Shown: positions 1 through 64,000 of the stretch, piece after piece
Layout of the letters: every line of letters begins with the position of its first letter
Position numbering within the stretch: position 1 is the stretch's first letter
Assembly: GCA_030550095.1 (NCBI GenBank)
Contig: JAUQQA010000001.1
Location: 124,001 to 188,000 of the forward strand
DNA length: 64,000 bases
Direction of reading: 5' to 3'
Source: Chloroflexota bacterium
Lineage (GTDB): Bacteria > Chloroflexota > Anaerolineae > J036 > Brachytrichaceae
The notes under the pieces: generated by a model
Databases searched by the model: none
The model's input: only the letters and a program-made list of their open reading frames with translations
What the model was told of the DNA's origin: nothing
Made by a program: the position numbers and the translations under genes

Positions 1-156
1 CAGCGCTGCCGCGTGTACACCAACCTCACCTTCGGCGCTGAGAACTGCGGCTTGAGCAACGGCTTCCGCAGCCCAACAGGCATCTTGCCGCCTAGCGGCG
101 CGCGCATCGTGCTGAGCAACGAGCAGGGCGTTGAGCAAGCCAGCTACGTCTATTGA
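1..156 (+). CDS. 3' end of an unidentified protein (partial)
   Basis: An open frame runs from base 1 through 51 codons to TGA at 154-156. The visible tail contains two cysteines about a dozen residues apart and ends in SYVY. It is too short to assign to a family, and the gene starts outside the window. Its last 7 nt overlap the stop end of the convergent dtd gene, so the two genes share a boundary with no room for a separate terminator. Confidence 0.55.
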
Positions 157-599
157 GGCGCGTCCACGATCAGCGTCACAGGGCCATCGTTCACAAGTTC
201 CACTTGCATGTTGGCGCCGAAGACCCCAGTCTGCACGGGCACGCCCAAAGCGCGCAACCGCTCCACGAAATACGCGATGAGTGGCGCCGCGTGCTCGGGG
301 CGTGCGGCTTCGGTGAAATCGGGGCGGCGCCCTTTGCGTGTCTGACCGTAGAGCGTGAATTGGCTCACCACAAGCGCAGCGCCGCCGACATCGAACAACG
401 AGCGATCGAAGTGCGAGCTGCCATCCGTTGCTGGGAAGATGCGCAAGGTGGCGATCTTGTTGGCTAGCCAATCGGCTTGCGCGGGTGTGTCGTTGTGCGT
501 CACGCCGACCAGCAGCAACACGCCTTGGTCAATGGCGCCCACAACCTCGCCGTTCACGCGCACCGCAGCACGCGCAACCCGTTGCAGAACAACGCGCAT
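150..599 (-). CDS. dtd: D-aminoacyl-tRNA deacylase
   Basis: Cytoplasmic proofreading enzyme that hydrolyses D-aminoacyl (and Gly) esters from mischarged tRNA. The 149-aa length is typical for DTD. Two signature motifs are visible: SQFTL at residues 79-83 and the Gly-cisPro motif in NDGPVT at 137-142, which form the active site across the dimer. The ATG start is preceded on the minus strand by a -10-like TACAGT (609-614 in plus coordinates) only 9 nt upstream. There is no clear Shine-Dalgarno sequence, so a near-leaderless transcript is likely. The stop end overlaps the convergent partial gene by 7 nt. Confidence 0.95.
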
Positions 600-670
600 A
601 GCGCACAGACTGTACTACGACACCGCATCACCGCGCGACACTCACAAGCGCGCACCCGCGCACAAGCCGT

Positions 671-676
671 TACAAT
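671..676 (+). promoter_or_regulatory. -10-like TACAAT upstream of the molybdenum hydroxylase operon
   Basis: TACAAT lies 52 nt before the ATG of the FAD subunit, inside the 129-nt divergent spacer shared with dtd. No convincing -35 hexamer is visible at the usual distance, so this is a tentative promoter call based on one hexamer and its position. Confidence 0.35.
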
Positions 677-728
677 TCGCTCAAGCCCACAAGGCGCGCA
701 CATTCCCAAAAGCCATGGAGTTCACGGC

Positions 729-1607
729 ATGAGCCGCTTCACCTATGCCCGCGCCCATTCCGTTGAGGAAGCCGTCGCGCTGCTCAGCGATCCAAACGAG
801 AAAAGCGTGCCACTCGCAGGGGGCACAGACTTGCTGGTGAACATCCGCAAGGCGCCGCCGACCTTCACGCGCGTGGTGGATGTGCGCCGCGTGCCCGAGA
901 TGCGCATCATCGAAGTGCGCGAGGCGCAGCTTGTGATCGGCGCCGCGGTGAGCTACACCGAACTTGCCGAAAGCGCGCTCGTGCAGCGCTACGCGACCTG
1001 TCTAGCACAAGCCGCGCGCACCGTGGGCGGGCCCGCGATTGCAAACATGGGCACCCTTGGCGGCAACATCGCCTCGGCTGCGCCTTGGGCAGACGCGCTC
1101 CCGCCGCTCATCTGCCTCGATGCTCACGCGCACCTGCGCAGCGTTGAGGGCGCGCGCAGCTTGCCCGTCGCCGAGTTGGTGCTTGCGCCAAATCAAACGC
1201 GCCTGCGCGCCAACGAGCTGATCACGCACTTCACATTGCCGCTCCCCGCGCCCGACGTGCAAAGTGTTTTCCTCAAAGTAGGACATCGCATCGCCCAGAC
1301 GCTCTCGCGCGCAAATCTTGCTGCCGCCATCGGACGCGATGCGACAGGGCGCATCGCTACTGCGCGTTTGGTAGTGGGCACCATCGTGCCAGTGGCCCAG
1401 CGCTTTGAGGAAGTAGAGTCGCTGTTAATCGGGCAACACCCATCCCCCGAGCTATTCGCCGAAGCAGCAGCGCGCGCCGCCGAGGGGCTCGTGCGCCGCG
1501 TCGGGAGGCACTGGGCAACGGAGTATGACACGCGCGTCTTAAAGGCGCTCGTTGTGCGCGCGCTGCGCGCAACAACCGCACCATCCCCAACGCCCGAGGG
1601 CGTCTAG
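729..1607 (+). CDS. Xanthine dehydrogenase-family FAD-binding subunit
   Basis: Medium subunit (292 aa) of a three-subunit molybdenum hydroxylase. It passes electrons from the Fe-S subunit to FAD and then to an acceptor. FAD-binding signatures of the CoxM/XdhB family are visible: AGGTDLL at residues 30-36 and TLGGNIA at 109-115. The frame is open much further upstream, but the ATG at 729 gives the conserved N-terminus (MSRFTYARAHS). It is first in an operon with the 2Fe-2S and molybdopterin subunits in the medium-small-large order common in this family. The substrate cannot be read from this subunit. Confidence 0.9.
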   Translation: MSRFTYARAHSVEEAVALLSDPNEKSVPLAGGTDLLVNIRKAPPTFTRVVDVRRVPEMRIIEVREAQLVIGAAVSYTELAESALVQRYATCLAQAARTVGGPAIANMGTLGGNIASAAPWADALPPLICLDAHAHLRSVEGARSLPVAELVLAPNQTRLRANELITHFTLPLPAPDVQSVFLKVGHRIAQTLSRANLAAAIGRDATGRIATARLVVGTIVPVAQRFEEVESLLIGQHPSPELFAEAAARAAEGLVRRVGRHWATEYDTRVLKALVVRALRATTAPSPTPEGV

Positions 1608-1634
1608 CCAAGCTCGTTTGAGTGAGGAGGAAGC

Positions 1635-2126
1635 ATGGAGATCTCGCTTGTGCTCAACGGCAAGCCCATCACGGTAGAAGCACCCGCGCATATCACGCTG
1701 CTCGAGCTCCTGCGCGAATATCTGGAACTAACGGGAACGAAAGAGGGCTGTGACATCGGCGAATGCGGCGCGTGCGCCGTGATCATGGACGGCATGCTGG
1801 TGAACAGTTGTCTTGTGCTCGCGCCGCAGGCACATGGCAGCACGATCACCACCATCGAAGGGCTATGCAACGCAGACGGCAGCCTGAGCGACCTTCAGGA
1901 GAACTTCATCACCTACGGCGCCGTGCAGTGCGGCATTTGCATCCCCGGCATGATCGTCGCCGCCGAAGCGCTGCTGGCGAAGCACCCCACCCCCACTCGC
2001 GAAGAAATCCGCCAAGCGCTGATCGGCAACCTTTGCCGCTGCACGGGCTACCAGCAAATCGTGGACGCCATCGAAGCCACAGCCTACGCACGCCGTCATC
2101 TCGCCGAATCGGTTGCACGCGCCTGA
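1635..2126 (+). CDS. Xanthine dehydrogenase-family [2Fe-2S] subunit
   Basis: Small subunit (163 aa) carrying two [2Fe-2S] clusters. The plant-ferredoxin-type cluster uses Cys39, Cys44, Cys47 and Cys59. The C-terminal helical-domain cluster uses Cys99, Cys102, Cys134 and Cys136 (motifs QCGIC and NLCRCTGY). All eight expected ligands are present. An AGGAGGAAGC ribosome-binding site precedes the ATG. It lies 27 nt after the FAD subunit and 33 nt before the molybdopterin subunit, so it is clearly co-transcribed. Confidence 0.95.
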   Translation: MEISLVLNGKPITVEAPAHITLLELLREYLELTGTKEGCDIGECGACAVIMDGMLVNSCLVLAPQAHGSTITTIEGLCNADGSLSDLQENFITYGAVQCGICIPGMIVAAEALLAKHPTPTREEIRQALIGNLCRCTGYQQIVDAIEATAYARRHLAESVARA

Positions 2127-2159
2127 AGACCCACTCATGACCTGCACGGAGGAGGACCT

Positions 2160-4508
2160 ATGCACACACACTCCCTACGCTACGTCGGCAAGCCGGCGCG
2201 CCGCGTGGACGCCGCGGACAAGGTGAGCGGGCGCGGCAAATACATTGCCGACTACACGCTGCCGGGCATGTTGCACGCGCGTTGCCTGCGCAGCACCGTG
2301 CCCCACGGGCGCATCGTGCGCCTCGACGTGACACCAGCGCTGCAAGTCCCTGGTGTGCGCGCTGTGATCACGAGCGCGGATTTCTGCGATCACGGCAACT
2401 ACGGCTTTCCCGTCAAAGACAAATACATGCTCGCCTACCAAAAAGTGCGCTACGTCGGCGAGGCGATCGCTGCGGTCGCCGCAGACACGCCCGAAGCAGC
2501 GCTAGCAGGCGTGCGCGCCATCATTTGCGAGATCGAACCGCTGCCTGCGATCTTCGACCCGCGCCAAGCGCTCGATCCCAACGCGCCCCAAGTCGGCCCA
2601 GATCGCACCGACGGCAAGCATCCCAACTTGCTTGCAGAACACCAATACGTCAAAAAAGGCGACGCCGAAGCAGCGCTCGCAAACTGCGACGTGATCGTTG
2701 AGGCGCACTTCGAGGTAGGGCATCAAGAACACGCCTACATCGAGCCTGAGGGCGTGCTTGCCGTGCCCACGCCTGAGGGTGGGATTGTGGTGTATGCCCC
2801 CAACCAAAGCCCCTTCATCAACCAAGGCAACCTTGCCATGGTGCTCGGCTTGCCCACAAACCGCGTGCGCGTGATCCAACCCTACGTTGGTGGTTCGTTT
2901 GGCGGCAAGGATGACATCGTGTACGAAAGCTCAGCGCAATGCGCCAAGCTCGCGCTGATCACCGGCAGGCCCGTGCGCATGCTCTTCTCGCGCGAAGAGA
3001 GCATGGTGGCAAGCTACAAACGCAACACACTCAGCATGGACGTACGCATCGGCGCGACGCGCGATGGGCAACTGCGCGCCTGCGTCTTCCGCGGTCTGAT
3101 GGACTCCGGCGCTTACGCCTCGGAGACGCCGTTCACCGTCTGGCGCGCGAGCATCCACGCCATGGGCTGCTATCGCTACGACGCTTGCGACGTGGACATC
3201 TACGGCGTGTACACCAACAACGGCTACACAGGCGCCTTCCGCGGTTTCGGCAACCCTGAGGTGTGTTTTGCCATCGAGCAAGCCATTGACGAAATGGCTG
3301 AGAAGCTCGGCATGGACCCGATCGACTTTCGCCTGAAGAACTGCCTCCGCTTAGGCGACGAGACGGTGCACGGGCAAAAGCTCAGCGAGTCCGTGGGGCT
3401 GGTGGAATGCTTGACCTTAGCACGGCAGCTCAGCGATTGGGATCGCAAGCGCGCGGAATACGCGCGCCAGACCTCGACCGAAGTGCGGCGCGGCATCGGC
3501 GTCGCGGCGATGTATCACGGCATGTCGCTAGGCGCGGAGGGCGCCGACTACGCAGCCGCTACGATCACCATCTTGCCCGATAACACCGTCGAGATCACCT
3601 CTGGGCTGACAGACTACGGCACAGGCTCGCGGACGGTGTTCACGCTGATCGCGGCGGAGGAACTCGGCATCGAGCCATCGCGCGTGCGCATGTTGCGCCC
3701 AGACACCAACACTGCGCTCGAATCAGGACCGACCGTCGCAAGCCGCTCCACCGTGCTTGGCGGCAACGCCATGCGCATCGCGGCGCGCAACCTGCGCCAA
3801 ACGCTCGACCTCGCCGCCGCCCACTTGCTCAACTGCGACCCACGCCAGCTCATCCGCCACAACGGCAGCTACATCGGTCCGAGCGAGGAAGAGGTGCCGT
3901 GGGAGAAAGTGGTGGAACATGCACGCGAGATGGGGCTAATCCTCTCCGCGCACGGGCGCTGGGAGGCGCCCAAGATTCACTGGGATCACCACGCTGGACG
4001 CGGAACGCCATACATGGCGTATCACTTCGGCGTGCAAATCGCAGAGGTGGAAGTGGACTTGCTCACAGGCTTGACGCGCGTGTTAAAAATCTGGGCTGTG
4101 CACGACGTGGGCAAAGTGATCTTCCCCGAAGGCGCCTACGGGCAACTCTACGGTGGCATTGCGCAAGGGCTTGGCTACGCGCTCACGGAGCAAGTCACCT
4201 ACGCCAACGGCTACCTCCAGCAAACCAACTTCGACACCTACCTCATCCCAACCGCGATGGACGTGCCTGAGATCGAGGCACGGCTGATCGAAGCATCCTA
4301 CTCGGAAGGGCCGTACGGCGCGAAGAACATCGCCGAGCCAGCAATGGTGCCCACTGCACCCGCAATCGCCAACGCCATTGCCCACGCCACAGGGCGCCGC
4401 ATCCGCCGCTTGCCTATGAACCCAGAGCGCGTCTTGCTCGGCGAAGCGCTTCAACGCCCAACCACGCCTGAGGTGACCACGCGCGCGCTGTTCATGGGGC
4501 GGGCGTGA
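2160..4508 (+). CDS. Xanthine dehydrogenase-family molybdopterin-binding subunit
   Basis: Large catalytic subunit (782 aa) of a molybdenum hydroxylase, which hydroxylates a substrate carbon with water-derived oxygen. Molybdopterin-contact motifs are GGSFGGK at residues 244-250 and GAFRGFG at 358-364. The catalytic Glu is Glu726 within GAKNIAEPA. The CO-dehydrogenase active-site loop (AYRCSFR with its Cu-binding Cys) is absent: the equivalent loop reads AFRGFGN as in xanthine/aldehyde-type enzymes. This is therefore not a form-I CO dehydrogenase. The true substrate (purine, aldehyde or N-heterocycle) is unknown. A strong GGAGGA ribosome-binding site precedes the ATG. Cofactor could come from the moaACDE cluster near 58-60.5 kb. 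Confidence 0.93.
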   Translation: MHTHSLRYVGKPARRVDAADKVSGRGKYIADYTLPGMLHARCLRSTVPHGRIVRLDVTPALQVPGVRAVITSADFCDHGNYGFPVKDKYMLAYQKVRYVGEAIAAVAADTPEAALAGVRAIICEIEPLPAIFDPRQALDPNAPQVGPDRTDGKHPNLLAEHQYVKKGDAEAALANCDVIVEAHFEVGHQEHAYIEPEGVLAVPTPEGGIVVYAPNQSPFINQGNLAMVLGLPTNRVRVIQPYVGGSFGGKDDIVYESSAQCAKLALITGRPVRMLFSREESMVASYKRNTLSMDVRIGATRDGQLRACVFRGLMDSGAYASETPFTVWRASIHAMGCYRYDACDVDIYGVYTNNGYTGAFRGFGNPEVCFAIEQAIDEMAEKLGMDPIDFRLKNCLRLGDETVHGQKLSESVGLVECLTLARQLSDWDRKRAEYARQTSTEVRRGIGVAAMYHGMSLGAEGADYAAATITILPDNTVEITSGLTDYGTGSRTVFTLIAAEELGIEPSRVRMLRPDTNTALESGPTVASRSTVLGGNAMRIAARNLRQTLDLAAAHLLNCDPRQLIRHNGSYIGPSEEEVPWEKVVEHAREMGLILSAHGRWEAPKIHWDHHAGRGTPYMAYHFGVQIAEVEVDLLTGLTRVLKIWAVHDVGKVIFPEGAYGQLYGGIAQGLGYALTEQVTYANGYLQQTNFDTYLIPTAMDVPEIEARLIEASYSEGPYGAKNIAEPAMVPTAPAIANAIAHATGRRIRRLPMNPERVLLGEALQRPTTPEVTTRALFMGRA

Positions 4509-4516
4509 GCGGCTGC

Positions 4517-6742
4517 TCAGTTCGCCACCAACGTGTAGTTCCCGTGCATCACCTGCCAGCGACCGTCATGACGGCGGAGCAACAAGCCATCCGCGCCTGC
4601 AACCCAAAGCGTTCGATCAGAGACCGCCCACACGGCTCTCACTTCTGCCTTCTCGGCGACCAGCTTCTGGCGTAGCCAACGCTGGTCCTCAAAGGCAAGC
4701 CACGTGCCGTCCTGGGAGAACACCCAGACCTTACCCGCGAACACGCGCAACGTCCACGGTCGGAAGTTGCGCGTTAGCTCCGGGTTAAGGACAACCTCGC
4801 TGCATTTGCCCTCGGACAGGCGCATGATTTTCTCGTCCCATCCACTTACGAGCAGGAAACCTTCCTCCGTTGCGCCAGGAAGCGGTCTGAAGACCTGGAT
4901 GTTGCTCACGGAACAGGCGAGCGTTTGTGTCTTGCCTTCCCTGGCGAAGTTAAGGGTGCGCTTGCCGAACCAAATCTCATCCACGGAGCGCGCGAACTGC
5001 ACCTCCGCGTGCTCCGCATCGTCAAAAAATTCCACTTCCCAGCGCCCAGCGCCCCGATTGAAGAGCCAAAAGCTCTTGTCCATGCTCCAGTGATCCTTAT
5101 CCGCCCAGCGACCAAACAGGAACATCGTGCCGTCGGAGAACACGTAGAAGTTCGAGAACTCGTACTTGCGCTCAGCGAAGAGCGCATCCGTGTCCAGCAT
5201 GGGCTGCCACTCGTTGCCGGTTAGCCGCCAGAGGTTGCGCTGCGTCAGCACCCAAAGCACGCCTTGGCTATCGAGGAGCGCGTTTTGAAGCGCGTAGTTC
5301 ATGTCTGAGTCCAAGGCGACCCCGAGGTCCACCAACTCGTTGCCGTTGTAGTGCAGAAGACGCAACTGCTCGTAAGGCGGCCCGCCCAAAAGCCATGCTT
5401 GCTCGACGGTGGCGCTCAGAATGCGAGAGAACCTGTACTTCAGGAACGCCGCCCTTGCCTCAGCGGTAGCCTGTGCTGCTGCCGTTGCGGTGGCTTCGGG
5501 GCGAATGCGCACCGAAGGGACCACCAAGGTGGGCACGACGTCGCCAGAAGCGCTGGGGGACAAACGGGTTGCGCCTTGTGTCCCTTGGGCAACCGAGTCC
5601 CCCTCGGGCAGCGAGAGACTACCAGCAAGCGACTGACTTGCCGACTCCGAGATCAGCGTTTGAGCAAGCGTGACTGTCGGCTGCGCATCGCTTGAGCTTG
5701 AGGCCGGCTGCGAAGCAATCTTTTCCTCGCCGCGAGGCTGCAACAGCAAGAGCACAGCTCCAACCACCATCGCAGCGCCCACAATGGGCAACACCACGCG
5801 CACCCTTGCGTCGCGCAGCGGCTCGGGGACACGCAAAGATGCCGACGGCGCCGGCACTTGCGTGCGTGCGCTTACTTGCTCGAGCAACTCCCCTTGCGCC
5901 ATGCGCAGCGCATCGAGCATCTCACAAGCATCTTGAAACCGCTCTTCTGGGTTTGGCGCTGTGGCTCGCTCGATCACGCGCTGAAGCGCGAGAGGCACAT
6001 CAGCGCGGTATTCAGCAATCGGCGGCAAAGTTTGCTTGAAGCCACGACGTGCGCGCACACGGGCAAGGCTCTCGTAGGGTTGCACCAGGCATTCCCAAAG
6101 TGTCGCACCCAATGCGTAAATGTCTGAGCGCGCATCGCCGCGCTTGCCCTCATGTTGCTCGGGCGAGGCGTACGAAGGGCTATACGGGCTTCGCTCATGC
6201 GTGACGGTGACGCGCGGCAGGTCCGCAGCAATGGCGATCCCAAAGTCCGCGAGCTTGTAGACGAGCCGATTCGGGGGCGTTTTGCTCAGCAGGATGTTGG
6301 AAGGCTTCACGTCGCGGTGAACGATCCCCACCTGGTGCAGCGCGCACAACGCCTCGCAAATCTGCTGCCCAATATCAATCACTTGCGAGACAGCCATCTT
6401 GGTCGCCCGCTGTCCGAGAAACTCCAGCTCGTCTTGGAGCGAACCCAGCGGCATGTATTCCATGACGAGGTAGTTCAGCTCATCTGGTTGCTGCGCCAGG
6501 TGCGCGTCATAGATGTTCACGATGTGCGGGTGGCTCAGGCGCGCCAGCGCCAGCATCTCGCGCTGCCACCGCATTAACACCTCAGCGGACAAACGCTGTG
6601 CAGGCAGCACCTTGATCGCCACCTCACGCTGCAACACGGGATCCTCCGCCACGTAAATCTGGCCCATGTTGCCTTTGAGGTATTGCCGAATCACGTAGCG
6701 CCCCAACGATTCCCCGGGCTTCAGCACAGGTGTCTCGCTCAT
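4517..6742 (-). CDS. Membrane-anchored Ser/Thr protein kinase with C-terminal propeller-like sensor
   Basis: PknB-like kinase of 741 aa. The kinase domain spans about residues 15-280, with Lys44 (VAIK), the catalytic loop HRDVKPSN from 142, and DFG at 166-168. The Gly-rich loop is degenerate (LKGNMG). One membrane helix lies at about 315-335, then a Ser/Thr/Ala/Gln-rich linker (340-430). The C-terminal 300 residues contain recurring W-x-L/G-x-W strands and D-G-T/G-L turns that look like a beta-propeller. By topology the propeller would be outside the cell. Its start codon is 3 nt from the stop of the upstream FHA gene, so the two are co-transcribed and the FHA protein is a likely phospho-target. 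Confidence 0.9.
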   Translation of the reverse strand: MSETPVLKPGESLGRYVIRQYLKGNMGQIYVAEDPVLQREVAIKVLPAQRLSAEVLMRWQREMLALARLSHPHIVNIYDAHLAQQPDELNYLVMEYMPLGSLQDELEFLGQRATKMAVSQVIDIGQQICEALCALHQVGIVHRDVKPSNILLSKTPPNRLVYKLADFGIAIAADLPRVTVTHERSPYSPSYASPEQHEGKRGDARSDIYALGATLWECLVQPYESLARVRARRGFKQTLPPIAEYRADVPLALQRVIERATAPNPEERFQDACEMLDALRMAQGELLEQVSARTQVPAPSASLRVPEPLRDARVRVVLPIVGAAMVVGAVLLLLQPRGEEKIASQPASSSSDAQPTVTLAQTLISESASQSLAGSLSLPEGDSVAQGTQGATRLSPSASGDVVPTLVVPSVRIRPEATATAAAQATAEARAAFLKYRFSRILSATVEQAWLLGGPPYEQLRLLHYNGNELVDLGVALDSDMNYALQNALLDSQGVLWVLTQRNLWRLTGNEWQPMLDTDALFAERKYEFSNFYVFSDGTMFLFGRWADKDHWSMDKSFWLFNRGAGRWEVEFFDDAEHAEVQFARSVDEIWFGKRTLNFAREGKTQTLACSVSNIQVFRPLPGATEEGFLLVSGWDEKIMRLSEGKCSEVVLNPELTRNFRPWTLRVFAGKVWVFSQDGTWLAFEDQRWLRQKLVAEKAEVRAVWAVSDRTLWVAGADGLLLRRHDGRWQVMHGNYTLVAN

Positions 6743-6745
6743 CGC

Positions 6746-7417
6746 TCACCGTTTTGGTCGCGTGTGCAACACATAGCCACCGTGGTAGCCCACAATGTAC
6801 TTGCTACCGTCCTGCCCAGTTTGGGCGCGGATTTTTTCGCGCACGCGTTTCACCAGCTCCTGCACATTGCTGCTGGTGCCGACGCCGTCAAACACGTGTT
6901 TGATGATCTCCTCATTGCTGCAATGTCTGCCCCGCGCGGCTTCAAGCAGGCGCACCAACTTGCTTTCCTGCTCGGAGAGGTTGAGCCGCTTGTGACCGAT
7001 CCAAATCTCTCCAGCATTGACCACGCGCAGTTGATCCTCCGGATAGGCGACGACGGTGCTCTGCGTGCCCAATGTGGTTTGCGTCAAGGTGGTCTCGCTC
7101 TCCCCCAAGCTCACGATGATCACAGTGTGATCGAGCAAGGTGCCGATCCGCACGGTATCGCCATGCTTGAGGGTGACCCGCGCCCCCTTGGCAAGCTTGC
7201 CGTTCACTACAGAGCCGTTCTGGCTGTGGTCCTCAAGAATCCATTCCCCCGCTTCGTAGTGGAGCGTAGCGTGCCGACGCGACACACTGCGATCCAGAAG
7301 GCAAATTTGCGCGCTGGGGTCGCGCCCGATCAGGCAAGGCGTTTGCGAGTCTTTGACCTCATACGAAAGCCCGCGACTGCTACGCGGCACAAACGTGAGC
7401 TTCGAATGATGCGGCAT
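6746..7417 (-). CDS. FHA domain plus winged-helix DNA-binding protein
   Basis: A 223-aa protein. The N-terminal forkhead-associated domain (about 20-100) has the phosphothreonine-binding residues GRD (31-33), S-x-x-H (46-49, in SVSRRHA) and N-G (67-68). The C-terminal 130-220 region resembles an OmpR/PhoB-type winged helix (LNLSEQESKLVRLLEAARGR, then YIVG-YHGGYVL). The frame is open for 50 codons upstream, but the ATG at 7417 has an excellent GGGAGGAG site and matches the FHA N-terminus. It is the first gene of the operon with the Ser/Thr kinase. Inference: phosphorylation by the kinase changes DNA binding or partner choice. Confidence 0.88.
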   Translation of the reverse strand: MPHHSKLTFVPRSSRGLSYEVKDSQTPCLIGRDPSAQICLLDRSVSRRHATLHYEAGEWILEDHSQNGSVVNGKLAKGARVTLKHGDTVRIGTLLDHTVIIVSLGESETTLTQTTLGTQSTVVAYPEDQLRVVNAGEIWIGHKRLNLSEQESKLVRLLEAARGRHCSNEEIIKHVFDGVGTSSNVQELVKRVREKIRAQTGQDGSKYIVGYHGGYVLHTRPKR

Positions 7418-7529
7418 GACCGCTCCTCCCGTCCCTGGTGAACTTCGGTGTGCTGGATTATCGCGCATCCTGCGCGCACTTGTGCCCTTTGCGCGAGGTG
7501 GCGATAATCCTGCTTTGAGGTGTGTGCTG

Positions 7530-9362
7530 ATGACGGCTGCGCTGGAGAGATTGATCGACCAGGTCATGCACCTGCGCGACCAAGCGCTCGCGTTTGAGTC
7601 GGCGCATCAACACCTGCTCGAACAGGTTGCCGAGCACTACCGCAACAGCGCGCGCAACTTGATGCACTACCTCGCGCTGCGGCAGCGCGATTTGCGCGAT
7701 CTACAAAACGAGCTGGCAGCGCTTGGGCTCAGCTCGTTAGGGCGCAGCGAGTCGCACACCCTTCACACATTGCACGGCGTGCTGCGCGCACTGCACTGCC
7801 TGGCAGGTCACAGTGTGGACCTCGACGACACGATTGTCCCAGTGACATTCCGCACAGGCGCCCTGCTGCTCGACGAACACACCCATCGCTTGTTCGGCGA
7901 AGCTGCGGGCAAACGCCCCGTGCGCATCATGGTCACCATGCCCAGCGAAGCGGCCCGCAATCCTGAACTCGTGCGCAATCTGCTTGCTGCTGGCATGGAC
8001 ATCATGCGCATCAACTGCGCGCACGACACGCCCGAAGATTGGCTGCGCATGATCGCCAACCTGCGCGAAGCAGAACGCGCCGTTGGGCGCACGTGCAAGG
8101 TGTACGCCGACCTCGCCGGTCCTAAGCTCCGCACCGGCTCGTTGCCGCCGATCTTTGTGCGCAAGGTGCGCCCCAAGCGCAACTTGCGCGGCGAGGTGAT
8201 CGCGCCAGCGCGCGTTTGGTTCGCCGCCTCCGCGGAGGCAGCTCCGCCAGATGACGCGCCGATCATCCCCATCGAGGGCGACCTGCTGCGCAAGGCGCGT
8301 AAAGGCGACGTGATCTACTTGCGCGACGCGCGTGGGCGAAAACGCCGCCTCGTCGTGGAGACGCGGCGCCGGGGCTTGCTCGGCGTCAGCTTCGACCGCA
8401 CGGTTTACTTCGAGACAGGCACCCCTTTGCGCCTGCGCCGTGGTGACGCCTGGCTGCCGGCAGAGGGCAGCATCGGCGCGTTGCCGCCGCAGTATGAGCC
8501 GCTCGTGCTCAACGTCGGCGATAAGCTCGTCCTCACGCGCGATGAGCAGCCCGGGCAACCCGCACGCCGCAGCCGCACTGGCGCCCTGCTCGAGCCGGCG
8601 CGCATCGGCTGCACGCTTGGCGAGGCGTTCGATGCGGTGCAACCTGAGCAGCCTATTTGGTTCGACGACGGCAAGATCGGCGGGCGCGTGTTGAGCAACA
8701 ATGGTCGAGAGATCGCAGTCGAGATCACCTTTGCACGCCCTGGCGGCAGCAAACTCGGCGCCGAGAAGGGCATCAACCTGCCCAACACCGACCTAAGCGC
8801 CATCCCCGCGCTCACCGAGAAGGACCGTGAAGACCTGGCCGTGTTGGCGCACCACGTGGACATGGTGGGGCTTTCGTTCGTGCGCCAACCCGAGGACGTG
8901 ACGATGCTCGCAGAGGCGCTGAAACAGTTGCGCGCGCAACACGTTGCCGTCGTGTTAAAGATCGAGACGCGCTGCGCCTTTGAGAACCTGCCGCGCCTGT
9001 TGCTCGCGGGGATGCAAATGCACTCGCTCGGCGTGATGGTGGCGCGCGGCGATCTCGCCGTCGAGGTCGGCTTTGACCGCCTCGCCGAGGTGCAAGAGGA
9101 GATCTTGTGGATCTGCGAAGCAGCGCACATCCCTGTGATCTGGGCAACGCAGGTGCTTGAATCCATGGCGAAAAGTGGTGCCCCCTCGCGTGCAGAAGTC
9201 TCCGATGCGGTGATGAGCGGACGTGCTGAGTGCGTCATGTTGAACAAAGGTCCCTACATCGTTGAGGCGACGCGCTTCCTCAGCAACGTGCTGGAGCGCA
9301 TGGCAGCGCATCAGTCCAAGAAGCGCTCGCGCCTGCGCCGCTTGTCCATCGCACGCTTGTAG
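7530..9362 (+). CDS. Pyruvate kinase-like protein with N-terminal helical extension, no C-terminal allosteric domain
   Basis: A 610-aa protein. Residues 1-130 form a predicted helical region unrelated to standard pyruvate kinase. From about 131 there is a pyruvate-kinase barrel: RIMVTMPSE, Arg160 and Asn162 (RINCAHD; the usual Ser is Ala), DLAGPKLRTG at 194-203, a long B-domain insertion, the metal/phosphate residues Lys477 and Glu479 (LKIET) and Asp508 (ARGDLAVE). It ends shortly after RAEVSDA. The usual TDAVMLSGET segment is altered to AECVMLNKG and the C-terminal effector domain is missing. It may be a catalytic variant or a non-canonical family member. ATG at 7530 is chosen because the upstream residues are low-complexity. 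Confidence 0.8.
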   Translation: MTAALERLIDQVMHLRDQALAFESAHQHLLEQVAEHYRNSARNLMHYLALRQRDLRDLQNELAALGLSSLGRSESHTLHTLHGVLRALHCLAGHSVDLDDTIVPVTFRTGALLLDEHTHRLFGEAAGKRPVRIMVTMPSEAARNPELVRNLLAAGMDIMRINCAHDTPEDWLRMIANLREAERAVGRTCKVYADLAGPKLRTGSLPPIFVRKVRPKRNLRGEVIAPARVWFAASAEAAPPDDAPIIPIEGDLLRKARKGDVIYLRDARGRKRRLVVETRRRGLLGVSFDRTVYFETGTPLRLRRGDAWLPAEGSIGALPPQYEPLVLNVGDKLVLTRDEQPGQPARRSRTGALLEPARIGCTLGEAFDAVQPEQPIWFDDGKIGGRVLSNNGREIAVEITFARPGGSKLGAEKGINLPNTDLSAIPALTEKDREDLAVLAHHVDMVGLSFVRQPEDVTMLAEALKQLRAQHVAVVLKIETRCAFENLPRLLLAGMQMHSLGVMVARGDLAVEVGFDRLAEVQEEILWICEAAHIPVIWATQVLESMAKSGAPSRAEVSDAVMSGRAECVMLNKGPYIVEATRFLSNVLERMAAHQSKKRSRLRRLSIARL

Positions 9363-9399
9363 GCGCGCCAAACGGTAGCCGCACAATCCGCACTGCGCC

Positions 9400-10098
9400 A
9401 TGTCCGACTTCTGGCAACGATTCGACCCCCGCACGCGCGTTGTGCTGTTGGTGGCGATGAGCCTCGCGGCGCTCATCGCGCAAAGCTGGCGCACGCTTGC
9501 CGGCCTGGCGGCGTTGAGCTTAAGCCTGCTGGTGGTGGCGCGCGTGCCGTGGTCGCGCCTGCGCCTGATCTGGCGCGGCGCCGTGTTGGTCGTTGCGTTC
9601 ATCGTCGGCGTCAACCTCATCGCCCGCTCGCCCGCCGAGGCAGCCCAACAGGCGCTGCGCGCTGTGGTGATGCTCGGCGCACCCCTCGCTGTGGTGCTAA
9701 CGTTCGACCCTGCGCTGCTCGGGATCACCTTCCGTCGCCTCGGGCTGCCCGACCGCTGGGCGTTCGCGCTCGACCTCACCGCGCGCTTCACGCCCATGCT
9801 CGCGCGTGACTTCCGCACGACGATGGACGCGCAACGCGCGCGCGGCTACGAGCTGGAACCGCGCCGCGGGGTGCGCGACCTGCTCACCGTCGGCAGACGA
9901 CTCGCGCCGCTGATCGTGCCAGTCGTGGTGCGCGCCGTGCTCGACGCCGAAGACCGCGCCAACGCGATGGACCTGCGCGCTTTCGGCAGCGGACCGCGAA
10001 CCTGGCTGCGCACGCTGCGCTTCACGCCGCGCGACTACGGCTTGCTCGCGTTCGCCTTGCTCGTGCTCACACTGAGCGCGCTGTTGCGCACTTGGTGA
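9400..10098 (+). CDS. EcfT/CbiQ-family energy-coupling factor transporter membrane subunit
   Basis: A 232-aa polytopic membrane protein. The cytoplasmic coupling-helix motif QRARG lies at residues 145-149, and a second motif-like stretch near 190 (ANAMDLRAFG) matches the paired Ala-Arg-Gly elements of EcfT/CbiQ. In ECF transporters this subunit connects a substrate-binding S component to two EcfA ATPases. No EcfA or S component is next to it here, so it probably serves modules encoded elsewhere. The ATG lies 37 nt after the pyruvate-kinase-like gene, in the same direction. Confidence 0.82.
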   Translation: MSDFWQRFDPRTRVVLLVAMSLAALIAQSWRTLAGLAALSLSLLVVARVPWSRLRLIWRGAVLVVAFIVGVNLIARSPAEAAQQALRAVVMLGAPLAVVLTFDPALLGITFRRLGLPDRWAFALDLTARFTPMLARDFRTTMDAQRARGYELEPRRGVRDLLTVGRRLAPLIVPVVVRAVLDAEDRANAMDLRAFGSGPRTWLRTLRFTPRDYGLLAFALLVLTLSALLRTW

Positions 10099-10115
10099 AA
10101 CCAAAAGGCATTGCG

Positions 10116-10703
10116 ATGAAGGTTGAACCGATCACCCTCTTCGGGCAAATCGTGCGGCTAGAGCCGCTGCGCTTCGACCACGCTGAAGCGCTTTGGCGAC
10201 ACGCCGACGACCCCGACATTTGGCGTTACATGCCCTACGGGCGCGTGGACACCCCCGATAAGCTGCGCGCGCTGATCGCTGACCTGCTCGAACGCCAGGC
10301 GCGCGCAACCGATCTGTGCTTCACGGTGTTTTACCAAGCAACCAACGAGCCAATCGGCATGACGCGCTACTTAGCCATTGACCTGAAAAACCGCAACCTT
10401 GAGATCGGCGGCACGTGGTACGGACGTGCATATCGCGGCACGAAGGTGAACCTCGAGAGCAAGTTTTTGCTGCTGCGCCACGCCTTCGAGCAGCTCGGCT
10501 GCGTGCGCGTACAGCTCAAAGCCGATGTGCGCAACGTGCGCAGCCAACGCGCCATCGAGCGGCTCGGCGCCATCCGCGAAGGCGTGCTGCGCAAGCACAT
10601 GATCTTGCCCGACGGTCATGCGCGCTCCTCCGTGATCTACAGCATCCTCGATGAGGAATGGCCCGCTGTGAAAACCCACTTGCAAGCCTTGCTGGCCACC
10701 TAG
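10116..10703 (+). CDS. GNAT-family N-acetyltransferase (RimJ/RimL-like)
   Basis: A 195-aa protein with the RimL-type layout: an N-terminal LEPLRFDHAEALW motif, a central IGGTWYGRAYRG strand-loop that fits the acetyl-CoA site, and the late N-x-R-S-Q-R-AIERLGA-x-REG segment characteristic of this group. A TTG at 10092 in frame overlaps the upstream gene; the ATG at 10116 is preferred because it gives the conserved N-terminus. The substrate (ribosomal protein, other protein or small molecule) cannot be inferred. Confidence 0.87.
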   Translation: MKVEPITLFGQIVRLEPLRFDHAEALWRHADDPDIWRYMPYGRVDTPDKLRALIADLLERQARATDLCFTVFYQATNEPIGMTRYLAIDLKNRNLEIGGTWYGRAYRGTKVNLESKFLLLRHAFEQLGCVRVQLKADVRNVRSQRAIERLGAIREGVLRKHMILPDGHARSSVIYSILDEEWPAVKTHLQALLAT

Positions 10704-10771
10704 CACAGCGCGTCCTCGAATTCCATGCATTCACACAGGCTTAAACGACATTCAGCATCAAAGGAGTCACC

Positions 10772-11932
10772 ATGAAAGTCGGCATCCTCACTGGCGGCGG
10801 CGATGTGCCGGGGCTGAACTCGGCGATCAAAGCCGCGACCCTACGCTTGATCGAACACGGACACGAGGTGATCGGCATCCGCCGAGGCTGGTATGGTCTG
10901 CTACACCTTAACATGGACGACCCCGAGAGCGTTGCGCGGCTCACGCTGCGGCTCGATCGCGGCGTGGTGCGCACGGTGGACCGCACGGGCGGCACGTTCC
11001 TCCACACCAGCCGCACAAACCCAGCGAACGTCAAAGCCAAAGACGTGCCTGACTTCCTCAAGCACACTACGGTTTTCGGCAACAACCTCGCCGACCGCTA
11101 CGACTTCACGCCCCATGTGCTCAGCGCATTGCGCTTCCTCGGCATTGACGCGCTGATCGCGATCGGCGGCGACGACACCCTCAGCTACGCCCTACGCCTG
11201 CACAACGAGGGCGTGCCCATCGTCGCCATCCCCAAAACGATGGATAACGACGTGCGCGGCACGGATTACTGCATCGGCTTCAGCACAGCGATCACGCGCT
11301 CGCTTGAGTTCATCCAGAACATGCGCACCTGCATAGGCAGCCACGAACGCATCGGCGTGATCGAGCTGTTTGGGCGCAACAGCGGCGAAACGGCGCTCGT
11401 CTCGGCTTACCTCAGCGGCGTGGATCGCTGCGTGATCGCGGAAGTGCCGTTCGACATCGAAAAACTGTGCGACTTGCTGCTTGCCGACAAGCGCAACAAC
11501 CCAAGCAACTACGCCATGCTCGTTGTCTCCGAAGGCGCCCGCCCCGTAAACGGCAGCGTGATCGAGCGCGGCGAAGCTGACGCTTACGGACACCGCAAGC
11601 TGGGCGGCATCGGCGATTACATTAGCGAGCAAATCAAGCGCCTCACGGGCGAGCATACGATGTACCAAAGCCTCGGCTACCTGATGCGCAGCGGCGCGCC
11701 AGACGCGCTGGACGTGATGGTCTCCAACAACTTCGGCACGATGGCTGCTGACCTCGTGCTGAAGGGGCGCTACGGGCGGATGGTGGCGCTGCAAGGCGGC
11801 AAGTACGTCAGTGTGCCGCTTCCTGAAGTCGGCGGCGGGCCACGCACCGTGGACGTGGACGCGTTTTACGACGTGGAGCAGTATCGCCCGCGCATCCGCG
11901 ACGTGGAGGGCAAGCCGATGTTCCTTTACTGA
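10772..11932 (+). CDS. pfp: 6-phosphofructokinase, diphosphate-dependent type
   Basis: Glycolytic enzyme of 386 aa that interconverts fructose 6-phosphate and fructose 1,6-bisphosphate. The N-terminal [13 protein letters not shown] binds the phosphoryl donor. The discriminating residues are GGDDT at 132-136 (Asp135, where ATP enzymes have Gly) and PKTMDND at 154-160 (Lys155, where ATP enzymes have Gly). By the established Asp/Lys rule this points to PPi rather than ATP as donor, which would make the reaction reversible. The catalytic Asp residues of the DND loop are kept. An AAAGGAG site precedes the ATG. Confidence 0.92.
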
Positions 11933-11965
11933 GCCGCGCTCACCAACGGCTAACCTCGGCGCGCT

Positions 11966-12976
11966 ATGGTGCTCGGCATGATCACCAAGCGCGCTCTCAT
12001 TTTCGCAAGTGCCTTTTTGCTGCTCGCGGCTACGCCAGCACAAGCACAAGACAAACGCCCTTCTGACCTTGTGCTGAGCAACGCAGTGCGCGCACAGGTG
12101 CTGCGCGTGCTCGACGGCAACACCATCGAAGTCGCAGCGCAGGGCGAAACGTTCCGTGTGCGCTACATCGGCACGCACGCACCGCAGATCAACGAATGCT
12201 TTGGCACTCAGGCCCAACGAGCTAACGCAGCGCTCGTCGCTGGCAAAACGGTGTTTCTCGAGGTGGATGAACAACTCACGGATGTTGACGGCGTCGCGCT
12301 GCGCTACGTGTACTTGCCGAACGGGCAGATGGTGAACGCGGCGCTGATCGGGCAAGGCGCGGCGCGCGTCATGACGCAACTCCCCAACACGCGCTACGAC
12401 GCGGCGCTACGTGCCCTCGAAGATCAAGCGCGCCAAGCCAAGCGCGGCGGCTGGGCGCGTTGCAACTGGCAAGCAGAACCACCACCGACCGATGCAACAG
12501 GCTGCTTTGTGCTGCACATCGCCGACGTGGACCAGCGCACCAAGCGACCATCTGCGCTCGGCTTGCTGCGCGCAGAGAGCTGCGTGCGCCTGCTCGACGA
12601 ACAAGGGCGCAGCGCGCGCTTCATCTATCACCCCGCAGGCAGCGTTGTGACGCTCGGCCCCGGCTACCTACGCTGGAAAGATGGCTTCGTGCTGCTCTCG
12701 CGGCGCGAAGACGGCACCCTCGTCGCGCACGATGGCGAATATCGGCGCACGCGCGTGACAGTGACGTTCGGCGGATTCACGTTCACATTGCCCGGCAGGA
12801 CGGTGTTGGTGCAAGGGGTGTTGCCGCTAGAGCCAGAGCCGGGCTTGCCCGATCACCTGCGTTTGCCGATGTCGCGCACGTGGGTTGCGCAACAACGCGG
12901 CGATGGCCAAGTGCAACTCTTGGTGGATTGGTTCGAGTTTGTCGAAGGCGATCTCGAGATTGGGCTGCCAAGGTAG
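11966..12976 (+). CDS. Secreted SNase-like (thermonuclease-fold) protein
   Basis: A 336-aa protein with an N-terminal signal peptide (about residues 5-28, ending TPAQAQ). An SNase-like domain follows at about 40-170: VLRVLDGNTIEV, RVRYIGTHAP, and a late QARQAKRGGWARC segment. Catalytic residues of classical nucleases (DGDT and the R/E pair) are only partly conserved (DGNT; no obvious PE following), so activity is uncertain. The C-terminal 160 residues are unassigned. The ATG at 11966 lies 9 nt after TAACCT (11951-11956) with no Shine-Dalgarno, fitting the short-leader pattern here. An alternative ATG is four codons downstream. Confidence 0.8.
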   Translation: MVLGMITKRALIFASAFLLLAATPAQAQDKRPSDLVLSNAVRAQVLRVLDGNTIEVAAQGETFRVRYIGTHAPQINECFGTQAQRANAALVAGKTVFLEVDEQLTDVDGVALRYVYLPNGQMVNAALIGQGAARVMTQLPNTRYDAALRALEDQARQAKRGGWARCNWQAEPPPTDATGCFVLHIADVDQRTKRPSALGLLRAESCVRLLDEQGRSARFIYHPAGSVVTLGPGYLRWKDGFVLLSRREDGTLVAHDGEYRRTRVTVTFGGFTFTLPGRTVLVQGVLPLEPEPGLPDHLRLPMSRTWVAQQRGDGQVQLLVDWFEFVEGDLEIGLPR

Positions 12977-12997
12977 CCTCGTGCTAACATTCGCGCG

Positions 12998-14041
12998 ATG
13001 AACGAGCGTGTGCGCCGTGCCTTGCTGATCGGCGTGGTGGTTTGGGCAGTCGCTGCAGCAGCCGTGGGCTTTGCCGCTTATCGCGCTGCGTACGACTACT
13101 TCGCCAACCGGCTCACGATCCTGCCTGAGCTGCTGCAAAACCCGCGCCCGCCGATCGCCGCTACTCCGCGCCCCGACGAGCTAATCACCCTGCCTGAACC
13201 GTGGGATGGGCGCGAGCGCGTCAACGTCTTGCTGCTCGGCATTGACCAACGCGCTGGCGAGCGTGAACCAGGCTACCGCACCGACACGATGATCGTGTTC
13301 ACGCTCGACCCGGTGAGCATGGAGGCTGGCATCCTCTCGATCCCGCGCGATATTTGGGTGCCGATCCCCGGCTTCGAGAACAACCGCATCAACACCGCCA
13401 ACTTCATCGGCGACACGCGTGATTATCCTGGCGGCGGCATCGCGTTGGCGAAGAAGACCGTCGAGCAATTTCTCGGCATCCCCATCCACTACGTGGTGCG
13501 CATTAACTTCACTGCCTTCGAGAGCTTTATTGACCGCATCGGCGGCATCACGATCGAGGTACCTGAGGACATCTACGACCCCGAGTACCCCACCGAGAAC
13601 TACGGCACGGAAGTGTTCCAGCTCAGCAAAGGCGTGCACACGCTCGACGGCGAGACGGCGCTCAAGTACGCGCGCACGCGCCACTCCCCCGGCGGCGACT
13701 TCGACCGCGCGCGTCGGCAACAGCAGGTGATCCTCGCCGTGCGCCAGCGCTTGCAAGACCCGCGCGTGCTCGCCTCGCTCATCGCTGCTGCGCCCGATCT
13801 CCTCGTCGAGCTAAGCGACTCGATCAAGACTAACCTCACGCTCGAGGAGATGCAGCGCCTTGCCGTGCTGGCGCGCAACATCACGCCCGACAAGATCAAA
13901 ACCGAGGTGCTCGACCAGCGCTACACCGAATTCGCCACCACGCCCGAGGGCTACCAAGTGGTGATCCCCAAACGCGCGCGCATCGCGGAGCTGCGCGAGC
14001 GCTTCTTCAGCACCTCCACTAGCGCGACGGCAGGGCGCTGA
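12998..14041 (+). CDS. LytR-CpsA-Psr (LCP) family envelope phosphotransferase
   Basis: A 347-aa membrane protein that attaches glycopolymers from lipid carriers to the cell envelope. It has one N-terminal transmembrane helix (about 8-31) and an extracytoplasmic LCP domain from about 74. Typical motifs are present: NVLLLGIDQR, YRTDTMIV with Arg94/Asp96, SIPRDIWV with Arg117, and later ALKYARTRH-x-GGDFDRARRQQQV. TAACAT (12985-12990) lies 7 nt before the ATG and there is no Shine-Dalgarno, so a leaderless start is likely. Presence in a Chloroflexota fits export of a surface polymer, but the acceptor is unknown. Confidence 0.92.
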   Translation: MNERVRRALLIGVVVWAVAAAAVGFAAYRAAYDYFANRLTILPELLQNPRPPIAATPRPDELITLPEPWDGRERVNVLLLGIDQRAGEREPGYRTDTMIVFTLDPVSMEAGILSIPRDIWVPIPGFENNRINTANFIGDTRDYPGGGIALAKKTVEQFLGIPIHYVVRINFTAFESFIDRIGGITIEVPEDIYDPEYPTENYGTEVFQLSKGVHTLDGETALKYARTRHSPGGDFDRARRQQQVILAVRQRLQDPRVLASLIAAAPDLLVELSDSIKTNLTLEEMQRLAVLARNITPDKIKTEVLDQRYTEFATTPEGYQVVIPKRARIAELRERFFSTSTSATAGR

Positions 14042-14048
14042 AAACAAA

Positions 14049-14088
14049 CACGGCGCAAGCGGCAACCTGCGTTCGCCGCCGCGCCGTG
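14049..14088 (-). terminator. Hairpin terminator between convergent LCP and M50 genes
   Basis: CACGGCGC (14049-14056) pairs with GCGCCGTG (14081-14088), and GCGGC (14059-14063) pairs with GCCGC (14075-14079) inside it. On the minus strand the stem is followed by TGTTTGTTTT, a T-rich tail expected for intrinsic termination of the M50 protease transcript. On the plus strand the tail is T-poor, so termination there would be weaker. Confidence 0.65.
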
Positions 14089-14106
14089 CTCAAAAACCGC
14101 AGCGCG

Positions 14107-15252
14107 TTAGCTGAGCCAACCGCGCTCTTGGCGCAGCTGGCGCTGGCGCTCCAGAAAGCTCAACACAGCAAACGCCTCGGCGATGTCCTCAAGGCTGATC
14201 AAGCCGAGATAACGCGGTCCGTCGAACACCGCCGCAAGGCGCGCGCCCTGCTCGTTGAGCAGTTGGCGCACCTCGTCCAGGGTGCGCGTCGCCTCGACGC
14301 GCAGGAACTCGCGCTGCATGATCTCGGTCACGTAGCAATCATCCACGCGCTCGGCGAGCGCGCGCATCACATCATCGCGCGTGACGACGCCGATGATCAT
14401 GTTGCCCTGCATCACCGCGTAGTCCGGCTGGTAGCTTGTCAGGATGTAGTCCACCACGCGGCTGACGCGATCGCCAATTTGCAAGCTGAGCGCGTGCTTG
14501 TTGTAAGCATCGCCCACGCGCCGCGTTTGCAGCACGGTCTTAGACATCGCATGCGCTTGCTCTTGACCCGCACCGAAGAACACGAAGATGGCGATGAGCA
14601 CAAGGATGAAGTTGCCGCTGACGAACCCAAGCAAGCCCAAGCCGATAGCCAGCACCTGCCCCACCGTGGACGCGATCTGCGTGGCGCGCGGGAAGCCCAA
14701 GAAGAACGCCAGCAACGCGCGAAACACGCGCCCGCCATCCAGCGGGAACGCCGGGATCATGTTGAAGACCACCAACGTGATGTTCGCCGCCAGCAGCCAC
14801 AGCAGCAGCGTCTCCAACGAAGGCTGCATGATCAGCTCGCCGAGCGTGCCGCGACCGTCCAGCAGCGTGGCGCGGAGCGTGGCGCCAGTTGCAAAGAACA
14901 GCACAATGGCGATTGCGACGTTCACCAGCGGCCCAGCGATGGCGATGATCAGCTCGTGTAGCGGCTTTTCGGGGTTCTTGCTGATCAGCGCTACGCCGCC
15001 AAGCGGCAGCAGCACGATCTCGCGCACTGGGATGCCGAAAGCCTGCGCCGCGATGCTGTGCCCCAGCTCATGAAGCGTGACGCACGTGAACAGCAAGATC
15101 ATGAGCACCACGCCAAAGAGCGCGCCCTCAGCCGGCGCGTTAGGCGTCATGCCCGCCCATTGAATTGCGCCCAGCAGCAAAATCAAGAAGAAGGTGACGT
15201 GCACCTTGATGTCAATGCCACGCACCTGTGCAATGCGAAAGGACCAATTCAT
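14107..15252 (-). CDS. Site-2-type zinc metalloprotease (M50) with CBS pair
   Basis: A 381-aa polytopic intramembrane protease. The zinc motif HELGH is at residues 61-65, and the third ligand is Asp172 in FPLDGGRV, as in S2P/SpoIVFB-like enzymes. Membrane helices fill about 17-230 and a CBS-domain pair covers about 245-365, suggesting control by adenine nucleotides. The substrate, usually a membrane-bound anti-sigma or sigma precursor, is not identifiable from the neighbours. An AAAAAAGGAG site precedes the ATG. hflX lies 134 nt upstream on the same strand. Confidence 0.93.
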   Translation of the reverse strand: MNWSFRIAQVRGIDIKVHVTFFLILLLGAIQWAGMTPNAPAEGALFGVVLMILLFTCVTLHELGHSIAAQAFGIPVREIVLLPLGGVALISKNPEKPLHELIIAIAGPLVNVAIAIVLFFATGATLRATLLDGRGTLGELIMQPSLETLLLWLLAANITLVVFNMIPAFPLDGGRVFRALLAFFLGFPRATQIASTVGQVLAIGLGLLGFVSGNFILVLIAIFVFFGAGQEQAHAMSKTVLQTRRVGDAYNKHALSLQIGDRVSRVVDYILTSYQPDYAVMQGNMIIGVVTRDDVMRALAERVDDCYVTEIMQREFLRVEATRTLDEVRQLLNEQGARLAAVFDGPRYLGLISLEDIAEAFAVLSFLERQRQLRQERGWLS

Positions 15253-15386
15253 CGTTTGAGCTCCTTTTTTCTCAAGCCTCTAGCGCGTGTGTTTTTGCGC
15301 GTGCTCACATTAACGGCGCTGCGTTGGCGCTGCGCAAGCGCAACGTTAGCGACGATTTAACGCGCCTGCGCACTCAGCTTTGCCGC

Positions 15387-16721
15387 TCAGCTCGCGCGAT
15401 ACGGCAGGAAAGTCTCCAGCAGGCGACCTGGCACGCGCCCGCTGATCACCACGCTGCGTTCTTCTGGAAATTCGCTCTCCACCAAGCCCTCGCGCCGCAG
15501 CAGCGCCATGAGCTCGCCTGCGCGATAGGGCAAGCGCACGCGGATCGGCACAAGGCGCTCGAACAACACAGCTTCAACCTCTGCAAGAAGCTCATCCAAA
15601 CCTTGGCGATGCAGTGCCGAGATGAAAATGCCCTCGCTCAGCAAGCCCACAGCAGCGGCTTGGCGCTGCTCAGGCGCGAGCTTGTCGGCTTTGTTCAGCG
15701 CGATGATCATCGGCTTATTGCCCGCTCCTAGCTCCTTCAGCGTATCCATCACCGTCTGCGCCTGCTCTTGCGCGAAGGGATGCGCAATGTCCACCACGTG
15801 CAGCACAGCGTCCGCCTCGGTGACTTCTTCAAGCGTGGCGCGGAAGGCAGCCACCAGTTGTGTGGGCAGCTTCTGGATGAAGCCTACGGTGTCGGTGAAC
15901 AACACGTAGTGCCCATGCGGCAGCCGCACACGGCGCGTGGTGGGGTCCAGCGTGGCGAAGAGTTTGTCCTCGGCGAGCACGCCGGCGCCCGAAAGCGCAT
16001 TCAACAGCGTGGACTTGCCGGCGTTGGTGTAGCCCACGATGGCGATGGTGGGGATCTCGCTGCGCTTGCGCTGCTTGCGATGCAGCGCGCGCTGCCGACG
16101 CACCTCTTCTAGCTCGCGGCGCAGGCGGCTGATGCGCTCGTCAATGCGCCGGCGATCCACCTCGAGCTGCGTCTCGCCAGGACCGCGCAACCCAACGCCG
16201 CCCGTGCCGCTGCGCCCAGCCGCGCCACCCGCTTGCCGCGCGAGGTGCGTCCACATGCGCGTGAGGCGCGGCTTGCGATACTCGTACTGCGCTAGCTCGA
16301 CCTGCAAGGCGCCCTCGTGCGTGCGCGCGTGCTGCGCGAAGATGTCCAGGATCAGCGCCGTGCGATCAATCACCGTCACGCCCTCGCCCATGAACTCCTC
16401 GATCTCGCGCTGATGTCGCGGCGAAAGCTCATCGTCGAACACGAGCACGTCGAAATCCAGCGCATCGCGCCAAGCCGCGATCTCCTCAAGCTTGCCTGGA
16501 CCGATGAAGGTGTTTGGGTTTGGTCGGTCTAAGTGCTGCGTCGTCTGTCCAACGACTTCTAGCCCTGCGGTTTGACACAAGAGGGCAAGCTCTTCGAGCG
16601 ATGCTTCAAGGGGAAGCTGGGCGTGCTTGGCGCGATAGGCAGGGTCACGAAATTCAACGCCGACAAGGAAGGCGCGCTGTTTTTCAGGCGCCGTCGTGTG
16701 CGTGATGCGCGGTCTCCGCAT
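15387..16721 (-). CDS. hflX: Ribosome-associated GTPase HflX
   Basis: A 444-aa GTPase that splits stalled or hibernating ribosomes under stress. An N-terminal HflX-specific domain (about 15-180, including NPNTFIGPGKLEE and the Gly-rich GGVGLRGPGETQLE) is followed by a coiled region (185-222). The G domain begins with G1 GYTNAGKS (230-237), then G3 DTVG (277-280) and a later NKAD. The ATG at 16721 is used; a strong AAAAGGAG lies 18 nt upstream, an unusually long spacing. Minus-strand TACAAT at 16769-16774 is a plausible -10. Confidence 0.93.
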   Translation of the reverse strand: MRRPRITHTTAPEKQRAFLVGVEFRDPAYRAKHAQLPLEASLEELALLCQTAGLEVVGQTTQHLDRPNPNTFIGPGKLEEIAAWRDALDFDVLVFDDELSPRHQREIEEFMGEGVTVIDRTALILDIFAQHARTHEGALQVELAQYEYRKPRLTRMWTHLARQAGGAAGRSGTGGVGLRGPGETQLEVDRRRIDERISRLRRELEEVRRQRALHRKQRKRSEIPTIAIVGYTNAGKSTLLNALSGAGVLAEDKLFATLDPTTRRVRLPHGHYVLFTDTVGFIQKLPTQLVAAFRATLEEVTEADAVLHVVDIAHPFAQEQAQTVMDTLKELGAGNKPMIIALNKADKLAPEQRQAAAVGLLSEGIFISALHRQGLDELLAEVEAVLFERLVPIRVRLPYRAGELMALLRREGLVESEFPEERSVVISGRVPGRLLETFLPYRAS

Positions 16722-16797
16722 GCTTACCCGATATGTCCACTCCTTTTTGTGCGCAAGGTACACGAGGGATTGTAGCGATAAACGCGCGTCTTGCTCA

Positions 16798-19749
16798 CTA
16801 CTCATTCGCGCTGGGCAAGCACCGCGCAATCAGTTCAATGGGGTGTAACGCGGCGCGCCCCGTGAAGTGGGCGATCTGCTCGCGGCACGAGGTGCCTGGC
16901 GCAATGATGAGCGCGTCAGCTGGCGCAGCGCGCACGGCAGGGAGCAGTCCCAACTCGCCAATGCGCTCTGAGAGCGCGTAGTGCTCGGCTTCATAGCCAA
17001 AGGCACCCGCCATCCCGCAGCAGGTGGTGTCAATCTCCTGCACGGCGATGCCTGCGCGTTCAAGCAACGCACGCGTGCGTGCTGTTCCCCACAGCGCTTT
17101 TTGGTGACAATGCCCATGCAGCAGCGCAGTGCGCGGCGCCGAGGACACACTTGGCAGCGGCACATCTTGCGCCGCAAGCCAATCCTCAACGCTTTGCGTC
17201 ATGCGCGCAACTAAGTGCGACGCCTCACCAGGCAACAAGTCGGGGTAGTCCTCGCGCAGCGCGCTGATGCAGCTCGGCTCTAAGCCCAAGATCGGCACGC
17301 CTTGTTGCGCAAGCGGCGCAAGCTGCGCGAGATTGAAGCGCGCGAGCACCAGCGCCGCCTCAGGCTGACCTTGGGAGATCAACGGTCTTCCGCAGCAACG
17401 CCACGGCGGGATGATCACCGCGTAGCCCATCCGCGTGAGCACGCGCACCGCCGCAATGGCGACTTGGGGATGTTGATAACGTGCGAACGTATCCACAAAC
17501 AGCGCCACGCGCCCACGCGGTTCGCGCGGTTGCAAAGCGCGCCCTTCGCGTTGCCACCAACGCATGAAGGTGTTGCGCGTGAAGCGGGGCAACGCGCGCT
17601 GTGGCGCGATGCCGAGCAGCCGCTTGGCAAGCGGCAGGTTGATCGCCCAATTACTCAGCGGCGCCAGCGCAGCAGCCACTGGCGCAAACAGCCCAATGCG
17701 CCCAAGCAACCACGCGCGCCATGGCACGCCGCGCTCTGCGTAATAACGCGCGAGGAAGGCGCTCTTCAGTTTGCTCATATCCACGCCTGCCACGCACTCT
17801 GTGGCACATGCCTTGCACGAAAGGCACAGGTCAAGCGCAGCTTTCACATCCTCGGCAGAGATGTGCACTGCTTCGGCAGATTCCAAGCGGCGCATACGCA
17901 GAAACTCGCGCAGCAGATTAGCGCGCCCGCGCGTGCTGTGCATCTCCTCGCGCGTGGCGCGGAACGAGGGGCACATCGTGCCGCCTTCAAGCTTGCGGCA
18001 AATGCCGTTGCCGTTGCATTGCTCCACCAACGCAGCGAAGGTGCCATCTTGCCCGAAGTGAAACACCGAGGGCAGATCACGCGCGGCGTAGTCTGGGCCA
18101 AGGCGCAGGTGATCTTCCATGGGCACAGCGCGCACCTTCTTGCCGGGGTTCAACACGCCGCGCGGATCGAAGAGGTCCTTCAGCTCACAGAACGCTGCGT
18201 AGGCGCGCGCGCCGAACAGCGCCTCGTTCATGTGTGAGCGCTCGTAACCGTCGCCGTGCTCGCCGCTCATCGCGCCGCCTAGCGAGCGACACAGCGCCAG
18301 CGCCGCCTCGGCGATCTCGCGCATTTGCGCCACGCCCTGCTCCGTGCGCAAATTGACGAGCGGGCGCACATGGAGCACGCCAGCGCTCGCGTGCGCGTAG
18401 TACGTGCCGCGCGTGCCGTAGCGCGCAAAGATCGCGTTGAGCTGCTCGACATACTCCGCAAGCCGCTCGACAGGCACAGCGACATCCTCAACGACGCTGA
18501 TGGGTTTTGCTGGACTGCGCACGCTGGTGAGCACATTTAGCCCCATGCGCCGCACAAACCAAACATCCGCCTGTGCCGCAGGCTCGAACAATGGGCGCAG
18601 CGTGCACGGCAAACGCTCGCGCTCGACAAGCTGCTGGAGCCGCGCCACACCCGCGCGCAGCGCCGCTTCATCCTCGGCACCGAACTCGATCACGAGCAAG
18701 CCCTCGGGCACACCGTTGCCATCCAGCCAACCAAGCCGCCCACGGCTTTCGGGCAGGTCGCGCGCGATGCGGATGAAGTCGCCGCCGATCAGCTCGATGG
18801 CATCAGGTTCAACGGTGAGCAGAGCAGGCACGGCGCGCATGGCGTCGAGCAAATCTTCAAAGCGCGTGATCACCAACACCGTCCGCTTCGGCTTTGGCAC
18901 GAGGTGCAACGTGGCCTCGGTGATCACGCCCAACGTGCCCTCTGCGCCTGCAAACAACGGCGTGAGGTGAAACTGCGCGATCTGTTGCAAGTGCAGCGCC
19001 AAGTTGCTGCCGCGCCGCTGCGCGTTGGCAAACGTGAGGCAGCGCGTGGGGTCGGCGGGGTCGTACTCCAGCATTTCGAGGATGAAATCGAGGTTGTAGC
19101 CGCTGGCACGCCGCCACACGCGCGGGAAGTCCTCGCGGATCGCGGTTGCGTGGCGCTGCACAAGCTGCCGCACGGCTTCTTCGAGTGCGCGCACGCGCGG
19201 GTGCGCGGTGTTCGGCGCGAAGTCTGCGACGGTGCCGTCTGCGAGCACAACGCGCAGTGCGCGCACGTTATCCGCCGCCATGCCATAGCGGATGGAGTGG
19301 GCACCAGTCGCGTTGGTGCTGATCACGCCGCCGATGGCTGCGCGTTCAGCGCTTGCGGGGTCTGGGCCGAATTGCAGCCCATACGCCGCAAGGCGCTTGT
19401 TGAGCTGGCTGAGGATCGCGCCCGGCTGCACGCGCACTTGGCGCGCGGCAACGTCGAGCTCGATCACGGCATCCATGTAGCGCGTGAAGTCAATCACGAT
19501 GCCAGGACCGAGCGCGCCACCGCACAGCCCGCTGCCGCCGCCGCGTGCGGTGATCGGCACGCCGTGCTCCGCACACAGCGAAACGGTTGCGACGACGTCT
19601 TCTTCGTTCTTGGGCAACACCACGCCGAGCGGCATGACCTGGTAGTTGCTGGCGTCGGTGCTATAGAGCACGCGCGAGGGCGCATCCACGCGCAGCTCGC
19701 CGGCAAGGTGTCGGCGCAGCGCGCGCACAAGGCTTTCAGGAGCTTGCAT
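16798..19749 (-). CDS. YdiJ-like FAD / Fe-S dehydrogenase (D-2-hydroxyacid oxidising)
   Basis: A 983-aa fusion. The N-terminal FAD-binding-4 domain (about 20-230, ARGGGSGLCGGAL at 68-80) and FAD-oxidase C domain are followed by a ferredoxin-type region with Cys642, 645, 648 and 652 and an earlier Cys-rich stretch. Two CCG (heterodisulfide-reductase-like) repeats follow, at 785-787 and 910-912. This order matches the YdiJ / large D-lactate dehydrogenase group (about 1000 aa), whose known substrates are D-2-hydroxyglutarate or D-lactate. The frame is open 70 codons further upstream; the ATG at 19749 gives the conserved start, but an ATG at 19794 cannot be excluded. sppA is divergent. Confidence 0.88.
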   Translation of the reverse strand: MQAPESLVRALRRHLAGELRVDAPSRVLYSTDASNYQVMPLGVVLPKNEEDVVATVSLCAEHGVPITARGGGSGLCGGALGPGIVIDFTRYMDAVIELDVAARQVRVQPGAILSQLNKRLAAYGLQFGPDPASAERAAIGGVISTNATGAHSIRYGMAADNVRALRVVLADGTVADFAPNTAHPRVRALEEAVRQLVQRHATAIREDFPRVWRRASGYNLDFILEMLEYDPADPTRCLTFANAQRRGSNLALHLQQIAQFHLTPLFAGAEGTLGVITEATLHLVPKPKRTVLVITRFEDLLDAMRAVPALLTVEPDAIELIGGDFIRIARDLPESRGRLGWLDGNGVPEGLLVIEFGAEDEAALRAGVARLQQLVERERLPCTLRPLFEPAAQADVWFVRRMGLNVLTSVRSPAKPISVVEDVAVPVERLAEYVEQLNAIFARYGTRGTYYAHASAGVLHVRPLVNLRTEQGVAQMREIAEAALALCRSLGGAMSGEHGDGYERSHMNEALFGARAYAAFCELKDLFDPRGVLNPGKKVRAVPMEDHLRLGPDYAARDLPSVFHFGQDGTFAALVEQCNGNGICRKLEGGTMCPSFRATREEMHSTRGRANLLREFLRMRRLESAEAVHISAEDVKAALDLCLSCKACATECVAGVDMSKLKSAFLARYYAERGVPWRAWLLGRIGLFAPVAAALAPLSNWAINLPLAKRLLGIAPQRALPRFTRNTFMRWWQREGRALQPREPRGRVALFVDTFARYQHPQVAIAAVRVLTRMGYAVIIPPWRCCGRPLISQGQPEAALVLARFNLAQLAPLAQQGVPILGLEPSCISALREDYPDLLPGEASHLVARMTQSVEDWLAAQDVPLPSVSSAPRTALLHGHCHQKALWGTARTRALLERAGIAVQEIDTTCCGMAGAFGYEAEHYALSERIGELGLLPAVRAAPADALIIAPGTSCREQIAHFTGRAALHPIELIARCLPSANE

Positions 19750-19832
19750 CACCGCTGTAGCGCCTAATGCTACACTGCGCTTGTGCGCACTCATGTGCAT
19801 CGAAGAGCGCGCACGAAAAAGGAGGACGAGCC

Positions 19833-20855
19833 ATGAGCAACTCACAGGAGACGCGCGCTGCTTCATGGGCGCTGATCGGCGTGCTGGTTGGGTTCGCATT
19901 GCCTGTGTGTCTTTGTGCGTGCGTCGCTTTGGCACCGCTGGCGCTTTTGAGCGCCTCATTCTCGTCCGTAACTGGCCCAGCGCTGGGCAACGTCGTCACA
20001 ACGACCAGCGTCGAGCGCGTGCAGATCTCAGGCCCGAGCACAGGCCCGACGGTCGCTGTGGTCTCGATCAACGGCCCCATCGTGAGCGGCAGCGCGGGGC
20101 AATTCGACCTCAGCGGCGTGTCCATCGCTGCCTCGCGCGACATCATCCGCATCCTCGAAGAAGTGGCAACCGACGAAGCGGTGAAGGCCTTGCTGCTCTT
20201 TGTGGATTCACCGGGCGGGAGCGTGATCGGCAGCGACGAGATTTATCACGCGCTAAAGACGAAGGTGCGCGTGCCCATTGTGGTGTACATGGGCAGCACC
20301 GCCGCCTCTGGAGGCTACTACGTGAGCATGGCGGGCAAGCACATCGTCGCACATCCGAACACGCTCACAGGCAGCATTGGCGTCATCAGCGAGTTCACCA
20401 ACATCGAAGGGCTTTACGAGAAGCTCGGTCTCAAAAGCATTGTCATCAAATCTGGCGAGTTCAAGGACTTTGGCAACCCCACCTCGCCCTTCACCGAGGA
20501 AGACCGCAAGCTTTGGCAAGCCGTCATTGACGAGACCTACGAGCAGTTCATCCGCATCGTCGCCGAGGGGCGCGGGCTAAGCGTGGAGCGCGTGCGCGCT
20601 TTGGCAGACGGCCGCCCGCTCACAGGACGCCAAGCGCTCGAGGCGAAGCTGGTGGACGAACTCGGCTACTTCGAGGACGCCGTGCGCAAAGCCGCAGAAC
20701 TCGGCGGCATCGAAGGCGAGCCGCGCGTGGTGGAGTATCGCAAGCAGACGCCATTCTCGTCGCTGCTGGGCGTGCGTGTGGCGCGCTGGGTGTTGATCGC
20801 GCTCGGCGTGCCCGAGTCAGCACTGCTCCCACAGCAAGGCTTGCAGTATCGCTGA
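19833..20855 (+). CDS. sppA: Signal peptide peptidase SppA, short form (S49)
   Basis: Membrane serine protease (340 aa) that degrades cleaved signal peptides. One N-terminal membrane helix (about 12-42) is followed by a single S49 domain. The probable catalytic dyad is Ser159 in GSTAASGGYY and Lys211 in SGEFKDFGNP, matching the Ser/Lys dyad of the Gram-positive short SppA. An AAGGAGGA site precedes the ATG. TACACT at 19771-19776 in the divergent spacer is a possible -10. Confidence 0.93.
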   Translation: MSNSQETRAASWALIGVLVGFALPVCLCACVALAPLALLSASFSSVTGPALGNVVTTTSVERVQISGPSTGPTVAVVSINGPIVSGSAGQFDLSGVSIAASRDIIRILEEVATDEAVKALLLFVDSPGGSVIGSDEIYHALKTKVRVPIVVYMGSTAASGGYYVSMAGKHIVAHPNTLTGSIGVISEFTNIEGLYEKLGLKSIVIKSGEFKDFGNPTSPFTEEDRKLWQAVIDETYEQFIRIVAEGRGLSVERVRALADGRPLTGRQALEAKLVDELGYFEDAVRKAAELGGIEGEPRVVEYRKQTPFSSLLGVRVARWVLIALGVPESALLPQQGLQYR

Positions 20856-20889
20856 ACGCGAGCCGGCTTCGCTAGAATCGCGCGCCCGT

Positions 20890-21309
20890 ATGACGGAGAA
20901 GCCTGCTTCCGCGATGAAGACGGTTGGCGAGATCATGCACCGCGGCGTGTACACCTGCGCCGAACACGTGCATCTGCACGAAGCTGCGCGCCTCATGACC
21001 GAGCACGGCGTGCGCGCGCTTGTGGTCCTCGACCCCAAATGTGGCTTGAAGGGGCTCGTCTCCCAAAGCGACCTTGTGAACGCCGCTGTGCAACACGGCA
21101 TAGGGGAGGCATGGCGCGCGCTCACCGTTGCTGACGTCATGACGCGCGACGTGATCACCATCACCCCCGAGGCGCCAGTGAGCGAAGCCGCGCGCCTGAT
21201 GGTGACACATCGCATCCACCGCCTTGTAGTGGTCGCTGCCGACAATCCCTGCGAGGCGGTAGGTGTGCTTTCGATGGGAGACCTGGTGCGTTTCATGATG
21301 CAAGCGTGA
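20890..21309 (+). CDS. CBS-domain pair protein
   Basis: A 139-aa stand-alone Bateman module: two CBS repeats of about 60 residues (VGEIMHRGVYTC... and VADVMTRDVITI...). Such modules usually bind AMP, ATP or other adenosyl ligands and regulate a partner. It starts with ATG 11 nt after TAGAAT (20873-20878) without a Shine-Dalgarno sequence. It ends 3 nt before murA, so it is probably the first gene of a two-gene transcript. The partner is unknown. Confidence 0.88.
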   Translation: MTEKPASAMKTVGEIMHRGVYTCAEHVHLHEAARLMTEHGVRALVVLDPKCGLKGLVSQSDLVNAAVQHGIGEAWRALTVADVMTRDVITITPEAPVSEAARLMVTHRIHRLVVVAADNPCEAVGVLSMGDLVRFMMQA

Positions 21310-21312
21310 GCT

Positions 21313-22602
21313 ATGGAGAAATTCATCATCGAAGGCGGCACACGGCTGAACGGCGAAGTGATCGCCTCTGGCAACAAGAACGCCGCGCTGCCGTTGCTCG
21401 CCAGTTGCTTGCTCACTGACGAGCCGCTCGTGTTGCACAACGTGCCGCGCATCCGCGACGTGCACACGATGATCCGCTTGTTGGAGTCGCTGGGCGTCTC
21501 CGTAACATGGCTGGACACCAACAGCGTGCGCTTGCACGCCAAAGAGGTGCGCGCACGTCAGCTCGACCCGCAGCTGTGCCGCGAAATCCGCGCCAGCATC
21601 TTGCTCGCTGGTCCCATGTTGGCACGGCAAGGGCAAATCGAGCTGCCACCACCCGGCGGCGACGTGATCGGTCGTCGGCGCCTCGACACGCATTTTTTGG
21701 CGCTGGGCGCGCTCGGGGCGCGCATCACCGCCAATGGGCACTTCTGGCTGCAAGCCGAGCAGCTCACCGGTCAAGACATCATGCTGGACGAAGCCAGCGT
21801 CACCGCGACCGAGAACGCGATCATGGCGGCGGTGCTTGCCAAAGGCACCACTGTTCTGCGCAACGCAGCGAGTGAGCCACACGTCCAAGACCTCTGCCAC
21901 TGCCTCAACCGCATGGGCGCGCGCATCGAAAACATCGGCTCAAATACGCTTGTGATTCACGGCGTGGAGCGTCTGCACGGCGCAGAATACACCATCGGCG
22001 CAGACAACATCGAGGTGACCAGCTTCATCGTCATCGGCGCGCTGTGCGGCGGCGAGAGCGGCATCTGGATACGCCGCGCCGATCCCCAGCACTTGATCAT
22101 GACGCGCCTCATGCTCGGGCGGCTCGGCATTCGCTTTGAGACGCACGGCAACGACGTGTTCGTGCCTGGTCATCAGCGCCTCGTGGTGACGCCAGAGTTC
22201 GACGGCGCGATCCCAAAGATTGACGACATGCCTTGGCCCGGCTTCCCCGCCGACGCAATGAGCCTCGCCGTCGTCGCAGCAACTCAAGCCGAAGGCAGCG
22301 TGCTGATCCACGAGAAGATGTTCGAGAGCCGCCTTTACTTCGTGGATAAGCTGATCAGCATGGGTGCGCGCATTGTGCTTTGCGATCCCCATCGCTGCGT
22401 GGTGCAAGGTCCAAGCAAGCTGCACGCCGAAGAAGTGCAAAGCCCAGACATTCGCGCCGGCGTCGCGCTGGTGATCGCAGCGCTATGTGCCGAGGGCACC
22501 AGCGTGATCTCGAACGTGCAGCAAATCGATCGCGGTTACGAGCGCTTCGACGAGAAACTACGTGCCCTCGGCGCCAAGATCACGCGCGTACGCGCGGGGT
22601 AA
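21313..22602 (+). CDS. murA: UDP-N-acetylglucosamine 1-carboxyvinyltransferase, Asp-type active site
   Basis: First committed enzyme of peptidoglycan synthesis (429 aa): it transfers enolpyruvyl from PEP to UDP-GlcNAc. NKNAALP at 21-27 contains the conserved Lys-Asn pair. The active-site loop reads [14 protein letters not shown], with Asp117 where most bacteria have Cys (E. coli Cys115). This substitution occurs naturally in mycobacteria and chlamydiae, where the enzyme is active but not alkylated by fosfomycin. The gene sits 3 nt after the CBS gene. An inverted repeat follows the stop. Confidence 0.96.
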
Positions 22603-22618
22603 TCCTCACCCACCCTGT

Positions 22619-22642
22619 GCTTGAACAAGCCTTGTTCTAAGC
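22619..22642 (+). terminator. Inverted repeat after murA
   Basis: GCTT-GAACAAG (22619-22629) faces CTTGTTC-T-AAGC (22631-22642), a near-perfect palindrome ending in a short TTT. It lies between murA and the puf promoter, so it could end murA transcription. The T-tract is weak, and it could instead be an operator-like palindrome just upstream of the puf -35. Confidence 0.45.
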
Positions 22643-22665
22643 TTTGCACTTGCCTGATCGGCTAG

Positions 22666-22693
22666 TTGACAACTTTCCAAAGCCGTGAATAAT
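22666..22693 (+). promoter_or_regulatory. puf operon promoter (TTGACA - 16 nt - AATAAT)
   Basis: A perfect -35 TTGACA (22666-22671) is separated by 16 nt from AATAAT (22688-22693), a 5/6 match to the -10 consensus. TAATTA at 22690-22695 with 18-nt spacing is an alternative. The start of pufB is 80 nt further on, leaving a leader of about 70 nt. No TGT-N12-ACA (PpsR/CrtJ-type) site was found by eye. Confidence 0.7.
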
Positions 22694-22773
22694 TAGGGGT
22701 GCAACGCCTATCTGCTCGCGCTTGGCAAACAGCTAAGCAGAGCAACCTGTGACCGAAAAGGAGGTGAAACCGA

Positions 22774-22941
22774 ATGAACGACAAGGTCCCAGAGCGCTGG
22801 CGGCCCATCTTCACCAACGAAGAGTGGATCCAGCACCAGCTCGTCGTGGCAGCCCTGTGGATGTTCAACATCCTGGCGGGCATCGTCCACATCATCCTGT
22901 TCCTGTACAAGCCCTGGATTGACCTGACCCCCGGGCGGTGA
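22774..22941 (+). CDS. pufB: Light-harvesting complex beta subunit
   Basis: A 55-aa core antenna polypeptide with one membrane helix (about 22-46). His39 in the helix, followed by the aromatic exit motif YKPWID, is the expected bacteriochlorophyll ligand. A second His (21) sits at the N-terminal membrane boundary, as in Chloroflexus B808-866 beta. The N-terminal VPERWRPIF-N--W pattern also matches Chloroflexus beta. A very strong AAGGAGGTG site precedes the ATG. It is the first gene of the puf operon and is followed 24 nt later by pufA, in the beta-alpha order of other puf operons. Confidence 0.93.
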   Translation: MNDKVPERWRPIFTNEEWIQHQLVVAALWMFNILAGIVHIILFLYKPWIDLTPGR

Positions 22942-22965
22942 TCTGAGTGAAAGGAGGTAAGACCG

Positions 22966-23094
22966 ATGCGAGACCCTAAGTTCATCGACTTCAAGACAGC
23001 GCTTGCGCTGTATGTCACCGCGATGGTGCTGACGGCGCTGTTGCTGCACTTCGTGGTGTACAGCTCGAGCTGGAACGACTTCTGGCTCAAGTGA
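22966..23094 (+). CDS. pufA: Light-harvesting complex alpha subunit
   Basis: A 42-aa single-helix antenna polypeptide. His28 in LLLHFVVYSSS is the bacteriochlorophyll ligand, and the LLxHFxVxSS pattern matches Chloroflexus B808-866 alpha. Its upstream context (AAGGAGGTAAGACCG) is almost a copy of the pufB ribosome-binding region. This implies equal high translation of the two peptides, which assemble 1:1. A large hairpin follows the stop codon and separates the antenna genes from pufL. Confidence 0.92.
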   Translation: MRDPKFIDFKTALALYVTAMVLTALLLHFVVYSSSWNDFWLK

Positions 23095-23113
23095 GCAGTT
23101 AAGGCTTTATCCT

Positions 23114-23194
23114 GAAGCCGGCGAGGCGCATTCCAGCGCGAAGACTCTGCAAGAGCAGATAGGCGTGCGCAATGGAATGCAAGTCGCCGGCTTC
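23114..23194 (+). other. Large intercistronic hairpin between pufA and pufL
   Basis: GAAGCCGGCGA (23114-23124) pairs with TCGCCGGCTTC (23184-23194) over 11 bp. After a 3x3 internal loop, GCATTCCA (23128-23135) pairs with TGGAATGC (23173-23180) over 8 bp. GCGC (23136-23139) can then pair with GCGC (23167-23170). The apical loop is about 27 nt. There is no T-run after the stem, so it is unlikely to be a plain terminator. Position and size resemble the pufBA 3' stabilising hairpin of purple bacteria, which raises antenna mRNA over reaction-centre mRNA. Confidence 0.8.
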
Positions 23195-23359
23195 TTAATC
23201 CGTGAACCAGCACACCCATGCGCTCCTACTCACACAAGGCAGACGGACTGAGAAAGCAGAACTCATTCCCTTTATCGCTTGATACCCATCAGTCCCAGCA
23301 CAAGACGAGAGGGGTGCAGGTCAAGGTGTGCGCAAGATCGCAAGTGAGGTGATCGGCTC

Positions 23360-24223
23360 ATGCTGTCATTTGAAGCAAAGTATCGGCGTGAAGCCCTCGA
23401 AGTGCCCCCCATTCCGTGGCTCGGGATGGGCATTTTCCGCTTCTGGATTGGGCGCTTCTACGTGGGCTTCTGGGGATTGGTGGCGCTTTTCTTCGGGCTG
23501 ATCGGCGCCTCAGTGTGGTTCTGGCGGGTGTTGTTCGTGGACCCATTGAACTCCAATAACCCGCTGCTGAACTTCATCCGCGGTCAGATCAAGCCCCCGC
23601 CCCCAGAAGTCGGTCTCTCGATCCCGCTTGACGGGGAGAAGGGGTTGTGGTGGATCGTGGTGGTTTTCTGCGCGACGATCACCTTCTTCGCCTGGATGAT
23701 GCGCCAGGTGGAGATCTCGCGCATGCTGAAGATGGGCTACCAGGTGCCCATTGCTTACGCGGCGGTGTTCTCCTCGTGGATCACGATCCAGATTCTGCGC
23801 CCGGTGCTGCTTGGGCACTGGTCGGAGGGCTTCCCGCTCGGCGTGATGGCGCACTTGGATTGGCTTTCGGCGTTCGGTTACCGCTACTACAACTTCTTCT
23901 TCAATCCTTTCCACGCGCTTGGCATCACCTTCCTGTTCGGGAGCGCGTTCGTGCTTTCGCTGCACGGCGCCACCATCCTCAGCGCCTCAGGCAAGAAAGC
24001 CGAAGGGGTCACCGAGGAGAACGTCAACCAGTTCTATTGGGACTTTCTAGGTTACTCCATCGGTGAGGTGGGCATCCACCGCCTGGCGCTGTGGACGGCA
24101 GTGCTTGCGGTGCTCGTGAGCAATCTGTGCTTCGTGCTCTCTGGGACGGTGGTGCAAGACTGGAACGCCTTCTGGGACTTCTGGAACAAGTTGCCGTTCT
24201 GGAGCGGGTTCGGCTTTAACTAA
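23360..24223 (+). CDS. pufL: Photosynthetic reaction centre L subunit
   Basis: A 287-aa membrane protein with five helices. Key ligands align with the purple-bacterial L chain: His165 (accessory BChl, in AHLDW), His185 (special pair, NPFH), His202 and His240 (non-haem iron; SLHGATIL and GIHRLALW). A separate pufL, with pufM starting 16 nt later, differs from the fused pufLM of Roseiflexus. A GAGGTGA site precedes the ATG. The 265-nt leader from pufA holds the large hairpin plus a smaller inverted repeat (GGACTGA 23245-23251 / TCAGTCC 23289-23295). Confidence 0.96.
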   Translation: MLSFEAKYRREALEVPPIPWLGMGIFRFWIGRFYVGFWGLVALFFGLIGASVWFWRVLFVDPLNSNNPLLNFIRGQIKPPPPEVGLSIPLDGEKGLWWIVVVFCATITFFAWMMRQVEISRMLKMGYQVPIAYAAVFSSWITIQILRPVLLGHWSEGFPLGVMAHLDWLSAFGYRYYNFFFNPFHALGITFLFGSAFVLSLHGATILSASGKKAEGVTEENVNQFYWDFLGYSIGEVGIHRLALWTAVLAVLVSNLCFVLSGTVVQDWNAFWDFWNKLPFWSGFGFN

Positions 24224-24238
24224 GCCAGAGGAGGTGCT

Positions 24239-25126
24239 ATGACGACCGAAGTCTATCGCGAGTCCTTCGAGCGGCGCACCAAGACGGTGCGGTACCTGCG
24301 CTTCCTTGAAGGGCTGGCTGACACGCAGGTAGGACCGATTTTCCTCGGCATGTGGGGCACGGTGGCGCTGTTCTCCTACCTGCTGAGCGCGTTCATCACA
24401 GCGGTTGGGTTCGGCGAGCAAGTGGGTTGGAACCCGATCCGCTTCGTACGTGAGTTGCCTGTGCTCACGCTTTACCCGCCGCCGCCTTCGTATGGCTTGC
24501 AGCTTGCCCCACTGCAAGAGGGCGGCTACTGGCAGATCGCCACGTTCTTCCTCACTGTGTCGTTAATCGCGTGGACGTTCCGCGCGTGGACGCGCGCCGT
24601 GGCCAACGGCTTGCGCCCCACGGTGGCGATCGCCTTCACAGCAGCGCTGTTCCTCTACGCGGCGATCTACATCATCCACCCGATCTCGGTGAACTCGTGG
24701 AACGAGGCGCCAGGACACGGGTTGGCGGCACTCCTGTTGTGGACCAACCACTTCAGCGTGAAGTACGGCAACTTCTACTACAACCCGTTCCACATGGTCT
24801 CGATCTTCGGGTTGCTGGGCAGCGCGGTGATCCTGGCGATGCACGGCGCGACGATCCTGGCGACGTTGGCGTATAACGCCCACAAGGAAATTGACGAGAT
24901 CGAGAAAAGCGACGAGGGCACCCATCGCGCACAGCTCTTCTGGCGCTGGGTGATGGGCTTCAACGCCACGGCGCACTCGATCCACGTGTGGGCGCTGGGC
25001 TTCGCTTCCCTCACGGCAATCGCCGGCGCTATCGGCGTGATCGCCAGCGGCTGGCTCGAGCCAAACTGGTACCTGTGGGGCTGCCGCGCAGGGATTACGC
25101 CCGGCATCCAAGCCGCTTGTCCGTAA
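24239..25126 (+). CDS. pufM: Photosynthetic reaction centre M subunit
   Basis: A 295-aa five-helix subunit. His185 (special pair, NPFH), His202 and His249 (iron) are present. At the accessory-BChl position the purple His (M182) is replaced by Leu165 (LLLWTN), so a bacteriopheophytin should occupy this site, as in Chloroflexus (three BChl, three BPheo). The purple TyrM210 equivalent is Leu193. No puhA-like H subunit is seen, which fits Chloroflexota reaction centres. The ribosome-binding site AGAGGAGGTG is strong. Confidence 0.96.
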   Translation: MTTEVYRESFERRTKTVRYLRFLEGLADTQVGPIFLGMWGTVALFSYLLSAFITAVGFGEQVGWNPIRFVRELPVLTLYPPPPSYGLQLAPLQEGGYWQIATFFLTVSLIAWTFRAWTRAVANGLRPTVAIAFTAALFLYAAIYIIHPISVNSWNEAPGHGLAALLLWTNHFSVKYGNFYYNPFHMVSIFGLLGSAVILAMHGATILATLAYNAHKEIDEIEKSDEGTHRAQLFWRWVMGFNATAHSIHVWALGFASLTAIAGAIGVIASGWLEPNWYLWGCRAGITPGIQAACP

Positions 25127-25147
25127 TGCTCAGCAGGAGGTGACATC

Positions 25148-26368
25148 ATGACCGTCCACGAAGGCGCTCCTCCAGGAGCAGTCGCAAAGTACGACGAGCG
25201 ACAGCGCGAAATTCTGCGCGGCGAGCTGGTGGGGCTGGTGGCGTTCACCATCTTGGCGCTGGGCGGCGTGATCGCGCTCTCGATGGCATTCGCAGGGACG
25301 CGCGAGATGATGGGTTATCGCGCCGAGCACACCTACAACTACGCCGGCGTGCAAACGGTGAACTTCCAGCAGTACATGGAGCGCATCGGTCGCCCCATCG
25401 CACAGCCAAGCGCTGAGGCGCTGCAGGCGTACTCAGAATGGGTCGCTAAGAACCCGCGCACGGTGAACGTTCAGGTGCTCAACAAATACCTGGGCGAGAA
25501 GTACAACGACACAAACAACGTCTTCGCCTACATGAGCGCCTACTTCACGCCCGGCGTGGGGCAGAGCTGCGAGTATTGCCACAACCTGCAGAACTTCGCC
25601 GACTACTCAAAGCCGCAAAAGACTGTCGCCAAGGCAATGCTGATCATGCAGTTCGAGCTGCAGACCAAGTGGATCGAGAACATCCCACGGCCTGAGGGGC
25701 AGCCGCTGTACCAGATCAAGTGCTACACCTGCCACTACGGTCAGGCGAAGTTCTGGAACCAGGAGCTGAAGGCAAGCAACCCTGAGCTGTTCGGCGTGGC
25801 TGGTGGCGGCAACCCAACGCCGTATGACATGAAGAACAACGGCATCACGCTGAACGGCAAGGTGCCGAGCAGCTACGAAGTGGTGGACGACCGCTACCTG
25901 GCGACGCGACCCGACGCCGAGGGCAATTACAACTTCTACCAAGTTACTGCGAATAAGGACACGCCGGCTGGCTTGGTGGATACCTACCGCAACCAGTACG
26001 CCATGTATCACCAGAACACGGCGCTGGGCGTAGGGTGCGACTTCTGCCACTACGGCGGTTACTTCAAGAGCTACGTGACCGCCGACGGCGTGTTCAAGTG
26101 GCCCAAGGCGCAAGCGCGGCACATGCAAGCCATGATGTTGGACATTGCGCTCAACTGGTTCCCGCAAATGCCGAACGTCAACGACGTGACGCAGGCGCAG
26201 AACTACTACGCGCAGCCCAACTGCTACATGTGCCACCGCGGCTACGTGGTGCCACCAGGCGCAGCGGAGTTCCCCGAGACGCCAGTGAAGGTGGCCGATC
26301 CAGAGATCAAGCCACTGGTCGAACTCCCCTTGCCGAAGCCCATCCTGCCAACCAGCGCAGGTCGGTGA
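25148..26368 (+). CDS. pufC: Tetraheme reaction-centre cytochrome c subunit
   Basis: A 406-aa protein that re-reduces the photo-oxidised special pair from the periplasmic side. Four CxxCH haem sites are present at residues 141-145, 192-196, 297-301 and 359-363. It has one N-terminal uncleaved membrane helix (about 26-50) and no lipobox, so it is anchored by the helix rather than by lipid. It lies 21 nt after pufM with an AGGAGGTGAC site. The C-terminus is Pro-rich. Length and haem number match Chloroflexota PufC. Confidence 0.95.
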   Translation: MTVHEGAPPGAVAKYDERQREILRGELVGLVAFTILALGGVIALSMAFAGTREMMGYRAEHTYNYAGVQTVNFQQYMERIGRPIAQPSAEALQAYSEWVAKNPRTVNVQVLNKYLGEKYNDTNNVFAYMSAYFTPGVGQSCEYCHNLQNFADYSKPQKTVAKAMLIMQFELQTKWIENIPRPEGQPLYQIKCYTCHYGQAKFWNQELKASNPELFGVAGGGNPTPYDMKNNGITLNGKVPSSYEVVDDRYLATRPDAEGNYNFYQVTANKDTPAGLVDTYRNQYAMYHQNTALGVGCDFCHYGGYFKSYVTADGVFKWPKAQARHMQAMMLDIALNWFPQMPNVNDVTQAQNYYAQPNCYMCHRGYVVPPGAAEFPETPVKVADPEIKPLVELPLPKPILPTSAGR

Positions 26369-26381
26369 AGTCGCCTGATGC

Positions 26382-26419
26382 GTGCAGCGCCCCTGCTTAA
26401 GCAGCAGCGGGCGCTGCAC
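26382..26419 (+). other. Intercistronic hairpin between pufC and the BCH2-type gene
   Basis: GTGCAGCGCCC (26382-26392) pairs perfectly with GGGCGCTGCAC (26409-26419) over 11 bp. An inner CTGC-TTAA-GCAG tetraloop stem (26393-26404) sits on top with a 4-nt bulge. The sequence after it (TCTAAAATG) is not a T-run. It begins 13 nt after the pufC stop, suggesting 3' protection of the pufLMC message or partial attenuation. Confidence 0.72.
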
Positions 26420-26421
26420 TC

Positions 26422-26427
26422 TAAAAT
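26422..26427 (+). promoter_or_regulatory. -10-like TAAAAT just before the BCH2-type gene
   Basis: TAAAAT ends 7 nt before the ATG at 26435, the same geometry seen at other Shine-Dalgarno-less genes in this window. If functional it would give a leaderless transcript starting at or next to the start codon, independent of the puf promoter. No -35 is visible. Confidence 0.4.
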
Positions 26428-26434
26428 GCGCGCC

Positions 26435-27763
26435 ATGCAGCTCAACAAGCGCTTGCTCCGTTTAAGCCTCTTCCAGTTGGGATTGGGGTTCAGCGTGGTC
26501 GTTTTCAACGGCGCCTTCAACCGCGTCCTCATCGCCGAAGAGCAGATCCCCGCCGGCGTAGTGGGATGGTTGCTGAGCCTTGGGCTGTTCGTAGCGCCCA
26601 TCCGCGCGCTGATGGGCTTCATGTCCGACCGCGAGAAGCGCACCTTCGGCTACCGACGCTTCCCCTACGCCTGGTTCGGCACTGTCTTCATCTTCCTCGC
26701 ACTTTCTTCAGCGCCGTTCTCACTGCTGCTGCTCAGCAAAGCCTCGGAGTTGAACAGCCACGTGCCCTTCCCCGTCGGCTTCGGCATGTCCACGTTCATC
26801 TTTTTGCTCTACGCGGTGGGCTTGCACATCGGGCAGACGGGCTACTTAGCTATGGTCACCGACCTCACACCGCAGCGCGAACGCAGCCGCGCGATGGCCT
26901 ACCTGTGGGTGACCTTCATCATTGGGCAAATCATTAGCGCGTTCATCGTGAGCGCGTGGCTCGAGGACTACCATCCCTCAAAGCTGGTGCAGGTGATGCA
27001 AACCGGCGCAGTGGTGTTCTTCGTGCTCGCAGTGGCTGCGATCTGGGGCCAGGAGAAGCCCATCGAGCTTGAGGACGACATAGACGACTTCTCGAGCAAG
27101 GTCTGGACGCTGTTTGAAGATCGCCGCATGCGCTGGTTCTTCGCCACACTGTTCATCGGCACGTTGGGGCTCACGGCGCAGGACGTGCTGCTGGAGCCGT
27201 ATGGCGGGCAAGTGCTCGGCATGGCGGTAAGCGAAACCGCGCGCCTCACCGCAGTTTGGGGCATCGGCATGCTCACCGCTATGTTGATCGCATGGCGCGT
27301 GATCCCGAGGTTGGAATCGCCGCTGCCTGTGACGCTCGTGGCAAGCCTTCTGGGCATGGCGGGCTTTGGGTTGATCAGCAGCGCCAGCCTCTCCAAGCAG
27401 GTGTTGCCCTTCGTGGCGGGCACCTTCACGGTGGGTGTCGCCAGCGGTTTGTTCTTGATCTCCACGCTCTCGTGGGTGGTGGGTCTCGCTAATGTGAAAA
27501 CGGCAGGCTTGTATGTGGGCATGTGGGGATTGGTTCAAACCACGGCTTCAGGCGTAGGCGCCCTCGGGGGCAGCAACCTGCGCGACTTGGTGATCCGCAC
27601 AACAGGGAACATCGCGCAGAGTTACACCACTGTGTATGTGGCAGAGATGGCGCTGTTGGCGGTAACCCTGTTGTTGTTCGTCTTCGTGCCGCGCGAGTTG
27701 CTTGCTGCGCGCACAAAAGGGCGGTCGGCATTCGCCGGTCTGACGGAGATCCCTGGCAACTGA
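26435..27763 (+). CDS. PucC/LhaA/BCH2-family major-facilitator membrane protein
   Basis: A 442-aa protein with about 12 membrane helices. The opening RLSLFQLGLGF, the GVVG-LLSLGLFVAPIRALMGFMSD segment and FGYRR-PYAWFG identify the BCH2/PucC branch of the MFS. Members (PucC, LhaA, Bch2) help assemble antenna complexes or deliver bacteriochlorophyll. It follows pufC in the same direction, behind a hairpin. The start is ambiguous between ATG 26426 and ATG 26435; the latter fits the TAAAAT plus 7-nt leaderless geometry. Its position in the puf operon supports a role in LH-RC assembly. Confidence 0.88.
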   Translation: MQLNKRLLRLSLFQLGLGFSVVVFNGAFNRVLIAEEQIPAGVVGWLLSLGLFVAPIRALMGFMSDREKRTFGYRRFPYAWFGTVFIFLALSSAPFSLLLLSKASELNSHVPFPVGFGMSTFIFLLYAVGLHIGQTGYLAMVTDLTPQRERSRAMAYLWVTFIIGQIISAFIVSAWLEDYHPSKLVQVMQTGAVVFFVLAVAAIWGQEKPIELEDDIDDFSSKVWTLFEDRRMRWFFATLFIGTLGLTAQDVLLEPYGGQVLGMAVSETARLTAVWGIGMLTAMLIAWRVIPRLESPLPVTLVASLLGMAGFGLISSASLSKQVLPFVAGTFTVGVASGLFLISTLSWVVGLANVKTAGLYVGMWGLVQTTASGVGALGGSNLRDLVIRTTGNIAQSYTTVYVAEMALLAVTLLLFVFVPRELLAARTKGRSAFAGLTEIPGN

Positions 27764-27792
27764 TTCGCTTTTGAAAAGAGAGGTGAAGTCAC

Positions 27793-27960
27793 ATGCCGCT
27801 CATCCCAACGCTTGAGTCGCTGTTGTGCATCGTGTTGCTGTTGATGGGCTCTGTGGGGCTTTTCGTGCTGTTCGCGTTCACAGATAACGACGCCGTCGCC
27901 CAGAGCAAACTCCCTCAACACGCAACCGAGAAGCGAGACGAGCAGCCTAAGTCGGCGTAG
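27793..27960 (+). CDS. 55-aa single-helix membrane protein at the end of the puf operon
   Basis: A small ORF: ATG with an AGAGGTGAAG ribosome-binding site, 55 codons, TAG. One strongly hydrophobic segment (about 10-29) is followed by a charged C-terminal tail (KRDEQPK). The helix lacks His, so it should not bind bacteriochlorophyll like pufA/pufB. It begins 29 nt after the BCH2-type gene and is followed by a strong terminator, so it is the last gene of the puf transcript. No family recognised. A PufX-like or extra RC-LH helix is an attractive but unproven idea. Confidence 0.72.
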   Translation: MPLIPTLESLLCIVLLLMGSVGLFVLFAFTDNDAVAQSKLPQHATEKRDEQPKSA

Positions 27961-28003
27961 CCACGCCACGCCCAGGCTGCTTACATGAAATCACGTGCGG
28001 GCA

Positions 28004-28039
28004 CGCGCGCTGCTCTTTTCAGTGCAGCGCGCGTTTTTT
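28004..28039 (+). terminator. Rho-independent terminator of the puf operon
   Basis: CGCGCGCTGC (28004-28013) and GCAGCGCGCG (28024-28033) form a perfect 10-bp GC-rich stem with a 10-nt loop, followed directly by six T (28034-28039). It lies 44 nt after the 55-aa ORF and defines the operon end. Confidence 0.9.
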
Positions 28040-28080
28040 GTTGCAAGATGAGCGACACACACTTGCAAAAAGCGCGTCCG

Positions 28081-28086
28081 TATAAT
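28081..28086 (+). promoter_or_regulatory. TATAAT -10 before the glutaredoxin-like gene
   Basis: A perfect TATAAT lies 38 nt upstream of the ATG. TTGCAA (28063-28068) is the only -35-like hexamer nearby, but the 12-nt spacing is too short, so the -35 is unclear. Confidence 0.5.
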
Positions 28087-28124
28087 CGTGCGCGTCTTTT
28101 ATCTCTTGTTTGGAGTTGAGCAGC

Positions 28125-28406
28125 ATGAGCGAAGGTGTGATCAAGTTCTACGGCGCAATGTGGTGTGGCGACACGCGCCGCGCGCGCGCGTGGTTTGACA
28201 AAAACAACATCCCCTACGAGTGGATTGACGTGGATAAAGATCCCCAAGCCGAGGCGTTTGTGAAATCGGTGAACCAAGGCATGCGCAGCATCCCAACCAT
28301 CGTGTTTGCCGATGGCTCGATCTTGGTTGAGCCAAGCACGCGCAAGCTCGAGGAACACGCGCGCAAGCTCGGGCTGATCGCAGCCCCACAGACAGTGGAT
28401 GTCTGA
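28125..28406 (+). CDS. Monothiol glutaredoxin-like / mycoredoxin-like protein
   Basis: A 93-aa thioredoxin-fold redox protein. The active-site segment is MWCGDTRRAR (N-terminal Cys at residue 14): the usual second Cys of CxxC is Thr, which implies a monothiol mechanism. A cis-Pro motif follows in SIPTIVF. A GGAG site lies 9 nt before the ATG at 28125; an in-frame TTG at 28110 is less likely. The stop overlaps the start of the DUF4230 gene by 8 nt, indicating translational coupling. Confidence 0.85.
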   Translation: MSEGVIKFYGAMWCGDTRRARAWFDKNNIPYEWIDVDKDPQAEAFVKSVNQGMRSIPTIVFADGSILVEPSTRKLEEHARKLGLIAAPQTVDV

Positions 28407-29115
28407 GGCACGTCCCAGCACACAACGCGCCGCTCGTGCCGCCCCCTCGCCTTTCCTCATCGGGTGTGGCACGATGGTTGCGCTTGTCGTGCTCGGCTTG
28501 ATCGCGAGCGCTGTCATCGTCAGCAGCGCGCTGCGCGCGACAGCAGAGCGCGTGGCGCAAGTCAACCCCCTGCGGATTCTTCCCACTCTTGTCGCAGCGA
28601 CGACGCCAACTATCACCCCCCGCGGCTCTGTGGTGATGCAGTTGCGCACATTGAGCGAGCTTGCCACGGCCCAGACCGTCGTCGCCACAGTCGTCGAAGC
28701 AGAGAAAGCACGCGTCGGCAATCTTGTGTACGAGCGCCTGCTTCTGGTGGCTTGCGGACGGGTGAAAGCAGGGGTGCGACTCGAGGAACTAAGCGAGGAC
28801 GACATTGCCATAAGCGAGGATGGCACCACCATCCGCGTGCGCCTACCACAACCTGTGCTGCTGGACGCTTATCTCATTGACGACGCCAGCCAACGCTGCA
28901 CCACGCGCGTCTATGACCGCACCAACTTGCTCATTCTGCCAGAGACCAAAGAGTTGGAATCGCAGGCACGCGAGAAAGCCATCGAGGCGATCCAACAAGT
29001 TGCCATTGACACAGGGCTGCTCGAGGAAGCCGAGCGCAACGCGCAAGTTGCGATCGAGCGCATGTTGCTGCGCGCAGGATTTGCGCGCGTCGAATTCATT
29101 GCGGATTGGCGCTAG
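28399..29115 (+). CDS. DUF4230 membrane-anchored protein
   Basis: A 238-aa protein with one N-terminal membrane helix (about 20-44) and a domain matching DUF4230: a VVEAEKARVGN segment, LLLVACGRVKAGV, an acidic DDIAISEDGTTI strand pair, VRLPQPVLLDAYL, a VYDRTNLL loop, and a long C-terminal amphipathic helix rich in Ala/Glu. No enzymatic motif is known for this family. It overlaps the glutaredoxin-like gene by 8 nt. Confidence 0.85.
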   Translation: MSEARPSTQRAARAAPSPFLIGCGTMVALVVLGLIASAVIVSSALRATAERVAQVNPLRILPTLVAATTPTITPRGSVVMQLRTLSELATAQTVVATVVEAEKARVGNLVYERLLLVACGRVKAGVRLEELSEDDIAISEDGTTIRVRLPQPVLLDAYLIDDASQRCTTRVYDRTNLLILPETKELESQAREKAIEAIQQVAIDTGLLEEAERNAQVAIERMLLRAGFARVEFIADWR

Positions 29116-29119
29116 AGGC

Positions 29120-29983
29120 TCACTCCTCCGGAACGTTCACGACCTCAGGTCCAGCGCCTACTTCGCGGTGACATTGTTCGCACGCCGGCTTGACGACATT
29201 CTGCCAATCGAGATAGCGCGCCGTGTCCAGGCTGCGATGTGCTTGGTGGCAATTGGAGCACTGGAGCGTCGTCTCATAGGAGGCTAAGCCGCGCGCGATC
29301 AACGCCGCGCCTTCGGTCTCGCTCATTCCGCGTGGCAAACGCAACGCTGCGCCACTACGCCAAAGCGCATACGCAGCAGGCAGCATGTTGTGCATGTGAT
29401 TGTCCATCCCCAGGCGCAGGAGCGTATCCACGTGGCATCGCACACAGCCATCGTTCGAGAGGTGGGGTGTGAACAAGGCGAGCGTGGTTGGGGCAACGGT
29501 TCGCGTAACGCCGCCCACGATAGTGGTGGTGAGGGTCGTCTTCTCGATGCGCCGATCGTCCACACCAGCGAGCCAGCGCACGGCCATGTGCGCGCTGAGC
29601 CAAAGCGTCTCCGCGCGCGCCCGCACACCACCATCACCGCGATGGCAATCAATGCAGCGCAGCGTCTCGCCGATGCCGTGCAGGTGCTGGGCGTGATAGC
29701 TAGCGAGGTCGGGCGCGATCGCGCCCCCGAGCGCGACTTCAGCGCGCTCAACGTAGGCACGATGTTGTGGCGTGTGACAGCTCAAGCACGATCGGTCATC
29801 GTTTTGCCATTCCAGCACAGCACCTGCGCTGCCCAGCGCAACGCCAACTGTGATCAGAGCAAGCACGCCCAACGCCGCAAGACGTGCAGCCAGCGAGCGA
29901 TTGCGCCGCGCAAATCCCCATCCCTCGTCGTCGAGCCAGTCCTCTTCAGAGAAGGTGGAGCTTGGGGGCAGATAACGCGACAT
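29120..29983 (-). CDS. Membrane-anchored pentaheme c-type cytochrome
   Basis: A 287-aa protein with a short acidic cytoplasmic N-terminus, one membrane helix (about 34-56) and five CxxCH sites at residues 66-70, 110-114, 180-184, 242-246 and 268-272. Extra His residues (for example HAQHLH and DNHMHNM) could be distal ligands. The layout resembles NapC/NirT-type quinol-linked or electron-shuttling cytochromes, but I do not recognise a specific family. The ATG at 29983 is 7 nt after the lgt stop on the same strand, so lgt and this gene are probably co-transcribed. Confidence 0.85.
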   Translation of the reverse strand: MSRYLPPSSTFSEEDWLDDEGWGFARRNRSLAARLAALGVLALITVGVALGSAGAVLEWQNDDRSCLSCHTPQHRAYVERAEVALGGAIAPDLASYHAQHLHGIGETLRCIDCHRGDGGVRARAETLWLSAHMAVRWLAGVDDRRIEKTTLTTTIVGGVTRTVAPTTLALFTPHLSNDGCVRCHVDTLLRLGMDNHMHNMLPAAYALWRSGAALRLPRGMSETEGAALIARGLASYETTLQCSNCHQAHRSLDTARYLDWQNVVKPACEQCHREVGAGPEVVNVPEE

Positions 29984-29990
29984 CGCAACG

Positions 29991-30845
29991 TCATGCAAGC
30001 CTTGGTTGAGGCGCGCGCCGCGCGAGGATAAGGTGATTCACCACGAGAATCGCAAGCCCAACGCCGACGAGGCCTAAACTGATGAGCACTGCGGTGGGCA
30101 AAGCGCCAAGCCTCCACGCGTCAGGGCGGAAGAATAGCTCGATCCAAGCACGCCCTACCCCATACCAAATGAAGTAGCCCGCGGCGACATCGCCGCGCTT
30201 GAGCGACGCGCCACGCCGACTGAGCCAAAGCAACAGTAGAAACCCGACGAAGTTCCAAGCCGACTCGTAGAAGAACGTGGGATGAAAGCGCGTTTCGGGC
30301 GGATAAAGCTGCAAATCGGTGAAGTCTGCGCTCGGCGTTCGGATGCGGTGAGGGGGGTCTATCGTTATCCCCCACCAACTCAAGCCTGTCGGCCCTCCGT
30401 AGAGTTCCTGGTTGAAGTAATTGCCCCAACGTCCGATCGCCTGACCCAACGCCAGCCCTGGCGCGATGCTGTCGCACAGCGCGCGCAAACCCACACGATA
30501 CCGCCGCGCGACGATCAACACGCCGATCAAGCCGCCGAGCAACCCACCGAAGATGCCTAAGCCTCCATTCCAGATCGCTAAGATTTGGATCGGGTTCTGG
30601 CTGTAGTACGCCCAGCCGCTGCCGCTGCCATCGTTGGGCGCAGAGAACACGTGATACAAGCGCGCGCCGACGATCCCCAACCCCGCGACCCACAACACGC
30701 CATCCCACGCCACGTTAGGGCTGTAGCCGCGCCGCCGCAGCTCAAGCGACGCGATATACGTGCCGAGGAAGATGCCCAGCGTGACCAAAACGCCGTACCA
30801 ATGCACCTTGATCACGCCGAGGTCAAGCGCCACACGCGGGTCCAT
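29991..30845 (-). CDS. lgt: Prolipoprotein diacylglyceryl transferase
   Basis: A 284-aa integral membrane enzyme that transfers diacylglycerol from phosphatidylglycerol to the lipobox Cys of prolipoproteins. The Lgt signature GRWGNYFNQE is at 138-147 (Arg139, Asn142, Asn145, Glu147). About seven membrane helices. A perfect -10 TATAAT on the minus strand (30854-30859) lies only 8 nt before the ATG and there is no Shine-Dalgarno sequence, a clear leaderless candidate. Confidence 0.95.
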   Translation of the reverse strand: MDPRVALDLGVIKVHWYGVLVTLGIFLGTYIASLELRRRGYSPNVAWDGVLWVAGLGIVGARLYHVFSAPNDGSGSGWAYYSQNPIQILAIWNGGLGIFGGLLGGLIGVLIVARRYRVGLRALCDSIAPGLALGQAIGRWGNYFNQELYGGPTGLSWWGITIDPPHRIRTPSADFTDLQLYPPETRFHPTFFYESAWNFVGFLLLLWLSRRGASLKRGDVAAGYFIWYGVGRAWIELFFRPDAWRLGALPTAVLISLGLVGVGLAILVVNHLILARRAPQPRLA

Positions 30846-30853
30846 ACGCAAGG

Positions 30854-30859
30854 ATTATA
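30854..30859 (-). promoter_or_regulatory. TATAAT -10 of lgt, leaderless geometry
   Basis: The minus strand reads TATAAT and then 8 nt before the lgt ATG at 30845. Transcription would start about at the start codon. No consensus -35 is visible on this strand. Confidence 0.6.
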
Positions 30860-30877
30860 AGTAGCGCATCGCTTGCA

Positions 30878-30906
30878 TTGACACTTCTCCCACAACGTGG
30901 TATCCA
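30878..30906 (+). promoter_or_regulatory. lysW promoter (TTGACA - 17 nt - TATCCA)
   Basis: A perfect TTGACA (30878-30883) is followed after exactly 17 nt by TATCCA (30901-30906, 4/6 to consensus). The lysW ATG begins 9 nt later, so the transcript should be leaderless or nearly so. It overlaps the upstream region of the divergent lgt promoter. Confidence 0.7.
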
Positions 30907-30915
30907 TGCAGTGCC

Positions 30916-31086
30916 ATGTACACTGCTGAATGCCCTGAATGCGGCGCAACCCTCACCCTTCAGTCGCAACCTGTGCTCCATGAGCTTGTGCGTTGCCCAG
31001 AGTGCGGCGCAGAGCTAGAGGTCGTCTCCCTCGATCCCCTCACGCTCGCGCCTGCCCCTATTGAAGAAGAAGATTGGGGCGAGTGA
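30916..31086 (+). CDS. lysW: LysW amino-group carrier protein
   Basis: A 56-aa zinc-ribbon-like carrier. It has two CxxC knuckles (Cys6/Cys9 and Cys27/Cys30) and the diagnostic C-terminal EDWGE, whose terminal Glu accepts the amino group of alpha-aminoadipate or glutamate. Intermediates stay attached to LysW through lysine or arginine synthesis. The gene is followed 43 nt later by its ligase lysX. It has no Shine-Dalgarno but a good leaderless promoter. This gene is easily missed because of its length. Confidence 0.93.
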
Positions 31087-31129
31087 GCGCGAGTGAGCGG
31101 CACATTTGCTCCACACTTGCGAGCAAGCT

Positions 31130-31987
31130 ATGCGCATCTGCTTGGTGTGTAGCCTCGTGCGCCCCGAGGAGAAAATGCTCCTCGAGGCGTTTCACAAGCG
31201 CGGCGTCGAGGTGGATGTGGTGGACGACCGCAAAGTGGTCTTCGACCTCACCGATCTCTCGCCATGGCGGCAGTACGACGTGTGCTTCGAGCGCACAGTC
31301 TCACAGAGCCGCGCGCTGTACATCCAGCGCATCATGAAGCTCGCGGGCGTGCGCACCGTGAACACGCACGAAGTGATCGAAAACTGCGGCGACAAGTTCA
31401 TCACCACCCAACTCCTCATGCAGCACGGCGTGCCCACAACGCGCGTGATGATGGCGTTCACGCCCGCCAGCGCGCTCGAAGCGATCGAACGCCTGGGATA
31501 CCCTTGCGTGCTTAAGCCCGTGATCGGCTCCTGGGGACGCGGCGTGGTGCGCGTGAACGATCGCGACGCCGCCGAGGCGGTCGTGACCTTGCGCGATGAG
31601 CTGGGCGGCTACGCGCAGCATATCTACTACATCCAAGAGCACGTGCGCAAACCCGGGCGCGACATCCGCTCTTTCGTCGTCGGCGACCGCACCATCGCCG
31701 CCATCTACCGCACCTCCGAGCATTGGATCACCAACACCCATCTCGGCGGCAAGGCGAGTAACTGCCCCGTCACGCCCGAGTTGGACGCGATCAGCGTCGC
31801 CGCGGCAAAAGCGGTTGGCGGTGGCATCGTCGCTGTGGACATCTTTGAAGACCCCGAGCGCGGTTTGCTGGTGAACGAAGTAAACCACACCATGGAGTTC
31901 CGCAACAGTGTGCCAGCAACGGGAGTGGATATCCCCGGCGCCATGGCGGACTACGTGATCGCTGTAGCGCGCGGCGAGATAGGATAA
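31130..31987 (+). CDS. lysX: LysW-dependent amino-acid ligase LysX/ArgX (ATP-grasp)
   Basis: A 285-aa ATP-grasp ligase that joins the alpha-amino group of alpha-aminoadipate (LysX) or glutamate (ArgX) to the C-terminal Glu of LysW. It has an ATP-binding Lys129 in [13 protein letters not shown] and the metal/substrate loop [12 protein letters not shown] (249-260), characteristic of the LysX/ArgX group within the RimK superfamily. The pathway (lysine or arginine) cannot be settled from this gene alone; LysY, LysZ, LysJ and LysK homologues are not in the window. Confidence 0.92.
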
Positions 31988-31996
31988 ACCGGAGCT

Positions 31997-32590
31997 ATGG
32001 AGAAGCTGCGCCTATACCTCTCCTCAGCACCCGACCTTCGCTTCGAGCGCGCAGTGTTGGCGCGCGCCGTCGCCGAAATTCCCACCTCGCTCGGCTGGCT
32101 CATTCGCCAAACACCGAACGAGGCGCGCGAACCCGATCTCAGCGCTGTGCGCCGTGCAGACGCATTCATCTTGCTGCTCGGGCGCGACATCCAAGCCCCT
32201 GTGGGGCTAGAGTGGAACACGGCGCAACGCGCCGGCGCGCGCGTGTGGGCGTTCTATAACACAGCGACACGCCAAACGCAAGCTGCCCAAGCCTTCATCA
32301 GCGAGGTGGAGCGCTTCACGCGTTGGCAGAAGTTCAGCACGGCCGCCGAGCTGCGCTACAAAGTGCTGCGCGCGCTGGTTGAACACCTCATCGCGCGCCG
32401 CGAGGCGTACGCGCTGGACACTGCCGAAGTGGAGCGCCTGCGTAGCTGGCGCGAGCAACTTAAGCCAACGCCCGTGGACGACCTACGCGCGCACACCCAC
32501 GCGAACGCCGTCATCTTCACAACGGAGCGCTATGAGCCGAGCAGCGGCGTGCTGATCCAACCCCCGCCCGCGGAGGATGCGCATCCGTGA
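31997..32590 (+). CDS. DUF4062/TIR-like hypothetical protein
   Basis: A 197-aa protein. The N-terminal half (LRLYLSSAPDLRFERAVLARAV, ADAFILLLGRDI, GLEWNTAQRAGARVWAFYN) follows the pattern of DUF4062-like / nucleotide-binding Rossmannoid domains related to TIR proteins. The C-terminal part is Arg/Glu-rich and unassigned. A GGAG site lies 7 nt before the ATG. It is 9 nt after lysX and overlaps the next gene by 4 nt, so it probably rides on the lysW transcript. No function proposed. Confidence 0.65.
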   Translation: MEKLRLYLSSAPDLRFERAVLARAVAEIPTSLGWLIRQTPNEAREPDLSAVRRADAFILLLGRDIQAPVGLEWNTAQRAGARVWAFYNTATRQTQAAQAFISEVERFTRWQKFSTAAELRYKVLRALVEHLIARREAYALDTAEVERLRSWREQLKPTPVDDLRAHTHANAVIFTTERYEPSSGVLIQPPPAEDAHP

Positions 32591-33867
32591 GCGCATGGCG
32601 CTTAGGGGTGGTGTTGGCGCTCTACCTTGCGTTGGGGATCGCATTCGCCACGCAAGTCCCTGCTTGGCAGAACCCCGACGAACCAGCGCACTACAACTAC
32701 GTGCGCCAGCTCGCCGCTGGCACGCTGCCCGTGATTGAGCCTGCCGACTGGGACGCCCGCTTAGTGCCGATCCCGCCGCGCCTGCGCGCTGTGCCCGTCG
32801 AGCGCCTCACCTACGAAGATCACCAGCCGCCGCTGTTCTACGCGCTCTCCCTGCCGATTTTCTGGCTCAGCAGCGGCGACCTCATCGCGCTGCGCGTGTT
32901 TGCGTTGCTTCTAGGCGCCTTGAGCCTGCTTTTCGCCCACCAAGCGGTGGTCACGATCTTTCCGCAACAACCCTGGCTCGCAGCGTTTAGCACAGCGGTG
33001 ATCGGCTTGCTGCCGCAGCATCTGTTCATTCTCTCTGGCTACAACAACGACGCGCTTGCTGAGGTGTGGATCGCCGCAACGGCATGGCAAGCGGTGCGCC
33101 TGCTGCACATGAGCGCGCCGCCTTCGCGCGCTGCGCTCACGCTGCTCGGTGTTCTCGTCGGGCTTGCGTTCTGGACTAAAGCCACGGCTTATCTCACGCT
33201 GCCGCTCGCGCTGTTCGCTGCGTGGGTTGCAGGCGCGCTGCCGTGGCAACGCCGCGCGCAGAACGCGCTACACGTCGCAATTGTCGCCGGGATGATCGGT
33301 TTGCCTTGGTGGGCGCGCAACATGGCGCTGTATGGCGGCTTGGACTTCCTGGGCTTGCAAGCGCACAACGCTGCTGTCACTGGGCAACCCACCACCGCAG
33401 CCTGGATCGCGCAATACGGCTTAGCTGAGGTGATCACACGTGGATTGCGCACCACCTTCCAATCGTTTTGGGGGCAATTTGGCTGGATGAGCATCCCGCT
33501 GAGCGAGCGCGGGTATCAGGCGTTGCTCGTGCTGTCGTTGCTTTCAGCGGCGGCGTTTGGCGTGTGGTGGGTTCAAGCGAGCGACCGACTCGATAGAGGA
33601 CAGCGCCGCGCGCTCAACGCGCTCGCTTGGCTCGCGCTGCTCACGCTAGTCGCGTTCGCCTGGTACAACCTCCAGTTTGTGCAACACCAGGGGCGTTACC
33701 TTTACCCCGCGCTTTTGCCCATCAGCCTTGCCGTCGCGTTGGGCTGGTCGCATGTGCTCAGGCGGTGGCGCGTGTTGGCGCAGCAGAGCTGGCTTGGCGC
33801 AACGCTTGGGCTTGCAGCGCTGAACGTCTATCTGCTGTGGCGCGTTATCTTGCCCGAGATGAGGTAA
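32587..33867 (+). CDS. Polytopic membrane glycosyltransferase (GT39/ArnT-like, DUF2142-like)
   Basis: A 426-aa protein with about 10-11 membrane helices. The first extracytoplasmic loop contains NPDEPAHYNYVRQLA, resembling the acidic D-E motif of polyprenyl-phosphate-dependent GT-C glycosyltransferases. YEDHQPPLFYAL fits the second loop. It starts with GTG, overlapping the previous stop by 4 nt (GTGA). Inferred role: transfer of a sugar from a lipid carrier at the outer membrane face. The acceptor is unknown. Confidence 0.75.
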   Translation: MSAWRLGVVLALYLALGIAFATQVPAWQNPDEPAHYNYVRQLAAGTLPVIEPADWDARLVPIPPRLRAVPVERLTYEDHQPPLFYALSLPIFWLSSGDLIALRVFALLLGALSLLFAHQAVVTIFPQQPWLAAFSTAVIGLLPQHLFILSGYNNDALAEVWIAATAWQAVRLLHMSAPPSRAALTLLGVLVGLAFWTKATAYLTLPLALFAAWVAGALPWQRRAQNALHVAIVAGMIGLPWWARNMALYGGLDFLGLQAHNAAVTGQPTTAAWIAQYGLAEVITRGLRTTFQSFWGQFGWMSIPLSERGYQALLVLSLLSAAAFGVWWVQASDRLDRGQRRALNALAWLALLTLVAFAWYNLQFVQHQGRYLYPALLPISLAVALGWSHVLRRWRVLAQQSWLGATLGLAALNVYLLWRVILPEMR

Positions 33868-33874
33868 TCCCGCG

Positions 33875-34810
33875 ATGAACGTGCACAAGTGCAACGCCCA
33901 TGGCAAGCGATTGCTCACCTACCCCGGTGAGGTGATCGCAGCCGACGATGCAGCGGTGATCGTGCGCGCCGTTTGGACGCGCGAACGTCAACACCTGCCC
34001 TACGTCACGCTTGAGCCAGGCGATGTGTTCATCGAGACGTTCTACCGCGACCGCTGGTACAACGTGTTCGAGGTGCGCGCAGCAGATGGCACGCTCAAAG
34101 GCTGGTACGCCAACATCACACGCCCGCCGCGCATCGCCGATGCAGAACTGGATTGGCTCGACCTGGCTATGGACGCCTGGATGAATCCAGAAGGGCGTGT
34201 GATCGTGCTGGACGAGGATGAATTTGCAGCCATGCACACCACACTCTCCGCCGAGATCGTGCATGCGGCGCGCGCTGCCTTGCCGCTGATGCTCGAGGAC
34301 TTGCGCCTCCGTTGGCGCGCGCACGCGAACGACCGAATTGCGGCTGCGCTTTCTGCGCGCGGCTGGAGGCTCGCAACGGCGGAGTCTTGCACGGGTGGGC
34401 TGGTGGGCGATGTGCTCACCGACCGTGCCGGCAGCTCAGCCTATTTCATCGGCGGCGTGATCGCCTACAGCAACGCCGTGAAGCAGCACGTGCTCGGCGT
34501 GCGCGCCGAGACACTCGCGCAGTTCGGCGCCGTGAGCGCATTGTGCGCCTTGGAAATGGCGCGGGGCGTGCGACGGGCACTCGGCGCGGATGTTGGCATC
34601 AGCACCACAGGTATTGCTGGACCAAGCGGCGCAACACCAACAAAGCCAGTGGGGTTGACTTTTGTAGCGCTGAGCACACCCGAAGGCGATCGCGTCGCAC
34701 GCAACGTTTGGCTTGGAGACCGGCGCCACAACAAACAAGACGCCGCAGACGAAGCGCTGCGCCTGCTATTGCGTTGGGCCGATGAAATGAACGCTGCCTA
34801 TGCCGCCTAG
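33875..34810 (+). CDS. DUF402 domain fused to CinA-type nicotinamide-nucleotide amidase
   Basis: A 311-aa two-domain protein. Residues about 45-125 match DUF402 (WYNVFEV, GWYANITRP, DLAMD, VLDEDEF), the fold of bacterial nucleoside diphosphatases and FomD-like proteins. Residues about 150-305 match the CinA C-terminal amidase: the catalytic region TAESCTGG (Ser171), GGVIAYSN, and TGIAGPSG at 245-252. CinA converts nicotinamide mononucleotide to nicotinate mononucleotide. The usual N-terminal COG1058 domain is absent. The fusion is in one uninterrupted frame. Confidence 0.85.
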   Translation: MNVHKCNAHGKRLLTYPGEVIAADDAAVIVRAVWTRERQHLPYVTLEPGDVFIETFYRDRWYNVFEVRAADGTLKGWYANITRPPRIADAELDWLDLAMDAWMNPEGRVIVLDEDEFAAMHTTLSAEIVHAARAALPLMLEDLRLRWRAHANDRIAAALSARGWRLATAESCTGGLVGDVLTDRAGSSAYFIGGVIAYSNAVKQHVLGVRAETLAQFGAVSALCALEMARGVRRALGADVGISTTGIAGPSGATPTKPVGLTFVALSTPEGDRVARNVWLGDRRHNKQDAADEALRLLLRWADEMNAAYAA

Positions 34811-35985
34811 GCTTCTGCCAACGCCAGGCGCACGCGCGAGATACATGTGGGGAGCACGTCGAGGAACGCGTCTATGTCTGCTTCGGTGGTTGGATAACCT
34901 AACGTGACGCGCAAACTGCCCAGCGCCCATTCTGGCGAGAAGCCCATCGCGAGCAACACTGGCGAGGGTTCCGGGCTGCCGCTGCTGCACGCGCTACCTG
35001 TGCTCACCGCAAACCCCTCTACGTCCAACGCCATGAGCAACGATTCGCCATCAATGCCACGAAACACAAAGCTGGCATGATTGGCGAGGCGCTGCGTCGG
35101 GTGACCTGTGAGCTGCGCTTCAGGCACACGCGCAAGCACGCCTGCGATCAAGCGATCGCGCAGTCGGGCAAGGCGCGCGACGTGCAGCTCTTGCTCCCGT
35201 TGTGCCTCGCGCAACGCCACTGCGGCACCGACTGCCCCCGCCACGTTCACGGTGCCTGGGCGACGCCCGCGCTCGTGCCCGCCACCCGTGATCGGCGGCA
35301 TGTAGGGCGTGCCCTCGCGGATGTAAAGCACGCCGACGCCCTTCGGACCGTAGAACTTGTGCGCCGCAATGGAGAGCAGGTCCACGTTGAGTGCGTTCAC
35401 GTCGAGCGGCAGATATGCAGGCGCTTGCACCGCGTCTGTGTGAAAAAGCACGCCGCGCTCACGACACAGCGCGCCGATCTCGCGCACAGGTTGCAGCGTG
35501 CCCACCTCGTTGTTCGCCAACATCACGCTCACAAGCACCGTGTCCTGGCGCAGCGCGCGCCGTACGTCGTCGGGGTCCACTCGCCCGAAGCGATCCACGG
35601 GCAGAACAGTCACCTCAAAGCCGAACCAGTCGCGCAGTTGCGCGACTGTCGCGGCGACGGCTTGATGCTCAACAGCAGAGGTGATGAGATGATTCCCTTT
35701 GCCTTGCCGACGCGCAGCAAAAGCGACACCACGCAGCGCGAGGTTATTCGCCTCTGTGCCCGAAGCCGTGAAGACGATCTCGCCACTGCGCGCGCCAAGC
35801 GCGCATGCAAGGGTCGTGCGCGCTTCATCGAGCGCTGCCGCAGCGCGCCGCCCGAAGGTGTGCAGCGACGAAGCGTTGCCGAAGCGCTCGCTCAGATAAG
35901 GCAGCATCGCGGCGAGGACCTTCTCAGCGATAGGCGTCGTCGCTGCGTAGTCGAGATACACGGGATCACGTCTCACAAGCAGCAT
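34807..35985 (-). CDS. Cysteine desulfurase (NifS/IscS family)
   Basis: A 392-aa PLP enzyme that releases sulfur from cysteine for Fe-S clusters, thio-tRNA or molybdopterin. VYLDYAATTP at the N-terminus, the SAVEHQAV segment, the PLP Lys210 in AAHKFYGPKG and the catalytic Cys loop STGSACSSGS are all present. The ATG at 35985 is preferred over further upstream ATGs, one of which (36012) overlaps the start codon of the divergent gene. It converges with the CinA-fusion gene with a 4-nt overlap. No isc/suf scaffold gene is adjacent. Confidence 0.92.
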   Translation of the reverse strand: MLLVRRDPVYLDYAATTPIAEKVLAAMLPYLSERFGNASSLHTFGRRAAAALDEARTTLACALGARSGEIVFTASGTEANNLALRGVAFAARRQGKGNHLITSAVEHQAVAATVAQLRDWFGFEVTVLPVDRFGRVDPDDVRRALRQDTVLVSVMLANNEVGTLQPVREIGALCRERGVLFHTDAVQAPAYLPLDVNALNVDLLSIAAHKFYGPKGVGVLYIREGTPYMPPITGGGHERGRRPGTVNVAGAVGAAVALREAQREQELHVARLARLRDRLIAGVLARVPEAQLTGHPTQRLANHASFVFRGIDGESLLMALDVEGFAVSTGSACSSGSPEPSPVLLAMGFSPEWALGSLRVTLGYPTTEADIDAFLDVLPTCISRVRLALAEA

Positions 35986-36010
35986 TCTAGGATCGTCAGG
36001 TGAGCCGATC

Positions 36011-36766
36011 ATGAGTGCAACAGCGCTGCGTCGTGTGTTCATCCTCGGTGTCCCAGTGGACGATGTGACCGAAGAGGAGGCGTGTACGTTCGCCGAGCGC
36101 TGCCTTGCCAACGGGGGCGTGCATCAATTCGCCACGGTGAATCCTGAGTTCATCATGGCGGCACAACACAATGCCGCCTTCATGCACGTTTTGCAACACA
36201 CCGCGCTGAACGTGCCCGACGGGATCGGCGTGTTATGGGCTGCGCGCCGAAAAGGCGCTCCTCTGCGCGCGCGCGTGGCGGGAGTAGACCTCATGGTGCG
36301 ATTGTGCGCGCTCGCTGCGCAGCGTGGGTGGCGCGTCTTTTTGCTTGGCGCGCAGCCTGGCGTTGCAGCGCGTGCAGCAGCGCTGCTGCGTGAGCGGTAT
36401 CCTTCGCTGCGCGTGTGCGGCACTTTCGCAGGCTCGCCACGTCCCGAAGAGGCGACTGAAATTGTGCAGTACATCCGCGCGGCAGCGCCGCACTTGCTCT
36501 TTGTCGCCTACGGCGCACCTGCGCAAGACCTTTGGCTCGCCACCTATTTGCCTTTGCTGCAAACGCCCGAGCAAGGGCTTATCGGCATGGGTGTCGGCGG
36601 CGCGTTCGACTTCATCGCAGGCGTGCAACGACGCGCGCCAAAGTGGGTGCAGCGCATTGGGCTGGAGTGGTTCTATCGGCTGGTGCGCCAACCATGGCGT
36701 TGGCGCCGGCAACGCGCACTCGTGCACTTCGTCTGGCGGGTGCTGCGGGAGGAAGTGAAACTATGA
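36011..36766 (+). CDS. TagA/WecG/CpsF-family glycosyltransferase
   Basis: A 251-aa GT26 enzyme that adds an N-acetylmannosaminuronic or ManNAc-type sugar to a lipid-linked intermediate in surface polymer synthesis. Typical motifs are VNPEFIMAA, LNVPDGIGVLWAAR, VFLLGAQPGV, LLFVAYGAPAQDLW and GVGGAFDFIAG--RRAPKW. The C-terminal basic tail likely contacts the membrane. It fits with the LCP protein and GT-C enzyme in the same window. The donor sugar is not determinable. Confidence 0.92.
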   Translation: MSATALRRVFILGVPVDDVTEEEACTFAERCLANGGVHQFATVNPEFIMAAQHNAAFMHVLQHTALNVPDGIGVLWAARRKGAPLRARVAGVDLMVRLCALAAQRGWRVFLLGAQPGVAARAAALLRERYPSLRVCGTFAGSPRPEEATEIVQYIRAAAPHLLFVAYGAPAQDLWLATYLPLLQTPEQGLIGMGVGGAFDFIAGVQRRAPKWVQRIGLEWFYRLVRQPWRWRRQRALVHFVWRVLREEVKL

Positions 36767-36859
36767 TCAGTGTTATGGCTACGCCGCACACGGTCGTTCT
36801 AGAAGGCGACTGTCTCCAATCGTAAGGTGCTTCCTTCGTTACAATCCCCATAGCGCGCC

Positions 36860-38563
36860 ATGGCGGTATCGCCCACGGACGTTTTGAGCAGTCTGCGCAA
36901 GCACCCTCTGTTCGCCGCGCTCGACGACGCCACCTTCGCTGAGGTGATCAAGCTCCTGCGAGCGCGCCGATTGAGGGAAGGCGAAACGTTGTTCACAGTG
37001 GGCGATCACGACTGCAATCTCTACATCGTGCGCAGCGGCAAGCTCGCCTTGCGCATCCCCGATGAGCACGGGCGCGACCCCATTCGGCAGTTCCTCGAGC
37101 CAGGGAGCATCTTCAACGAGCACGCTTTTCTCACAGGGCACGCCGACGAGGAAAGCGTCGAAGCGTTGACCCAGGCCACGCTTTGGTTCATCACGCGCGA
37201 AGCCTTCCAAGACGCGCTCCAGCGCAACGCGCGCCTGCGCGCACACATCGCCGCGCTCACCCCAGACCACAACCGAACCTTGCCGCGCATCGCACGCAAC
37301 CAAGCGCAAGCAGGCGAGCGGGTCCTCTGGTTCGGCAGGCGACACGAGCTGTTCTTCCTCGGCAAGATCGCCTTGCCCACGCTCATACTTGCGATTAGCC
37401 TTGCTGGTTTTCTGCTGCTCGCTGCTGCGCAATGCCCGCTCGGGTCTGCGCTGCGCCTCTTGAGCCTTATCTTGGGCTTCGCGGCGCTTTTGGCGCTCGT
37501 CTGGCAAGTGCTCGATTACTACAACGACTACTTCATGGTGACCGACGAGCGCGTGGTGCACCGCGAGCGCATCGTGCTGCTCTACAATCACCGCGAAGAG
37601 TTGCGCCTTGACCGCGTCCAACATGTGGACGTCGAGCGCAGAAACTTTCTCGATTCGCTTTTCGACCTCGGCGACGTGTTGGTCACAGCACAAGGGAGCA
37701 ACACCACGTTGCGCCTCGACCACGTGCGCCACCCCGAGGCGCTTGCCCGGCTCATCCTCGACAACGTGAACACCGTGCGGCATAAACGCTCCGCAGGGGA
37801 ACGCGCTCGCTTACGCGCTGAGCTGCGCGCTCATCTTGGGATTGGCCACGCGCCAGAGGCTGCCCCCGCACCTGCTCCCATCGTCCCTCCCCCGCCCAAA
37901 CACAAACAACGGCTGCGCGCATGGCTCAGCCGCGCGCGTCAAGAGCTTCTCCCACGCATGCAGCTTGTGCAAGGCAACACCATCTTCTATCGCCGACATT
38001 GGCTTATCTTGCTGAAGGGGATCGCACCGCCCAGTGCAGCGCTCCTTGCTGCTCTCGGCACACTCGTGCTCAGCTTTACGCTCGCGCCGAGCTTGCTTGC
38101 GGCGCTCCTCACCCCTCCCTTCTCCGTCATCGCCCTCGTCGGCTTGTTTCTGCTGGCGTTTTGGTGGGTGTGGCGATATGAGGATTGGCGCAACGACGTC
38201 TTCATCCTCACCCCCGAGCGTGTGCTCTACGTCAAACGCACGCCCTTTGGGCTTTTTGGGACAAGCCAACGCGCCGCCGACCTGCGCAATGTGCAGAACA
38301 CGACCGTGACCACGCGCGGCTTTGTGGATGTGCTGTTCAACATCGGCGATGTCTCCATCCGCACTGCAGGCATGGAGAACGAGCTGCTCTTCGACCGCGT
38401 GTGGAACCCCGCGGCAATTCAAGCAGCGATCAACGAGCGCGTCCAGCAAGCGCTCGCGCGCGCACAACGCCAACAGGCGGAGCAGCGCTACCAGGAAATC
38501 CTTGAGTGGCTGAGCCTCTACGACGAACTCACCCGCCTGCACACGCGACCGCCATTGCTTTAA
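36860..38563 (+). CDS. Cyclic-nucleotide-binding domain fused to two bPH2/DUF304 modules
   Basis: A 567-aa protein. Residues about 14-130 form a cNMP-binding (CRP-like sensor) domain (FTVGDHDCNLYIVRSGKL, FNEHAFLTG). Two repeats follow, each with a pair of membrane helices (about 168-215 and 390-435) and a bacterial PH-like domain (YFMVTDERVVHRE...DLGDVLVT and VFILTPERVLYVK...NIGDVSIRTAG). A Pro-rich cytoplasmic linker joins them. The conserved phosphate-cassette Arg of classical cNMP domains is not obvious, so ligand binding is uncertain. TACAAT at 36840-36845 is the likely -10. Confidence 0.85.
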   Translation: MAVSPTDVLSSLRKHPLFAALDDATFAEVIKLLRARRLREGETLFTVGDHDCNLYIVRSGKLALRIPDEHGRDPIRQFLEPGSIFNEHAFLTGHADEESVEALTQATLWFITREAFQDALQRNARLRAHIAALTPDHNRTLPRIARNQAQAGERVLWFGRRHELFFLGKIALPTLILAISLAGFLLLAAAQCPLGSALRLLSLILGFAALLALVWQVLDYYNDYFMVTDERVVHRERIVLLYNHREELRLDRVQHVDVERRNFLDSLFDLGDVLVTAQGSNTTLRLDHVRHPEALARLILDNVNTVRHKRSAGERARLRAELRAHLGIGHAPEAAPAPAPIVPPPPKHKQRLRAWLSRARQELLPRMQLVQGNTIFYRRHWLILLKGIAPPSAALLAALGTLVLSFTLAPSLLAALLTPPFSVIALVGLFLLAFWWVWRYEDWRNDVFILTPERVLYVKRTPFGLFGTSQRAADLRNVQNTTVTTRGFVDVLFNIGDVSIRTAGMENELLFDRVWNPAAIQAAINERVQQALARAQRQQAEQRYQEILEWLSLYDELTRLHTRPPLL

Positions 38564-38609
38564 GCACTTATGCGCGTCTCATGCTCTCCCGTTAAGCTAC
38601 CGCTTGCTC

Positions 38610-40094
38610 ATGCCCATTCGTCTGAAGTTGACGCTGTGGTATAGCGGCGTATTGCTGTTGGCACTGCTGGTGTTTGGGCTTGGTGTGTACGCCGCGGTGA
38701 GTGTGCTCATGGTGCAGCAGGTGGACGCGCGGCTTGTGCAAGCAGCAGACGCCGTGCTTCCTCTTGTCGCAGGGCAGCGCCTCGAGGCTGTGGAACGCGA
38801 CGGGCGCCTGGTGGTGAAGCTCACGCGCCTGGATGCCTTTCGCGCCTCCGAGATATACGTGCAGGTGATCAGCACCGAAGGCGAGGTGGCAGGGCTTTCG
38901 CCTAACCTGTTCGATTCGCCCTTGGGTAACGCGCCGCTCGATGCGCGAGCGCTGCGCCGCCACCAAGAGATCCTCGAACAACACGCACGCCGAGAGAGCA
39001 CCGCCGATCCGCGCGCCGATCTCTTCGGCGAGGCGAGGCACAGCGCCAACACCCCGCCATTGCGCGTGCTCACGCGCCCCATGCACACACAAAACAACCA
39101 ACTCGTGGGCTACTTGCAAGTCGCCACCTCGCTGGAGAGCGTGCACCTTGCCCAGCAAGTGCTGCTGCTCACGCTCACAGTTTCGGGGGTGCTTGCGCTG
39201 GCGTTCTCCAGCGCGATCGGCGTGCTGATCGCGCGGCGCGCGCTGCGCCCCGTGGACCAGATCACCCAAACGGCAATGGCGATCTACCGCGCCGAAAACC
39301 TCGACCAGCGCGTGCCCGAGCCTAAAACCAACGACGAGGTGGCGCGGCTTTCGCGCGCGTTCAACGCAATGCTCGAGCGCCTCTCGCAGCTCTTCCAGGC
39401 GCAGCAGCGGCTGATCGCCGATGTCTCGCACGAGCTGCGCACGCCCCTCACGGTGATCCGCGGCAATGTGGACCTGCTGCGCGCCATGGGCTGCACCGAT
39501 GAAGAATCGCTCAGCGCCATCACGCGCGAAGCCGACCGCATGAACCGCATGGTGCGCGATCTGCTGCTGCTCTCGCAAGCGGATGCAGGGGTGCTCTCCA
39601 TGAACTTCGGCGTTGTGGATGCCGAGCGGCTCATCGCCGACGTGGAGCGCAGCGCGCAAATGCTCGCCGAAGGCAAGCTCACCATCATCGCGCGCGCTGA
39701 GCCAAACCTGAAGCTCTACGGCGACTACGACCGCCTCAAGCAAGTGCTGCTCAACCTCGTGGACAACGCTATCAAGCACACGCCCGAAGGCGGCGAGGTG
39801 CGCATTGAGGCGACAGCACACTACAACGGCTTCGCGCGCCTCACTGTGAGCGACACGGGGATCGGCATCCCAGAGAAAGACCTGCCGCACATCTTCGAGC
39901 GCTTCTACCGCGTGGATAAATCGCGCTCACGCGAACGCGGCGGCTCGGGGCTTGGGCTTTCGATCGCGAACACCATCGTGCAGGCGCACCATGGGCATAT
40001 CGTCGTGAGCAGCAAGGTTGGCGTGGGCACCACGTTCGACGTGTACCTGCCGATGCAGCCGCCCAGCAATGGCGCTGCCTCAAACGCGCTGTAG
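38610..40094 (+). CDS. Orphan sensor histidine kinase (HAMP-HisKA-HATPase)
   Basis: A 494-aa membrane kinase: helix 1 at about 6-30, an extracytoplasmic sensor domain of about 150 residues, helix 2 near 185-205, HAMP (RRALRPVDQI), the H-box with phospho-acceptor His274 in SHELRTPL, the N-box NLVDNAIKHTP, and G-boxes DTGIGI and SGLGLSI. No response-regulator gene is next to it, which is unusual for this type. The ATG at 38610 is used; an in-frame TTG lies two codons earlier. The last 15 nt overlap the convergent aminotransferase gene. Confidence 0.92.
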   Translation: MPIRLKLTLWYSGVLLLALLVFGLGVYAAVSVLMVQQVDARLVQAADAVLPLVAGQRLEAVERDGRLVVKLTRLDAFRASEIYVQVISTEGEVAGLSPNLFDSPLGNAPLDARALRRHQEILEQHARRESTADPRADLFGEARHSANTPPLRVLTRPMHTQNNQLVGYLQVATSLESVHLAQQVLLLTLTVSGVLALAFSSAIGVLIARRALRPVDQITQTAMAIYRAENLDQRVPEPKTNDEVARLSRAFNAMLERLSQLFQAQQRLIADVSHELRTPLTVIRGNVDLLRAMGCTDEESLSAITREADRMNRMVRDLLLLSQADAGVLSMNFGVVDAERLIADVERSAQMLAEGKLTIIARAEPNLKLYGDYDRLKQVLLNLVDNAIKHTPEGGEVRIEATAHYNGFARLTVSDTGIGIPEKDLPHIFERFYRVDKSRSRERGGSGLGLSIANTIVQAHHGHIVVSSKVGVGTTFDVYLPMQPPSNGAASNAL

Positions 40095-41234
40095 CGCATC
40101 ACGCATGCGCTCGAGCGCTTCCATCAACTGCGCGCGTGGGCAGCCGAAGTTCAAGCGAACCCAACCCTCGCCGCCAGGTCCGAAACTTGCGCCATCGTTC
40201 AGCGCCACACGCGCTTTCTCGAGGAAAAAGCGTTGCGGATTTCGATCGCCGAGCACCGCGCGGAAGTCGAGCCATGCGAGATACGTCGCCTCAGTGGGAC
40301 AAACGCGCACGCCCCGCATCTCCGCCTGCACGAACTGCATCAGCGCATCGCGGTTTGCGGTGAGGTATGCGCGCGCCGCGTCTAACCAATCATCGCAGCG
40401 CGTGTAAGCCGCCTCCGCGGCAACCAGTCCTAGCGCGTTGAGATGCGGCAGCGTGCCGTGTGCGGCTTGCTCCAGCCTATGGCGCAACGCTGGATTAGTC
40501 ACCACCGCGAAGCTGAAGCCCAAGCCCGGGATGTTGAACGTCTTGCTCGGCGCCATCAACGTGATGGTGCGCGCGGCAACGCGCTCGTCGAGCATGGCAA
40601 TCGGCAGGTGCTGCGTCGCCCCAAGCGTCAGGTCGCCCCATATCTCATCCGAGCAAATGAGCAGATCGTGTTGCTCGCAGATCGCCGCAAGATGCATCAG
40701 CTCCTCGCGCGTCCACTCTCGACCAACGGGGTTGTGTGGGTGACAAAAAAGCAAGACGCGCGCTCGTGGCGTAAGCGCGCGCTCGAACGCATCGAAGTCT
40801 ATCGTGTAGCGCGGACACTGCTCGCGCTCGCTTAGCGGCACGGTGATGCGTTGCAATCCTTGCTGGCGCGGGGCATCCAAGAAAGGCGGATACACTGGCG
40901 TGAACATCACAGCCGCATCGCCCACAGCGGCAAACGCGCGCAGCACCAGGTTGAAGCCGCTCACCACGCCCGGCAGAAACACGATAGCTTGCGCGTCAAC
41001 CGACCAGTTAAACCGCCGCTGAAGCCATGCAGCGATGATCTCAGCGTGTCTGTGCGTGGGAAAGTCGTAGCCGAAAACGCCGTGCGCGATGCGCGCCTGC
41101 AACGCTTCGCGGATGGGCGGCGCTGCGTAGAAGTCCATGTCCGCCACCCACATCGGGATCACATCAGACGGGTAAGTCGTCCACTTGAAGCTCAGCGTGT
41201 TCCGACGTTCTGGCGCGTGGTCGAAGTCAAACAT
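40080..41234 (-). CDS. PatB/MalY-type aminotransferase / cystathionine beta-lyase
   Basis: A 384-aa fold-type I PLP enzyme of the MalY/PatB class: the opening WVADMDF at 29-35, YPPFLDA, CHPHNPVGR-W at 164-174, CSDEIWGDL and the PLP Lys231 in MAPSKTFNIPG. Family members cleave C-S bonds (cystathionine, cysteine conjugates) or act as aminotransferases. The precise role is unresolved. Its 3' end overlaps that of the histidine kinase gene by 15 nt. Confidence 0.9.
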   Translation of the reverse strand: MFDFDHAPERRNTLSFKWTTYPSDVIPMWVADMDFYAAPPIREALQARIAHGVFGYDFPTHRHAEIIAAWLQRRFNWSVDAQAIVFLPGVVSGFNLVLRAFAAVGDAAVMFTPVYPPFLDAPRQQGLQRITVPLSEREQCPRYTIDFDAFERALTPRARVLLFCHPHNPVGREWTREELMHLAAICEQHDLLICSDEIWGDLTLGATQHLPIAMLDERVAARTITLMAPSKTFNIPGLGFSFAVVTNPALRHRLEQAAHGTLPHLNALGLVAAEAAYTRCDDWLDAARAYLTANRDALMQFVQAEMRGVRVCPTEATYLAWLDFRAVLGDRNPQRFFLEKARVALNDGASFGPGGEGWVRLNFGCPRAQLMEALERMRDALQRV

Positions 41235-41260
41235 GGCGCGTTGACCCCGAGCACGCGATT

Positions 41261-42187
41261 CTACTGCTGCCTGGCAATCGGTTGATACGTTTGAATCAAC
41301 GCGCGCAGCGCCTTAACAACATCCTCTGTTCTCGCGTTAAGCCCCCACATCATGCGCCAGTAACCTTGTGGGTCAAGCACGTAAGTGCTGGCGCTGTGGT
41401 CCACAATGTAGAAGCCATCTGCCTTCGGCGGACCAGCGCGGAAGCGCGCGCCGTACTCCAACGCAATTTGCCGCACCACCTCTTCAGCACCCGTCAACCC
41501 TATGAACGTGGGGTCGAAGCTGCGTACATAGGTGCGCAATCGCTCGGGTGTGTCGCGCGTGCCGTCCACGCTGACGAAGACGAACTGGACGTGCTTTGCT
41601 TCTTCGCCCAGGGCTTGCTTCACGCGCCGCATCTCGTAGAGCGAGAGCGGGCACACATCGGGGCAATGCGTATAGCCGAAGAACATCACCACGAACTTGC
41701 CGCGCAGGTCGCTCAGCCGAAACGGCGTGCCTGCGTCGCTCGTGAGCGTGAAGTCAGGCATGAGGCGCGGCGGCTCGACGTAGGCGATGTTGTCGGTCGC
41801 TGAGACGCGCGCTTCGCGGTTTGTTTGGCCGTAGAGGTAACCAACGATGGCAATTGCAGCGACGCTCACGAACATCACTAGGCTGTATGCGCGGCGCTCC
41901 TTTGAACCACCAATCCACATGAGCGCCAGCGCGATCAAAACGCTGAGTGCGCCGAAGATGAACATGAGCGCCGGACCCATGCCTTCAGCTAGCGGCGCGC
42001 CGCAAATGAACGCCCATAGCGCCTCAGGTGCTTCGGCGAGCAGTCGAAGGTCTTGCAAGTACACCGCGCCGAAGAAGACCATGACGGCGCCAAACCCGAT
42101 CAGCGTTGAAGCAAGCAAGAGACGCCCGAAGCTTCCTTTGCCCTTGCTTTCCTTCGCAGCAAGCGCGTTCATCGTAGGCTCGTGCAT
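41261..42187 (-). CDS. SCO1/SenC copper chaperone with extra N-terminal membrane domain
   Basis: A 308-aa protein for CuA-site assembly. Residues about 20-122 hold three membrane helices, more than the single helix of typical Sco proteins. The thioredoxin-like Sco domain begins near 140: Cys175 and Cys179 (CPDVC) and His264 (VDHSAS) are the copper ligands. It lies directly downstream of the ba3 oxidase genes on the same strand, separated by a strong terminator-like hairpin, and has its own GAGGA site. Confidence 0.92.
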   Translation of the reverse strand: MHEPTMNALAAKESKGKGSFGRLLLASTLIGFGAVMVFFGAVYLQDLRLLAEAPEALWAFICGAPLAEGMGPALMFIFGALSVLIALALMWIGGSKERRAYSLVMFVSVAAIAIVGYLYGQTNREARVSATDNIAYVEPPRLMPDFTLTSDAGTPFRLSDLRGKFVVMFFGYTHCPDVCPLSLYEMRRVKQALGEEAKHVQFVFVSVDGTRDTPERLRTYVRSFDPTFIGLTGAEEVVRQIALEYGARFRAGPPKADGFYIVDHSASTYVLDPQGYWRMMWGLNARTEDVVKALRALIQTYQPIARQQ

Positions 42188-42221
42188 TGCTTTTCCTCAC
42201 TGTGGCTAAGCCACAAAGTAA

Positions 42222-42246
42222 GGGGCGGGTTTGAAACACCCGCCCC
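42222..42246 (-). terminator. Hairpin terminator after the ba3 oxidase genes
   Basis: GGGGCGGGT (42222-42230) pairs with ACCCGCCCC (42238-42246), 9 bp with a 7-nt loop. On the minus strand it is followed by TTACTTTG. A second small GTGGC/GCCAC hairpin lies next to it at about 42202-42214. It separates coxA from the Sco gene and would lower Sco expression relative to the oxidase. Confidence 0.65.
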
Positions 42247-42266
42247 CGTTTCCTTGCATCACAACC

Positions 42267-43982
42267 TCACGGCATGGGCGCGTTGCTCGAGGGCACGTAG
42301 CGCTGGATGTTCCAACCACTCTGGAAGTCCAGCGTCTCGGCGAAGACAGGACCGTACGCCATGAGCAGCAACAGCGCCAGCACGCCGAGCCAAATGCCCC
42401 AACGCTCGAACCACAGCGGCGAGGTGGTGTCGCCGCTCTTCGTGGTGATCGGCACCTCGCCTTCTGGCGCAGGCTGCCGCGAGAGGAAGAGCGTGCCGAA
42501 GATGTTCACGTAGAGCAGGATCGAGCTGATCAGCAAGATCACGCCCGAGACGGCGGTGACGTCCAACCAGAAGCGCATCGGTTCTGTGACGTAAGGTGCA
42601 GTGCCTGTGATCGAGCGCCGCGGCGCGCCGTTCAAGCCGGCCTCACCCATCGCCAAGCCGAACAGCGTCATGCCGATAAACCATGTCGCGGCTTGCCAAA
42701 CCGCCATGCGCTTGCTGAAGAGCGCGCGCCCGCGGATGGCGGGCAGCATCCAATACAACACGCTGATGTAGGTGAGCGTCACCGCGCTGCCCAGGGTTTG
42801 GTGGAAGTGCGCGGGCACCCACGAAGTATTGTGCACGGTCGCATTGAGCTGCGACGAGGCGTTGATGATGCCGCTGAAGCCGCCTGCAATGAAGTTCAAC
42901 ATGCCGAACAACTGCGCGGCAACCACGGGGTCGCTCCAGCGCTGCTTCCAAACCCAGTCAATCAAACCTTTTGCGCCGTTGTTGCGCCCTGCGCTCTCCA
43001 AGGCAGCGCCGACGTTGAACGCCGTCATGAAGCTCGGGATGCTCACGACGAGCGTCAAGAACGCCTGCAAGCCTTTCGACGACGCACTGATGCCAGGATC
43101 GCTGAACTGGTGATGCACACCCACCGGCACCGAGAACAGCAAGAACATGATGAACGCCACGCGCGCCAACGGCTCGCTGAACAAACGTCCGCCTGCTTGC
43201 TTGGGCAGCATGGTGTACCAGCTCACATAGGCTGGCAACAGCCAGAAATAGACCAGCGGGTGACCAAAGAACCAGAACAGCGTGCGCCCAAGCTGCGGGT
43301 CAACCGTGCGCAGCAGCCCTAGCGAAGCAGGGAGCAGCATGAACAAAATCTCAATCGCAACGCCGATCGTCGCCACGTCCCACATGATGAACGTGACCAA
43401 CATGATGAACACCGCCAGCGGCACGCGCTCGTTGGGGTGTTCGCGTTTCCAGTCGCGGTAGGTGAAGAACAAGATCGCCGAGGCGATCCAAGAGCCGAGC
43501 ACCAGCAGCACCAAGCCAAGGTAGAACGGCGCCGGCGCGATCATCGGCGGGTAGAACGTGTAAAGCACCGCAGAGCGCTGCGGCTCAAGCAGCAACACCG
43601 CCAACATCGTCACCAGCCCCACGAACATCGAGGCATACGCCACCCAAGCCGCTTGTTGGAAGCGCAACGGGCGCTGCAGGCTGCGCTCGGTGACGAAATA
43701 CATGAAGCCGATGATGAAGAACGTGGTGAAGAACAAGGCGTTCATCACCCCGTGCGCCGTCACTGCCTGGTAGTAGTAGCTGAAGACGGGGATGGTCGGG
43801 AAGTACTGCACAAACGTCGGCGAGCGGTGAAAAGTCTGGAACGGCCCCATGAAGATGCCGATCATGAGGGCGAAGAACGCCGTCAGGATGTGCGCGCCGA
43901 CGAGCAGCCGCTCACGCCTCACCAACTTCAGGGTGCGCGGCGAGGCGGGCATTTCGATTTGGGTCAGACTGATCGAAGCCAT
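42267..43982 (-). CDS. coxA: ba3-type cytochrome c oxidase subunit I
   Basis: A 571-aa haem-copper oxygen reductase catalytic subunit, B (ba3) family. It has a haem b ligand at His77 (TAHGVM), the CuB His241 and cross-linked Tyr245 (GHPLVYFWLLPAY), CuB His290-His291 (GVHHQFSDPG), and haem ligands His385/His393/His395 in HNTSWVPAHFHQTLG. The GHPLVY--LLP pattern without the A-family ExPxY and D-channel features indicates B-type. The ATG at 43982 has an AAGGAG site at ideal spacing. It follows subunits IIa and II in one operon. Confidence 0.95.
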   Translation of the reverse strand: MASISLTQIEMPASPRTLKLVRRERLLVGAHILTAFFALMIGIFMGPFQTFHRSPTFVQYFPTIPVFSYYYQAVTAHGVMNALFFTTFFIIGFMYFVTERSLQRPLRFQQAAWVAYASMFVGLVTMLAVLLLEPQRSAVLYTFYPPMIAPAPFYLGLVLLVLGSWIASAILFFTYRDWKREHPNERVPLAVFIMLVTFIMWDVATIGVAIEILFMLLPASLGLLRTVDPQLGRTLFWFFGHPLVYFWLLPAYVSWYTMLPKQAGGRLFSEPLARVAFIMFLLFSVPVGVHHQFSDPGISASSKGLQAFLTLVVSIPSFMTAFNVGAALESAGRNNGAKGLIDWVWKQRWSDPVVAAQLFGMLNFIAGGFSGIINASSQLNATVHNTSWVPAHFHQTLGSAVTLTYISVLYWMLPAIRGRALFSKRMAVWQAATWFIGMTLFGLAMGEAGLNGAPRRSITGTAPYVTEPMRFWLDVTAVSGVILLISSILLYVNIFGTLFLSRQPAPEGEVPITTKSGDTTSPLWFERWGIWLGVLALLLLMAYGPVFAETLDFQSGWNIQRYVPSSNAPMP

Positions 43983-44018
43983 GAGCACAACTCCTTACAC
44001 AACAAAATGGGGGTGTGG

Positions 44019-44504
44019 TCATTCCACCTGCACGGTGGCATACATCACATGATGCCCAGCACCGCAGTAGTGGTTGCAAATGATGCTGTACTTACCCGGC
44101 CGATTGAAGCGCACCGTGGTGCGCGCAATCTGCCCAGGTACTAGCTCGAGATTCGCGGTGTGCCCTTCGATCTGGAAGCCGTGCATCACGTCAATGCTGG
44201 TCACGTAGAAGGTCACTTCAGAGCCAACCGGAAAACGCAGGGTTGGCGGCGTGCCCAGCCCAGGGCCTGCCTCAAACGCCCACGACTTTGCGATGATGTA
44301 TGCCTCGTAGCGATTGCCAGCGAGTTGGCGGATGCCAGGACGTGCGAACTCGGTCTGCTCCAGGTTGCGCGGATCAATGCGATCCACGGGGCTGGGCAGG
44401 CGGATGCCGAAGAACGCCACCGCCACAATGGTGGCAGCAGCAAACGCACCCAACACTGAGGTCACAGCAAGCAACCAGTAACGTTCGATGCGATTAAGCT
44501 CCAT
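44019..44504 (-). CDS. coxB: ba3-type cytochrome c oxidase subunit II (CuA)
   Basis: A 161-aa protein with a single N-terminal membrane helix (about 10-33) and a periplasmic cupredoxin domain. CuA ligands are His108, Cys143, Cys147, His151 and Met154 (CNHYCGAGHHVM), with the bridging carbonyl of His145. One helix instead of two is typical for the ba3 group. It accepts electrons from cytochrome c and passes them to subunit I. It lies between subunit IIa and subunit I, with an AAGGAGG site. Confidence 0.95.
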   Translation of the reverse strand: MELNRIERYWLLAVTSVLGAFAAATIVAVAFFGIRLPSPVDRIDPRNLEQTEFARPGIRQLAGNRYEAYIIAKSWAFEAGPGLGTPPTLRFPVGSEVTFYVTSIDVMHGFQIEGHTANLELVPGQIARTTVRFNRPGKYSIICNHYCGAGHHVMYATVQVE

Positions 44505-44528
44505 ATCGTTCAGCCTCCTTCTGCGAAC

Positions 44529-44696
44529 TTACCCACCTGCACCTCGTTCGATCACCGTGAGGAACCACAAGTACGCCCAGTACAGGGCATAACCAAGCAA
44601 CATGACGAACAAGAAGAGCACAATCCCGCGGGGCTGAAACCCACTGTGCTCACCATCCCGTTCGTCAACGGGGGGCATTGGAGATTGCTCTCGCAT
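44529..44696 (-). CDS. Small single-helix subunit (IIa-like) of the ba3 oxidase
   Basis: A 55-aa protein with one membrane helix (about 27-48, rich in Leu/Phe/Tyr/Trp), directly upstream of subunit II. Size, topology and gene position match the CoxIIa subunit that completes the missing helix of ba3 subunit II. The frame can be extended to a TTG at 44732, but the ATG at 44696 has a good AGGAGTG site. It is the first gene of the oxidase operon. Confidence 0.8.
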   Translation of the reverse strand: MREQSPMPPVDERDGEHSGFQPRGIVLFLFVMLLGYALYWAYLWFLTVIERGAGG

Positions 44697-44908
44697 GGAA
44701 TTCACTCCTGAACTCGTCCTAGGATACTGCAAACATCTTTCTTTGCGACTGAGCCGACGCTCTCTGATGTAGGCATTCTCGTTGCACCCAACACCAGACA
44801 GACGGGCAGATGAGCACTACCCACGCGACCAGTACAAAACTGCAACAACTTACGTGCTCAACTCGCTTCTCGCTCGCTACAATCGCCTACAGACCACAGG
44901 AGGCTGCT

Positions 44909-45322
44909 ATGGACCAATACAAGGTGCGCGACTGGATGACCACCAACCCGGTGACGATCACGCCGCAGACCTCGCTCGCAGAGGCGCACCGCATCATGAA
45001 GCAAAAGCGCGTGCGCCGCTTGCCTGTGCTGGAGAACGGCAAGCTCGTTGGCATCGTCGCGTTGAGCGACGTGCTTGAAGCAGAACCTTCCAGCGCTACG
45101 ACGCTGAGCATTTACGAGATCAACTATCTGCTGGCGGAGATGAAAGTCGAGAAGATCATGAAGCGCAACGTGATCACCGTCACCCCCGACACGCCCATCC
45201 GCGAAGCGGCTAACCTGATGCTCACACACAAGATCGGCGGCTTGCCCGTGGTGGAAAACGGCAAACTCGTCGGCATCATCACCGAGTCCGACATCTTCCG
45301 CATGATCGTGCGCACAATGTAG
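44909..45322 (+). CDS. CBS-domain pair protein
   Basis: A 137-aa Bateman module with two CBS repeats (VRDWMTTNPVTI... and VEKIMKRNVITV...), each ending in LPV--NGKLVGI. It is related to the CBS protein at 20890 but not identical. It has a clear AGGAGGC site and TACAAT (44878-44883) as a probable -10 about 25 nt upstream. It probably senses adenine nucleotides. The partner is unknown; it is divergent from the oxidase operon. Confidence 0.9.
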   Translation: MDQYKVRDWMTTNPVTITPQTSLAEAHRIMKQKRVRRLPVLENGKLVGIVALSDVLEAEPSSATTLSIYEINYLLAEMKVEKIMKRNVITVTPDTPIREAANLMLTHKIGGLPVVENGKLVGIITESDIFRMIVRTM

Positions 45323-45347
45323 GGCGCGACCTATACGACACCCACCT

Positions 45348-45376
45348 TTGACAGGCGAGCAGGCACCCGTTACACT
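45348..45376 (+). promoter_or_regulatory. cimA promoter (TTGACA - 17 nt - TACACT)
   Basis: A perfect -35 TTGACA (45348-45353), an ideal 17-nt spacer, and -10 TACACT (45371-45376, 4/6 to TATAAT). The predicted transcription start is about 7 nt downstream, placing the leader-peptide ATG (45391) almost at the 5' end. Confidence 0.8.
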
Positions 45377-45390
45377 CTGCGCCCAGAACC

Positions 45391-45483
45391 ATGCAGGCTA
45401 CATTCGCCACATACGCGATTGGGGTGATTTGCCCGATTATTGCGGGTGAACGACGCGCGCCCGAATCGCGGATGGCGAGCTGA
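45391..45483 (+). CDS. Putative Ile-rich leader peptide of cimA
   Basis: A 30-codon ORF with ATG near the predicted transcript 5' end. Its core reads AIGVICPIIAG, with Ile codons (all ATT) at positions 10, 13, 16 and 17, plus one Val. The dense Ile cluster lies just before a gene for isoleucine-precursor synthesis. Segment 2 of the attenuator lies 11-20 nt before its stop codon, so a ribosome finishing translation would cover it. No homology is claimed; the assignment rests on codon content and RNA geometry. Confidence 0.75.
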   Translation: MQATFATYAIGVICPIIAGERRAPESRMAS

Positions 45484-45536
45484 GCCGAGCACACCAGACG
45501 CGCAGCAGAAAGCCCTCCGACGATTCGGAGGGCTTT
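45414..45536 (+). promoter_or_regulatory. Transcription attenuator controlling cimA
   Basis: Three mutually exclusive pairings are visible. Segment 1 CGCGATT (45414-45420, holding the first Ile codon) pairs with AATCGCG (45464-45470). Segment 2 CCGAATCG (45461-45468) pairs perfectly with CGATTCGG (45521-45528), the loop and lower 3' arm of the terminator. The terminator itself is 45509-45536. A ribosome stalled at Ile codons 13-17 would mask segment 1, release segment 2 and favour read-through. Completed translation would favour termination. Pairings are by eye; energies were not computed. Confidence 0.75.
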
Positions 45537-45539
45537 TTT
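45509..45539 (+). terminator. Intrinsic terminator in the cimA leader
   Basis: AAAGCCCTCCGA (45509-45520) and TCGGAGGGCTTT (45525-45536) form a perfect 12-bp stem with a CGAT loop and a six-T run (45534-45539). It lies upstream of cimA rather than after a gene, which marks it as an attenuator element. Confidence 0.9.
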
Positions 45540-45559
45540 GTTGAGGCACGAGGTCAACC

Positions 45560-47131
45560 ATGAGCACCCTTCTCTACGACACCACTTTGCGCGACGGCGC
45601 CCAAGGCGAAGGCGTCAATTTCTCGGTTGAAGACAAGCTGCGCATCGCTCAGCGCCTCGATGAGTTCGGCATGCACTACATCGAAGGCGGCTGGCCTGGG
45701 AGCAACCCCAAAGACGCGACGTTCTTCCAACGCGCGCAGGCTATTCGCTGGAAACATGCGCGCTTGGCAGCGTTCGGCAGCACGCGCAAAGCACACACGC
45801 GCGTCGAGGATGATCCTCAAATCCGCGCGCTCCTCGAGGCGAACACGCCTGTGGTCACGCTCGTGGCAAAAACGAGCACCCTGCACGTCACTCACGTGCT
45901 GGAGACCACGCTCGAGGAGAACTTGAACATGATCCGCGACAGCGTCGCTTTCTTCAAGCAGCACGGCAAGGAAGTGATGCACGACGCCGAGCATTTCTTC
46001 GACGGCTTCAAGCTAGACAAGGAGTATGCGCTCGCTACACTGCGCGCCGCGCGCGACGCCGGTGCGGATTGGCTCGTGTTGTGCGACACGAACGGCGGCA
46101 CCATGCCGTGGGAGGTCGAAGAGATCGTCCGCTACACCATCCAAACGCTGCGCGCTGAGGCGCCCAACCGTCCGCTGCGCTTTGGCATCCACGCGCACAA
46201 CGACGCAGGCGTGGCGGTGGCAAACAGCCTCGCCGCCGTGCGCGCAGGATGTGAGCAGGTGCAGGGCACCATCAACGGCATCGGCGAGCGCGTGGGCAAC
46301 TGCGACCTCGTGACCACGCTCGCCAACCTCAAGCTCAAAATGAACGACGACTGCGTGAGCGATGAAAAGCTGCGCGGGCTTACGGAACTTTCGCGCTTTG
46401 TCTTTGAGGTCGCTAACCTCACGCCCGACATTCGCCAACCCTACGTGGGCCAAGCCGCATTCGCGCACAAAGGCGGGATCCACGTCTCCGCCATTCTCAA
46501 GGTTGAGGAAAGCTACCAACACATTGACCCCGCGCGCGTGGGCAACCAAAAGCGCGTGCTCGTGAGCGAGCTGAGCGGGCGCGGCAACATCGCCTACAAG
46601 GCAAAGGAGTTCGGCCTAGACCCCAACAGCGTCGAGGTGCGCCAAGTGTTGCAGCGCATCAAAGAGCTGGAGAACCGCGGGTTCTTCTTCGAGGGCGCAG
46701 ATGCCAGCTTGGAGCTGATGCTGCGCCGCGCGCAGCCGGGCTATGCGCCGCTCTTCGAGCTGCTGGACTACATGGTCGTGGTGGAACACCGCGAAGGGCG
46801 CGGCGTCCTCGCCGAGGCAAGCGTCAAGATCCGTGTGGACGGCGAGGTGACGCACACCGTCGCCGAGGGCAACGGGCCGATCCACGCGTTGGACCTCGCC
46901 ACGCGCAAAGCGCTGATCCCGCATTACCCCAAGCTCAAGCGCGTGCGCCTGGTGGACTACAAGGTGCGCATCATCGACAGCGACCAAGCCACCGGCGCTA
47001 CCACGCGCGTGACGATTGACTCCACCAACGGACACCGCACTTGGACCACAGTTGGCAGCTCGGCGAACATCGTGGATGCCTCTTGGCAGGCACTCGCCGA
47101 CTCCATGGAGTATGCCTTGCTGATTGCATAA
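45560..47131 (+). CDS. cimA: (R)-citramalate synthase
   Basis: A 523-aa member of the LeuA/CimA family. It condenses pyruvate and acetyl-CoA to citramalate, the threonine-independent route to 2-ketobutyrate and isoleucine. An N-terminal TIM barrel has YDTTLRDGAQGEG, CDTNGGT and the metal motif HAHND, with the AAFAHKGGIHVSA lid segment. The C-terminal LeuA-type regulatory domain (about 390-523) likely binds isoleucine. GWPGSNP and DAEHFFDG are typical of the long CimA subgroup. It is controlled by an upstream Ile-codon leader and terminator. Confidence 0.93.
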   Translation: MSTLLYDTTLRDGAQGEGVNFSVEDKLRIAQRLDEFGMHYIEGGWPGSNPKDATFFQRAQAIRWKHARLAAFGSTRKAHTRVEDDPQIRALLEANTPVVTLVAKTSTLHVTHVLETTLEENLNMIRDSVAFFKQHGKEVMHDAEHFFDGFKLDKEYALATLRAARDAGADWLVLCDTNGGTMPWEVEEIVRYTIQTLRAEAPNRPLRFGIHAHNDAGVAVANSLAAVRAGCEQVQGTINGIGERVGNCDLVTTLANLKLKMNDDCVSDEKLRGLTELSRFVFEVANLTPDIRQPYVGQAAFAHKGGIHVSAILKVEESYQHIDPARVGNQKRVLVSELSGRGNIAYKAKEFGLDPNSVEVRQVLQRIKELENRGFFFEGADASLELMLRRAQPGYAPLFELLDYMVVVEHREGRGVLAEASVKIRVDGEVTHTVAEGNGPIHALDLATRKALIPHYPKLKRVRLVDYKVRIIDSDQATGATTRVTIDSTNGHRTWTTVGSSANIVDASWQALADSMEYALLIA

Positions 47132-47248
47132 ACCCGGCGCGCAGCCCTGCCAACATCGCTCTAATTTTCCTTTGGCACACTCGGCGCGGCTTCGCGCGGG
47201 CAGCCGCGCGGCAGCACAACGTTCTTTGGTCACAATCTGGAGCACGCC

Positions 47249-48169
47249 ATGATTCGCGTCGAAGGCTTAAAAAAGTCCTACGGCACGATTCAAGCGCTGC
47301 GCGGTGTGAGCTTCCACGTTGCCGCAGGCGAGATCGTCGGTTTGCTCGGACCGAACGGCGCAGGCAAATCCACCATCATCAAGATCCTCACGGGCTACCT
47401 ACAACCCGATGAGGGCGTTGCTGAGGTGGATGGGCTGGACGTGGTCACACATCGCCTCGAAGTGCAAGCGCGCATTGGCTACTTGCCGGAGACCACGCCG
47501 CTCTACCCCGACATGACCGTTCAGGCGTACCTGAAGTGGATCGCCGATCTGCGCCAAATCCCGCCCGATAAGCAACGCGAATACATCTCAGAAGCGGTCT
47601 ATGCCACAGACATCGCCAGCTTTCTCAACCGCCCCATCGGCAAGTTGAGCAAAGGCATGCGCCAGCGCGTGGGGATCGCGCAGGCAATCCTGCACAAGCC
47701 GCGCCTGCTGATCCTCGACGAGCCGACGATTGGGCTTGACCCGACGCAACTGGTCGAGATCCGCCAGCTCATCCGAACGCTCGCCGAGCGCAGCACAGTG
47801 CTCTTCTCCAGCCACATCTTGCCAGAGGTCGAGGCGGTATGTCACCGCGCGATCATCATCATGAACGGCGAGATCAAAGCCGACGCGCGCCTGAGCGACC
47901 TCGCGGCAACCAACAACGCGATCCTCACGCTTCAGCGCCCGGTAGCCGAGTTTGAGCGCACCGTGCGCGCTGTGCCCGGCGTGCAAAAGGTGGAGCGCAT
48001 CGCCAGCGACGGCGGGCTGAGCTATCGCGTGTACGGCGCGCCCAACGCCGACCTCTGCCCAGCGCTCTATGCCGCCGCTACGCAGAACGGCTGGCCCCTG
48101 CGCGAGCTGCGCGAGGACCGCCGCACGTTGGAGAGCGTGTTCAACGAGCTTGCGATGCAAGCCGCGTAA
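47249..48169 (+). CDS. ABC transporter ATP-binding protein (GldA-like)
   Basis: A 306-aa ATPase: Walker A GPNGAGKS at 34-41, signature LSKGMRQRV near 134 and Walker B LLILDEPTIGLDP with the catalytic Glu, then a C-terminal extension of about 80 residues typical of the GldA/NatA group. A GGAG site precedes the ATG. It forms a three-gene unit with the permease-GldG fusion 18 nt downstream and the DUF4340 gene. Gld-type ABC systems are linked to gliding in Bacteroidota and occur widely elsewhere with unknown cargo. Confidence 0.92.
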   Translation: MIRVEGLKKSYGTIQALRGVSFHVAAGEIVGLLGPNGAGKSTIIKILTGYLQPDEGVAEVDGLDVVTHRLEVQARIGYLPETTPLYPDMTVQAYLKWIADLRQIPPDKQREYISEAVYATDIASFLNRPIGKLSKGMRQRVGIAQAILHKPRLLILDEPTIGLDPTQLVEIRQLIRTLAERSTVLFSSHILPEVEAVCHRAIIIMNGEIKADARLSDLAATNNAILTLQRPVAEFERTVRAVPGVQKVERIASDGGLSYRVYGAPNADLCPALYAAATQNGWPLRELREDRRTLESVFNELAMQAA

Positions 48170-48187
48170 CTGGGGAGGTGTGAAGGG

Positions 48188-51091
48188 ATGAAGACCATTC
48201 TGGCGACTGCGCGCAAGGAGTGGAACAACTACTTCAGCTCGCCGCAGGCATTGATCTTCATCGGCGTCTTCCTCGTGGCGAGCTTGTTTGTCTTCTTCTG
48301 GGTGGAGACCTTCTTCGCGCGCGGGCTGGCGGAAATGCGCCCGTTGTTCCGCTGGATGCCCGTGCTGCTCATCTTCCTGGTCGCAGCGCTCACAATGCGC
48401 CAGTGGAGCGAGGAGCAGCGCAGCGGTGCGCTGGAGATCCTGCTCACGCTCCCTGTTCCCACATGGCACTTGGTGCTGGGCAAGTTCCTCGCGGTGATGG
48501 GGCTGGTAGCGCTTGCGCTTGCGCTCACGCTGCCCCTCACGGTGAGCGTTTCGTTGCTCGGCAATTTGGATTGGGGACCCGTGATTGGCGGTTACTTGGC
48601 AGCGCTGCTGCTCGCGGCTGCCTATGCCGCGATCGGGTTGTTCGTCTCCTCGCGCACCGATAATCAGATCGTCGCGCTGATCCTCACGGCGATCATCGGC
48701 GGCGCGTTCTACCTCATCGGCAGCCCGGTGCTGACAGGGTTCGTCGGCACCTCAGCAGCCGAGTTCTTGCGCTTGCTCGGCACTGGCAGCCGCTTCGAGA
48801 GCATCGAGCGCGGCGTGATTGACTTGCGCGATTTGGTTTACTATGCGGCGCTCGCCGGGCTGTTCCTCACACTCAACGCTTGGTCGCTCGATCGCAAGCG
48901 CTGGAGCTTCGGGGCGCAAACCGCGAGCTACCGCCGCGCGGCAAACCTCACCAGCGCCCTCATCGCCTTGAACCTCGTTGTGGTCAACGTCTGGATGGCG
49001 CCGTTGCAAGTGCTGCGCGCTGATCTCACGGCGCAGCGCGAGTTTAGCCTTTCGCCAGCGACACTGCGCCTCTTGAACGAGCTGCAAGAGCCGCTGTTGC
49101 TGCGCGCCTACATCAGCGAGAAGACGCACCCCTTGCTCGCGCCACTAGCGCCGCGCGTGCGCGATTTGCTGCGCGAGTATCAGATCGCCGGGCGCGGCAA
49201 GGTCACCGCACAAGTGGTGGACCCGGCCACTGACCCTGAGATCGAGGCAGAAGCCTCGCGCGTGTACGGCATTCAGCCCACGCCGCTGCAAGTAGCGGGG
49301 CGCTACGAGGCCTCCATCATCAACACGTACTTCGATATCCTCGTGCGCTATGGCGACCAGAACACCACGCTGAGCTTCCGCGACCTGATCGAGATCGAGC
49401 AGCGGCGCGACGGCACGATTGACGTGCGCCTGCGCAACCTCGAGTATGACCTCACGCGCGCGATCAAGCGCGTCACCAGCGGCTTCCGCACCGTCGAAGC
49501 CGTGTTCGCCTCGCTGCAATCCCCCGCGCGGTTGGACATCATCGTGACGCGCCAAGCGCTGCCCGAGGCGCTGAAGGACGTGCCCGAGGTTATCGAGAAA
49601 GTCGCCAAAGAGCTTCAGCAAAAATCTGGCGGCAAGTTCGAGTATCGCGTGATTGACCCCGACCAGCCCAACGCGCCGATCACGCGCAAGATACTCGTGG
49701 AGCAATTCGGGCTGCGCCCGATCTTGGCAGATCCTTTCGGCACGCAGTCGTTCTACCTGAACATGCTGCTCCAGGTGAACGACAAGACACAAGCCGTTTA
49801 CCCCGAGCGCGAGTTCACTGAGTCCTCAGTGCGCGCAGCGATTGAGTCGGCAATCAAGCGCAACGTCGGCGGGTTCCTCAACGTGGTCGGCTTGTGGACG
49901 CCTGCGCCGGAGATGGACATGTTCAGCAACCGCCCGATCAACAACTGGAACGTGGTGCGCGAGCAGCTCGGGCGCGAGTACACCGTGCGCAGCGTGGATC
50001 TGAGCAGCGGGCAAGTGCCACCCGATGTGAGCACGCTCATCCTGCTCAACCCCAGCAACCTCGACGACAAAGCGCGCTACGCCGTGGACCAGTTCTTGAT
50101 GCGCGGTGGCTCAGTGATCGTCGCTGGCGGCAACTACGCGGTGCAATTCGGCTTCGGCGGGATGAACCTAATGCCGCTCAGCAACGGCATCGGCGAGTTG
50201 CTCGCCCATTACGGCATCACCGTTGAGCAAAAACTGGTGATGGACCCACGCAACACGTTGTTCCCTGTGGAGGTCTCGCGCAACGTCGGTGGCGCTTTCA
50301 TCCGCGATTTCTTGCTGATCAGCTACCCGTTCTTCGTGAACGTGCTGCCCGACAGCATGGATCGCCAGAACCCGATCGTGTCGCAGTTGCCCGAGGCGAT
50401 CATGAGCTTTGCTTCGCCCGTGGTGGTGGACGAGCAGAAGAACGCCAACCGCAAGGTGAGCGTGTTGCTGCGCTCCAGCCCGAACGCCTGGCTCACCACC
50501 AACACCAACACGCAGCCCAACTTCAATCAGTACCCCGAGCTTGGCTTCCCCGTCGAAGGTGAGCGCGCGGCGTATCCGCTTGCCGTCGCCGTGCAAGGCG
50601 TGTTCGAGAGCTTCTACAAAGGCAAGCCCTCGCCGCTCGATCAACCCGCGCCGACGCCTGCGCCAGAGTCCACACCACAGCCCACCCCCACGCCGCAAAT
50701 TCGTACCGCTGGCACCATTGAGCAATCGCCCGACACGGCGCGCTTGGTGGTGATCGGCAGCGCCGACTTCCTCAACGATGCGGTGCTCAACATCCTCGCC
50801 GGCTTCATCGGCGAGCGCTACCTCAGCAACCTTCAGTTCATCCAAAACGTGGTGGACTGGTCGGTGGAGGACTTGGCGCTGCTGGAGATTCGCTCGCGCG
50901 GCACAGTCTCGCGCGCGCTGCGCCCGCTCTCGGAGAACGATCGGCGGCTGTTCGAGTTTGCTAACTACGCGGTGGTGGTTGTGGCGTTGTTCGCCATTGG
51001 CGTGATCTGGCGCCTGCGCCAGCAAGCAGAGCCAGTGATGCAGCTGGTGCCCGTCTCCACAACGCGCAGCCCTGCCAACCGCGCTGCGTAA
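48188..51091 (+). CDS. GldF-type permease fused to GldG-type auxiliary domain
   Basis: A 967-aa single chain. Residues 1-235 are an ABC-2 permease with six helices (starting ATARKEWNNYF, the usual GldF opening). A seventh helix near 253-270 leads into a large extracytoplasmic GldG/ABC_transp_aux region (about 275-910: AYISEKTHPLLAP, VVDPATDPEIEAEASRVYGI, and LILLNPSNLDDKARYAVDQF). A Thr/Pro-rich insertion lies near 815-840, and a C-terminal helix (about 925-945) ends it. In many genomes GldF and GldG are separate genes. Confidence 0.9.
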   Translation: MKTILATARKEWNNYFSSPQALIFIGVFLVASLFVFFWVETFFARGLAEMRPLFRWMPVLLIFLVAALTMRQWSEEQRSGALEILLTLPVPTWHLVLGKFLAVMGLVALALALTLPLTVSVSLLGNLDWGPVIGGYLAALLLAAAYAAIGLFVSSRTDNQIVALILTAIIGGAFYLIGSPVLTGFVGTSAAEFLRLLGTGSRFESIERGVIDLRDLVYYAALAGLFLTLNAWSLDRKRWSFGAQTASYRRAANLTSALIALNLVVVNVWMAPLQVLRADLTAQREFSLSPATLRLLNELQEPLLLRAYISEKTHPLLAPLAPRVRDLLREYQIAGRGKVTAQVVDPATDPEIEAEASRVYGIQPTPLQVAGRYEASIINTYFDILVRYGDQNTTLSFRDLIEIEQRRDGTIDVRLRNLEYDLTRAIKRVTSGFRTVEAVFASLQSPARLDIIVTRQALPEALKDVPEVIEKVAKELQQKSGGKFEYRVIDPDQPNAPITRKILVEQFGLRPILADPFGTQSFYLNMLLQVNDKTQAVYPEREFTESSVRAAIESAIKRNVGGFLNVVGLWTPAPEMDMFSNRPINNWNVVREQLGREYTVRSVDLSSGQVPPDVSTLILLNPSNLDDKARYAVDQFLMRGGSVIVAGGNYAVQFGFGGMNLMPLSNGIGELLAHYGITVEQKLVMDPRNTLFPVEVSRNVGGAFIRDFLLISYPFFVNVLPDSMDRQNPIVSQLPEAIMSFASPVVVDEQKNANRKVSVLLRSSPNAWLTTNTNTQPNFNQYPELGFPVEGERAAYPLAVAVQGVFESFYKGKPSPLDQPAPTPAPESTPQPTPTPQIRTAGTIEQSPDTARLVVIGSADFLNDAVLNILAGFIGERYLSNLQFIQNVVDWSVEDLALLEIRSRGTVSRALRPLSENDRRLFEFANYAVVVVALFAIGVIWRLRQQAEPVMQLVPVSTTRSPANRAA

Positions 51092-51113
51092 CGTCTCGGA
51101 GGAGAAGCCAGCC

Positions 51114-52142
51114 ATGAACCGACGCAATCAACTCCTCATCGCGTTGCTCGTCGCGCAACTTGTGGTTGCTGTGTTGGTGCTCGCCTTGCCCCAACAAGCC
51201 AGCAGCACAGCAACGCGCCCGCTGCTGGGCGACTTGAAGATAGAAGACATCAGCGCGCTCACCGTGCGTGAGCAGCAAGACAAAGAAATTCGGCTCGTCA
51301 AGAAAGATGGCAACTGGGTACTGCCAGAGCTAGAAGACTTCCCCGCACAAGCCGATCGCGTCACGAGCTTCTTGGAGAAAGTGACTGGCATTAAGGTTGG
51401 TCAGCCCATCGCCACCACAGCCGCCAGCCACGCGCGCCTGCAAGTGGGCGAAGACACGTTCAACCGCCGCGTAAGCTTGAGCACACCGCAAGGTGAGCGC
51501 ACCCTGTTCTTTGGCGCCGCTGGCAGCAACGCCAACGTGCGCCTGAGCGGCAGCGACGAGGTGTTCCTCACCTCGCAGATCGCCACGTTCGACATCTCCG
51601 CCGACGTTTCGAGCTGGATCAACACCCTCTACTTCACCAGCACACAAGAATCTGTGAGCAAGGTGGCGATCACCACCATCACTGACACGCTCACCTTCCA
51701 GCGCGTCTCAACAGACACGTGGCAAATGGACGGCTTGGCGAGCAACGAGACGTTCAACCCGAGCCGCCTTGAGACCATCCTCTCGCGCGTGGCCTCGCTT
51801 TACATGGTGCGCCCGCTCGGCAAGACGCCCAAGCCCGAGTACGGCATGGATAAGCCCACCGCGATCCTCACGCTCACGCTGAAGTCGGACGTCTCGAGCT
51901 TGGCGCCTTTGGTGCTCACCATCGGCGCGCGCGACGACAAAGACAGCACCTATGTGGTGAAGTCGTCGCAGTCGCCTTGGTATGCGCGCGTGAATGCCTT
52001 CGTGCTCGAGGAGATCGTCAACGCCCGACGCGAGGACTTCATCCAACAACCTGCCACGCCGACGCCAACCTTAGAAGCGACGCCCACGAGCGAGGTTGCC
52101 ACAACACCCACGCCCGAATCCACACCCACGCCGGCGCCCTGA
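51114..52142 (+). CDS. DUF4340 protein of the Gld-type ABC cluster
   Basis: A 342-aa protein with an N-terminal signal anchor (about 7-28) and a DUF4340 domain with repeated beta-rich units (ISALTVREQQDKEIRLVKKDGNWVL, then a second similar unit around YGMDKPTAILTLTL). It has a Thr/Pro-rich C-terminal tail (TPTPTLEATPTSE...). The DUF4340 family almost always follows GldG genes, as here (22 nt gap, GGAGGAG site). It is probably an extracytoplasmic partner of the fused permease; the function is undefined. Confidence 0.9.
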   Translation: MNRRNQLLIALLVAQLVVAVLVLALPQQASSTATRPLLGDLKIEDISALTVREQQDKEIRLVKKDGNWVLPELEDFPAQADRVTSFLEKVTGIKVGQPIATTAASHARLQVGEDTFNRRVSLSTPQGERTLFFGAAGSNANVRLSGSDEVFLTSQIATFDISADVSSWINTLYFTSTQESVSKVAITTITDTLTFQRVSTDTWQMDGLASNETFNPSRLETILSRVASLYMVRPLGKTPKPEYGMDKPTAILTLTLKSDVSSLAPLVLTIGARDDKDSTYVVKSSQSPWYARVNAFVLEEIVNARREDFIQQPATPTPTLEATPTSEVATTPTPESTPTPAP

Positions 52143-52205
52143 GGTCACACGGCTCCGAGCCTGTGCGCGCAACCGTTTTGCTCGTGGTACCATGCCCAAG
52201 GCACC

Positions 52206-53120
52206 ATGAAAACGCTCAAGCAGTGGCTCACAGCGATCGGCGGAGCAACGGTTGGGTGGGCGGCGTGGCGACTGTTCGCGCCCGAGTTTTGGCAACGTGC
52301 CCCTTCCCCATTTCTCTCCACAGCGCCTCTGCGCGCCACGGCGTTGATCACAGGCGCATCTTCTGGGATCGGCGAGGCGTTTGCAAGGCGGTTGGCACGC
52401 GAAGGCTACGATGTCGTGCTGGTTGCGCGGCGCAAGGAGCGCTTGGAAGCACTGGCTGAAGACCTCAAGCGTCGGCACACCATTGCTGCGCAAGCGGTGG
52501 TCGCTGATCTTTCGCGCGCGGAGGATATCCGCCGCGTGGCAGACATGGTGGCAGGGCTTGCCAACGATGGGCAGCTCGATCTCCTGATCAACAACGCCGG
52601 CTTTGGCACCGTCGGCCACTTCGTGGACGTGCCGATGAGCGAGCAAATGAACATGCTGGCGGTGCACGTCGAAGCAAGCGTGCAGCTCACGCGCGCAGCG
52701 CTGCCTGGTTTCTTGCGGCGGCGGCGCGGCGGCATCATCAACGTCGCTTCTATCGCGGGCTGGTTTCCCATGCCTGGCAACGCCATGTACGGCGCGAGCA
52801 AGCGTTACCTGATCAACTTCTCGCAGTCGCTGCAAGCTGAGTTAGAAGGCAGCGGGGTGTTCGTGCAGGCGCTTTGCCCCGGCTTCACCTACTCCGAGTT
52901 CCACGACGCACCCGCCTATCGCGCTGCGGGCTTTCGCCGAGACGTGATTCCGCCCTTCCTGTGGCAAACTGCGGAGCAGGTCGTCGAGGCGTCGCTTAAC
53001 CAACTCGGGCGCGGTGAGGTGATCTGCATCCCTGGCCTGCACAACCGCGCCATCGTGCTGTTGGGCACCGTGACGCCACCTGCGATCGTGCGCGCGGTGC
53101 GACGACGCGCAGGGGTGTGA
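52206..53120 (+). CDS. Short-chain dehydrogenase/reductase
   Basis: A 304-aa SDR with a hydrophobic N-terminal segment of about 40 residues that may anchor it to the membrane. TGASSGIG at 49-56 binds NAD(P). ARRKERL, with basic residues after strand 2, suggests NADP. NNAG is at 129-132 and the catalytic triad is Ser182, Tyr195 and Lys199 (YGASK). The substrate is unknown. TACCAT (52188-52193) lies 12 nt before the ATG without a Shine-Dalgarno sequence. Confidence 0.92.
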   Translation: MKTLKQWLTAIGGATVGWAAWRLFAPEFWQRAPSPFLSTAPLRATALITGASSGIGEAFARRLAREGYDVVLVARRKERLEALAEDLKRRHTIAAQAVVADLSRAEDIRRVADMVAGLANDGQLDLLINNAGFGTVGHFVDVPMSEQMNMLAVHVEASVQLTRAALPGFLRRRRGGIINVASIAGWFPMPGNAMYGASKRYLINFSQSLQAELEGSGVFVQALCPGFTYSEFHDAPAYRAAGFRRDVIPPFLWQTAEQVVEASLNQLGRGEVICIPGLHNRAIVLLGTVTPPAIVRAVRRRAGV

Positions 53121-53126
53121 GGCTGC

Positions 53127-53378
53127 TCACGACATCAGCAGCAGCCACAATGCCACCCCAACAAGCAGCAGCCCCAAGGCCGCGAAGACACGCGCCGCCC
53201 TCACGCGCCAGCTATGGCGGCGATGCGCTTGCGCGCCTCGCATCAGCGCCTCTGTGTTTGCCGAGGGCAACCCGCGCACATTGCCGAGCCACCACGCACG
53301 CGCGCAATACACAAATTGCCCCACTTCGCTAGCGCGCAGCCAACGTTGCGAGCGGACTTCATGCAGATCCGTTTGCAT
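53127..53378 (-). CDS. 83-aa protein with Cas4-like N-terminal motif and C-terminal membrane helix
   Basis: A small protein (ATG at 53378). The segment RASEVGQFVYCARAWWL, followed by GAQAHRRHSWRV, resembles the N-terminal part of Cas4/PD-(D/E)XK nucleases, but the catalytic Asp/Glu-x-Lys region is missing. A hydrophobic helix (about 62-82) ends the protein. Its 5' end overlaps the 3' end of the upstream GT2 gene on the same strand by 20 nt. Function unknown. No CRISPR array or cas genes are nearby. Confidence 0.6.
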   Translation of the reverse strand: MQTDLHEVRSQRWLRASEVGQFVYCARAWWLGNVRGLPSANTEALMRGAQAHRRHSWRVRAARVFAALGLLLVGVALWLLLMS

Positions 53379-54135
53379 TGCGCTGTCGCTCCTCACGCCA
53401 TAGGCGCGCGAGTCGGCGGTAAGTGTCGAAGGTGTACCACGCCATGAGCGCGCTGAGGCGTAGCCCATGCCAACCATCTACGTAGCCGCGCAGGGTGAAG
53501 AATCGCCTGCGGAACTCCCGCAGCGGCTGGAGCACGAAGGTGTGCGGCTTCGGACGAATGCCCTGCTTGAACCAAATGCCAGCCTCCAGCTCGGCATAGC
53601 GACGCTGCTTCGCGTGGAACTGCGCTAGTGAATCGTAGTTGTAATGAATGAGCACGTGCTGAAGGCGGCCCATCGTGCCATGGTAACGCGCCACTTCGTG
53701 CACTTCACGCACGGGGTCGAAATCCGCATATCCCACGCGAAACAACCGCGCTTGGTAATCAGGGTACCAGCCCGCGCCAAGGGTGAGCTTGCCGAAGAGG
53801 TAGTTGTGTCGCGGCACAGCATAGACATCATGCTCCGGCGCTGCGAGCACGGCGCGGATCTCCTGCGCGAGTTCCGGCGTGCAACGCTCATCCGCGTCGA
53901 TGAAGAACACCCATGGCGTTTCCGCGGCAGCAAGCGCTGCGTTGCGCTGCTGCGCGTAGTTGTGGAAAGGGTGTTGCACCACGCGCGCGCCGAGGCGCTC
54001 AGCGATGAGCGGGGTCTCGTCGGTGCTGAAGGAGTCAAACACTAGCCGCTCATCTGCCCAAGCGACGCTCTCAAGGCAGGCGGCGATGTGCCGCGCCTCG
54101 TTGAACGTGAGCACCACAGCGCACACGCGGCTCAT
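53359..54135 (-). CDS. GT2-family glycosyltransferase (WaaE/KdtX-like)
   Basis: A 258-aa cytoplasmic/peripheral glycosyltransferase: the opening CAVVLTFNEARHI, the nucleotide-sugar DxD in FFIDADERC, and the YAQQRNAAL and DPVREVHE motifs match the WaaE/KdtX subgroup, which glucosylates lipid-linked or core sugars. The ATG at 54135 is chosen over a long upstream extension. The minus-strand -10-like TACACT (54146-54151) is 10 nt before it, fitting the short-leader pattern. Confidence 0.9.
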   Translation of the reverse strand: MSRVCAVVLTFNEARHIAACLESVAWADERLVFDSFSTDETPLIAERLGARVVQHPFHNYAQQRNAALAAAETPWVFFIDADERCTPELAQEIRAVLAAPEHDVYAVPRHNYLFGKLTLGAGWYPDYQARLFRVGYADFDPVREVHEVARYHGTMGRLQHVLIHYNYDSLAQFHAKQRRYAELEAGIWFKQGIRPKPHTFVLQPLREFRRRFFTLRGYVDGWHGLRLSALMAWYTFDTYRRLARLWREERQRNANGSA

Positions 54136-54359
54136 GTGTGCGAGCAGTGTAGCACGAAGCAACTGTAAGTATTGAGCTAGGGAGTGGCTACGCTGCGCGG
54201 CGTAATGCGCTGCCCGCACTGCGCAAAGCACAAAACGAGTCAAGTATGGCAACAACCACCGCAGTGGCACTCCGCGCTACTGCTGCAAGGAACGCAGCCC
54301 CCAGCGCTCCTGCATGTAAGCACCAGGTGTATGCTGTAAGTTTAAGGAGGCAGCGACAA

Positions 54360-55784
54360 ATGACCTCGCACGCTTTCTTCATCAGCGGTGAGAAGCGCAC
54401 GAGCAACAAGGTCTTCGCTGTGCGGTTCCCCTACACAGGCGAGATTGTCGCCGAGGTGTATCAGCCCAGCGACGAAGACTTAGACGCTGCAGTGCGCGCG
54501 GCACAGCGCGGCGCGCAGATCATGCGCAAGATGCCCGCCCACGAGCGCTCCGCGATCCTGCGCCGGCTGCACGCGCTCATGGAAGCACGCACCGAGGATC
54601 TTGTGAACACCCTCGTCCTTGAGGGTGGCAAGACCAAAAAAGCAGCACGCGCTGAAGTGGCGCGCGCCAAACAAACGGTGTTGGTCGCTTCAGAAGAAGC
54701 ACGACGCATCCCTGGCGAAGTTGTCAACATTGACTGGACAAAAGACGGCGAGAACCGCATCGGCATTGTTCGGCGCTTTCCGCTCGGCGTAATCTTGTGC
54801 ATCGCACCGTTCAACTATCCGCTCAACCTCGCCTGCCACAAGGTTGCGCCCGCGCTGGCAGCGGGCAATGCGTTCATCCTCAAGCCCGCCACTGCAACGC
54901 CGCTTTCAGCACTGCTGCTCGGCGAGCTACTGCTCGAAGCCGGCGCACCCCCCGAGACGGTGAACATCCTCACGTGCAGCGGCGCCCAAGCAGAACAACT
55001 CGTGCGCGACGAGCGCATCGCTATGTTCTCGTTCACGGGCAGCAGCGCCGTGGGCTGGCATCTCAAGAGCATCTGCGGGCGCAAGCGCGCCACGCTGGAG
55101 CTGGGCGGCAACGCCGCGGTGATCGTGCACGAGGACGCCAATCAGGCGTATGCCGCGCAACGCATCGCCTTCGGCGGCTTTACCAACGCAGGGCAAAACT
55201 GCATCTCGGTGCAGCGCGTGCTGATCCACCGCCCGATCTACAACGACATGGTGGAGACACTGCTCGACGCGATCAAAGCGTTGCGCGTGGGCGATCCGCG
55301 GCTCGAGGACACAGACGTCGGCCCGATGATCAGCGAAGGCGCGGCAATGCAAGCTGAGCAGTGGGTGCAAGAGGCGTTGCAAGATGGCGCGCGGCTGTTG
55401 CTCGGCGGCGAGCGCCAAGGCGCGTTGCTGCCCCCCACGGTGCTCGACCGCGTTCAACCACAAATGAAGGTGAGCTGCCAAGAGGTGTTCGCGCCTGTGC
55501 TCACCCTCAGCCCCTACGACACCTTCGAGGAAGCCATTACCATCGCCAACAGCACAGAGTACGGCTTGCAAGGCGGCGTGTTCACGCGCGATTTGAAGCG
55601 CGTGATGCAAGCATACGAGGAGATTGAAGTAGGCGGCTTGCAGGTCAACGATGTCTCCACCTTCCGCGTGGACCACATGCCCTACGGCGGCGTGAAGGCA
55701 AGCGGTATGGGGCGCGAAGGCGTCAAGTACGCCATCGAGGAGATGACTGAGCCGAAGCTCATGGTGATCAACTTGAACGCCTAG
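54360..55784 (+). CDS. NAD(P)-dependent aldehyde dehydrogenase
   Basis: A 474-aa ALDH-superfamily enzyme. It has the cofactor-binding FTGSSAVG loop (225-232), the general base Glu247 in LELGG, and the catalytic Cys281 in NAGQNCISVQR. It forms a carboxylic acid from an aldehyde. The exact substrate is not evident; the sequence suggests the succinate-semialdehyde/lactaldehyde-like branch rather than GAPN. The open frame extends upstream, but a TTTAAGGAGG site directly precedes the ATG at 54360. The convergent/divergent neighbours give no pathway hint. Confidence 0.92.
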   Translation: MTSHAFFISGEKRTSNKVFAVRFPYTGEIVAEVYQPSDEDLDAAVRAAQRGAQIMRKMPAHERSAILRRLHALMEARTEDLVNTLVLEGGKTKKAARAEVARAKQTVLVASEEARRIPGEVVNIDWTKDGENRIGIVRRFPLGVILCIAPFNYPLNLACHKVAPALAAGNAFILKPATATPLSALLLGELLLEAGAPPETVNILTCSGAQAEQLVRDERIAMFSFTGSSAVGWHLKSICGRKRATLELGGNAAVIVHEDANQAYAAQRIAFGGFTNAGQNCISVQRVLIHRPIYNDMVETLLDAIKALRVGDPRLEDTDVGPMISEGAAMQAEQWVQEALQDGARLLLGGERQGALLPPTVLDRVQPQMKVSCQEVFAPVLTLSPYDTFEEAITIANSTEYGLQGGVFTRDLKRVMQAYEEIEVGGLQVNDVSTFRVDHMPYGGVKASGMGREGVKYAIEEMTEPKLMVINLNA

Positions 55785-55838
55785 GCCAACTTAAAACGCT
55801 GGGGAGAGATAATCAGCAGGAAAGGGGAGGAAAGAGAC

Positions 55839-56468
55839 ATGCAGGCCTTGTATCTCGCGTTATCCGTCTCTTTTTCACGCTTACTACAACAATCCACGCC
55901 GCCCTCCGACCTAGAGGTGTTTATCTACCAGCTCACCACACTCTCGTGTTGGGTCGCGCTGGGCGCGCTCATAGTGCTGTTAGTGCTTGGTCTTAGAGAC
56001 CAAGTGGTGATCTTCTTCGACACACGGGACGTGCTGTGGTCGCTCGTTCCTTTCGCGTCGCTCTTGCTTGGAGCAGCAATTTTGATAACGCTTACGCCAT
56101 CCGAAAGCACAACCACAAGCCAACCTAGCCTTCTTCGGAACCTGCTTCCAAGCCTTGTGGGGCTGCTCAGCCTTGCTGGAGCACTGGGCGGCACAGTCAT
56201 GACATTTCGCAATGCGATCCAATACAATCGCAGTGTGCCGATCGGCATCGCCGTGGGCTTGCTCAAGCTAAGCATCTCAATTCTGATGGCGATGCTTGTG
56301 ATCAATCAGCTTCTCAAGTTGCCTCGCACCAGCTCCTTCTGGAGCTTCGTGAAAGCGCTTTTCCTTTTAGGAGTTCTAGGCTGGCTTTGGGTGCGCTTGG
56401 TAAACGGTCGGCGCGTCTATCTTCGGAAGGGCTGGGCGATCCCCGTGAGCGGTGAAGTTGTGAACTAA
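55839..56468 (+). CDS. Hypothetical polytopic membrane protein
   Basis: A 209-aa protein with about five hydrophobic segments (roughly 37-53, 67-85, 105-120, 130-152 and 165-185). No recognised domain. It reads visibly less GC-rich than its neighbours, with runs of A/T at third positions. A GGGGAGGAAAG ribosome-binding site precedes the ATG. It is followed by a strong terminator shared with the convergent gene. Confidence 0.7.
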   Translation: MQALYLALSVSFSRLLQQSTPPSDLEVFIYQLTTLSCWVALGALIVLLVLGLRDQVVIFFDTRDVLWSLVPFASLLLGAAILITLTPSESTTTSQPSLLRNLLPSLVGLLSLAGALGGTVMTFRNAIQYNRSVPIGIAVGLLKLSISILMAMLVINQLLKLPRTSSFWSFVKALFLLGVLGWLWVRLVNGRRVYLRKGWAIPVSGEVVN

Positions 56469-56476
56469 CGCGAATT

Positions 56477-56522
56477 TTGGGCGAGGAGCTGTGCACTTTG
56501 CAGCGCTCCTCGCCCAAGTTCT
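56477..56522 (+). terminator. Bidirectional terminator between two convergent membrane-protein genes
   Basis: TTGGGCGAGGAG (56477-56488) pairs with CTCCTCGCCCAA (56506-56517), 12 bp, extended by one C-G pair. The plus strand continues with GTTCTTTTG. The minus strand continues with AAAATTCG, so termination is stronger for the plus-strand gene. Confidence 0.75.
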
Positions 56523-56543
56523 TTTGCAGGCGCGCGTTGCCGA

Positions 56544-57467
56544 CTATCGGCCCATCGTCGCAACGCCCACAGGCGCTAACTGGCTGTAAGCGCCCGCGAG
56601 GAACAACTCAGTCCACACCACGGAGAACAAGGCGGTCGGCACTGCATACACAAACGCGCTCGTCAGATACGAGATCAGCGTCTGCACCAGCCACGGCGAC
56701 TTGCCCCCTGCGATCATGTTTGCAATGGAGATCGTGATGCTCCTCATCAGCCCATCGAGATAGCCCACGACGAAGGCAAGCACACCCACCACTACAGCGC
56801 AGACCAGCACAGCACCGAGGTGGCTGAACATGAAGCGCAGCCCTTCGCCCAACGCCGCGCGTGCCGTCGGCGCTCCGCTCAGCACGATCGCGCGCTCGCT
56901 AAACGAGAGCGCAGGAAGCGCAACGGCGAGGTAAGGGACCAGCAAGCACAGCAACATCAGCATCGCGCTCAGCATGTTGCCAAACGTGCCCAGCGTGTCG
57001 CCAGCAAGCTCCATCAGCCGCCCAAACCCCACGAGCGGATCAACCTCAGTCTCAAGATTCTGCATCTGCACAAACAACGCGCTCAGCTCTAGCCCCGAGG
57101 CAAACAACACGAGCATGGTCACCACCACCAACGGCGCCAGCAACCAAAGCGCCACGCCAACCACACGCGGCAGATACACCAGTGCCATGGAGAGCGTAGC
57201 CCCTAACCGCTGTGGCGTTCGGTTCTGCTCGAAGTTGCGCGTCTCGATGATCAGGCTTGTGTGCAGCAGAAACTGAAGCAAAACGCCGAAAACGCCGAAG
57301 ACAGGAATCAACAAAAGCAATAGGGTGCTCATCTCCCTGGGCACAGGCGCCCTAAACAGCAGCACGAGCGGCAGATAGACAAAGCTGAGCAGAAAACTAA
57401 TCAGCCACAGCCGACGATGCTTGATGGCGACATGAAACGAACGGGAAAGCACAAGTCCTAGATCCAT
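56544..57467 (-). CDS. Hypothetical polytopic membrane protein (DUF975/glycerophosphodiester-anchor-like topology)
   Basis: A 307-aa protein with about six membrane helices (for example 21-40, 44-68, 90-125, 160-185, 215-240 and 262-300). The first residues (LGLVLSRSFHVAIKHRRLWL) resemble the amphipathic start of proteins with DUF7544/YciC-like membrane domains, but I cannot assign a family firmly. An AAAAGGAGG site precedes the ATG at 57467; the frame is open further upstream but without a plausible start. Confidence 0.72.
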   Translation of the reverse strand: MDLGLVLSRSFHVAIKHRRLWLISFLLSFVYLPLVLLFRAPVPREMSTLLLLLIPVFGVFGVLLQFLLHTSLIIETRNFEQNRTPQRLGATLSMALVYLPRVVGVALWLLAPLVVVTMLVLFASGLELSALFVQMQNLETEVDPLVGFGRLMELAGDTLGTFGNMLSAMLMLLCLLVPYLAVALPALSFSERAIVLSGAPTARAALGEGLRFMFSHLGAVLVCAVVVGVLAFVVGYLDGLMRSITISIANMIAGGKSPWLVQTLISYLTSAFVYAVPTALFSVVWTELFLAGAYSQLAPVGVATMGR

Positions 57468-57615
57468 GGCTTTTGCCTCCTTTTCGTCGTGTGTGAGATC
57501 GCGTGCTGCGATGCACTGTAGGCAGATCGGGTGCTGCGTGCTTGATGTGTTGTAGAGAATCTTCTCCGCAAGCCCGGGCACCCACACATCGTGTCGTGAT
57601 ACGATGCGTGAACAC

Positions 57616-58206
57616 ATGCCGTTGCTGATCGACGGGCACAACCTGATCGGCAAGCTGCCGGGGCTTTCGCTCGCCGACCCCGACGACGAAGCGCGGCTGG
57701 TGGCGCTGTTGCGCGCGTACGTCGCGCGCACGGGGCGGCAGGTGGTGGTCGTCTTTGACCCAGGCGACGCAGCAACGCCGTCGCTGTGGGGCGAGAACCG
57801 CCACCGAGAGGGCAAGCTCGAGGTCATCTTCGCACCCGCTGGACGCAAAGCTGACGACGTGCTGCGCGAGCGGATTGCCCACGCGCGCGATAAGCAAGGG
57901 CTGATCCTCATCACCTCAGACAGTGCCGTGGCGCACTTTGCGCGGCAATGCGGCTTGCAGCATGTGCGCTCAGCAGAATGGTTTGCCGACGAGCTGCGCC
58001 GCGCCTTCGCTACAACACAACCTCCCAAGCCAGAGACACTCAGCAAGCACGAGGTCGAAGCGTGGCTCACGTTGTTCCCTGAGCCGCCCACGCCCCCACC
58101 GCCTCCGCCTAAGCCCGACCCTCAGCTCCTCAAGCGCCAACGCCGACTCGAGCAGCTAAGGCGACAAGTGGCCAATCAGCAGCCGCTGCGCCGCGCTCAG
58201 GAATAG
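57616..58206 (+). CDS. YacP-like NYN-domain nuclease
   Basis: A 196-aa protein: MPLLIDGHNLIG, VVVVFDPG, the K-ADDVLRERI segment and LITSDSAVA carry the conserved Asp residues of the NYN/PIN-like YacP (Rae1) family, a ribosome-associated mRNA endonuclease group. The C-terminal 40 residues are Pro-rich then basic and helical, unlike short YacP. The start at 57616 is supported by TACGAT (57600-57605) 10 nt upstream; an ATG four codons earlier overlaps that hexamer. Confidence 0.85.
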   Translation: MPLLIDGHNLIGKLPGLSLADPDDEARLVALLRAYVARTGRQVVVVFDPGDAATPSLWGENRHREGKLEVIFAPAGRKADDVLRERIAHARDKQGLILITSDSAVAHFARQCGLQHVRSAEWFADELRRAFATTQPPKPETLSKHEVEAWLTLFPEPPTPPPPPPKPDPQLLKRQRRLEQLRRQVANQQPLRRAQE

Positions 58207-58289
58207 CGCGTGCACATTTCTGCATCGTTGCTATCATTCCCCATACCCGCTGTGTGCAAGCGGATGGGCTTCTGGAGAGGAGATGGGCT

Positions 58290-59360
58290 ATGTTTCGAGA
58301 ACCGCTGCTGGCAAGCGCGCCGCTAAGGGTGGTTGAGAGAACGACGGACGTGGCAACGCGCGCGCCCAGCCAGCCTTCCCGCACTTTCGACGCTTTCGGG
58401 CGACACATCCACTATCTGCGCATCTCGCTCACCGACCGATGCAACCTGCGCTGCGTGTACTGCATGCCCGAGCAGGTTGTCTTCCGCCCCAACGAGGAGT
58501 TGCTCACCGACGAAGAGCTGTTCACCATCTTGCGCGTGATGAGCCGCTTGGGGTTTGACAAGTTCCGCCTCACTGGTGGCGAGCCAACCGTGCGCCCCGG
58601 CTTAGTGGAGATCGTGCGTGCCATTGCCGAATTGCCCACCACGCGCGAGATCGCCATGACCACCAACGGGCTGAAGCTGGCGCGGCTGGCTGCGCCGCTT
58701 AAGGCTGCTGGGCTTTCGCGCGTCAACATCAGCATTGACTCGCTCGACCCGCACAAGTTCAAGCGCATCACTCGCTGGGGAAACCTGCACGACGTGCTTG
58801 AAGGCATCGCGGCTGCTGAGCGCGTGGGTCTGACGCCGATCAAACTCAACGCAGTGGTGATCCGCGGCTTCAACGAGGACGACGTGGTGCCATTAGCAGC
58901 GCTAACGCTCGAGCACGATTGGCAGGTGCGCTTCATCGAGGTCATGCCCTTCGCCGATGTCGCCGCGTTTCAGCAAGCGGCTATCGTCACCACGCAAGAG
59001 ATGATGGCACGCATCGAAGCGGCGCTTGGGCCGCTGGAGATCGAGAACGGCGGCAAGCTCGACGGCGAAGCGCGCCTCTACCGCTTGCCAGGAGCGCGTG
59101 GCGTGATCGGCTTCATCAGCCCCGTCACCGCGCCCTTCTGCGCTAGCTGCAACCGCGTGCGCCTCACTGCCGATGGCACCCTGCGCCTGTGCTTGTTGAA
59201 AGATGGCGAAGTGGACCTCAAGACGCCACTGCGCCGCGGCGCGCGCGAGGACGACCTCGAGGCGATCATCCGCGAGGCAATCTGGCTCAAGCCCTGGGGA
59301 CATGACCTCGCCGAGGGCGTGATCCCCATGAACCGCATCATGAGCGAGATCGGCGGGTGA
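58290..59360 (+). CDS. moaA: GTP 3',8-cyclase MoaA
   Basis: A 356-aa radical-SAM enzyme for the first step of molybdenum cofactor synthesis. The SAM-cluster cysteines are 51, 55 and 58 (CNLRCVYC) and the C-terminal cluster cysteines are 284, 287 and 301. The protein ends in Gly-Gly, as required for MoaA activity. The N-terminus carries about 30 extra residues. A GAGGAG site lies 7 nt before the ATG at 58290. It is the first gene of a compact moaA-moaC-moaD-moaE cluster. Confidence 0.96.
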
Positions 59361-59373
59361 GACAATTCGCCCC

Positions 59374-59868
59374 ATGACGCTTTCGCATCTCAACGCGCAG
59401 GGCGAAGCGCACATGGTGGACGTCGGCACCAAGCCCGACACCACGCGCGAAGCCGAAGCCGAAGCCGTGGTGGAGATGAGCGCAGAAGCGTATCAAGCGC
59501 TGCTCAGCGGCAACCTGAAGAAAGGGGATGCCTTCAGCGTCGCGCGCATCGCCGGCATTCTGGCGGCAAAGCGCACCAGTGAGCTGATCCCCCTTTGCCA
59601 CCCACTGCCGCTCACGCACGTCGAGGTCGCGTTAGAGCCGTTGGGGATCACCGAGGGACGCGGCGCTGTGGGCGTGCGCGCGCGCGTGGCGTGCGTGGGC
59701 AAGACCGGCGTGGAGATGGAAGCACTCACCGCAGCAAGCATTGCCGCGCTGACCCTCTATGACATGGTGAAGGGCGTGGACCGCGGCACGGTGATCCGCC
59801 ATGTGCGGCTGCTCGCCAAGCGCGGCGGCAAATCAGGCGAGTGGATCGCCACAGGAGAGGAGAGATGA
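59374..59868 (+). CDS. moaC: Cyclic pyranopterin monophosphate synthase MoaC
   Basis: A 164-aa enzyme converting 3',8-cyclo-dihydro-GTP to cyclic pyranopterin monophosphate. [10 protein letters not shown] at the start, [15 protein letters not shown] and [20 protein letters not shown] are the family motifs. It lies 13 nt after moaA and shares an ATGA overlap with moaD. Confidence 0.96.
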
Positions 59869-60107
59869 GAGTTAAGCTGTTTGCCACGCTCAAGGAAAAA
59901 GCCGGCGCGCCCGAGATTGTGTTGCAAGGCGCTGTCTCCACCGTTGCCGAAGTGCGCCAGCGCATCGCCGAGCAATACCCCCACCTTGCCGCGCTGGCGG
60001 CGCGCTCCATCGTCGCCGTCAATCATCAATTCGCCTTCGATGCAGACCCCGTTCGCCCAGAGGACGAAGTCGCGCTGTTTCCACCTGTGAGCGGAGGTGC
60101 AGCATGA
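59865..60107 (+). CDS. moaD: Molybdopterin synthase small subunit MoaD, with two residues after Gly-Gly
   Basis: An 80-aa ubiquitin-fold sulfur carrier. [13 protein letters not shown] at the start and [12 protein letters not shown] at the end match MoaD. However, two alanines follow the Gly-Gly that normally forms the C-terminus and carries the thiocarboxylate, so removal of AA would be needed. It overlaps moaC and moaE by ATGA on both sides. The overlap with moaE may have shaped the tail. Confidence 0.93.
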
Positions 60108-60559
60108 GCGCGGAGACGCCCACACTCATCGAGATCACGCACGCGCCGATTGACTTGAACGCATTGCAACGCGCCATAACCACCCCACGCGACGGCGCTG
60201 TAGTCCTCTTCACAGGCACGGTGCGCGGGCAAACTGGCGAGCTGGAAACCGTGCAACTGGAATACGAAGCCTACACCGAGATGGCGCTCGCCAAATTGCG
60301 GCAAGTTGCCGAGGAAATGCGCGCGCGTTTCCCGCTCATTCACGGCATTGCGCTCGTGCAGCGCATCGGCACCATGGACGTGGGTGAGCCAACCGTTGCG
60401 GTCGCAGTGAGCGCTGGGCATCGCGGCGACGGCGCCTTCGAGGCAGCACGCTACGGCATTGACCGCCTGAAACAAATCGTGCCCATTTGGAAAAAAGAGG
60501 TACGTCCAGACGGCAGCGCCTGGGTCGAGGGCGACTACATGCCCACAGCGCGCGATTGA
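60104..60559 (+). CDS. moaE: Molybdopterin synthase catalytic subunit MoaE
   Basis: A 151-aa catalytic subunit. GAVVLFTGTVRGQT, LEYEAYTEMA, RIGTMDVGEPTVAVAV--GHR and the late PIWKKE, with the active-site Lys, are all present. It uses MoaD thiocarboxylate to convert cPMP to molybdopterin. Last gene of the moaACDE run. It supplies cofactor needed by the molybdenum hydroxylase at the left end of the window. Confidence 0.96.
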   Translation: MSAETPTLIEITHAPIDLNALQRAITTPRDGAVVLFTGTVRGQTGELETVQLEYEAYTEMALAKLRQVAEEMRARFPLIHGIALVQRIGTMDVGEPTVAVAVSAGHRGDGAFEAARYGIDRLKQIVPIWKKEVRPDGSAWVEGDYMPTARD

Positions 60560-60615
60560 GCGCCCTGCCCACGTAATAACCCCGCAGGCATCGCTACAAT
60601 CGCGGCGCTGTCACC

Positions 60616-61620
60616 ATGGGCACGATCCGCAAAGTTCTCGTCACGGGCGGCGCAGGCTACATCGGCAGCGTCGCCGCACGTCTATTGTTGCGCGCTGGCT
60701 ACGCCGTTGTTGTTGTGGACAACCTATACCAAGGCCACCGCGCCGCCGTGCCCCCTCAGGCGCATTGGGCACGCGTTGACCTCGCCGACAAGAACGCGCT
60801 GCGCGCTGTTTTCGCACAGCACCCCGACGTGGACGCGGTGATGCACTTCGCCGCCTACACACTCGTCGGCGAGAGCATGGCGCAGCCGCTGAAATACCTG
60901 CGCGATAACCTCGTCAACGCCTGCAACCTGCTGGAGGTGATGCTCGAGCACGGCGTGCTGCGCTTCATCCTCTCTTCGACGGCAAACTTGTTCGACCTGC
61001 CGCCCGAGCACCAGGATCAGCCGATCACCGAGGAATTCCCCATCATCCCCGGCTCACCTTACGGCGAAAGCAAGTTTTTCGTGGAGCGCGTGCTGCATTG
61101 GCTACACCGCACGCACGGGTTGAAGTACGTCAGCCTGCGCTACTTCAACGCGGCTGGCGCGCTGCCCGATTGCGGCGAAGATCACGACCCCGAAACGCAC
61201 CTCATCCCGCTCGTGCTGCAGGTGGCGCTTGGGCAGCGATCGCACATCACCATCTTCGGCGACGACTACCCCACGCGCGATGGCACATGCGTGCGCGATT
61301 ACATCCACGTCGCCGACCTCGCCCAAGCCCACATCTTGGCGCTCGAGGCGCTCGACACGCTCGGCGCGCGCCACTACAACCTGGGCAACGGCACCGGCTA
61401 CACCGTTAAAGAAGTGATCGAGACCGCGCGCCGCATCACTGGGCACCCCATCCCTGCTGTGATCGGTCCGCGCCGCCCTGGCGACCCTGCCGTGTTGGTT
61501 GCCTCGTCGGAGCGCATTCGTCGTGAGCTGGGCTGGGCGCCGCAATATCCTGACCTCGAGTCCATCGTGCGCAGCGCGTGGGAGTGGCACCGCGCCCACC
61601 CCAACGGCTATGAGGACTGA
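60616..61620 (+). CDS. galE: UDP-glucose 4-epimerase
   Basis: A 334-aa extended [11 protein letters not shown] at 11-18 binds NAD. The catalytic Tyr149-x3-Lys153 (YGESK) and Ser121/Thr122 are present, with the GalE-specific NLYQGHR and DYIHVADLA motifs. It interconverts UDP-glucose and UDP-galactose, consistent with the glycosyltransferases nearby. TACAAT (60595-60600) lies 15 nt before the ATG; no Shine-Dalgarno is present. Confidence 0.94.
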
Positions 61621-61641
61621 TGCGCTACACTCAGCGTCACC

Positions 61642-62916
61642 ATGAGCGAGCATCCCAACGCGCTGGTCGAGATCGGCAAACGCGCGCGCGCAGCAAGCAA
61701 AACACTTGCACGCCTGCCCACAGCCCAAAAGAACGCCGCGCTGCTGGCGATCGCCGACGAGTTGCTGCGCTGCCAAGAAGCGATCCTCGCCGCAAACGCG
61801 CGCGATGTCGCTGCTGCGCGCGAGAAAAACGTCTCGCCCGCGTTTCTCGACCGGCTTACGCTGACGCCGCAGCGCCTCGCAGACATGGCGCGCGATGTGC
61901 GTGCCGTCGCTGCCTTGCCCGACCCCATCGGCGAGCAATTTGACCACACGACCCTGCCGAACGGTCTGCGCCTACACAAACGACGCATCCCCATCGGCGT
62001 GCTCGGCGTGATCTACGAGGCACGCCCGAACGTGACCACTGACGTCGCCGCGTTGGCGCTGAAGAGCGGCAACGCAGTGATCTTGCGCGGCGGCAGCGAC
62101 AACCTGAACAGCAACCAAGCGCTGGTCGCCGCAGTGCACCGCGCGCTGGCAGCAAACGCCATCCCCACCGACGCCGTTCAGCTCATCACCGACACCGACC
62201 GCGCGCGTGTGTTGGAGCTGCTGCGGCTGCACGAGTACGTGGACCTGATCATCCCACGCGGCGGCGAAAGCCTACACCGCTTCTGCCGTGAGCACAGCAC
62301 CATCCCCGTGATCACAGGCGGCATGGGCATCAACCACATCTACGTGGACGCCTCGGCAGAGCTGGACAAAGCCGTTGAAGTGGTCTTCAACGCCAAAGTG
62401 AGCAAGCCAACCGTGTGCAACGCGCTGAGCACGTTGCTCGTACACGCACACATCGCTGCGACGTTCCTGCCGCGCCTCGCGCAGCGGCTCGCCGAGCGGC
62501 AAGTGGAGCTGCGCTGCGACGCGCGCGCGCTGAGCCTGTTGCAGCCTATCTACCCGCTGGCGCGCCTCGCCGATGACGCCACCGATTGGGACACCGAATG
62601 GCTAGCGCTGATCCTCGGCGTGCACATCGTGGACTCCGCCGAAGAGGCGATCGCCTTCATCCAAGCGCACACGATGGAGCACAGCGACGGCATTTGTGCA
62701 CAAGACCCGCAGGTGATCGAGCAGTTCATCAACGCGATCGACTCCTCCGCCGTATTCATCAACGCCAGCACGCGCTTCAACGACGGCGGGCAATTCGGGC
62801 TTGGCGCAGAGGTAGCGATCAGCACGCAACGCATTCACGCGCGCGGACCGATGGCGCTGCGCGAACTCACAAGCTACAAGTGGGTGTGCGAAGGCGACGG
62901 TCACGTGCGCTGGTAA
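61642..62916 (+). CDS. proA: Gamma-glutamyl phosphate reductase
   Basis: A 424-aa ALDH-superfamily enzyme: it reduces gamma-glutamyl phosphate to glutamate semialdehyde in proline synthesis. The catalytic Cys259 is in [34 protein letters not shown] and [13 protein letters not shown] are family signatures. TACACT (61626-61631) lies 10 nt before the ATG and no Shine-Dalgarno is visible. proB is not adjacent. Confidence 0.96.
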
Positions 62917-62946
62917 CAAGAAGGCTTCAGACCGCTTCCGTAGCCT

Positions 62947-63756
62947 TTAACCCACACGCCGCACGCGCGCGAGCGCGCGCACCTGCGCGGCAGGGTCTGC
63001 CGCCGTGATCAGTGCCTCACCGACGAGCACCGCATGAGCACCAAACGTTGCTACGCGCGCCACGTCTTCCGCAGTGAAGATGCCGCTTTCAGAGACAAGG
63101 GTGATGCCCGACACGCCGCGCAGTGCCGCAGCACAACGCGCCGTTGTGGCTAGGTCGGTGCGGAAGGTGCGCAGGTCGCGGTTGTTCACACCGATCACGC
63201 GCGCGCCCACGCGCAACGCGCGTTCCACCTCATGCGGGTCGTGCACTTCCACCAACGGCGCTAGCCCGAGCGATTGCGCGAGCGCGTGTAGATCCGCCAG
63301 TTGCACCTCGTCCAGCGCAGCCACGATGAGCAGCACAGCATCTGCTCCCCAAGCGCGCGCCTCGTACACCTGATAAGCGTCTATCACGAAGTCTTTGCGC
63401 AGCAACGGGCGCTCGGTGACGCGCCGCACATCTTGCAAGTGCGCCGGCGCGCCTTTGAAGAACGCCTCGTCGGTGAGCACGCTGATCGCGGCAGCGCCAT
63501 TGGCGTCGTACACGCGCGCCCAATGCAGTGGATCGAACGGCTGCGGCGCGAACACGCCTTTGGAAGGCGAAGCGCATTTGATCTCCGCGATCAACGCGAC
63601 GTGCTCGCCAGCGCGGAGCGCGCCCACCCAATCGCGCGGCGCGGGTGCTTGCTCGGCTTGCGCGCGGAGCGCGGCAAGCGGCACGCGCGCCCTGCGCGCG
63701 GGCAGCTCCACCGTGCGCTTGTGCTCTAAGATAGTCGCAAGGATGTCGGCAACCAT
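62947..63756 (-). CDS. trpC: Indole-3-glycerol phosphate synthase
   Basis: A 269-aa TIM-barrel enzyme of tryptophan synthesis. IAEIKCASPSKG (usually KRASPSKG), LRKDFVID, GVNNRDLRTF and SESGI carry the catalytic Lys/Glu and phosphate-binding residues. The open frame extends upstream, but the ATG at 63756 gives the family N-terminus. A TACCAT-like hexamer on the minus strand is 15 nt before the start. No other trp gene is in the window. It converges with proA. Confidence 0.95.
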   Translation of the reverse strand: MVADILATILEHKRTVELPARRARVPLAALRAQAEQAPAPRDWVGALRAGEHVALIAEIKCASPSKGVFAPQPFDPLHWARVYDANGAAAISVLTDEAFFKGAPAHLQDVRRVTERPLLRKDFVIDAYQVYEARAWGADAVLLIVAALDEVQLADLHALAQSLGLAPLVEVHDPHEVERALRVGARVIGVNNRDLRTFRTDLATTARCAAALRGVSGITLVSESGIFTAEDVARVATFGAHAVLVGEALITAADPAAQVRALARVRRVG

Positions 63757-63810
63757 GAGCGCTTGCGCGCTATGGTAACACGCACAAGCGACGGCGCTAG
63801 AATCGCCCCC

Positions 63811-64000
63811 ATGACTGCATACGACCGCAACGCCGCGTGGGCGCTGGTCAGCGAATGGACCACCGAGCCAAACTTGCTGCGCCACATGCTCGCTGTAGAG
63901 GTCGCCATGCGCGCCTATGCGCCACGCTTTGGTGGCGATCCAGAGCTGTGGGGAGTGGTCGGCTTGCTTCACGACTTCGACTATCAGCGCTATCCAAACC
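63811..64000 (+). CDS. HD-domain (HDIG-type) protein, 5' part
   Basis: The first 63 codons of a gene running off the window. LLRHMLAVEVAMRAYA, then GVVGLLHDFDYQRYP, shows the His and His-Asp pair of an HD phosphohydrolase of the HDIG type. TAGAAT (63798-63803) ends 7 nt before the ATG, the tightest leaderless geometry in the window. The substrate is unknown. Confidence 0.82.
   Translation, partial: MTAYDRNAAWALVSEWTTEPNLLRHMLAVEVAMRAYAPRFGGDPELWGVVGLLHDFDYQRYPN

Follow-up and report, generated by a model that had tools for sequence, protein, structure and literature searches.

A 55-residue single-helix protein encoded at the end of a Chloroflexota puf operon as a probable counterpart of reaction-centre subunit Z/protein h and chain N

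The last gene of the puf operon

Behind the genes for the antenna, the reaction centre (RC) and its cytochrome, the puf operon in the window (the whole stretch of 64,000 nucleotides that was analysed) carries a small open reading frame (ORF), here called X55, and the question raised by this locus is what the product of X55 may be and where in the photosynthetic apparatus it would act. The genes are arranged in the order pufB-pufA-pufL-pufM-pufC-(PucC-family gene)-X55, which makes X55 the final gene of the operon, with 29 bp between the stop of the PucC-family (MFS) gene and the X55 start. The features of the locus are as follows:

22666-22693, + strand: promoter-like site TTGACA-16-AATAAT, 5' of pufB (11 of 12 positions match)
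22774-22941, + strand: pufB, LH beta
22966-23094, + strand: pufA, LH alpha
23360-24223, + strand: pufL
24239-25126, + strand: pufM
25148-26368, + strand: pufC, RC-bound cytochrome, with an N-terminal membrane helix at residues about 29-49
26378-27763, + strand: PucC-family (LhaA-clade) membrane protein directly 5' of X55, a likely antenna/RC assembly factor
27780-27785, + strand: ribosome-binding site of X55, GAGGTG, 7 nt before the ATG
27793-27960, + strand: X55, 55 residues, product MPLIPTLESLLCIVLLLMGSVGLFVLFAFTDNDAVAQSKLPQHATEKRDEQPKSA, candidate counterpart of RC-LH subunit Z/protein h/chain N
27817-27876, + strand: predicted membrane-spanning segment of X55, residues about 9-28
27826-27894, + strand: shared pattern C12-x9-G22-x7-T30-D31-x2-A34 of X55, in register with Z and N
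28003-28039, + strand: terminator-like hairpin (28003-28034, 11 bp, G+C-rich) and T6 run ending the operon

The count of promoter-like sites across the region is not above that of shuffled sequences, and the same applies to the total count of a simple terminator scan, which overlooked the hairpin at 28003-28034 because of its loop limit; when folded, this hairpin reaches -24 kcal/mol. As 150 ORFs of at least 40 residues overlap the examined 16 kb, the size of X55 is uninformative on its own, and its conservation was therefore tested. The first-pass annotation had described X55 as an unrecognised single-helix protein of 55 residues in the last puf gene, a description borne out by the ORF itself, the GAGGTG site, the position in the operon and the conservation reported below. 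Indeed, X55 has one membrane helix that holds no His, followed by a charged tail, as had been proposed, and an AF2 model of X55 alone consists only of a helix spanning residues 6-37. No Pfam model and no NCBIfam model matched X55. A lipoprotein reading of its LLC sequence was discarded, as the hydrophobic stretch comes after the Cys and not before it, so that there is no lipobox.

Conservation and distribution

Within the class, 17 of 396 genomes carry pufM, and their puf regions were compared. By tblastn, X55 lies directly 3' of the PucC-family gene in the puf operons of 13 relatives, and one further genome (G275) also carries it, on another contig, for a total of 14 relatives; carriers include Thermoflexales SKYG100, Ca. 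Roseilinea sp. NK_OTU-006 and Ca. Roseilinea mizusawaensis AA3_104. The lack of a conserved ORF at this place in relatives had been named beforehand as the finding that would speak against the gene, and the search instead found the ORF kept at the same place in the 14 relatives. In particular, in the window's family X55 is present in 15 of the 16 pufM-positive members and in none of the 12 pufM-negative ones (0/12), the single pufM-positive exception (G197) being a genome whose contig stops just past the PucC gene.

At the protein level, identity among relatives ranges from 42 to 91%, and 15 positions are invariant in 14 sequences. X55 and its nearest relative are separated by 25 synonymous and 8 non-synonymous differences, and omega lies between 0.00 and 0.33 in unsaturated pairs. 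On account of its distribution, its invariant positions and these omega values, X55 is a real protein gene under strong purifying selection that is tied to phototrophy.

Profile-level kinship with subunit Z/protein h and chain N

When the X55 profile was searched against the whole PDB, only two chains fell under E 10, both of them weak matches, and one of the two is 8ydm_N, the "hypothetical protein chain N" of a Chloroflexus aurantiacus reaction-centre entry. In Roseiflexus (G542), the ORF that corresponds to the published subunit Z/protein h encodes 63 residues in the same register as X55; Ser12 and Asn58 of this protein agree with the modelled range of Z (PMC10516601), and an alignment built from the ORF matches 8hju_Z at E 6e-32. 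In parallel, the N alignment matches 8ydm_N at E 7e-39, and a protein of G500 is identical to this chain. Profile-profile comparison (hhalign) gave scores of 32.4 for X55 with Z (P 3.4e-6), 28.5 for X55 with N (P 1.9e-5), 23.5 for Z with N, and 35.0 for X55 with Z and N combined (P 7.6e-7). Decoy families, which are membrane helices taken from the same genomes, reached maxima of 14.9 (43 against X55), 15.0 (52 against Z), 18.3 (52 against N) and 15.3 (15 against Z), and column-permuted X55 profiles reached 20.8 against Z and 24.2 against N (200 permutations each). Moreover, a Z profile run over two whole Roseilinea-type (g3) genomes had X55 as its top match in both. The direct sequence matches are each weak alone (E 1.8, 0.01 and 0.16, the last two being those of the Z profile), and the PDB matches of the combined alignment are in-sample and were excluded from the evidence. 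X55 is thus akin to Z and N at the level of profiles.

The resemblance extends beyond the scores. Z, which is protein h of the Roseiflexus castenholzii RC-LH (PDB 8hju_Z, 8iug; WP_041331144.1), is likewise a single helix of about 50-63 residues, is likewise encoded with photosynthesis genes in an organism whose RC has no H subunit, and shares with X55 the pattern C-x9-G-x7-T-[DN]-x2-A in register and a polar, charged C-terminal tail. It differs from X55 in that identity is about 24-26%, in its tail (LRLDP versus LPxH...EKRDEQ in X55) and in the place of its gene, which lies in a bchF-C-X-DUF169-Z-bchY-bchZ cluster whereas X55 lies in puf. Chain N has in common with X55 the register of the Cys, the small residue and the T-[DN] with its A, together with an IGP-x-T/IPST start, while its gene stands between DUF169 and bchI and its tail, ARRTRTGRKP, is strongly basic. 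Neither Z nor N matched a Pfam model or reached an NCBIfam cut-off. Since the profiles match Z and N, and since protein h has been reported at the place of the H helix, X55 is very probably the Anaerolineae (Ca. Roseilinea/Thermoflexales) ortholog of Z/protein h/chain N, and would as such be an RC-M-bound helix that stabilises RC-LH. The earlier suggestion that X55 recalls the extra single-helix polypeptides in RC-LH structures of filamentous phototrophs has thus held, its counterparts being Roseiflexus Z/protein h and Chloroflexus chain N.

The first-pass annotation had also likened X55 to PufX and PufW and given it a possible part in shaping the LH ring or a quinone channel. X55 would then be a helix of the PufX/PufW or TMx kind that opens a gap in the ring, a reading which agrees with a single helix free of an internal His ligand and encoded by the last puf gene, PufX genes likewise lying within puf operons, and which we consider quite unlikely. 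PufX, PufY and PufW, as well as Roseiflexus X (TMx) and Y (protein I), are small single RC-LH helices like X55, but the site proposed for them is a different one. Among the PDB matches of the X55 profile, up to E 10, there is no PufX, Roseiflexus X or Roseiflexus Y chain; X and Y, whose G542 sequences were verified by comparison with the PDB, score 9.2 and 9.0 with X55, at the level of decoys and against the far higher scores of Z and N, and Y was not found in the X55 family at single-sequence sensitivity. Kinship with PufX, PufW, TMx or protein I was accordingly rejected for lack of profile similarity. Nor is the ring-gap or quinone-channel role supported, as the matched protein sits at the interface of RC-M and LH-alpha, in the position of the H helix (PMC10432797, PMC10516601). 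In Roseiflexus, the ring gap and quinone channel are formed by the cytochrome helix c-TM and subunit X/TMx, and not by Z (PMC10516601), and the PufC of the window has an N-terminal helix like the gap-making one (PMC10516601).

Convergence is the other reading that bears on the profile matches, and a very unlikely one: X55 would be an unrelated small membrane helix that came to look like Z and N, with a function in the operon that would probably still be linked to RC-LH. X55 is indeed short and hydrophobic, with weak pairwise E-values, yet the in-register match lies clearly above both the TM-helix decoys and all 400 permuted profiles, and the matches come from both sides, from the X55 profile to 8ydm_N and from the Z profile to X55. 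Convergence is also opposed by the distributions of the three proteins, which are complementary, with one such protein per phototroph family: chain N is found in 23 of 23 Chloroflexaceae phototrophs, and Z in every Roseiflexaceae phototroph sampled across the phylum (7 of 7) and, in addition, in the Anaerolineae genome G194.

The stretch common to X55, Z and N is a single helix, about 33 residues long, in which a Cys is followed 18 residues later by T-[DN] and then by Ala (in one case Ser), and in which a small residue between the Cys and the T-[DN] is mostly conserved; the C-terminal tails can be aligned across the three families only for the first residues past the helix. The motif count of 45 out of 45 is partly circular, as Z and N members had been fetched with a related pattern. 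Because of these pattern-pulled members, and because one sequence (L151) has no small residue in the middle and another (L153) is not resolved, only the Cys, the T-[DN] and the following Ala/Ser are taken as reliable. The Cys, which is encoded at 27826-27828 of the window and lies towards the outer end of the helix, is conserved in every X55, Z and N sequence that was read, L153 not being resolved; to our knowledge, no role has been described for it.

Two further matches stand apart from this family. X55-profile matches in Roseiflexus at E about 0.02 (G542:C1:4523266 and G693:C9:27087) are not Z, as the frame lies in a conserved region and resembles a shadow frame within a larger gene. A short frame in a Chloroflexaceae genome (L086:1501-1569 in G479; LVHFLATDRNGLDAGKMPAHPGE) resembles the X55 tail at E 0.01, probably by chance.

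The upstream gene and the lhaA-puhA parallel

The gene 5' of X55 had been read as BCH2-type, an assignment that the tree overturns: it places the gene in the LhaA clade (support 99/98), apart from the bchP-linked BCD transporters. Of 10 plasmid records, 9 have the puhA-adjacent paralog as its best match. In purple bacteria the order bchFNBHLM-lhaA-puhABC is conserved (PMC3176799), and in the plasmid-borne purple/AAP cluster records that were read (6 of 6) puhA, which encodes RC-H, lies directly 3' of the LhaA gene. As the gene upstream of X55 belongs to the LhaA clade and puhA follows lhaA in purple bacteria, X55 fills the puhA slot behind lhaA, and this is a feature of position only.

The comparison with PuhA has two sides. 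The transmembrane helix of PuhA in purple bacteria occupies the position reported for protein h, whereas PuhA has a large cytoplasmic domain and X55, with only 55 residues, has none. Aligned with the PuhA helix by hhalign, X55, Z and N scored 8.5-12.6, with decoys reaching up to 23.2; the PuhA query served as bait only, and the aligned puhA sequences came from annotated records. There is thus no detectable homology, and X55 is therefore not called a member of PuhA. A search of 19 genomes for the PRCH domain (PF03967), run without a positive control genome, gave no match. A common origin of the X55 helix and the PuhA membrane helix from one ancestral LhaA-linked RC subunit, to which purple bacteria would later have added the cytoplasmic H domain, is unlikely; it is compatible with the lhaA neighbourhood that both have and with the site on the RC that is reported to be common to them, and sequence comparison lends it no support. 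A parallel to such a gain of a domain is offered by G194, in which a helix-hairpin-helix domain is attached to a Z helix. The least probable of the alternatives is that X55 is a small accessory subunit of the LhaA-type assembly factor that is not kept in mature RC-LH, for although X55 lies closely behind the LhaA-clade gene in every readable locus, its relatives Z and N are present in purified RC-LH structures and their genes stand in bch clusters and not beside a PucC gene.

Deep-branching members of the family carry a second PucC-family gene 5' of bchF (L217:4185-5630, L044:7636-8928, L043:4779-6056), which forms its own clade far from LhaA.

Proposed role and significance

From the Roseiflexus structures we infer the location of X55 in the complex, its orientation and a role in assembly or stabilisation. 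X55 would cross the membrane as one helix with the N-terminus out and the C-terminus in, and would lie against the exterior of RC-M and the adjoining LH-alpha helices, at the site that the H-subunit transmembrane helix takes in purple bacteria. In organisms without H, it may support the stability and the assembly of the RC as well as the way the RC fits into the LH ring, and its gene, the last of puf, adjoins that of an LhaA-type assembly factor. This role is suggested by the site of protein h, by the association of LhaA with RCs and by the need for H in RC assembly. Indeed, one study of Roseiflexus assigned protein h to the site of the H-subunit helix and argued that it explains the missing puhA (PMC10432797), and another located Z between RC-M and LH-alpha11 (PMC10516601), the two studies disagreeing on the exact overlay of Z/h with the H helix. 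An association of LhaA with RCs is known from Rba. sphaeroides (PMC4949548), and according to puhA-deletion work as cited in PMC10432797, H is essential for the assembly of functional RCs. For RC-LH of Anaerolineae, the literature search turned up neither proteomics nor a structure.

A stand-in for the H helix appears common to all four families of Chloroflexota type-II phototrophs that were sampled, and such a small protein would then be a regular part of the type-II RC across these families and no peculiarity of Roseiflexus. Chloroflexota reaction centres rebuilt from metagenomes have so far been described with a pufL-pufM operon (PMC12650329), and the X55-type helix is possibly a subunit missing from them. 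New here are the connection of X55, Z and N, three unannotated proteins, with one another, their presence in four families, and the parallel between lhaA-X55 and lhaA-puhA, all of which are unreported in the papers found by a search that did not cover the 8ydm paper. In particular, the mirrored gene order makes the origin of the H subunit testable.

Neighbourhoods in the bch clusters

The genes of Z and N occupy a common place, bchF-bchC-bchX(-DUF169)-Z/N, in Roseiflexaceae, in Chloroflexus and in G194. This chromosomal place, which X55 does not share, is a feature of Z and N and is not required for membership. The bchC-bchX-bchY region of the X55 family holds no Z/N-type helix and no DUF169, and in deep members the neighbourhood of X55 itself extends toward bchF (L217) or bchF-bchI-bchD (L043, L044).

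Some minor observations concern the same clusters. The DUF169 (PF02596) gene between bchX and Z/N in Chloroflexus and Roseiflexus (L218:6156-6986, L060:9426-10169) is a candidate bacteriochlorophyll or RC factor. Beside bchX, G194 (family f35) encodes a protein of 174 residues (L046:18680-19201) in which the Z-type helix is followed by a fused C-terminal HHH_5/DUF4332 domain. In the genome of the window, the 0.9-kb space between bchX and bchY (L227:2662-3540) has a hydrophobic ORF where Roseiflexus has DUF169 and Z, and bchX is present twice in the nearest relative (G041), the copies lying on two contigs (L225, L231).

Follow-up and report, generated by a model that had tools for sequence, protein, structure and literature searches.

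Citramalate synthase, the product of cimA, is the enzyme that begins isoleucine synthesis by the citramalate route. In a Chloroflexota genome, cimA is preceded by a CBS-domain gene of the same orientation that ends at 45322, with 237 bp between the two genes. The question here is whether isoleucine controls the transcription of cimA through a leader peptide. The DNA analyzed here, referred to as the window, is a stretch of 64,000 nucleotides; all coordinates are window positions, and the window genome and contig are labelled G000 and C17. A first-pass annotation, made from the letters of the window, had proposed an isoleucine-responsive transcription attenuator in front of cimA, and its coordinates for the attenuator proved correct throughout. 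The identity of the target gene was also borne out, as the product scored 696 bits against the citramalate synthase profile TIGR00977 (cut-off, 450). The pathway of the controlled gene makes Ile, the amino acid that would be sensed, a feature that defines membership among ribosome-mediated attenuators.

The whole switch region (45348-45560) consists of a promoter, a leader ORF, and a terminator, followed by cimA (Table 1). Both direct reading and a promoter scan recovered the near-consensus promoter with 17-nt spacing described in the first-pass annotation, and this was the sole promoter-like match of the scan between 44800 and 46000 (mean of shuffles, 0.2). The 30-codon leader with four ATT Ile codons was likewise found on direct reading, with an Ile density that only 1% of shuffles matched. 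Its start codon lies 14 nt 3' of the -10 box and is without a Shine-Dalgarno-like site.

Table 1. Coordinates of the promoter, leader ORF, predicted RNA segments, and cimA in the window, with two leaders of partner genes
Feature	Position	Strand	Details
Promoter, TTGACA / 17-nt spacer / TACACT	45348-45376	+	Direct reading, promoter scan
TTGACA; TACACT	45348-45353; 45371-45376	+	
Leader peptide ORF, 30 aa	45391-45483	+	MQATFATYAIGVICPIIAGERRAPESRMAS; Ile (ATT) codons 10, 13, 16, 17
Segment 1, 5' arm of predicted anti-antiterminator	45401-45420	+	Pairs with 45464-45470, 45473-45479, 45481-45482 (folding)
Segment 2, last codons of leader ORF	45461-45482	+	Core GGATGGC, 45470-45476
Segment 3, terminator 5' arm, loop, and first 3'-arm bases	45512-45528	+	Segment 2 partner, 15 bp
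Predicted intrinsic terminator	45509-45539	+	12-bp stem 45509-45520/45525-45536, loop CGAT, T run 45534-45539
cimA, citramalate synthase, 523 aa	45560-47131	+	TIGR00977 profile match
ilvB leader, L113	G000:C9, upstream of 58107-59786	-	Leu/Val-rich ORF
leuA leader, L154	G013:C2, upstream of 77190-78710	-	VIRKLIVLSHLTNALLLTGRGRISHGTAAQ

Three competing pairings had been put forward for the leader RNA. The pairing of CGCGATT (45414-45420) with AATCGCG (45464-45470) was confirmed, and the 1:2 hairpin to which it belongs is longer than first seen, as 45403-45409 also pairs with 45473-45479. The pairing of CCGAATCG (45461-45468) with CGATTCGG (45521-45528) was recovered as well. These 8 bp stand as described, but they are only part of the alternative structure: duplex computation gave a larger full antiterminator of 15 bp, comprising 45461-45468/45521-45528, 45469-45472/45516-45519, and 45474-45476/45512-45514. 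With this extension, the antiterminator takes the 5' arm of the terminator as well as its loop, as in the textbook design. The antiterminator duplex reached -25.7, compared with -12.1 ± 2.2 for shuffles, none of which was as strong (0/200). In the window, the 1:2 hairpin competes with the antiterminator; the leader ORF alone folds with a z score of -2.6, and 4 of 200 shuffles fold as well. The 158-nt leader RNA (45383-45540) folds at -73.2 kcal/mol (z score, -6.7; 0/200 dinucleotide shuffles). For the terminator at 45509-45536, the 12-bp stem was upheld, but the six T do not come after it as had been stated, since the first three of them lie within the stem; TTTG directly follows the stem on its 3' side. 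A simple terminator scan of the window did not list this hairpin, probably because its stem runs into the T run.

The effect of a ribosome on these structures was modeled by masked folding, using a crude footprint that spanned the A-site codon with 15 nt on its 5' side and 12 nt on its 3' side. When the RNA was folded up to the terminator loop, a ribosome at Ile10, Ile13, or Ile16 resulted in the antiterminator, the absence of a ribosome in the 1:2 hairpin, and a ribosome at the stop codon in neither. With the ribosome masked at Ile17, segment 1 re-paired under this crude footprint model and the antiterminator was not formed. In the full-length RNA, the terminator was the fold of lowest energy for each of the six ribosome states, stalled ones included; the switch must therefore be kinetic, decided during transcription, and this is the chief weak point of a case built on computation. 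The best reading of the locus, and in our judgment a highly probable one, is a ribosome-mediated, Ile-specific transcription attenuator of cimA. Sequence and comparison support its parts and pairings, their conservation and compensatory changes in relatives, and the geometry expected for stalls at three of the four Ile codons.

In the proposed mechanism, RNA polymerase would start about 7 nt after the -10 box, at about 45383, and a ribosome would immediately begin to translate the leader ORF, which is nearly leaderless. When charged tRNA-Ile is scarce, the ribosome would stall at Ile codons 10-16, covering segment 1 and breaking the 1:2 hairpin; the freed segment 2 could then pair with the emerging 5' arm and loop of the terminator, and cimA would be transcribed. 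When Ile is plentiful, the ribosome would reach the stop codon and cover segment 2, and the terminator would form. Without translation, the 1:2 hairpin would likewise leave the terminator free. For this scheme, we infer the transcription start, the stalling, the efficiency of termination, and the response to Ile.

Comparison was carried out within the family, which comprises 28 genomes, with 'Candidatus Roseilinea' and Thermoflexales as named relatives; the order holds the same 28 genomes. A full or near full-length cimA, one per genome, was present in 26 of the 28, the window's included, and these 26 loci were used throughout, leaving out a partial cimA copy (L029) and distant relatives (L027, L028, and L030). 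Leader starts were chosen by eye in 24 loci and, in the other two, by Ile count, and the hairpins used in pairing tests were picked hairpin strings, since automatic terminator detection missed many. Genomes G005 and G019 carry only a distant relative, with no match over thresholds for cimA, ilvB, or leuA; G019 is 91% complete, so that either a missing contig or auxotrophy may be responsible. The partial copy (G022:C4:68253-69191) is a second cimA, 88% identical over residues 208-520 and with one in-frame TGA, and is probably a pseudogene.

A leader ORF with 3-11 Ile codons was found upstream of cimA in all 26 loci; all 26 likewise have a hairpin, with energies between -15.7 and -22.3 kcal/mol, 17-38 nt 3' of the leader stop. 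The case that the first-pass annotation had named as contrary to its reading, a terminator kept while the Ile codons are lost, was thus absent from the set, in which every locus keeps both. Across the 26 leaders, Ile accounts for 160 of 836 residues after the start codon (19.1%), compared with 4.4% in CimA; Val makes up 5.7% and Leu 3.0% of the leader residues. ATT is favored in the leaders (111/160 Ile codons) and not in the cimA genes (172/601). In 24 loci, all but L015 and L018, Ile density was higher than in shuffles (0.05 level). Counting against the reading, the leaders of L017, L018, and L020 contain only 3 or 4 Ile.

The elements flanking the leader were more variable in quality. T runs of at least 4 were present at the hairpin end in 21/26 loci, with six T in the window; they were poor in the remaining five (L003, L004, L005, L007, and L008), where the longest run is 2-3, though with 5 T in 8 nt. 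The main T run of L017 and L020 begins 4 nt past the stem, and about 200 nt separate the terminator from cimA in L023 and L024. An exact TTGACA occurred within the best promoter match in 17/26 loci. The start codon follows the best -10 box by 7-15 nt in 24 loci, by 28 nt in L014, and by 35 nt in L021, in a comparison that had no shuffled control, and by a simple motif test only L014 of the 26 has a Shine-Dalgarno-like site. Since transcription starts about 7 nt after a -10 box, the predicted start sites would make the leader ORFs of the family nearly leaderless.

In the 26 loci, segment 2 starts 13-42 nt short of the leader ORF's end, and its core, near GGATGGC, faces GCCNNNC of the terminator arm with 5 or 6 of 7 pairs in every one of them. 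The apical half of the antiterminator pairs with the terminator loop and adjoining bases and changes on both sides between genera, giving the compensated helices CGAATC/GATTCG, CGGGT/ACCCG, CCCTGT/ACAGGG, GGATC/GATCC, CGGAT/ATCCG, and TCGGTT/GATCGG. A perfect apical helix of at least 5 bp was formed by 20/26 own pairs versus 210/550 cross-genus pairs, and one of at least 4 bp by 24/26 versus 274/550. Because the segment 2 pieces in the core and apical-helix comparisons were chosen by eye, the shuffle and permutation tests weigh more. By the former, the expectation that relatives keep the alternative pairing held for 18 of the 26 loci, in which it beat shuffled segment 2 (P ≤ 0.05), but not for the other eight (L004, L014, L015, L016, L017, L019, L020, and L025); the mean z score of the antiterminator over all 26 was -2.6. 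The mean own pairing energy was -20.4, compared with a mean of -17.7 and a best of -19.9 in 5000 permutations, though relatedness inflates this test; when each genus was represented by one row, 641 of 40320 permutations were as good. The leader ORFs of the other 25 loci also fold on themselves (no shuffled control).

Could the hairpin be nothing but the terminator of the CBS-domain gene, and the leader ORF a chance frame? Intrinsic terminators are common after co-oriented genes, and the length of the gap to cimA is in keeping with this, but the near-consensus promoter sits between the CBS-domain gene and the hairpin. Moreover, an Ile-rich ORF and a hairpin with a partner segment recur in 26 loci whose upstream stretches look unrelated by eye, and the apex of the hairpin co-varies with the leader, which leaves this explanation very unlikely. 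A leader that governs the translation of cimA or Rho-dependent termination, in place of intrinsic termination, is improbable to a somewhat lesser degree. Leader-peptide systems of both kinds exist, full-length folding favors the terminator in every state, and poor T runs in five loci would suit such control; against it stand the T runs of the other 21 and a GAGGT stretch resembling the ribosome site of cimA (45550-45554), which is located outside the terminator.

The long and very stable leader fold might also point to a metabolite-binding riboswitch or a T-box that overlaps a short ORF by chance. However, no T-box or riboswitch covariance model of Rfam matched, no Rfam family reached its gathering score in the window element, L003, L022, or L026, and the search of eight loci gave no match at that score. 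The sequences of the helices also differ from genus to genus, yet the frame retains its Ile content, and we regard this explanation as extremely unlikely. The amino acid leader families of Rfam (Leu, Thr, Phe, His, and Trp) likewise gave nothing above the gathering cut-off; the best weak matches of the window element were Phe_leader (28.5) and Thr_leader (21.7), each of which needs 55 and both of which are attenuators.

How far this attenuator extends was assessed in 40 of the 166 cimA-bearing non-family Anaerolineae genomes, spread over families, using 350 nt upstream of cimA (two had less than 300 nt). An ORF with 4 Ile in 12 residues together with a terminator was found in none of these 40 upstream regions; such an ORF alone was present in one (L188) and a hairpin alone in four. 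Among 58 named non-family loci (L053-L110, partly from the same genomes), an ORF of this Ile density occurred in 11: five from Verrucomicrobia, four that we take to be an aspartokinase tail from their appearance, and two from Chloroflexota (L091 and L093). As far as sampled, the attenuator appears to be a trait of one family.

In Verrucomicrobiales (L098, L100, L101, L102, L106, and L220-L251), a short Ile-rich ORF often precedes cimA and is followed by a hairpin of the form GGTGATTGCGAATCGGT...CCGAGTCGGGATCACC or an element like GGAGTCCGTCATGGC; ACCCTGTT repeats occur in some loci. An order-level search around a Verrucomicrobiales genome placed an ORF with at least 4 Ile in 12 upstream of 24/30 cimA loci (30 of 62 matches; no shuffled control). 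At least two different structures follow these ORFs, and L244 has a U-tailed hairpin by eye. If this lead holds, Ile leaders before cimA arose independently.

Genes for the partner steps were also compared. We found ilvB in 25 of the 28 family genomes (L111-L135), in each case with a Leu/Val/Ile-rich ORF upstream (8-11 such residues in 12, versus 2-7 upstream of leuA by the same measure); the leader in G000 reads MNSLLLVVVVLALLVLSGEDQRPFRMATCQA. In 22 of the 25, the best scan hairpin was a terminator between leader and ilvB. Outside the family, an ILV-rich ORF with a terminator preceded ilvB in 7 of 20 sampled Anaerolineae loci (of 79 found), namely, L202, L206, L209, L210, L213, L216, and L218. 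For leuA, a Leu-rich leader followed by a terminator was seen by eye only in L154 of 24 loci.

In many outgroup genomes (e.g., G037, G050, and G055), cimA and ilvB share a strand, with cimA about 4-13 kb after ilvB. The two genes are on different contigs in the window genome, and in some family genomes (G024 and G025) cimA still comes after ilvB and leuA in the same orientation but is nonetheless preceded by a promoter and leader of its own. We infer that, in the family, cimA turned into an independent transcription unit and acquired a leader matched to its product. A broader proposal, offered tentatively and perhaps somewhat against the odds, is that Ile-rich cimA leaders arose more than once, in the Roseilineaceae with a terminator and antiterminator and in the Verrucomicrobiales with different downstream structures, and that, more generally, a branched-chain gene acquires a leader specific for its product on becoming a separate transcription unit (Ile for cimA, Leu for the leuA of G013), while ilvB keeps a Leu/Val leader. 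This proposal is weakened because several family genomes still have cimA close to ilvB and leuA. In within-genome alignments of the cimA and ilvB attenuators, the best of 100 shuffles was beaten in 10/25 genomes and tied in 2; the window genome gave a tie (27 versus 27), in an alignment that covers the terminator stem only. Since single-base shuffles destroy the hairpin common to both attenuators and the alignment is confined to the stem, the excess does not prove common descent, and descent of the cimA attenuator from that of ilvB is not established.

The host had been described as phototrophic, in agreement with two matches to photosynthetic reaction-centre proteins (PF00124) within the window, at 23456-24202 and 24338-25096. 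Such genes were found in 16/28 family genomes, and a tie between the attenuator and phototrophy was rejected, because the attenuator also occurs in members in which no reaction-centre genes were found. Nor do we claim that CimA is the only route to Ile; G000 encodes a threonine dehydratase homologue (TIGR01127, 470 bits), and CimA therefore need not be the sole one. On the 3' side of cimA (47249-51088), the window encodes an ABC ATPase that resembles GldA most closely and a protein combining GldF-like with GldG-like parts; none of these matches reaches its curated cut-off.

Ribosome-mediated attenuators of enteric bacteria include those of trp, his, leu, thr, ilvGMEDA, ilvBN, and pheA (PMC1183508). 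Like these, the cimA element combines product codons in the leader, exclusive 1:2, 2:3, and 3:4 pairings, and an intrinsic terminator; unlike these, it has cimA as its target, Ile as the dominant codon, and a predicted 5' UTR of only a few nucleotides, and it differs from known leaders in matching no Rfam leader family at cut-off. A closer parallel in layout is the ilvBNC leader of Corynebacterium (ilvB-II motif), which has its leader start near the transcription start as well as a terminator, antiterminator, and anti-antiterminator (PMC11857589, PMC10272879). There, the transcription start is one nucleotide away from the start codon of the leader (PMC11857589). The title of a further reference mentions that a leader peptide is formed with no ribosome binding site. 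The Corynebacterium system differs in controlling ilvB, in its mixed Ile/Val/Leu codons, in a leader of usually 15-17 aa, and in belonging to Actinobacteria (PMC11857589, PMC10272879). Candidate ilvB leader peptides of Actinobacteria, also found by comparison, share branched-chain codons and a terminator with the cimA element, but precede ilvB in another phylum, and the accessible text calls their mode of regulation unclear (PMC1262725). Chloroflexi are counted among the groups with too few genomes in the accessible part of PMC4833913.

The accessible text of PMC13158618, PMC12452182, and PMC6561320 describes no leader control of cimA. In line with the statement in the first-pass annotation that such control is undescribed, we found no account of it in a literature search that lay mostly outside subscription journals, where an older description is possible, and the same search yielded no leader-peptide attenuator described for Chloroflexota. 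The mechanism would be that of a classical, trp-type attenuator, and its use on cimA appears to be undescribed. Its covariation makes the element well suited as a clean test of attenuation in which the leader ORF is almost leaderless. For the family, the citramalate route to Ile would gain a specific feedback switch at the RNA level and, taken together with the ilvB leader, this suggests a division of the branched-chain amino acids between two attenuators of the same genome, one responding to Ile and the other to Leu and Val.
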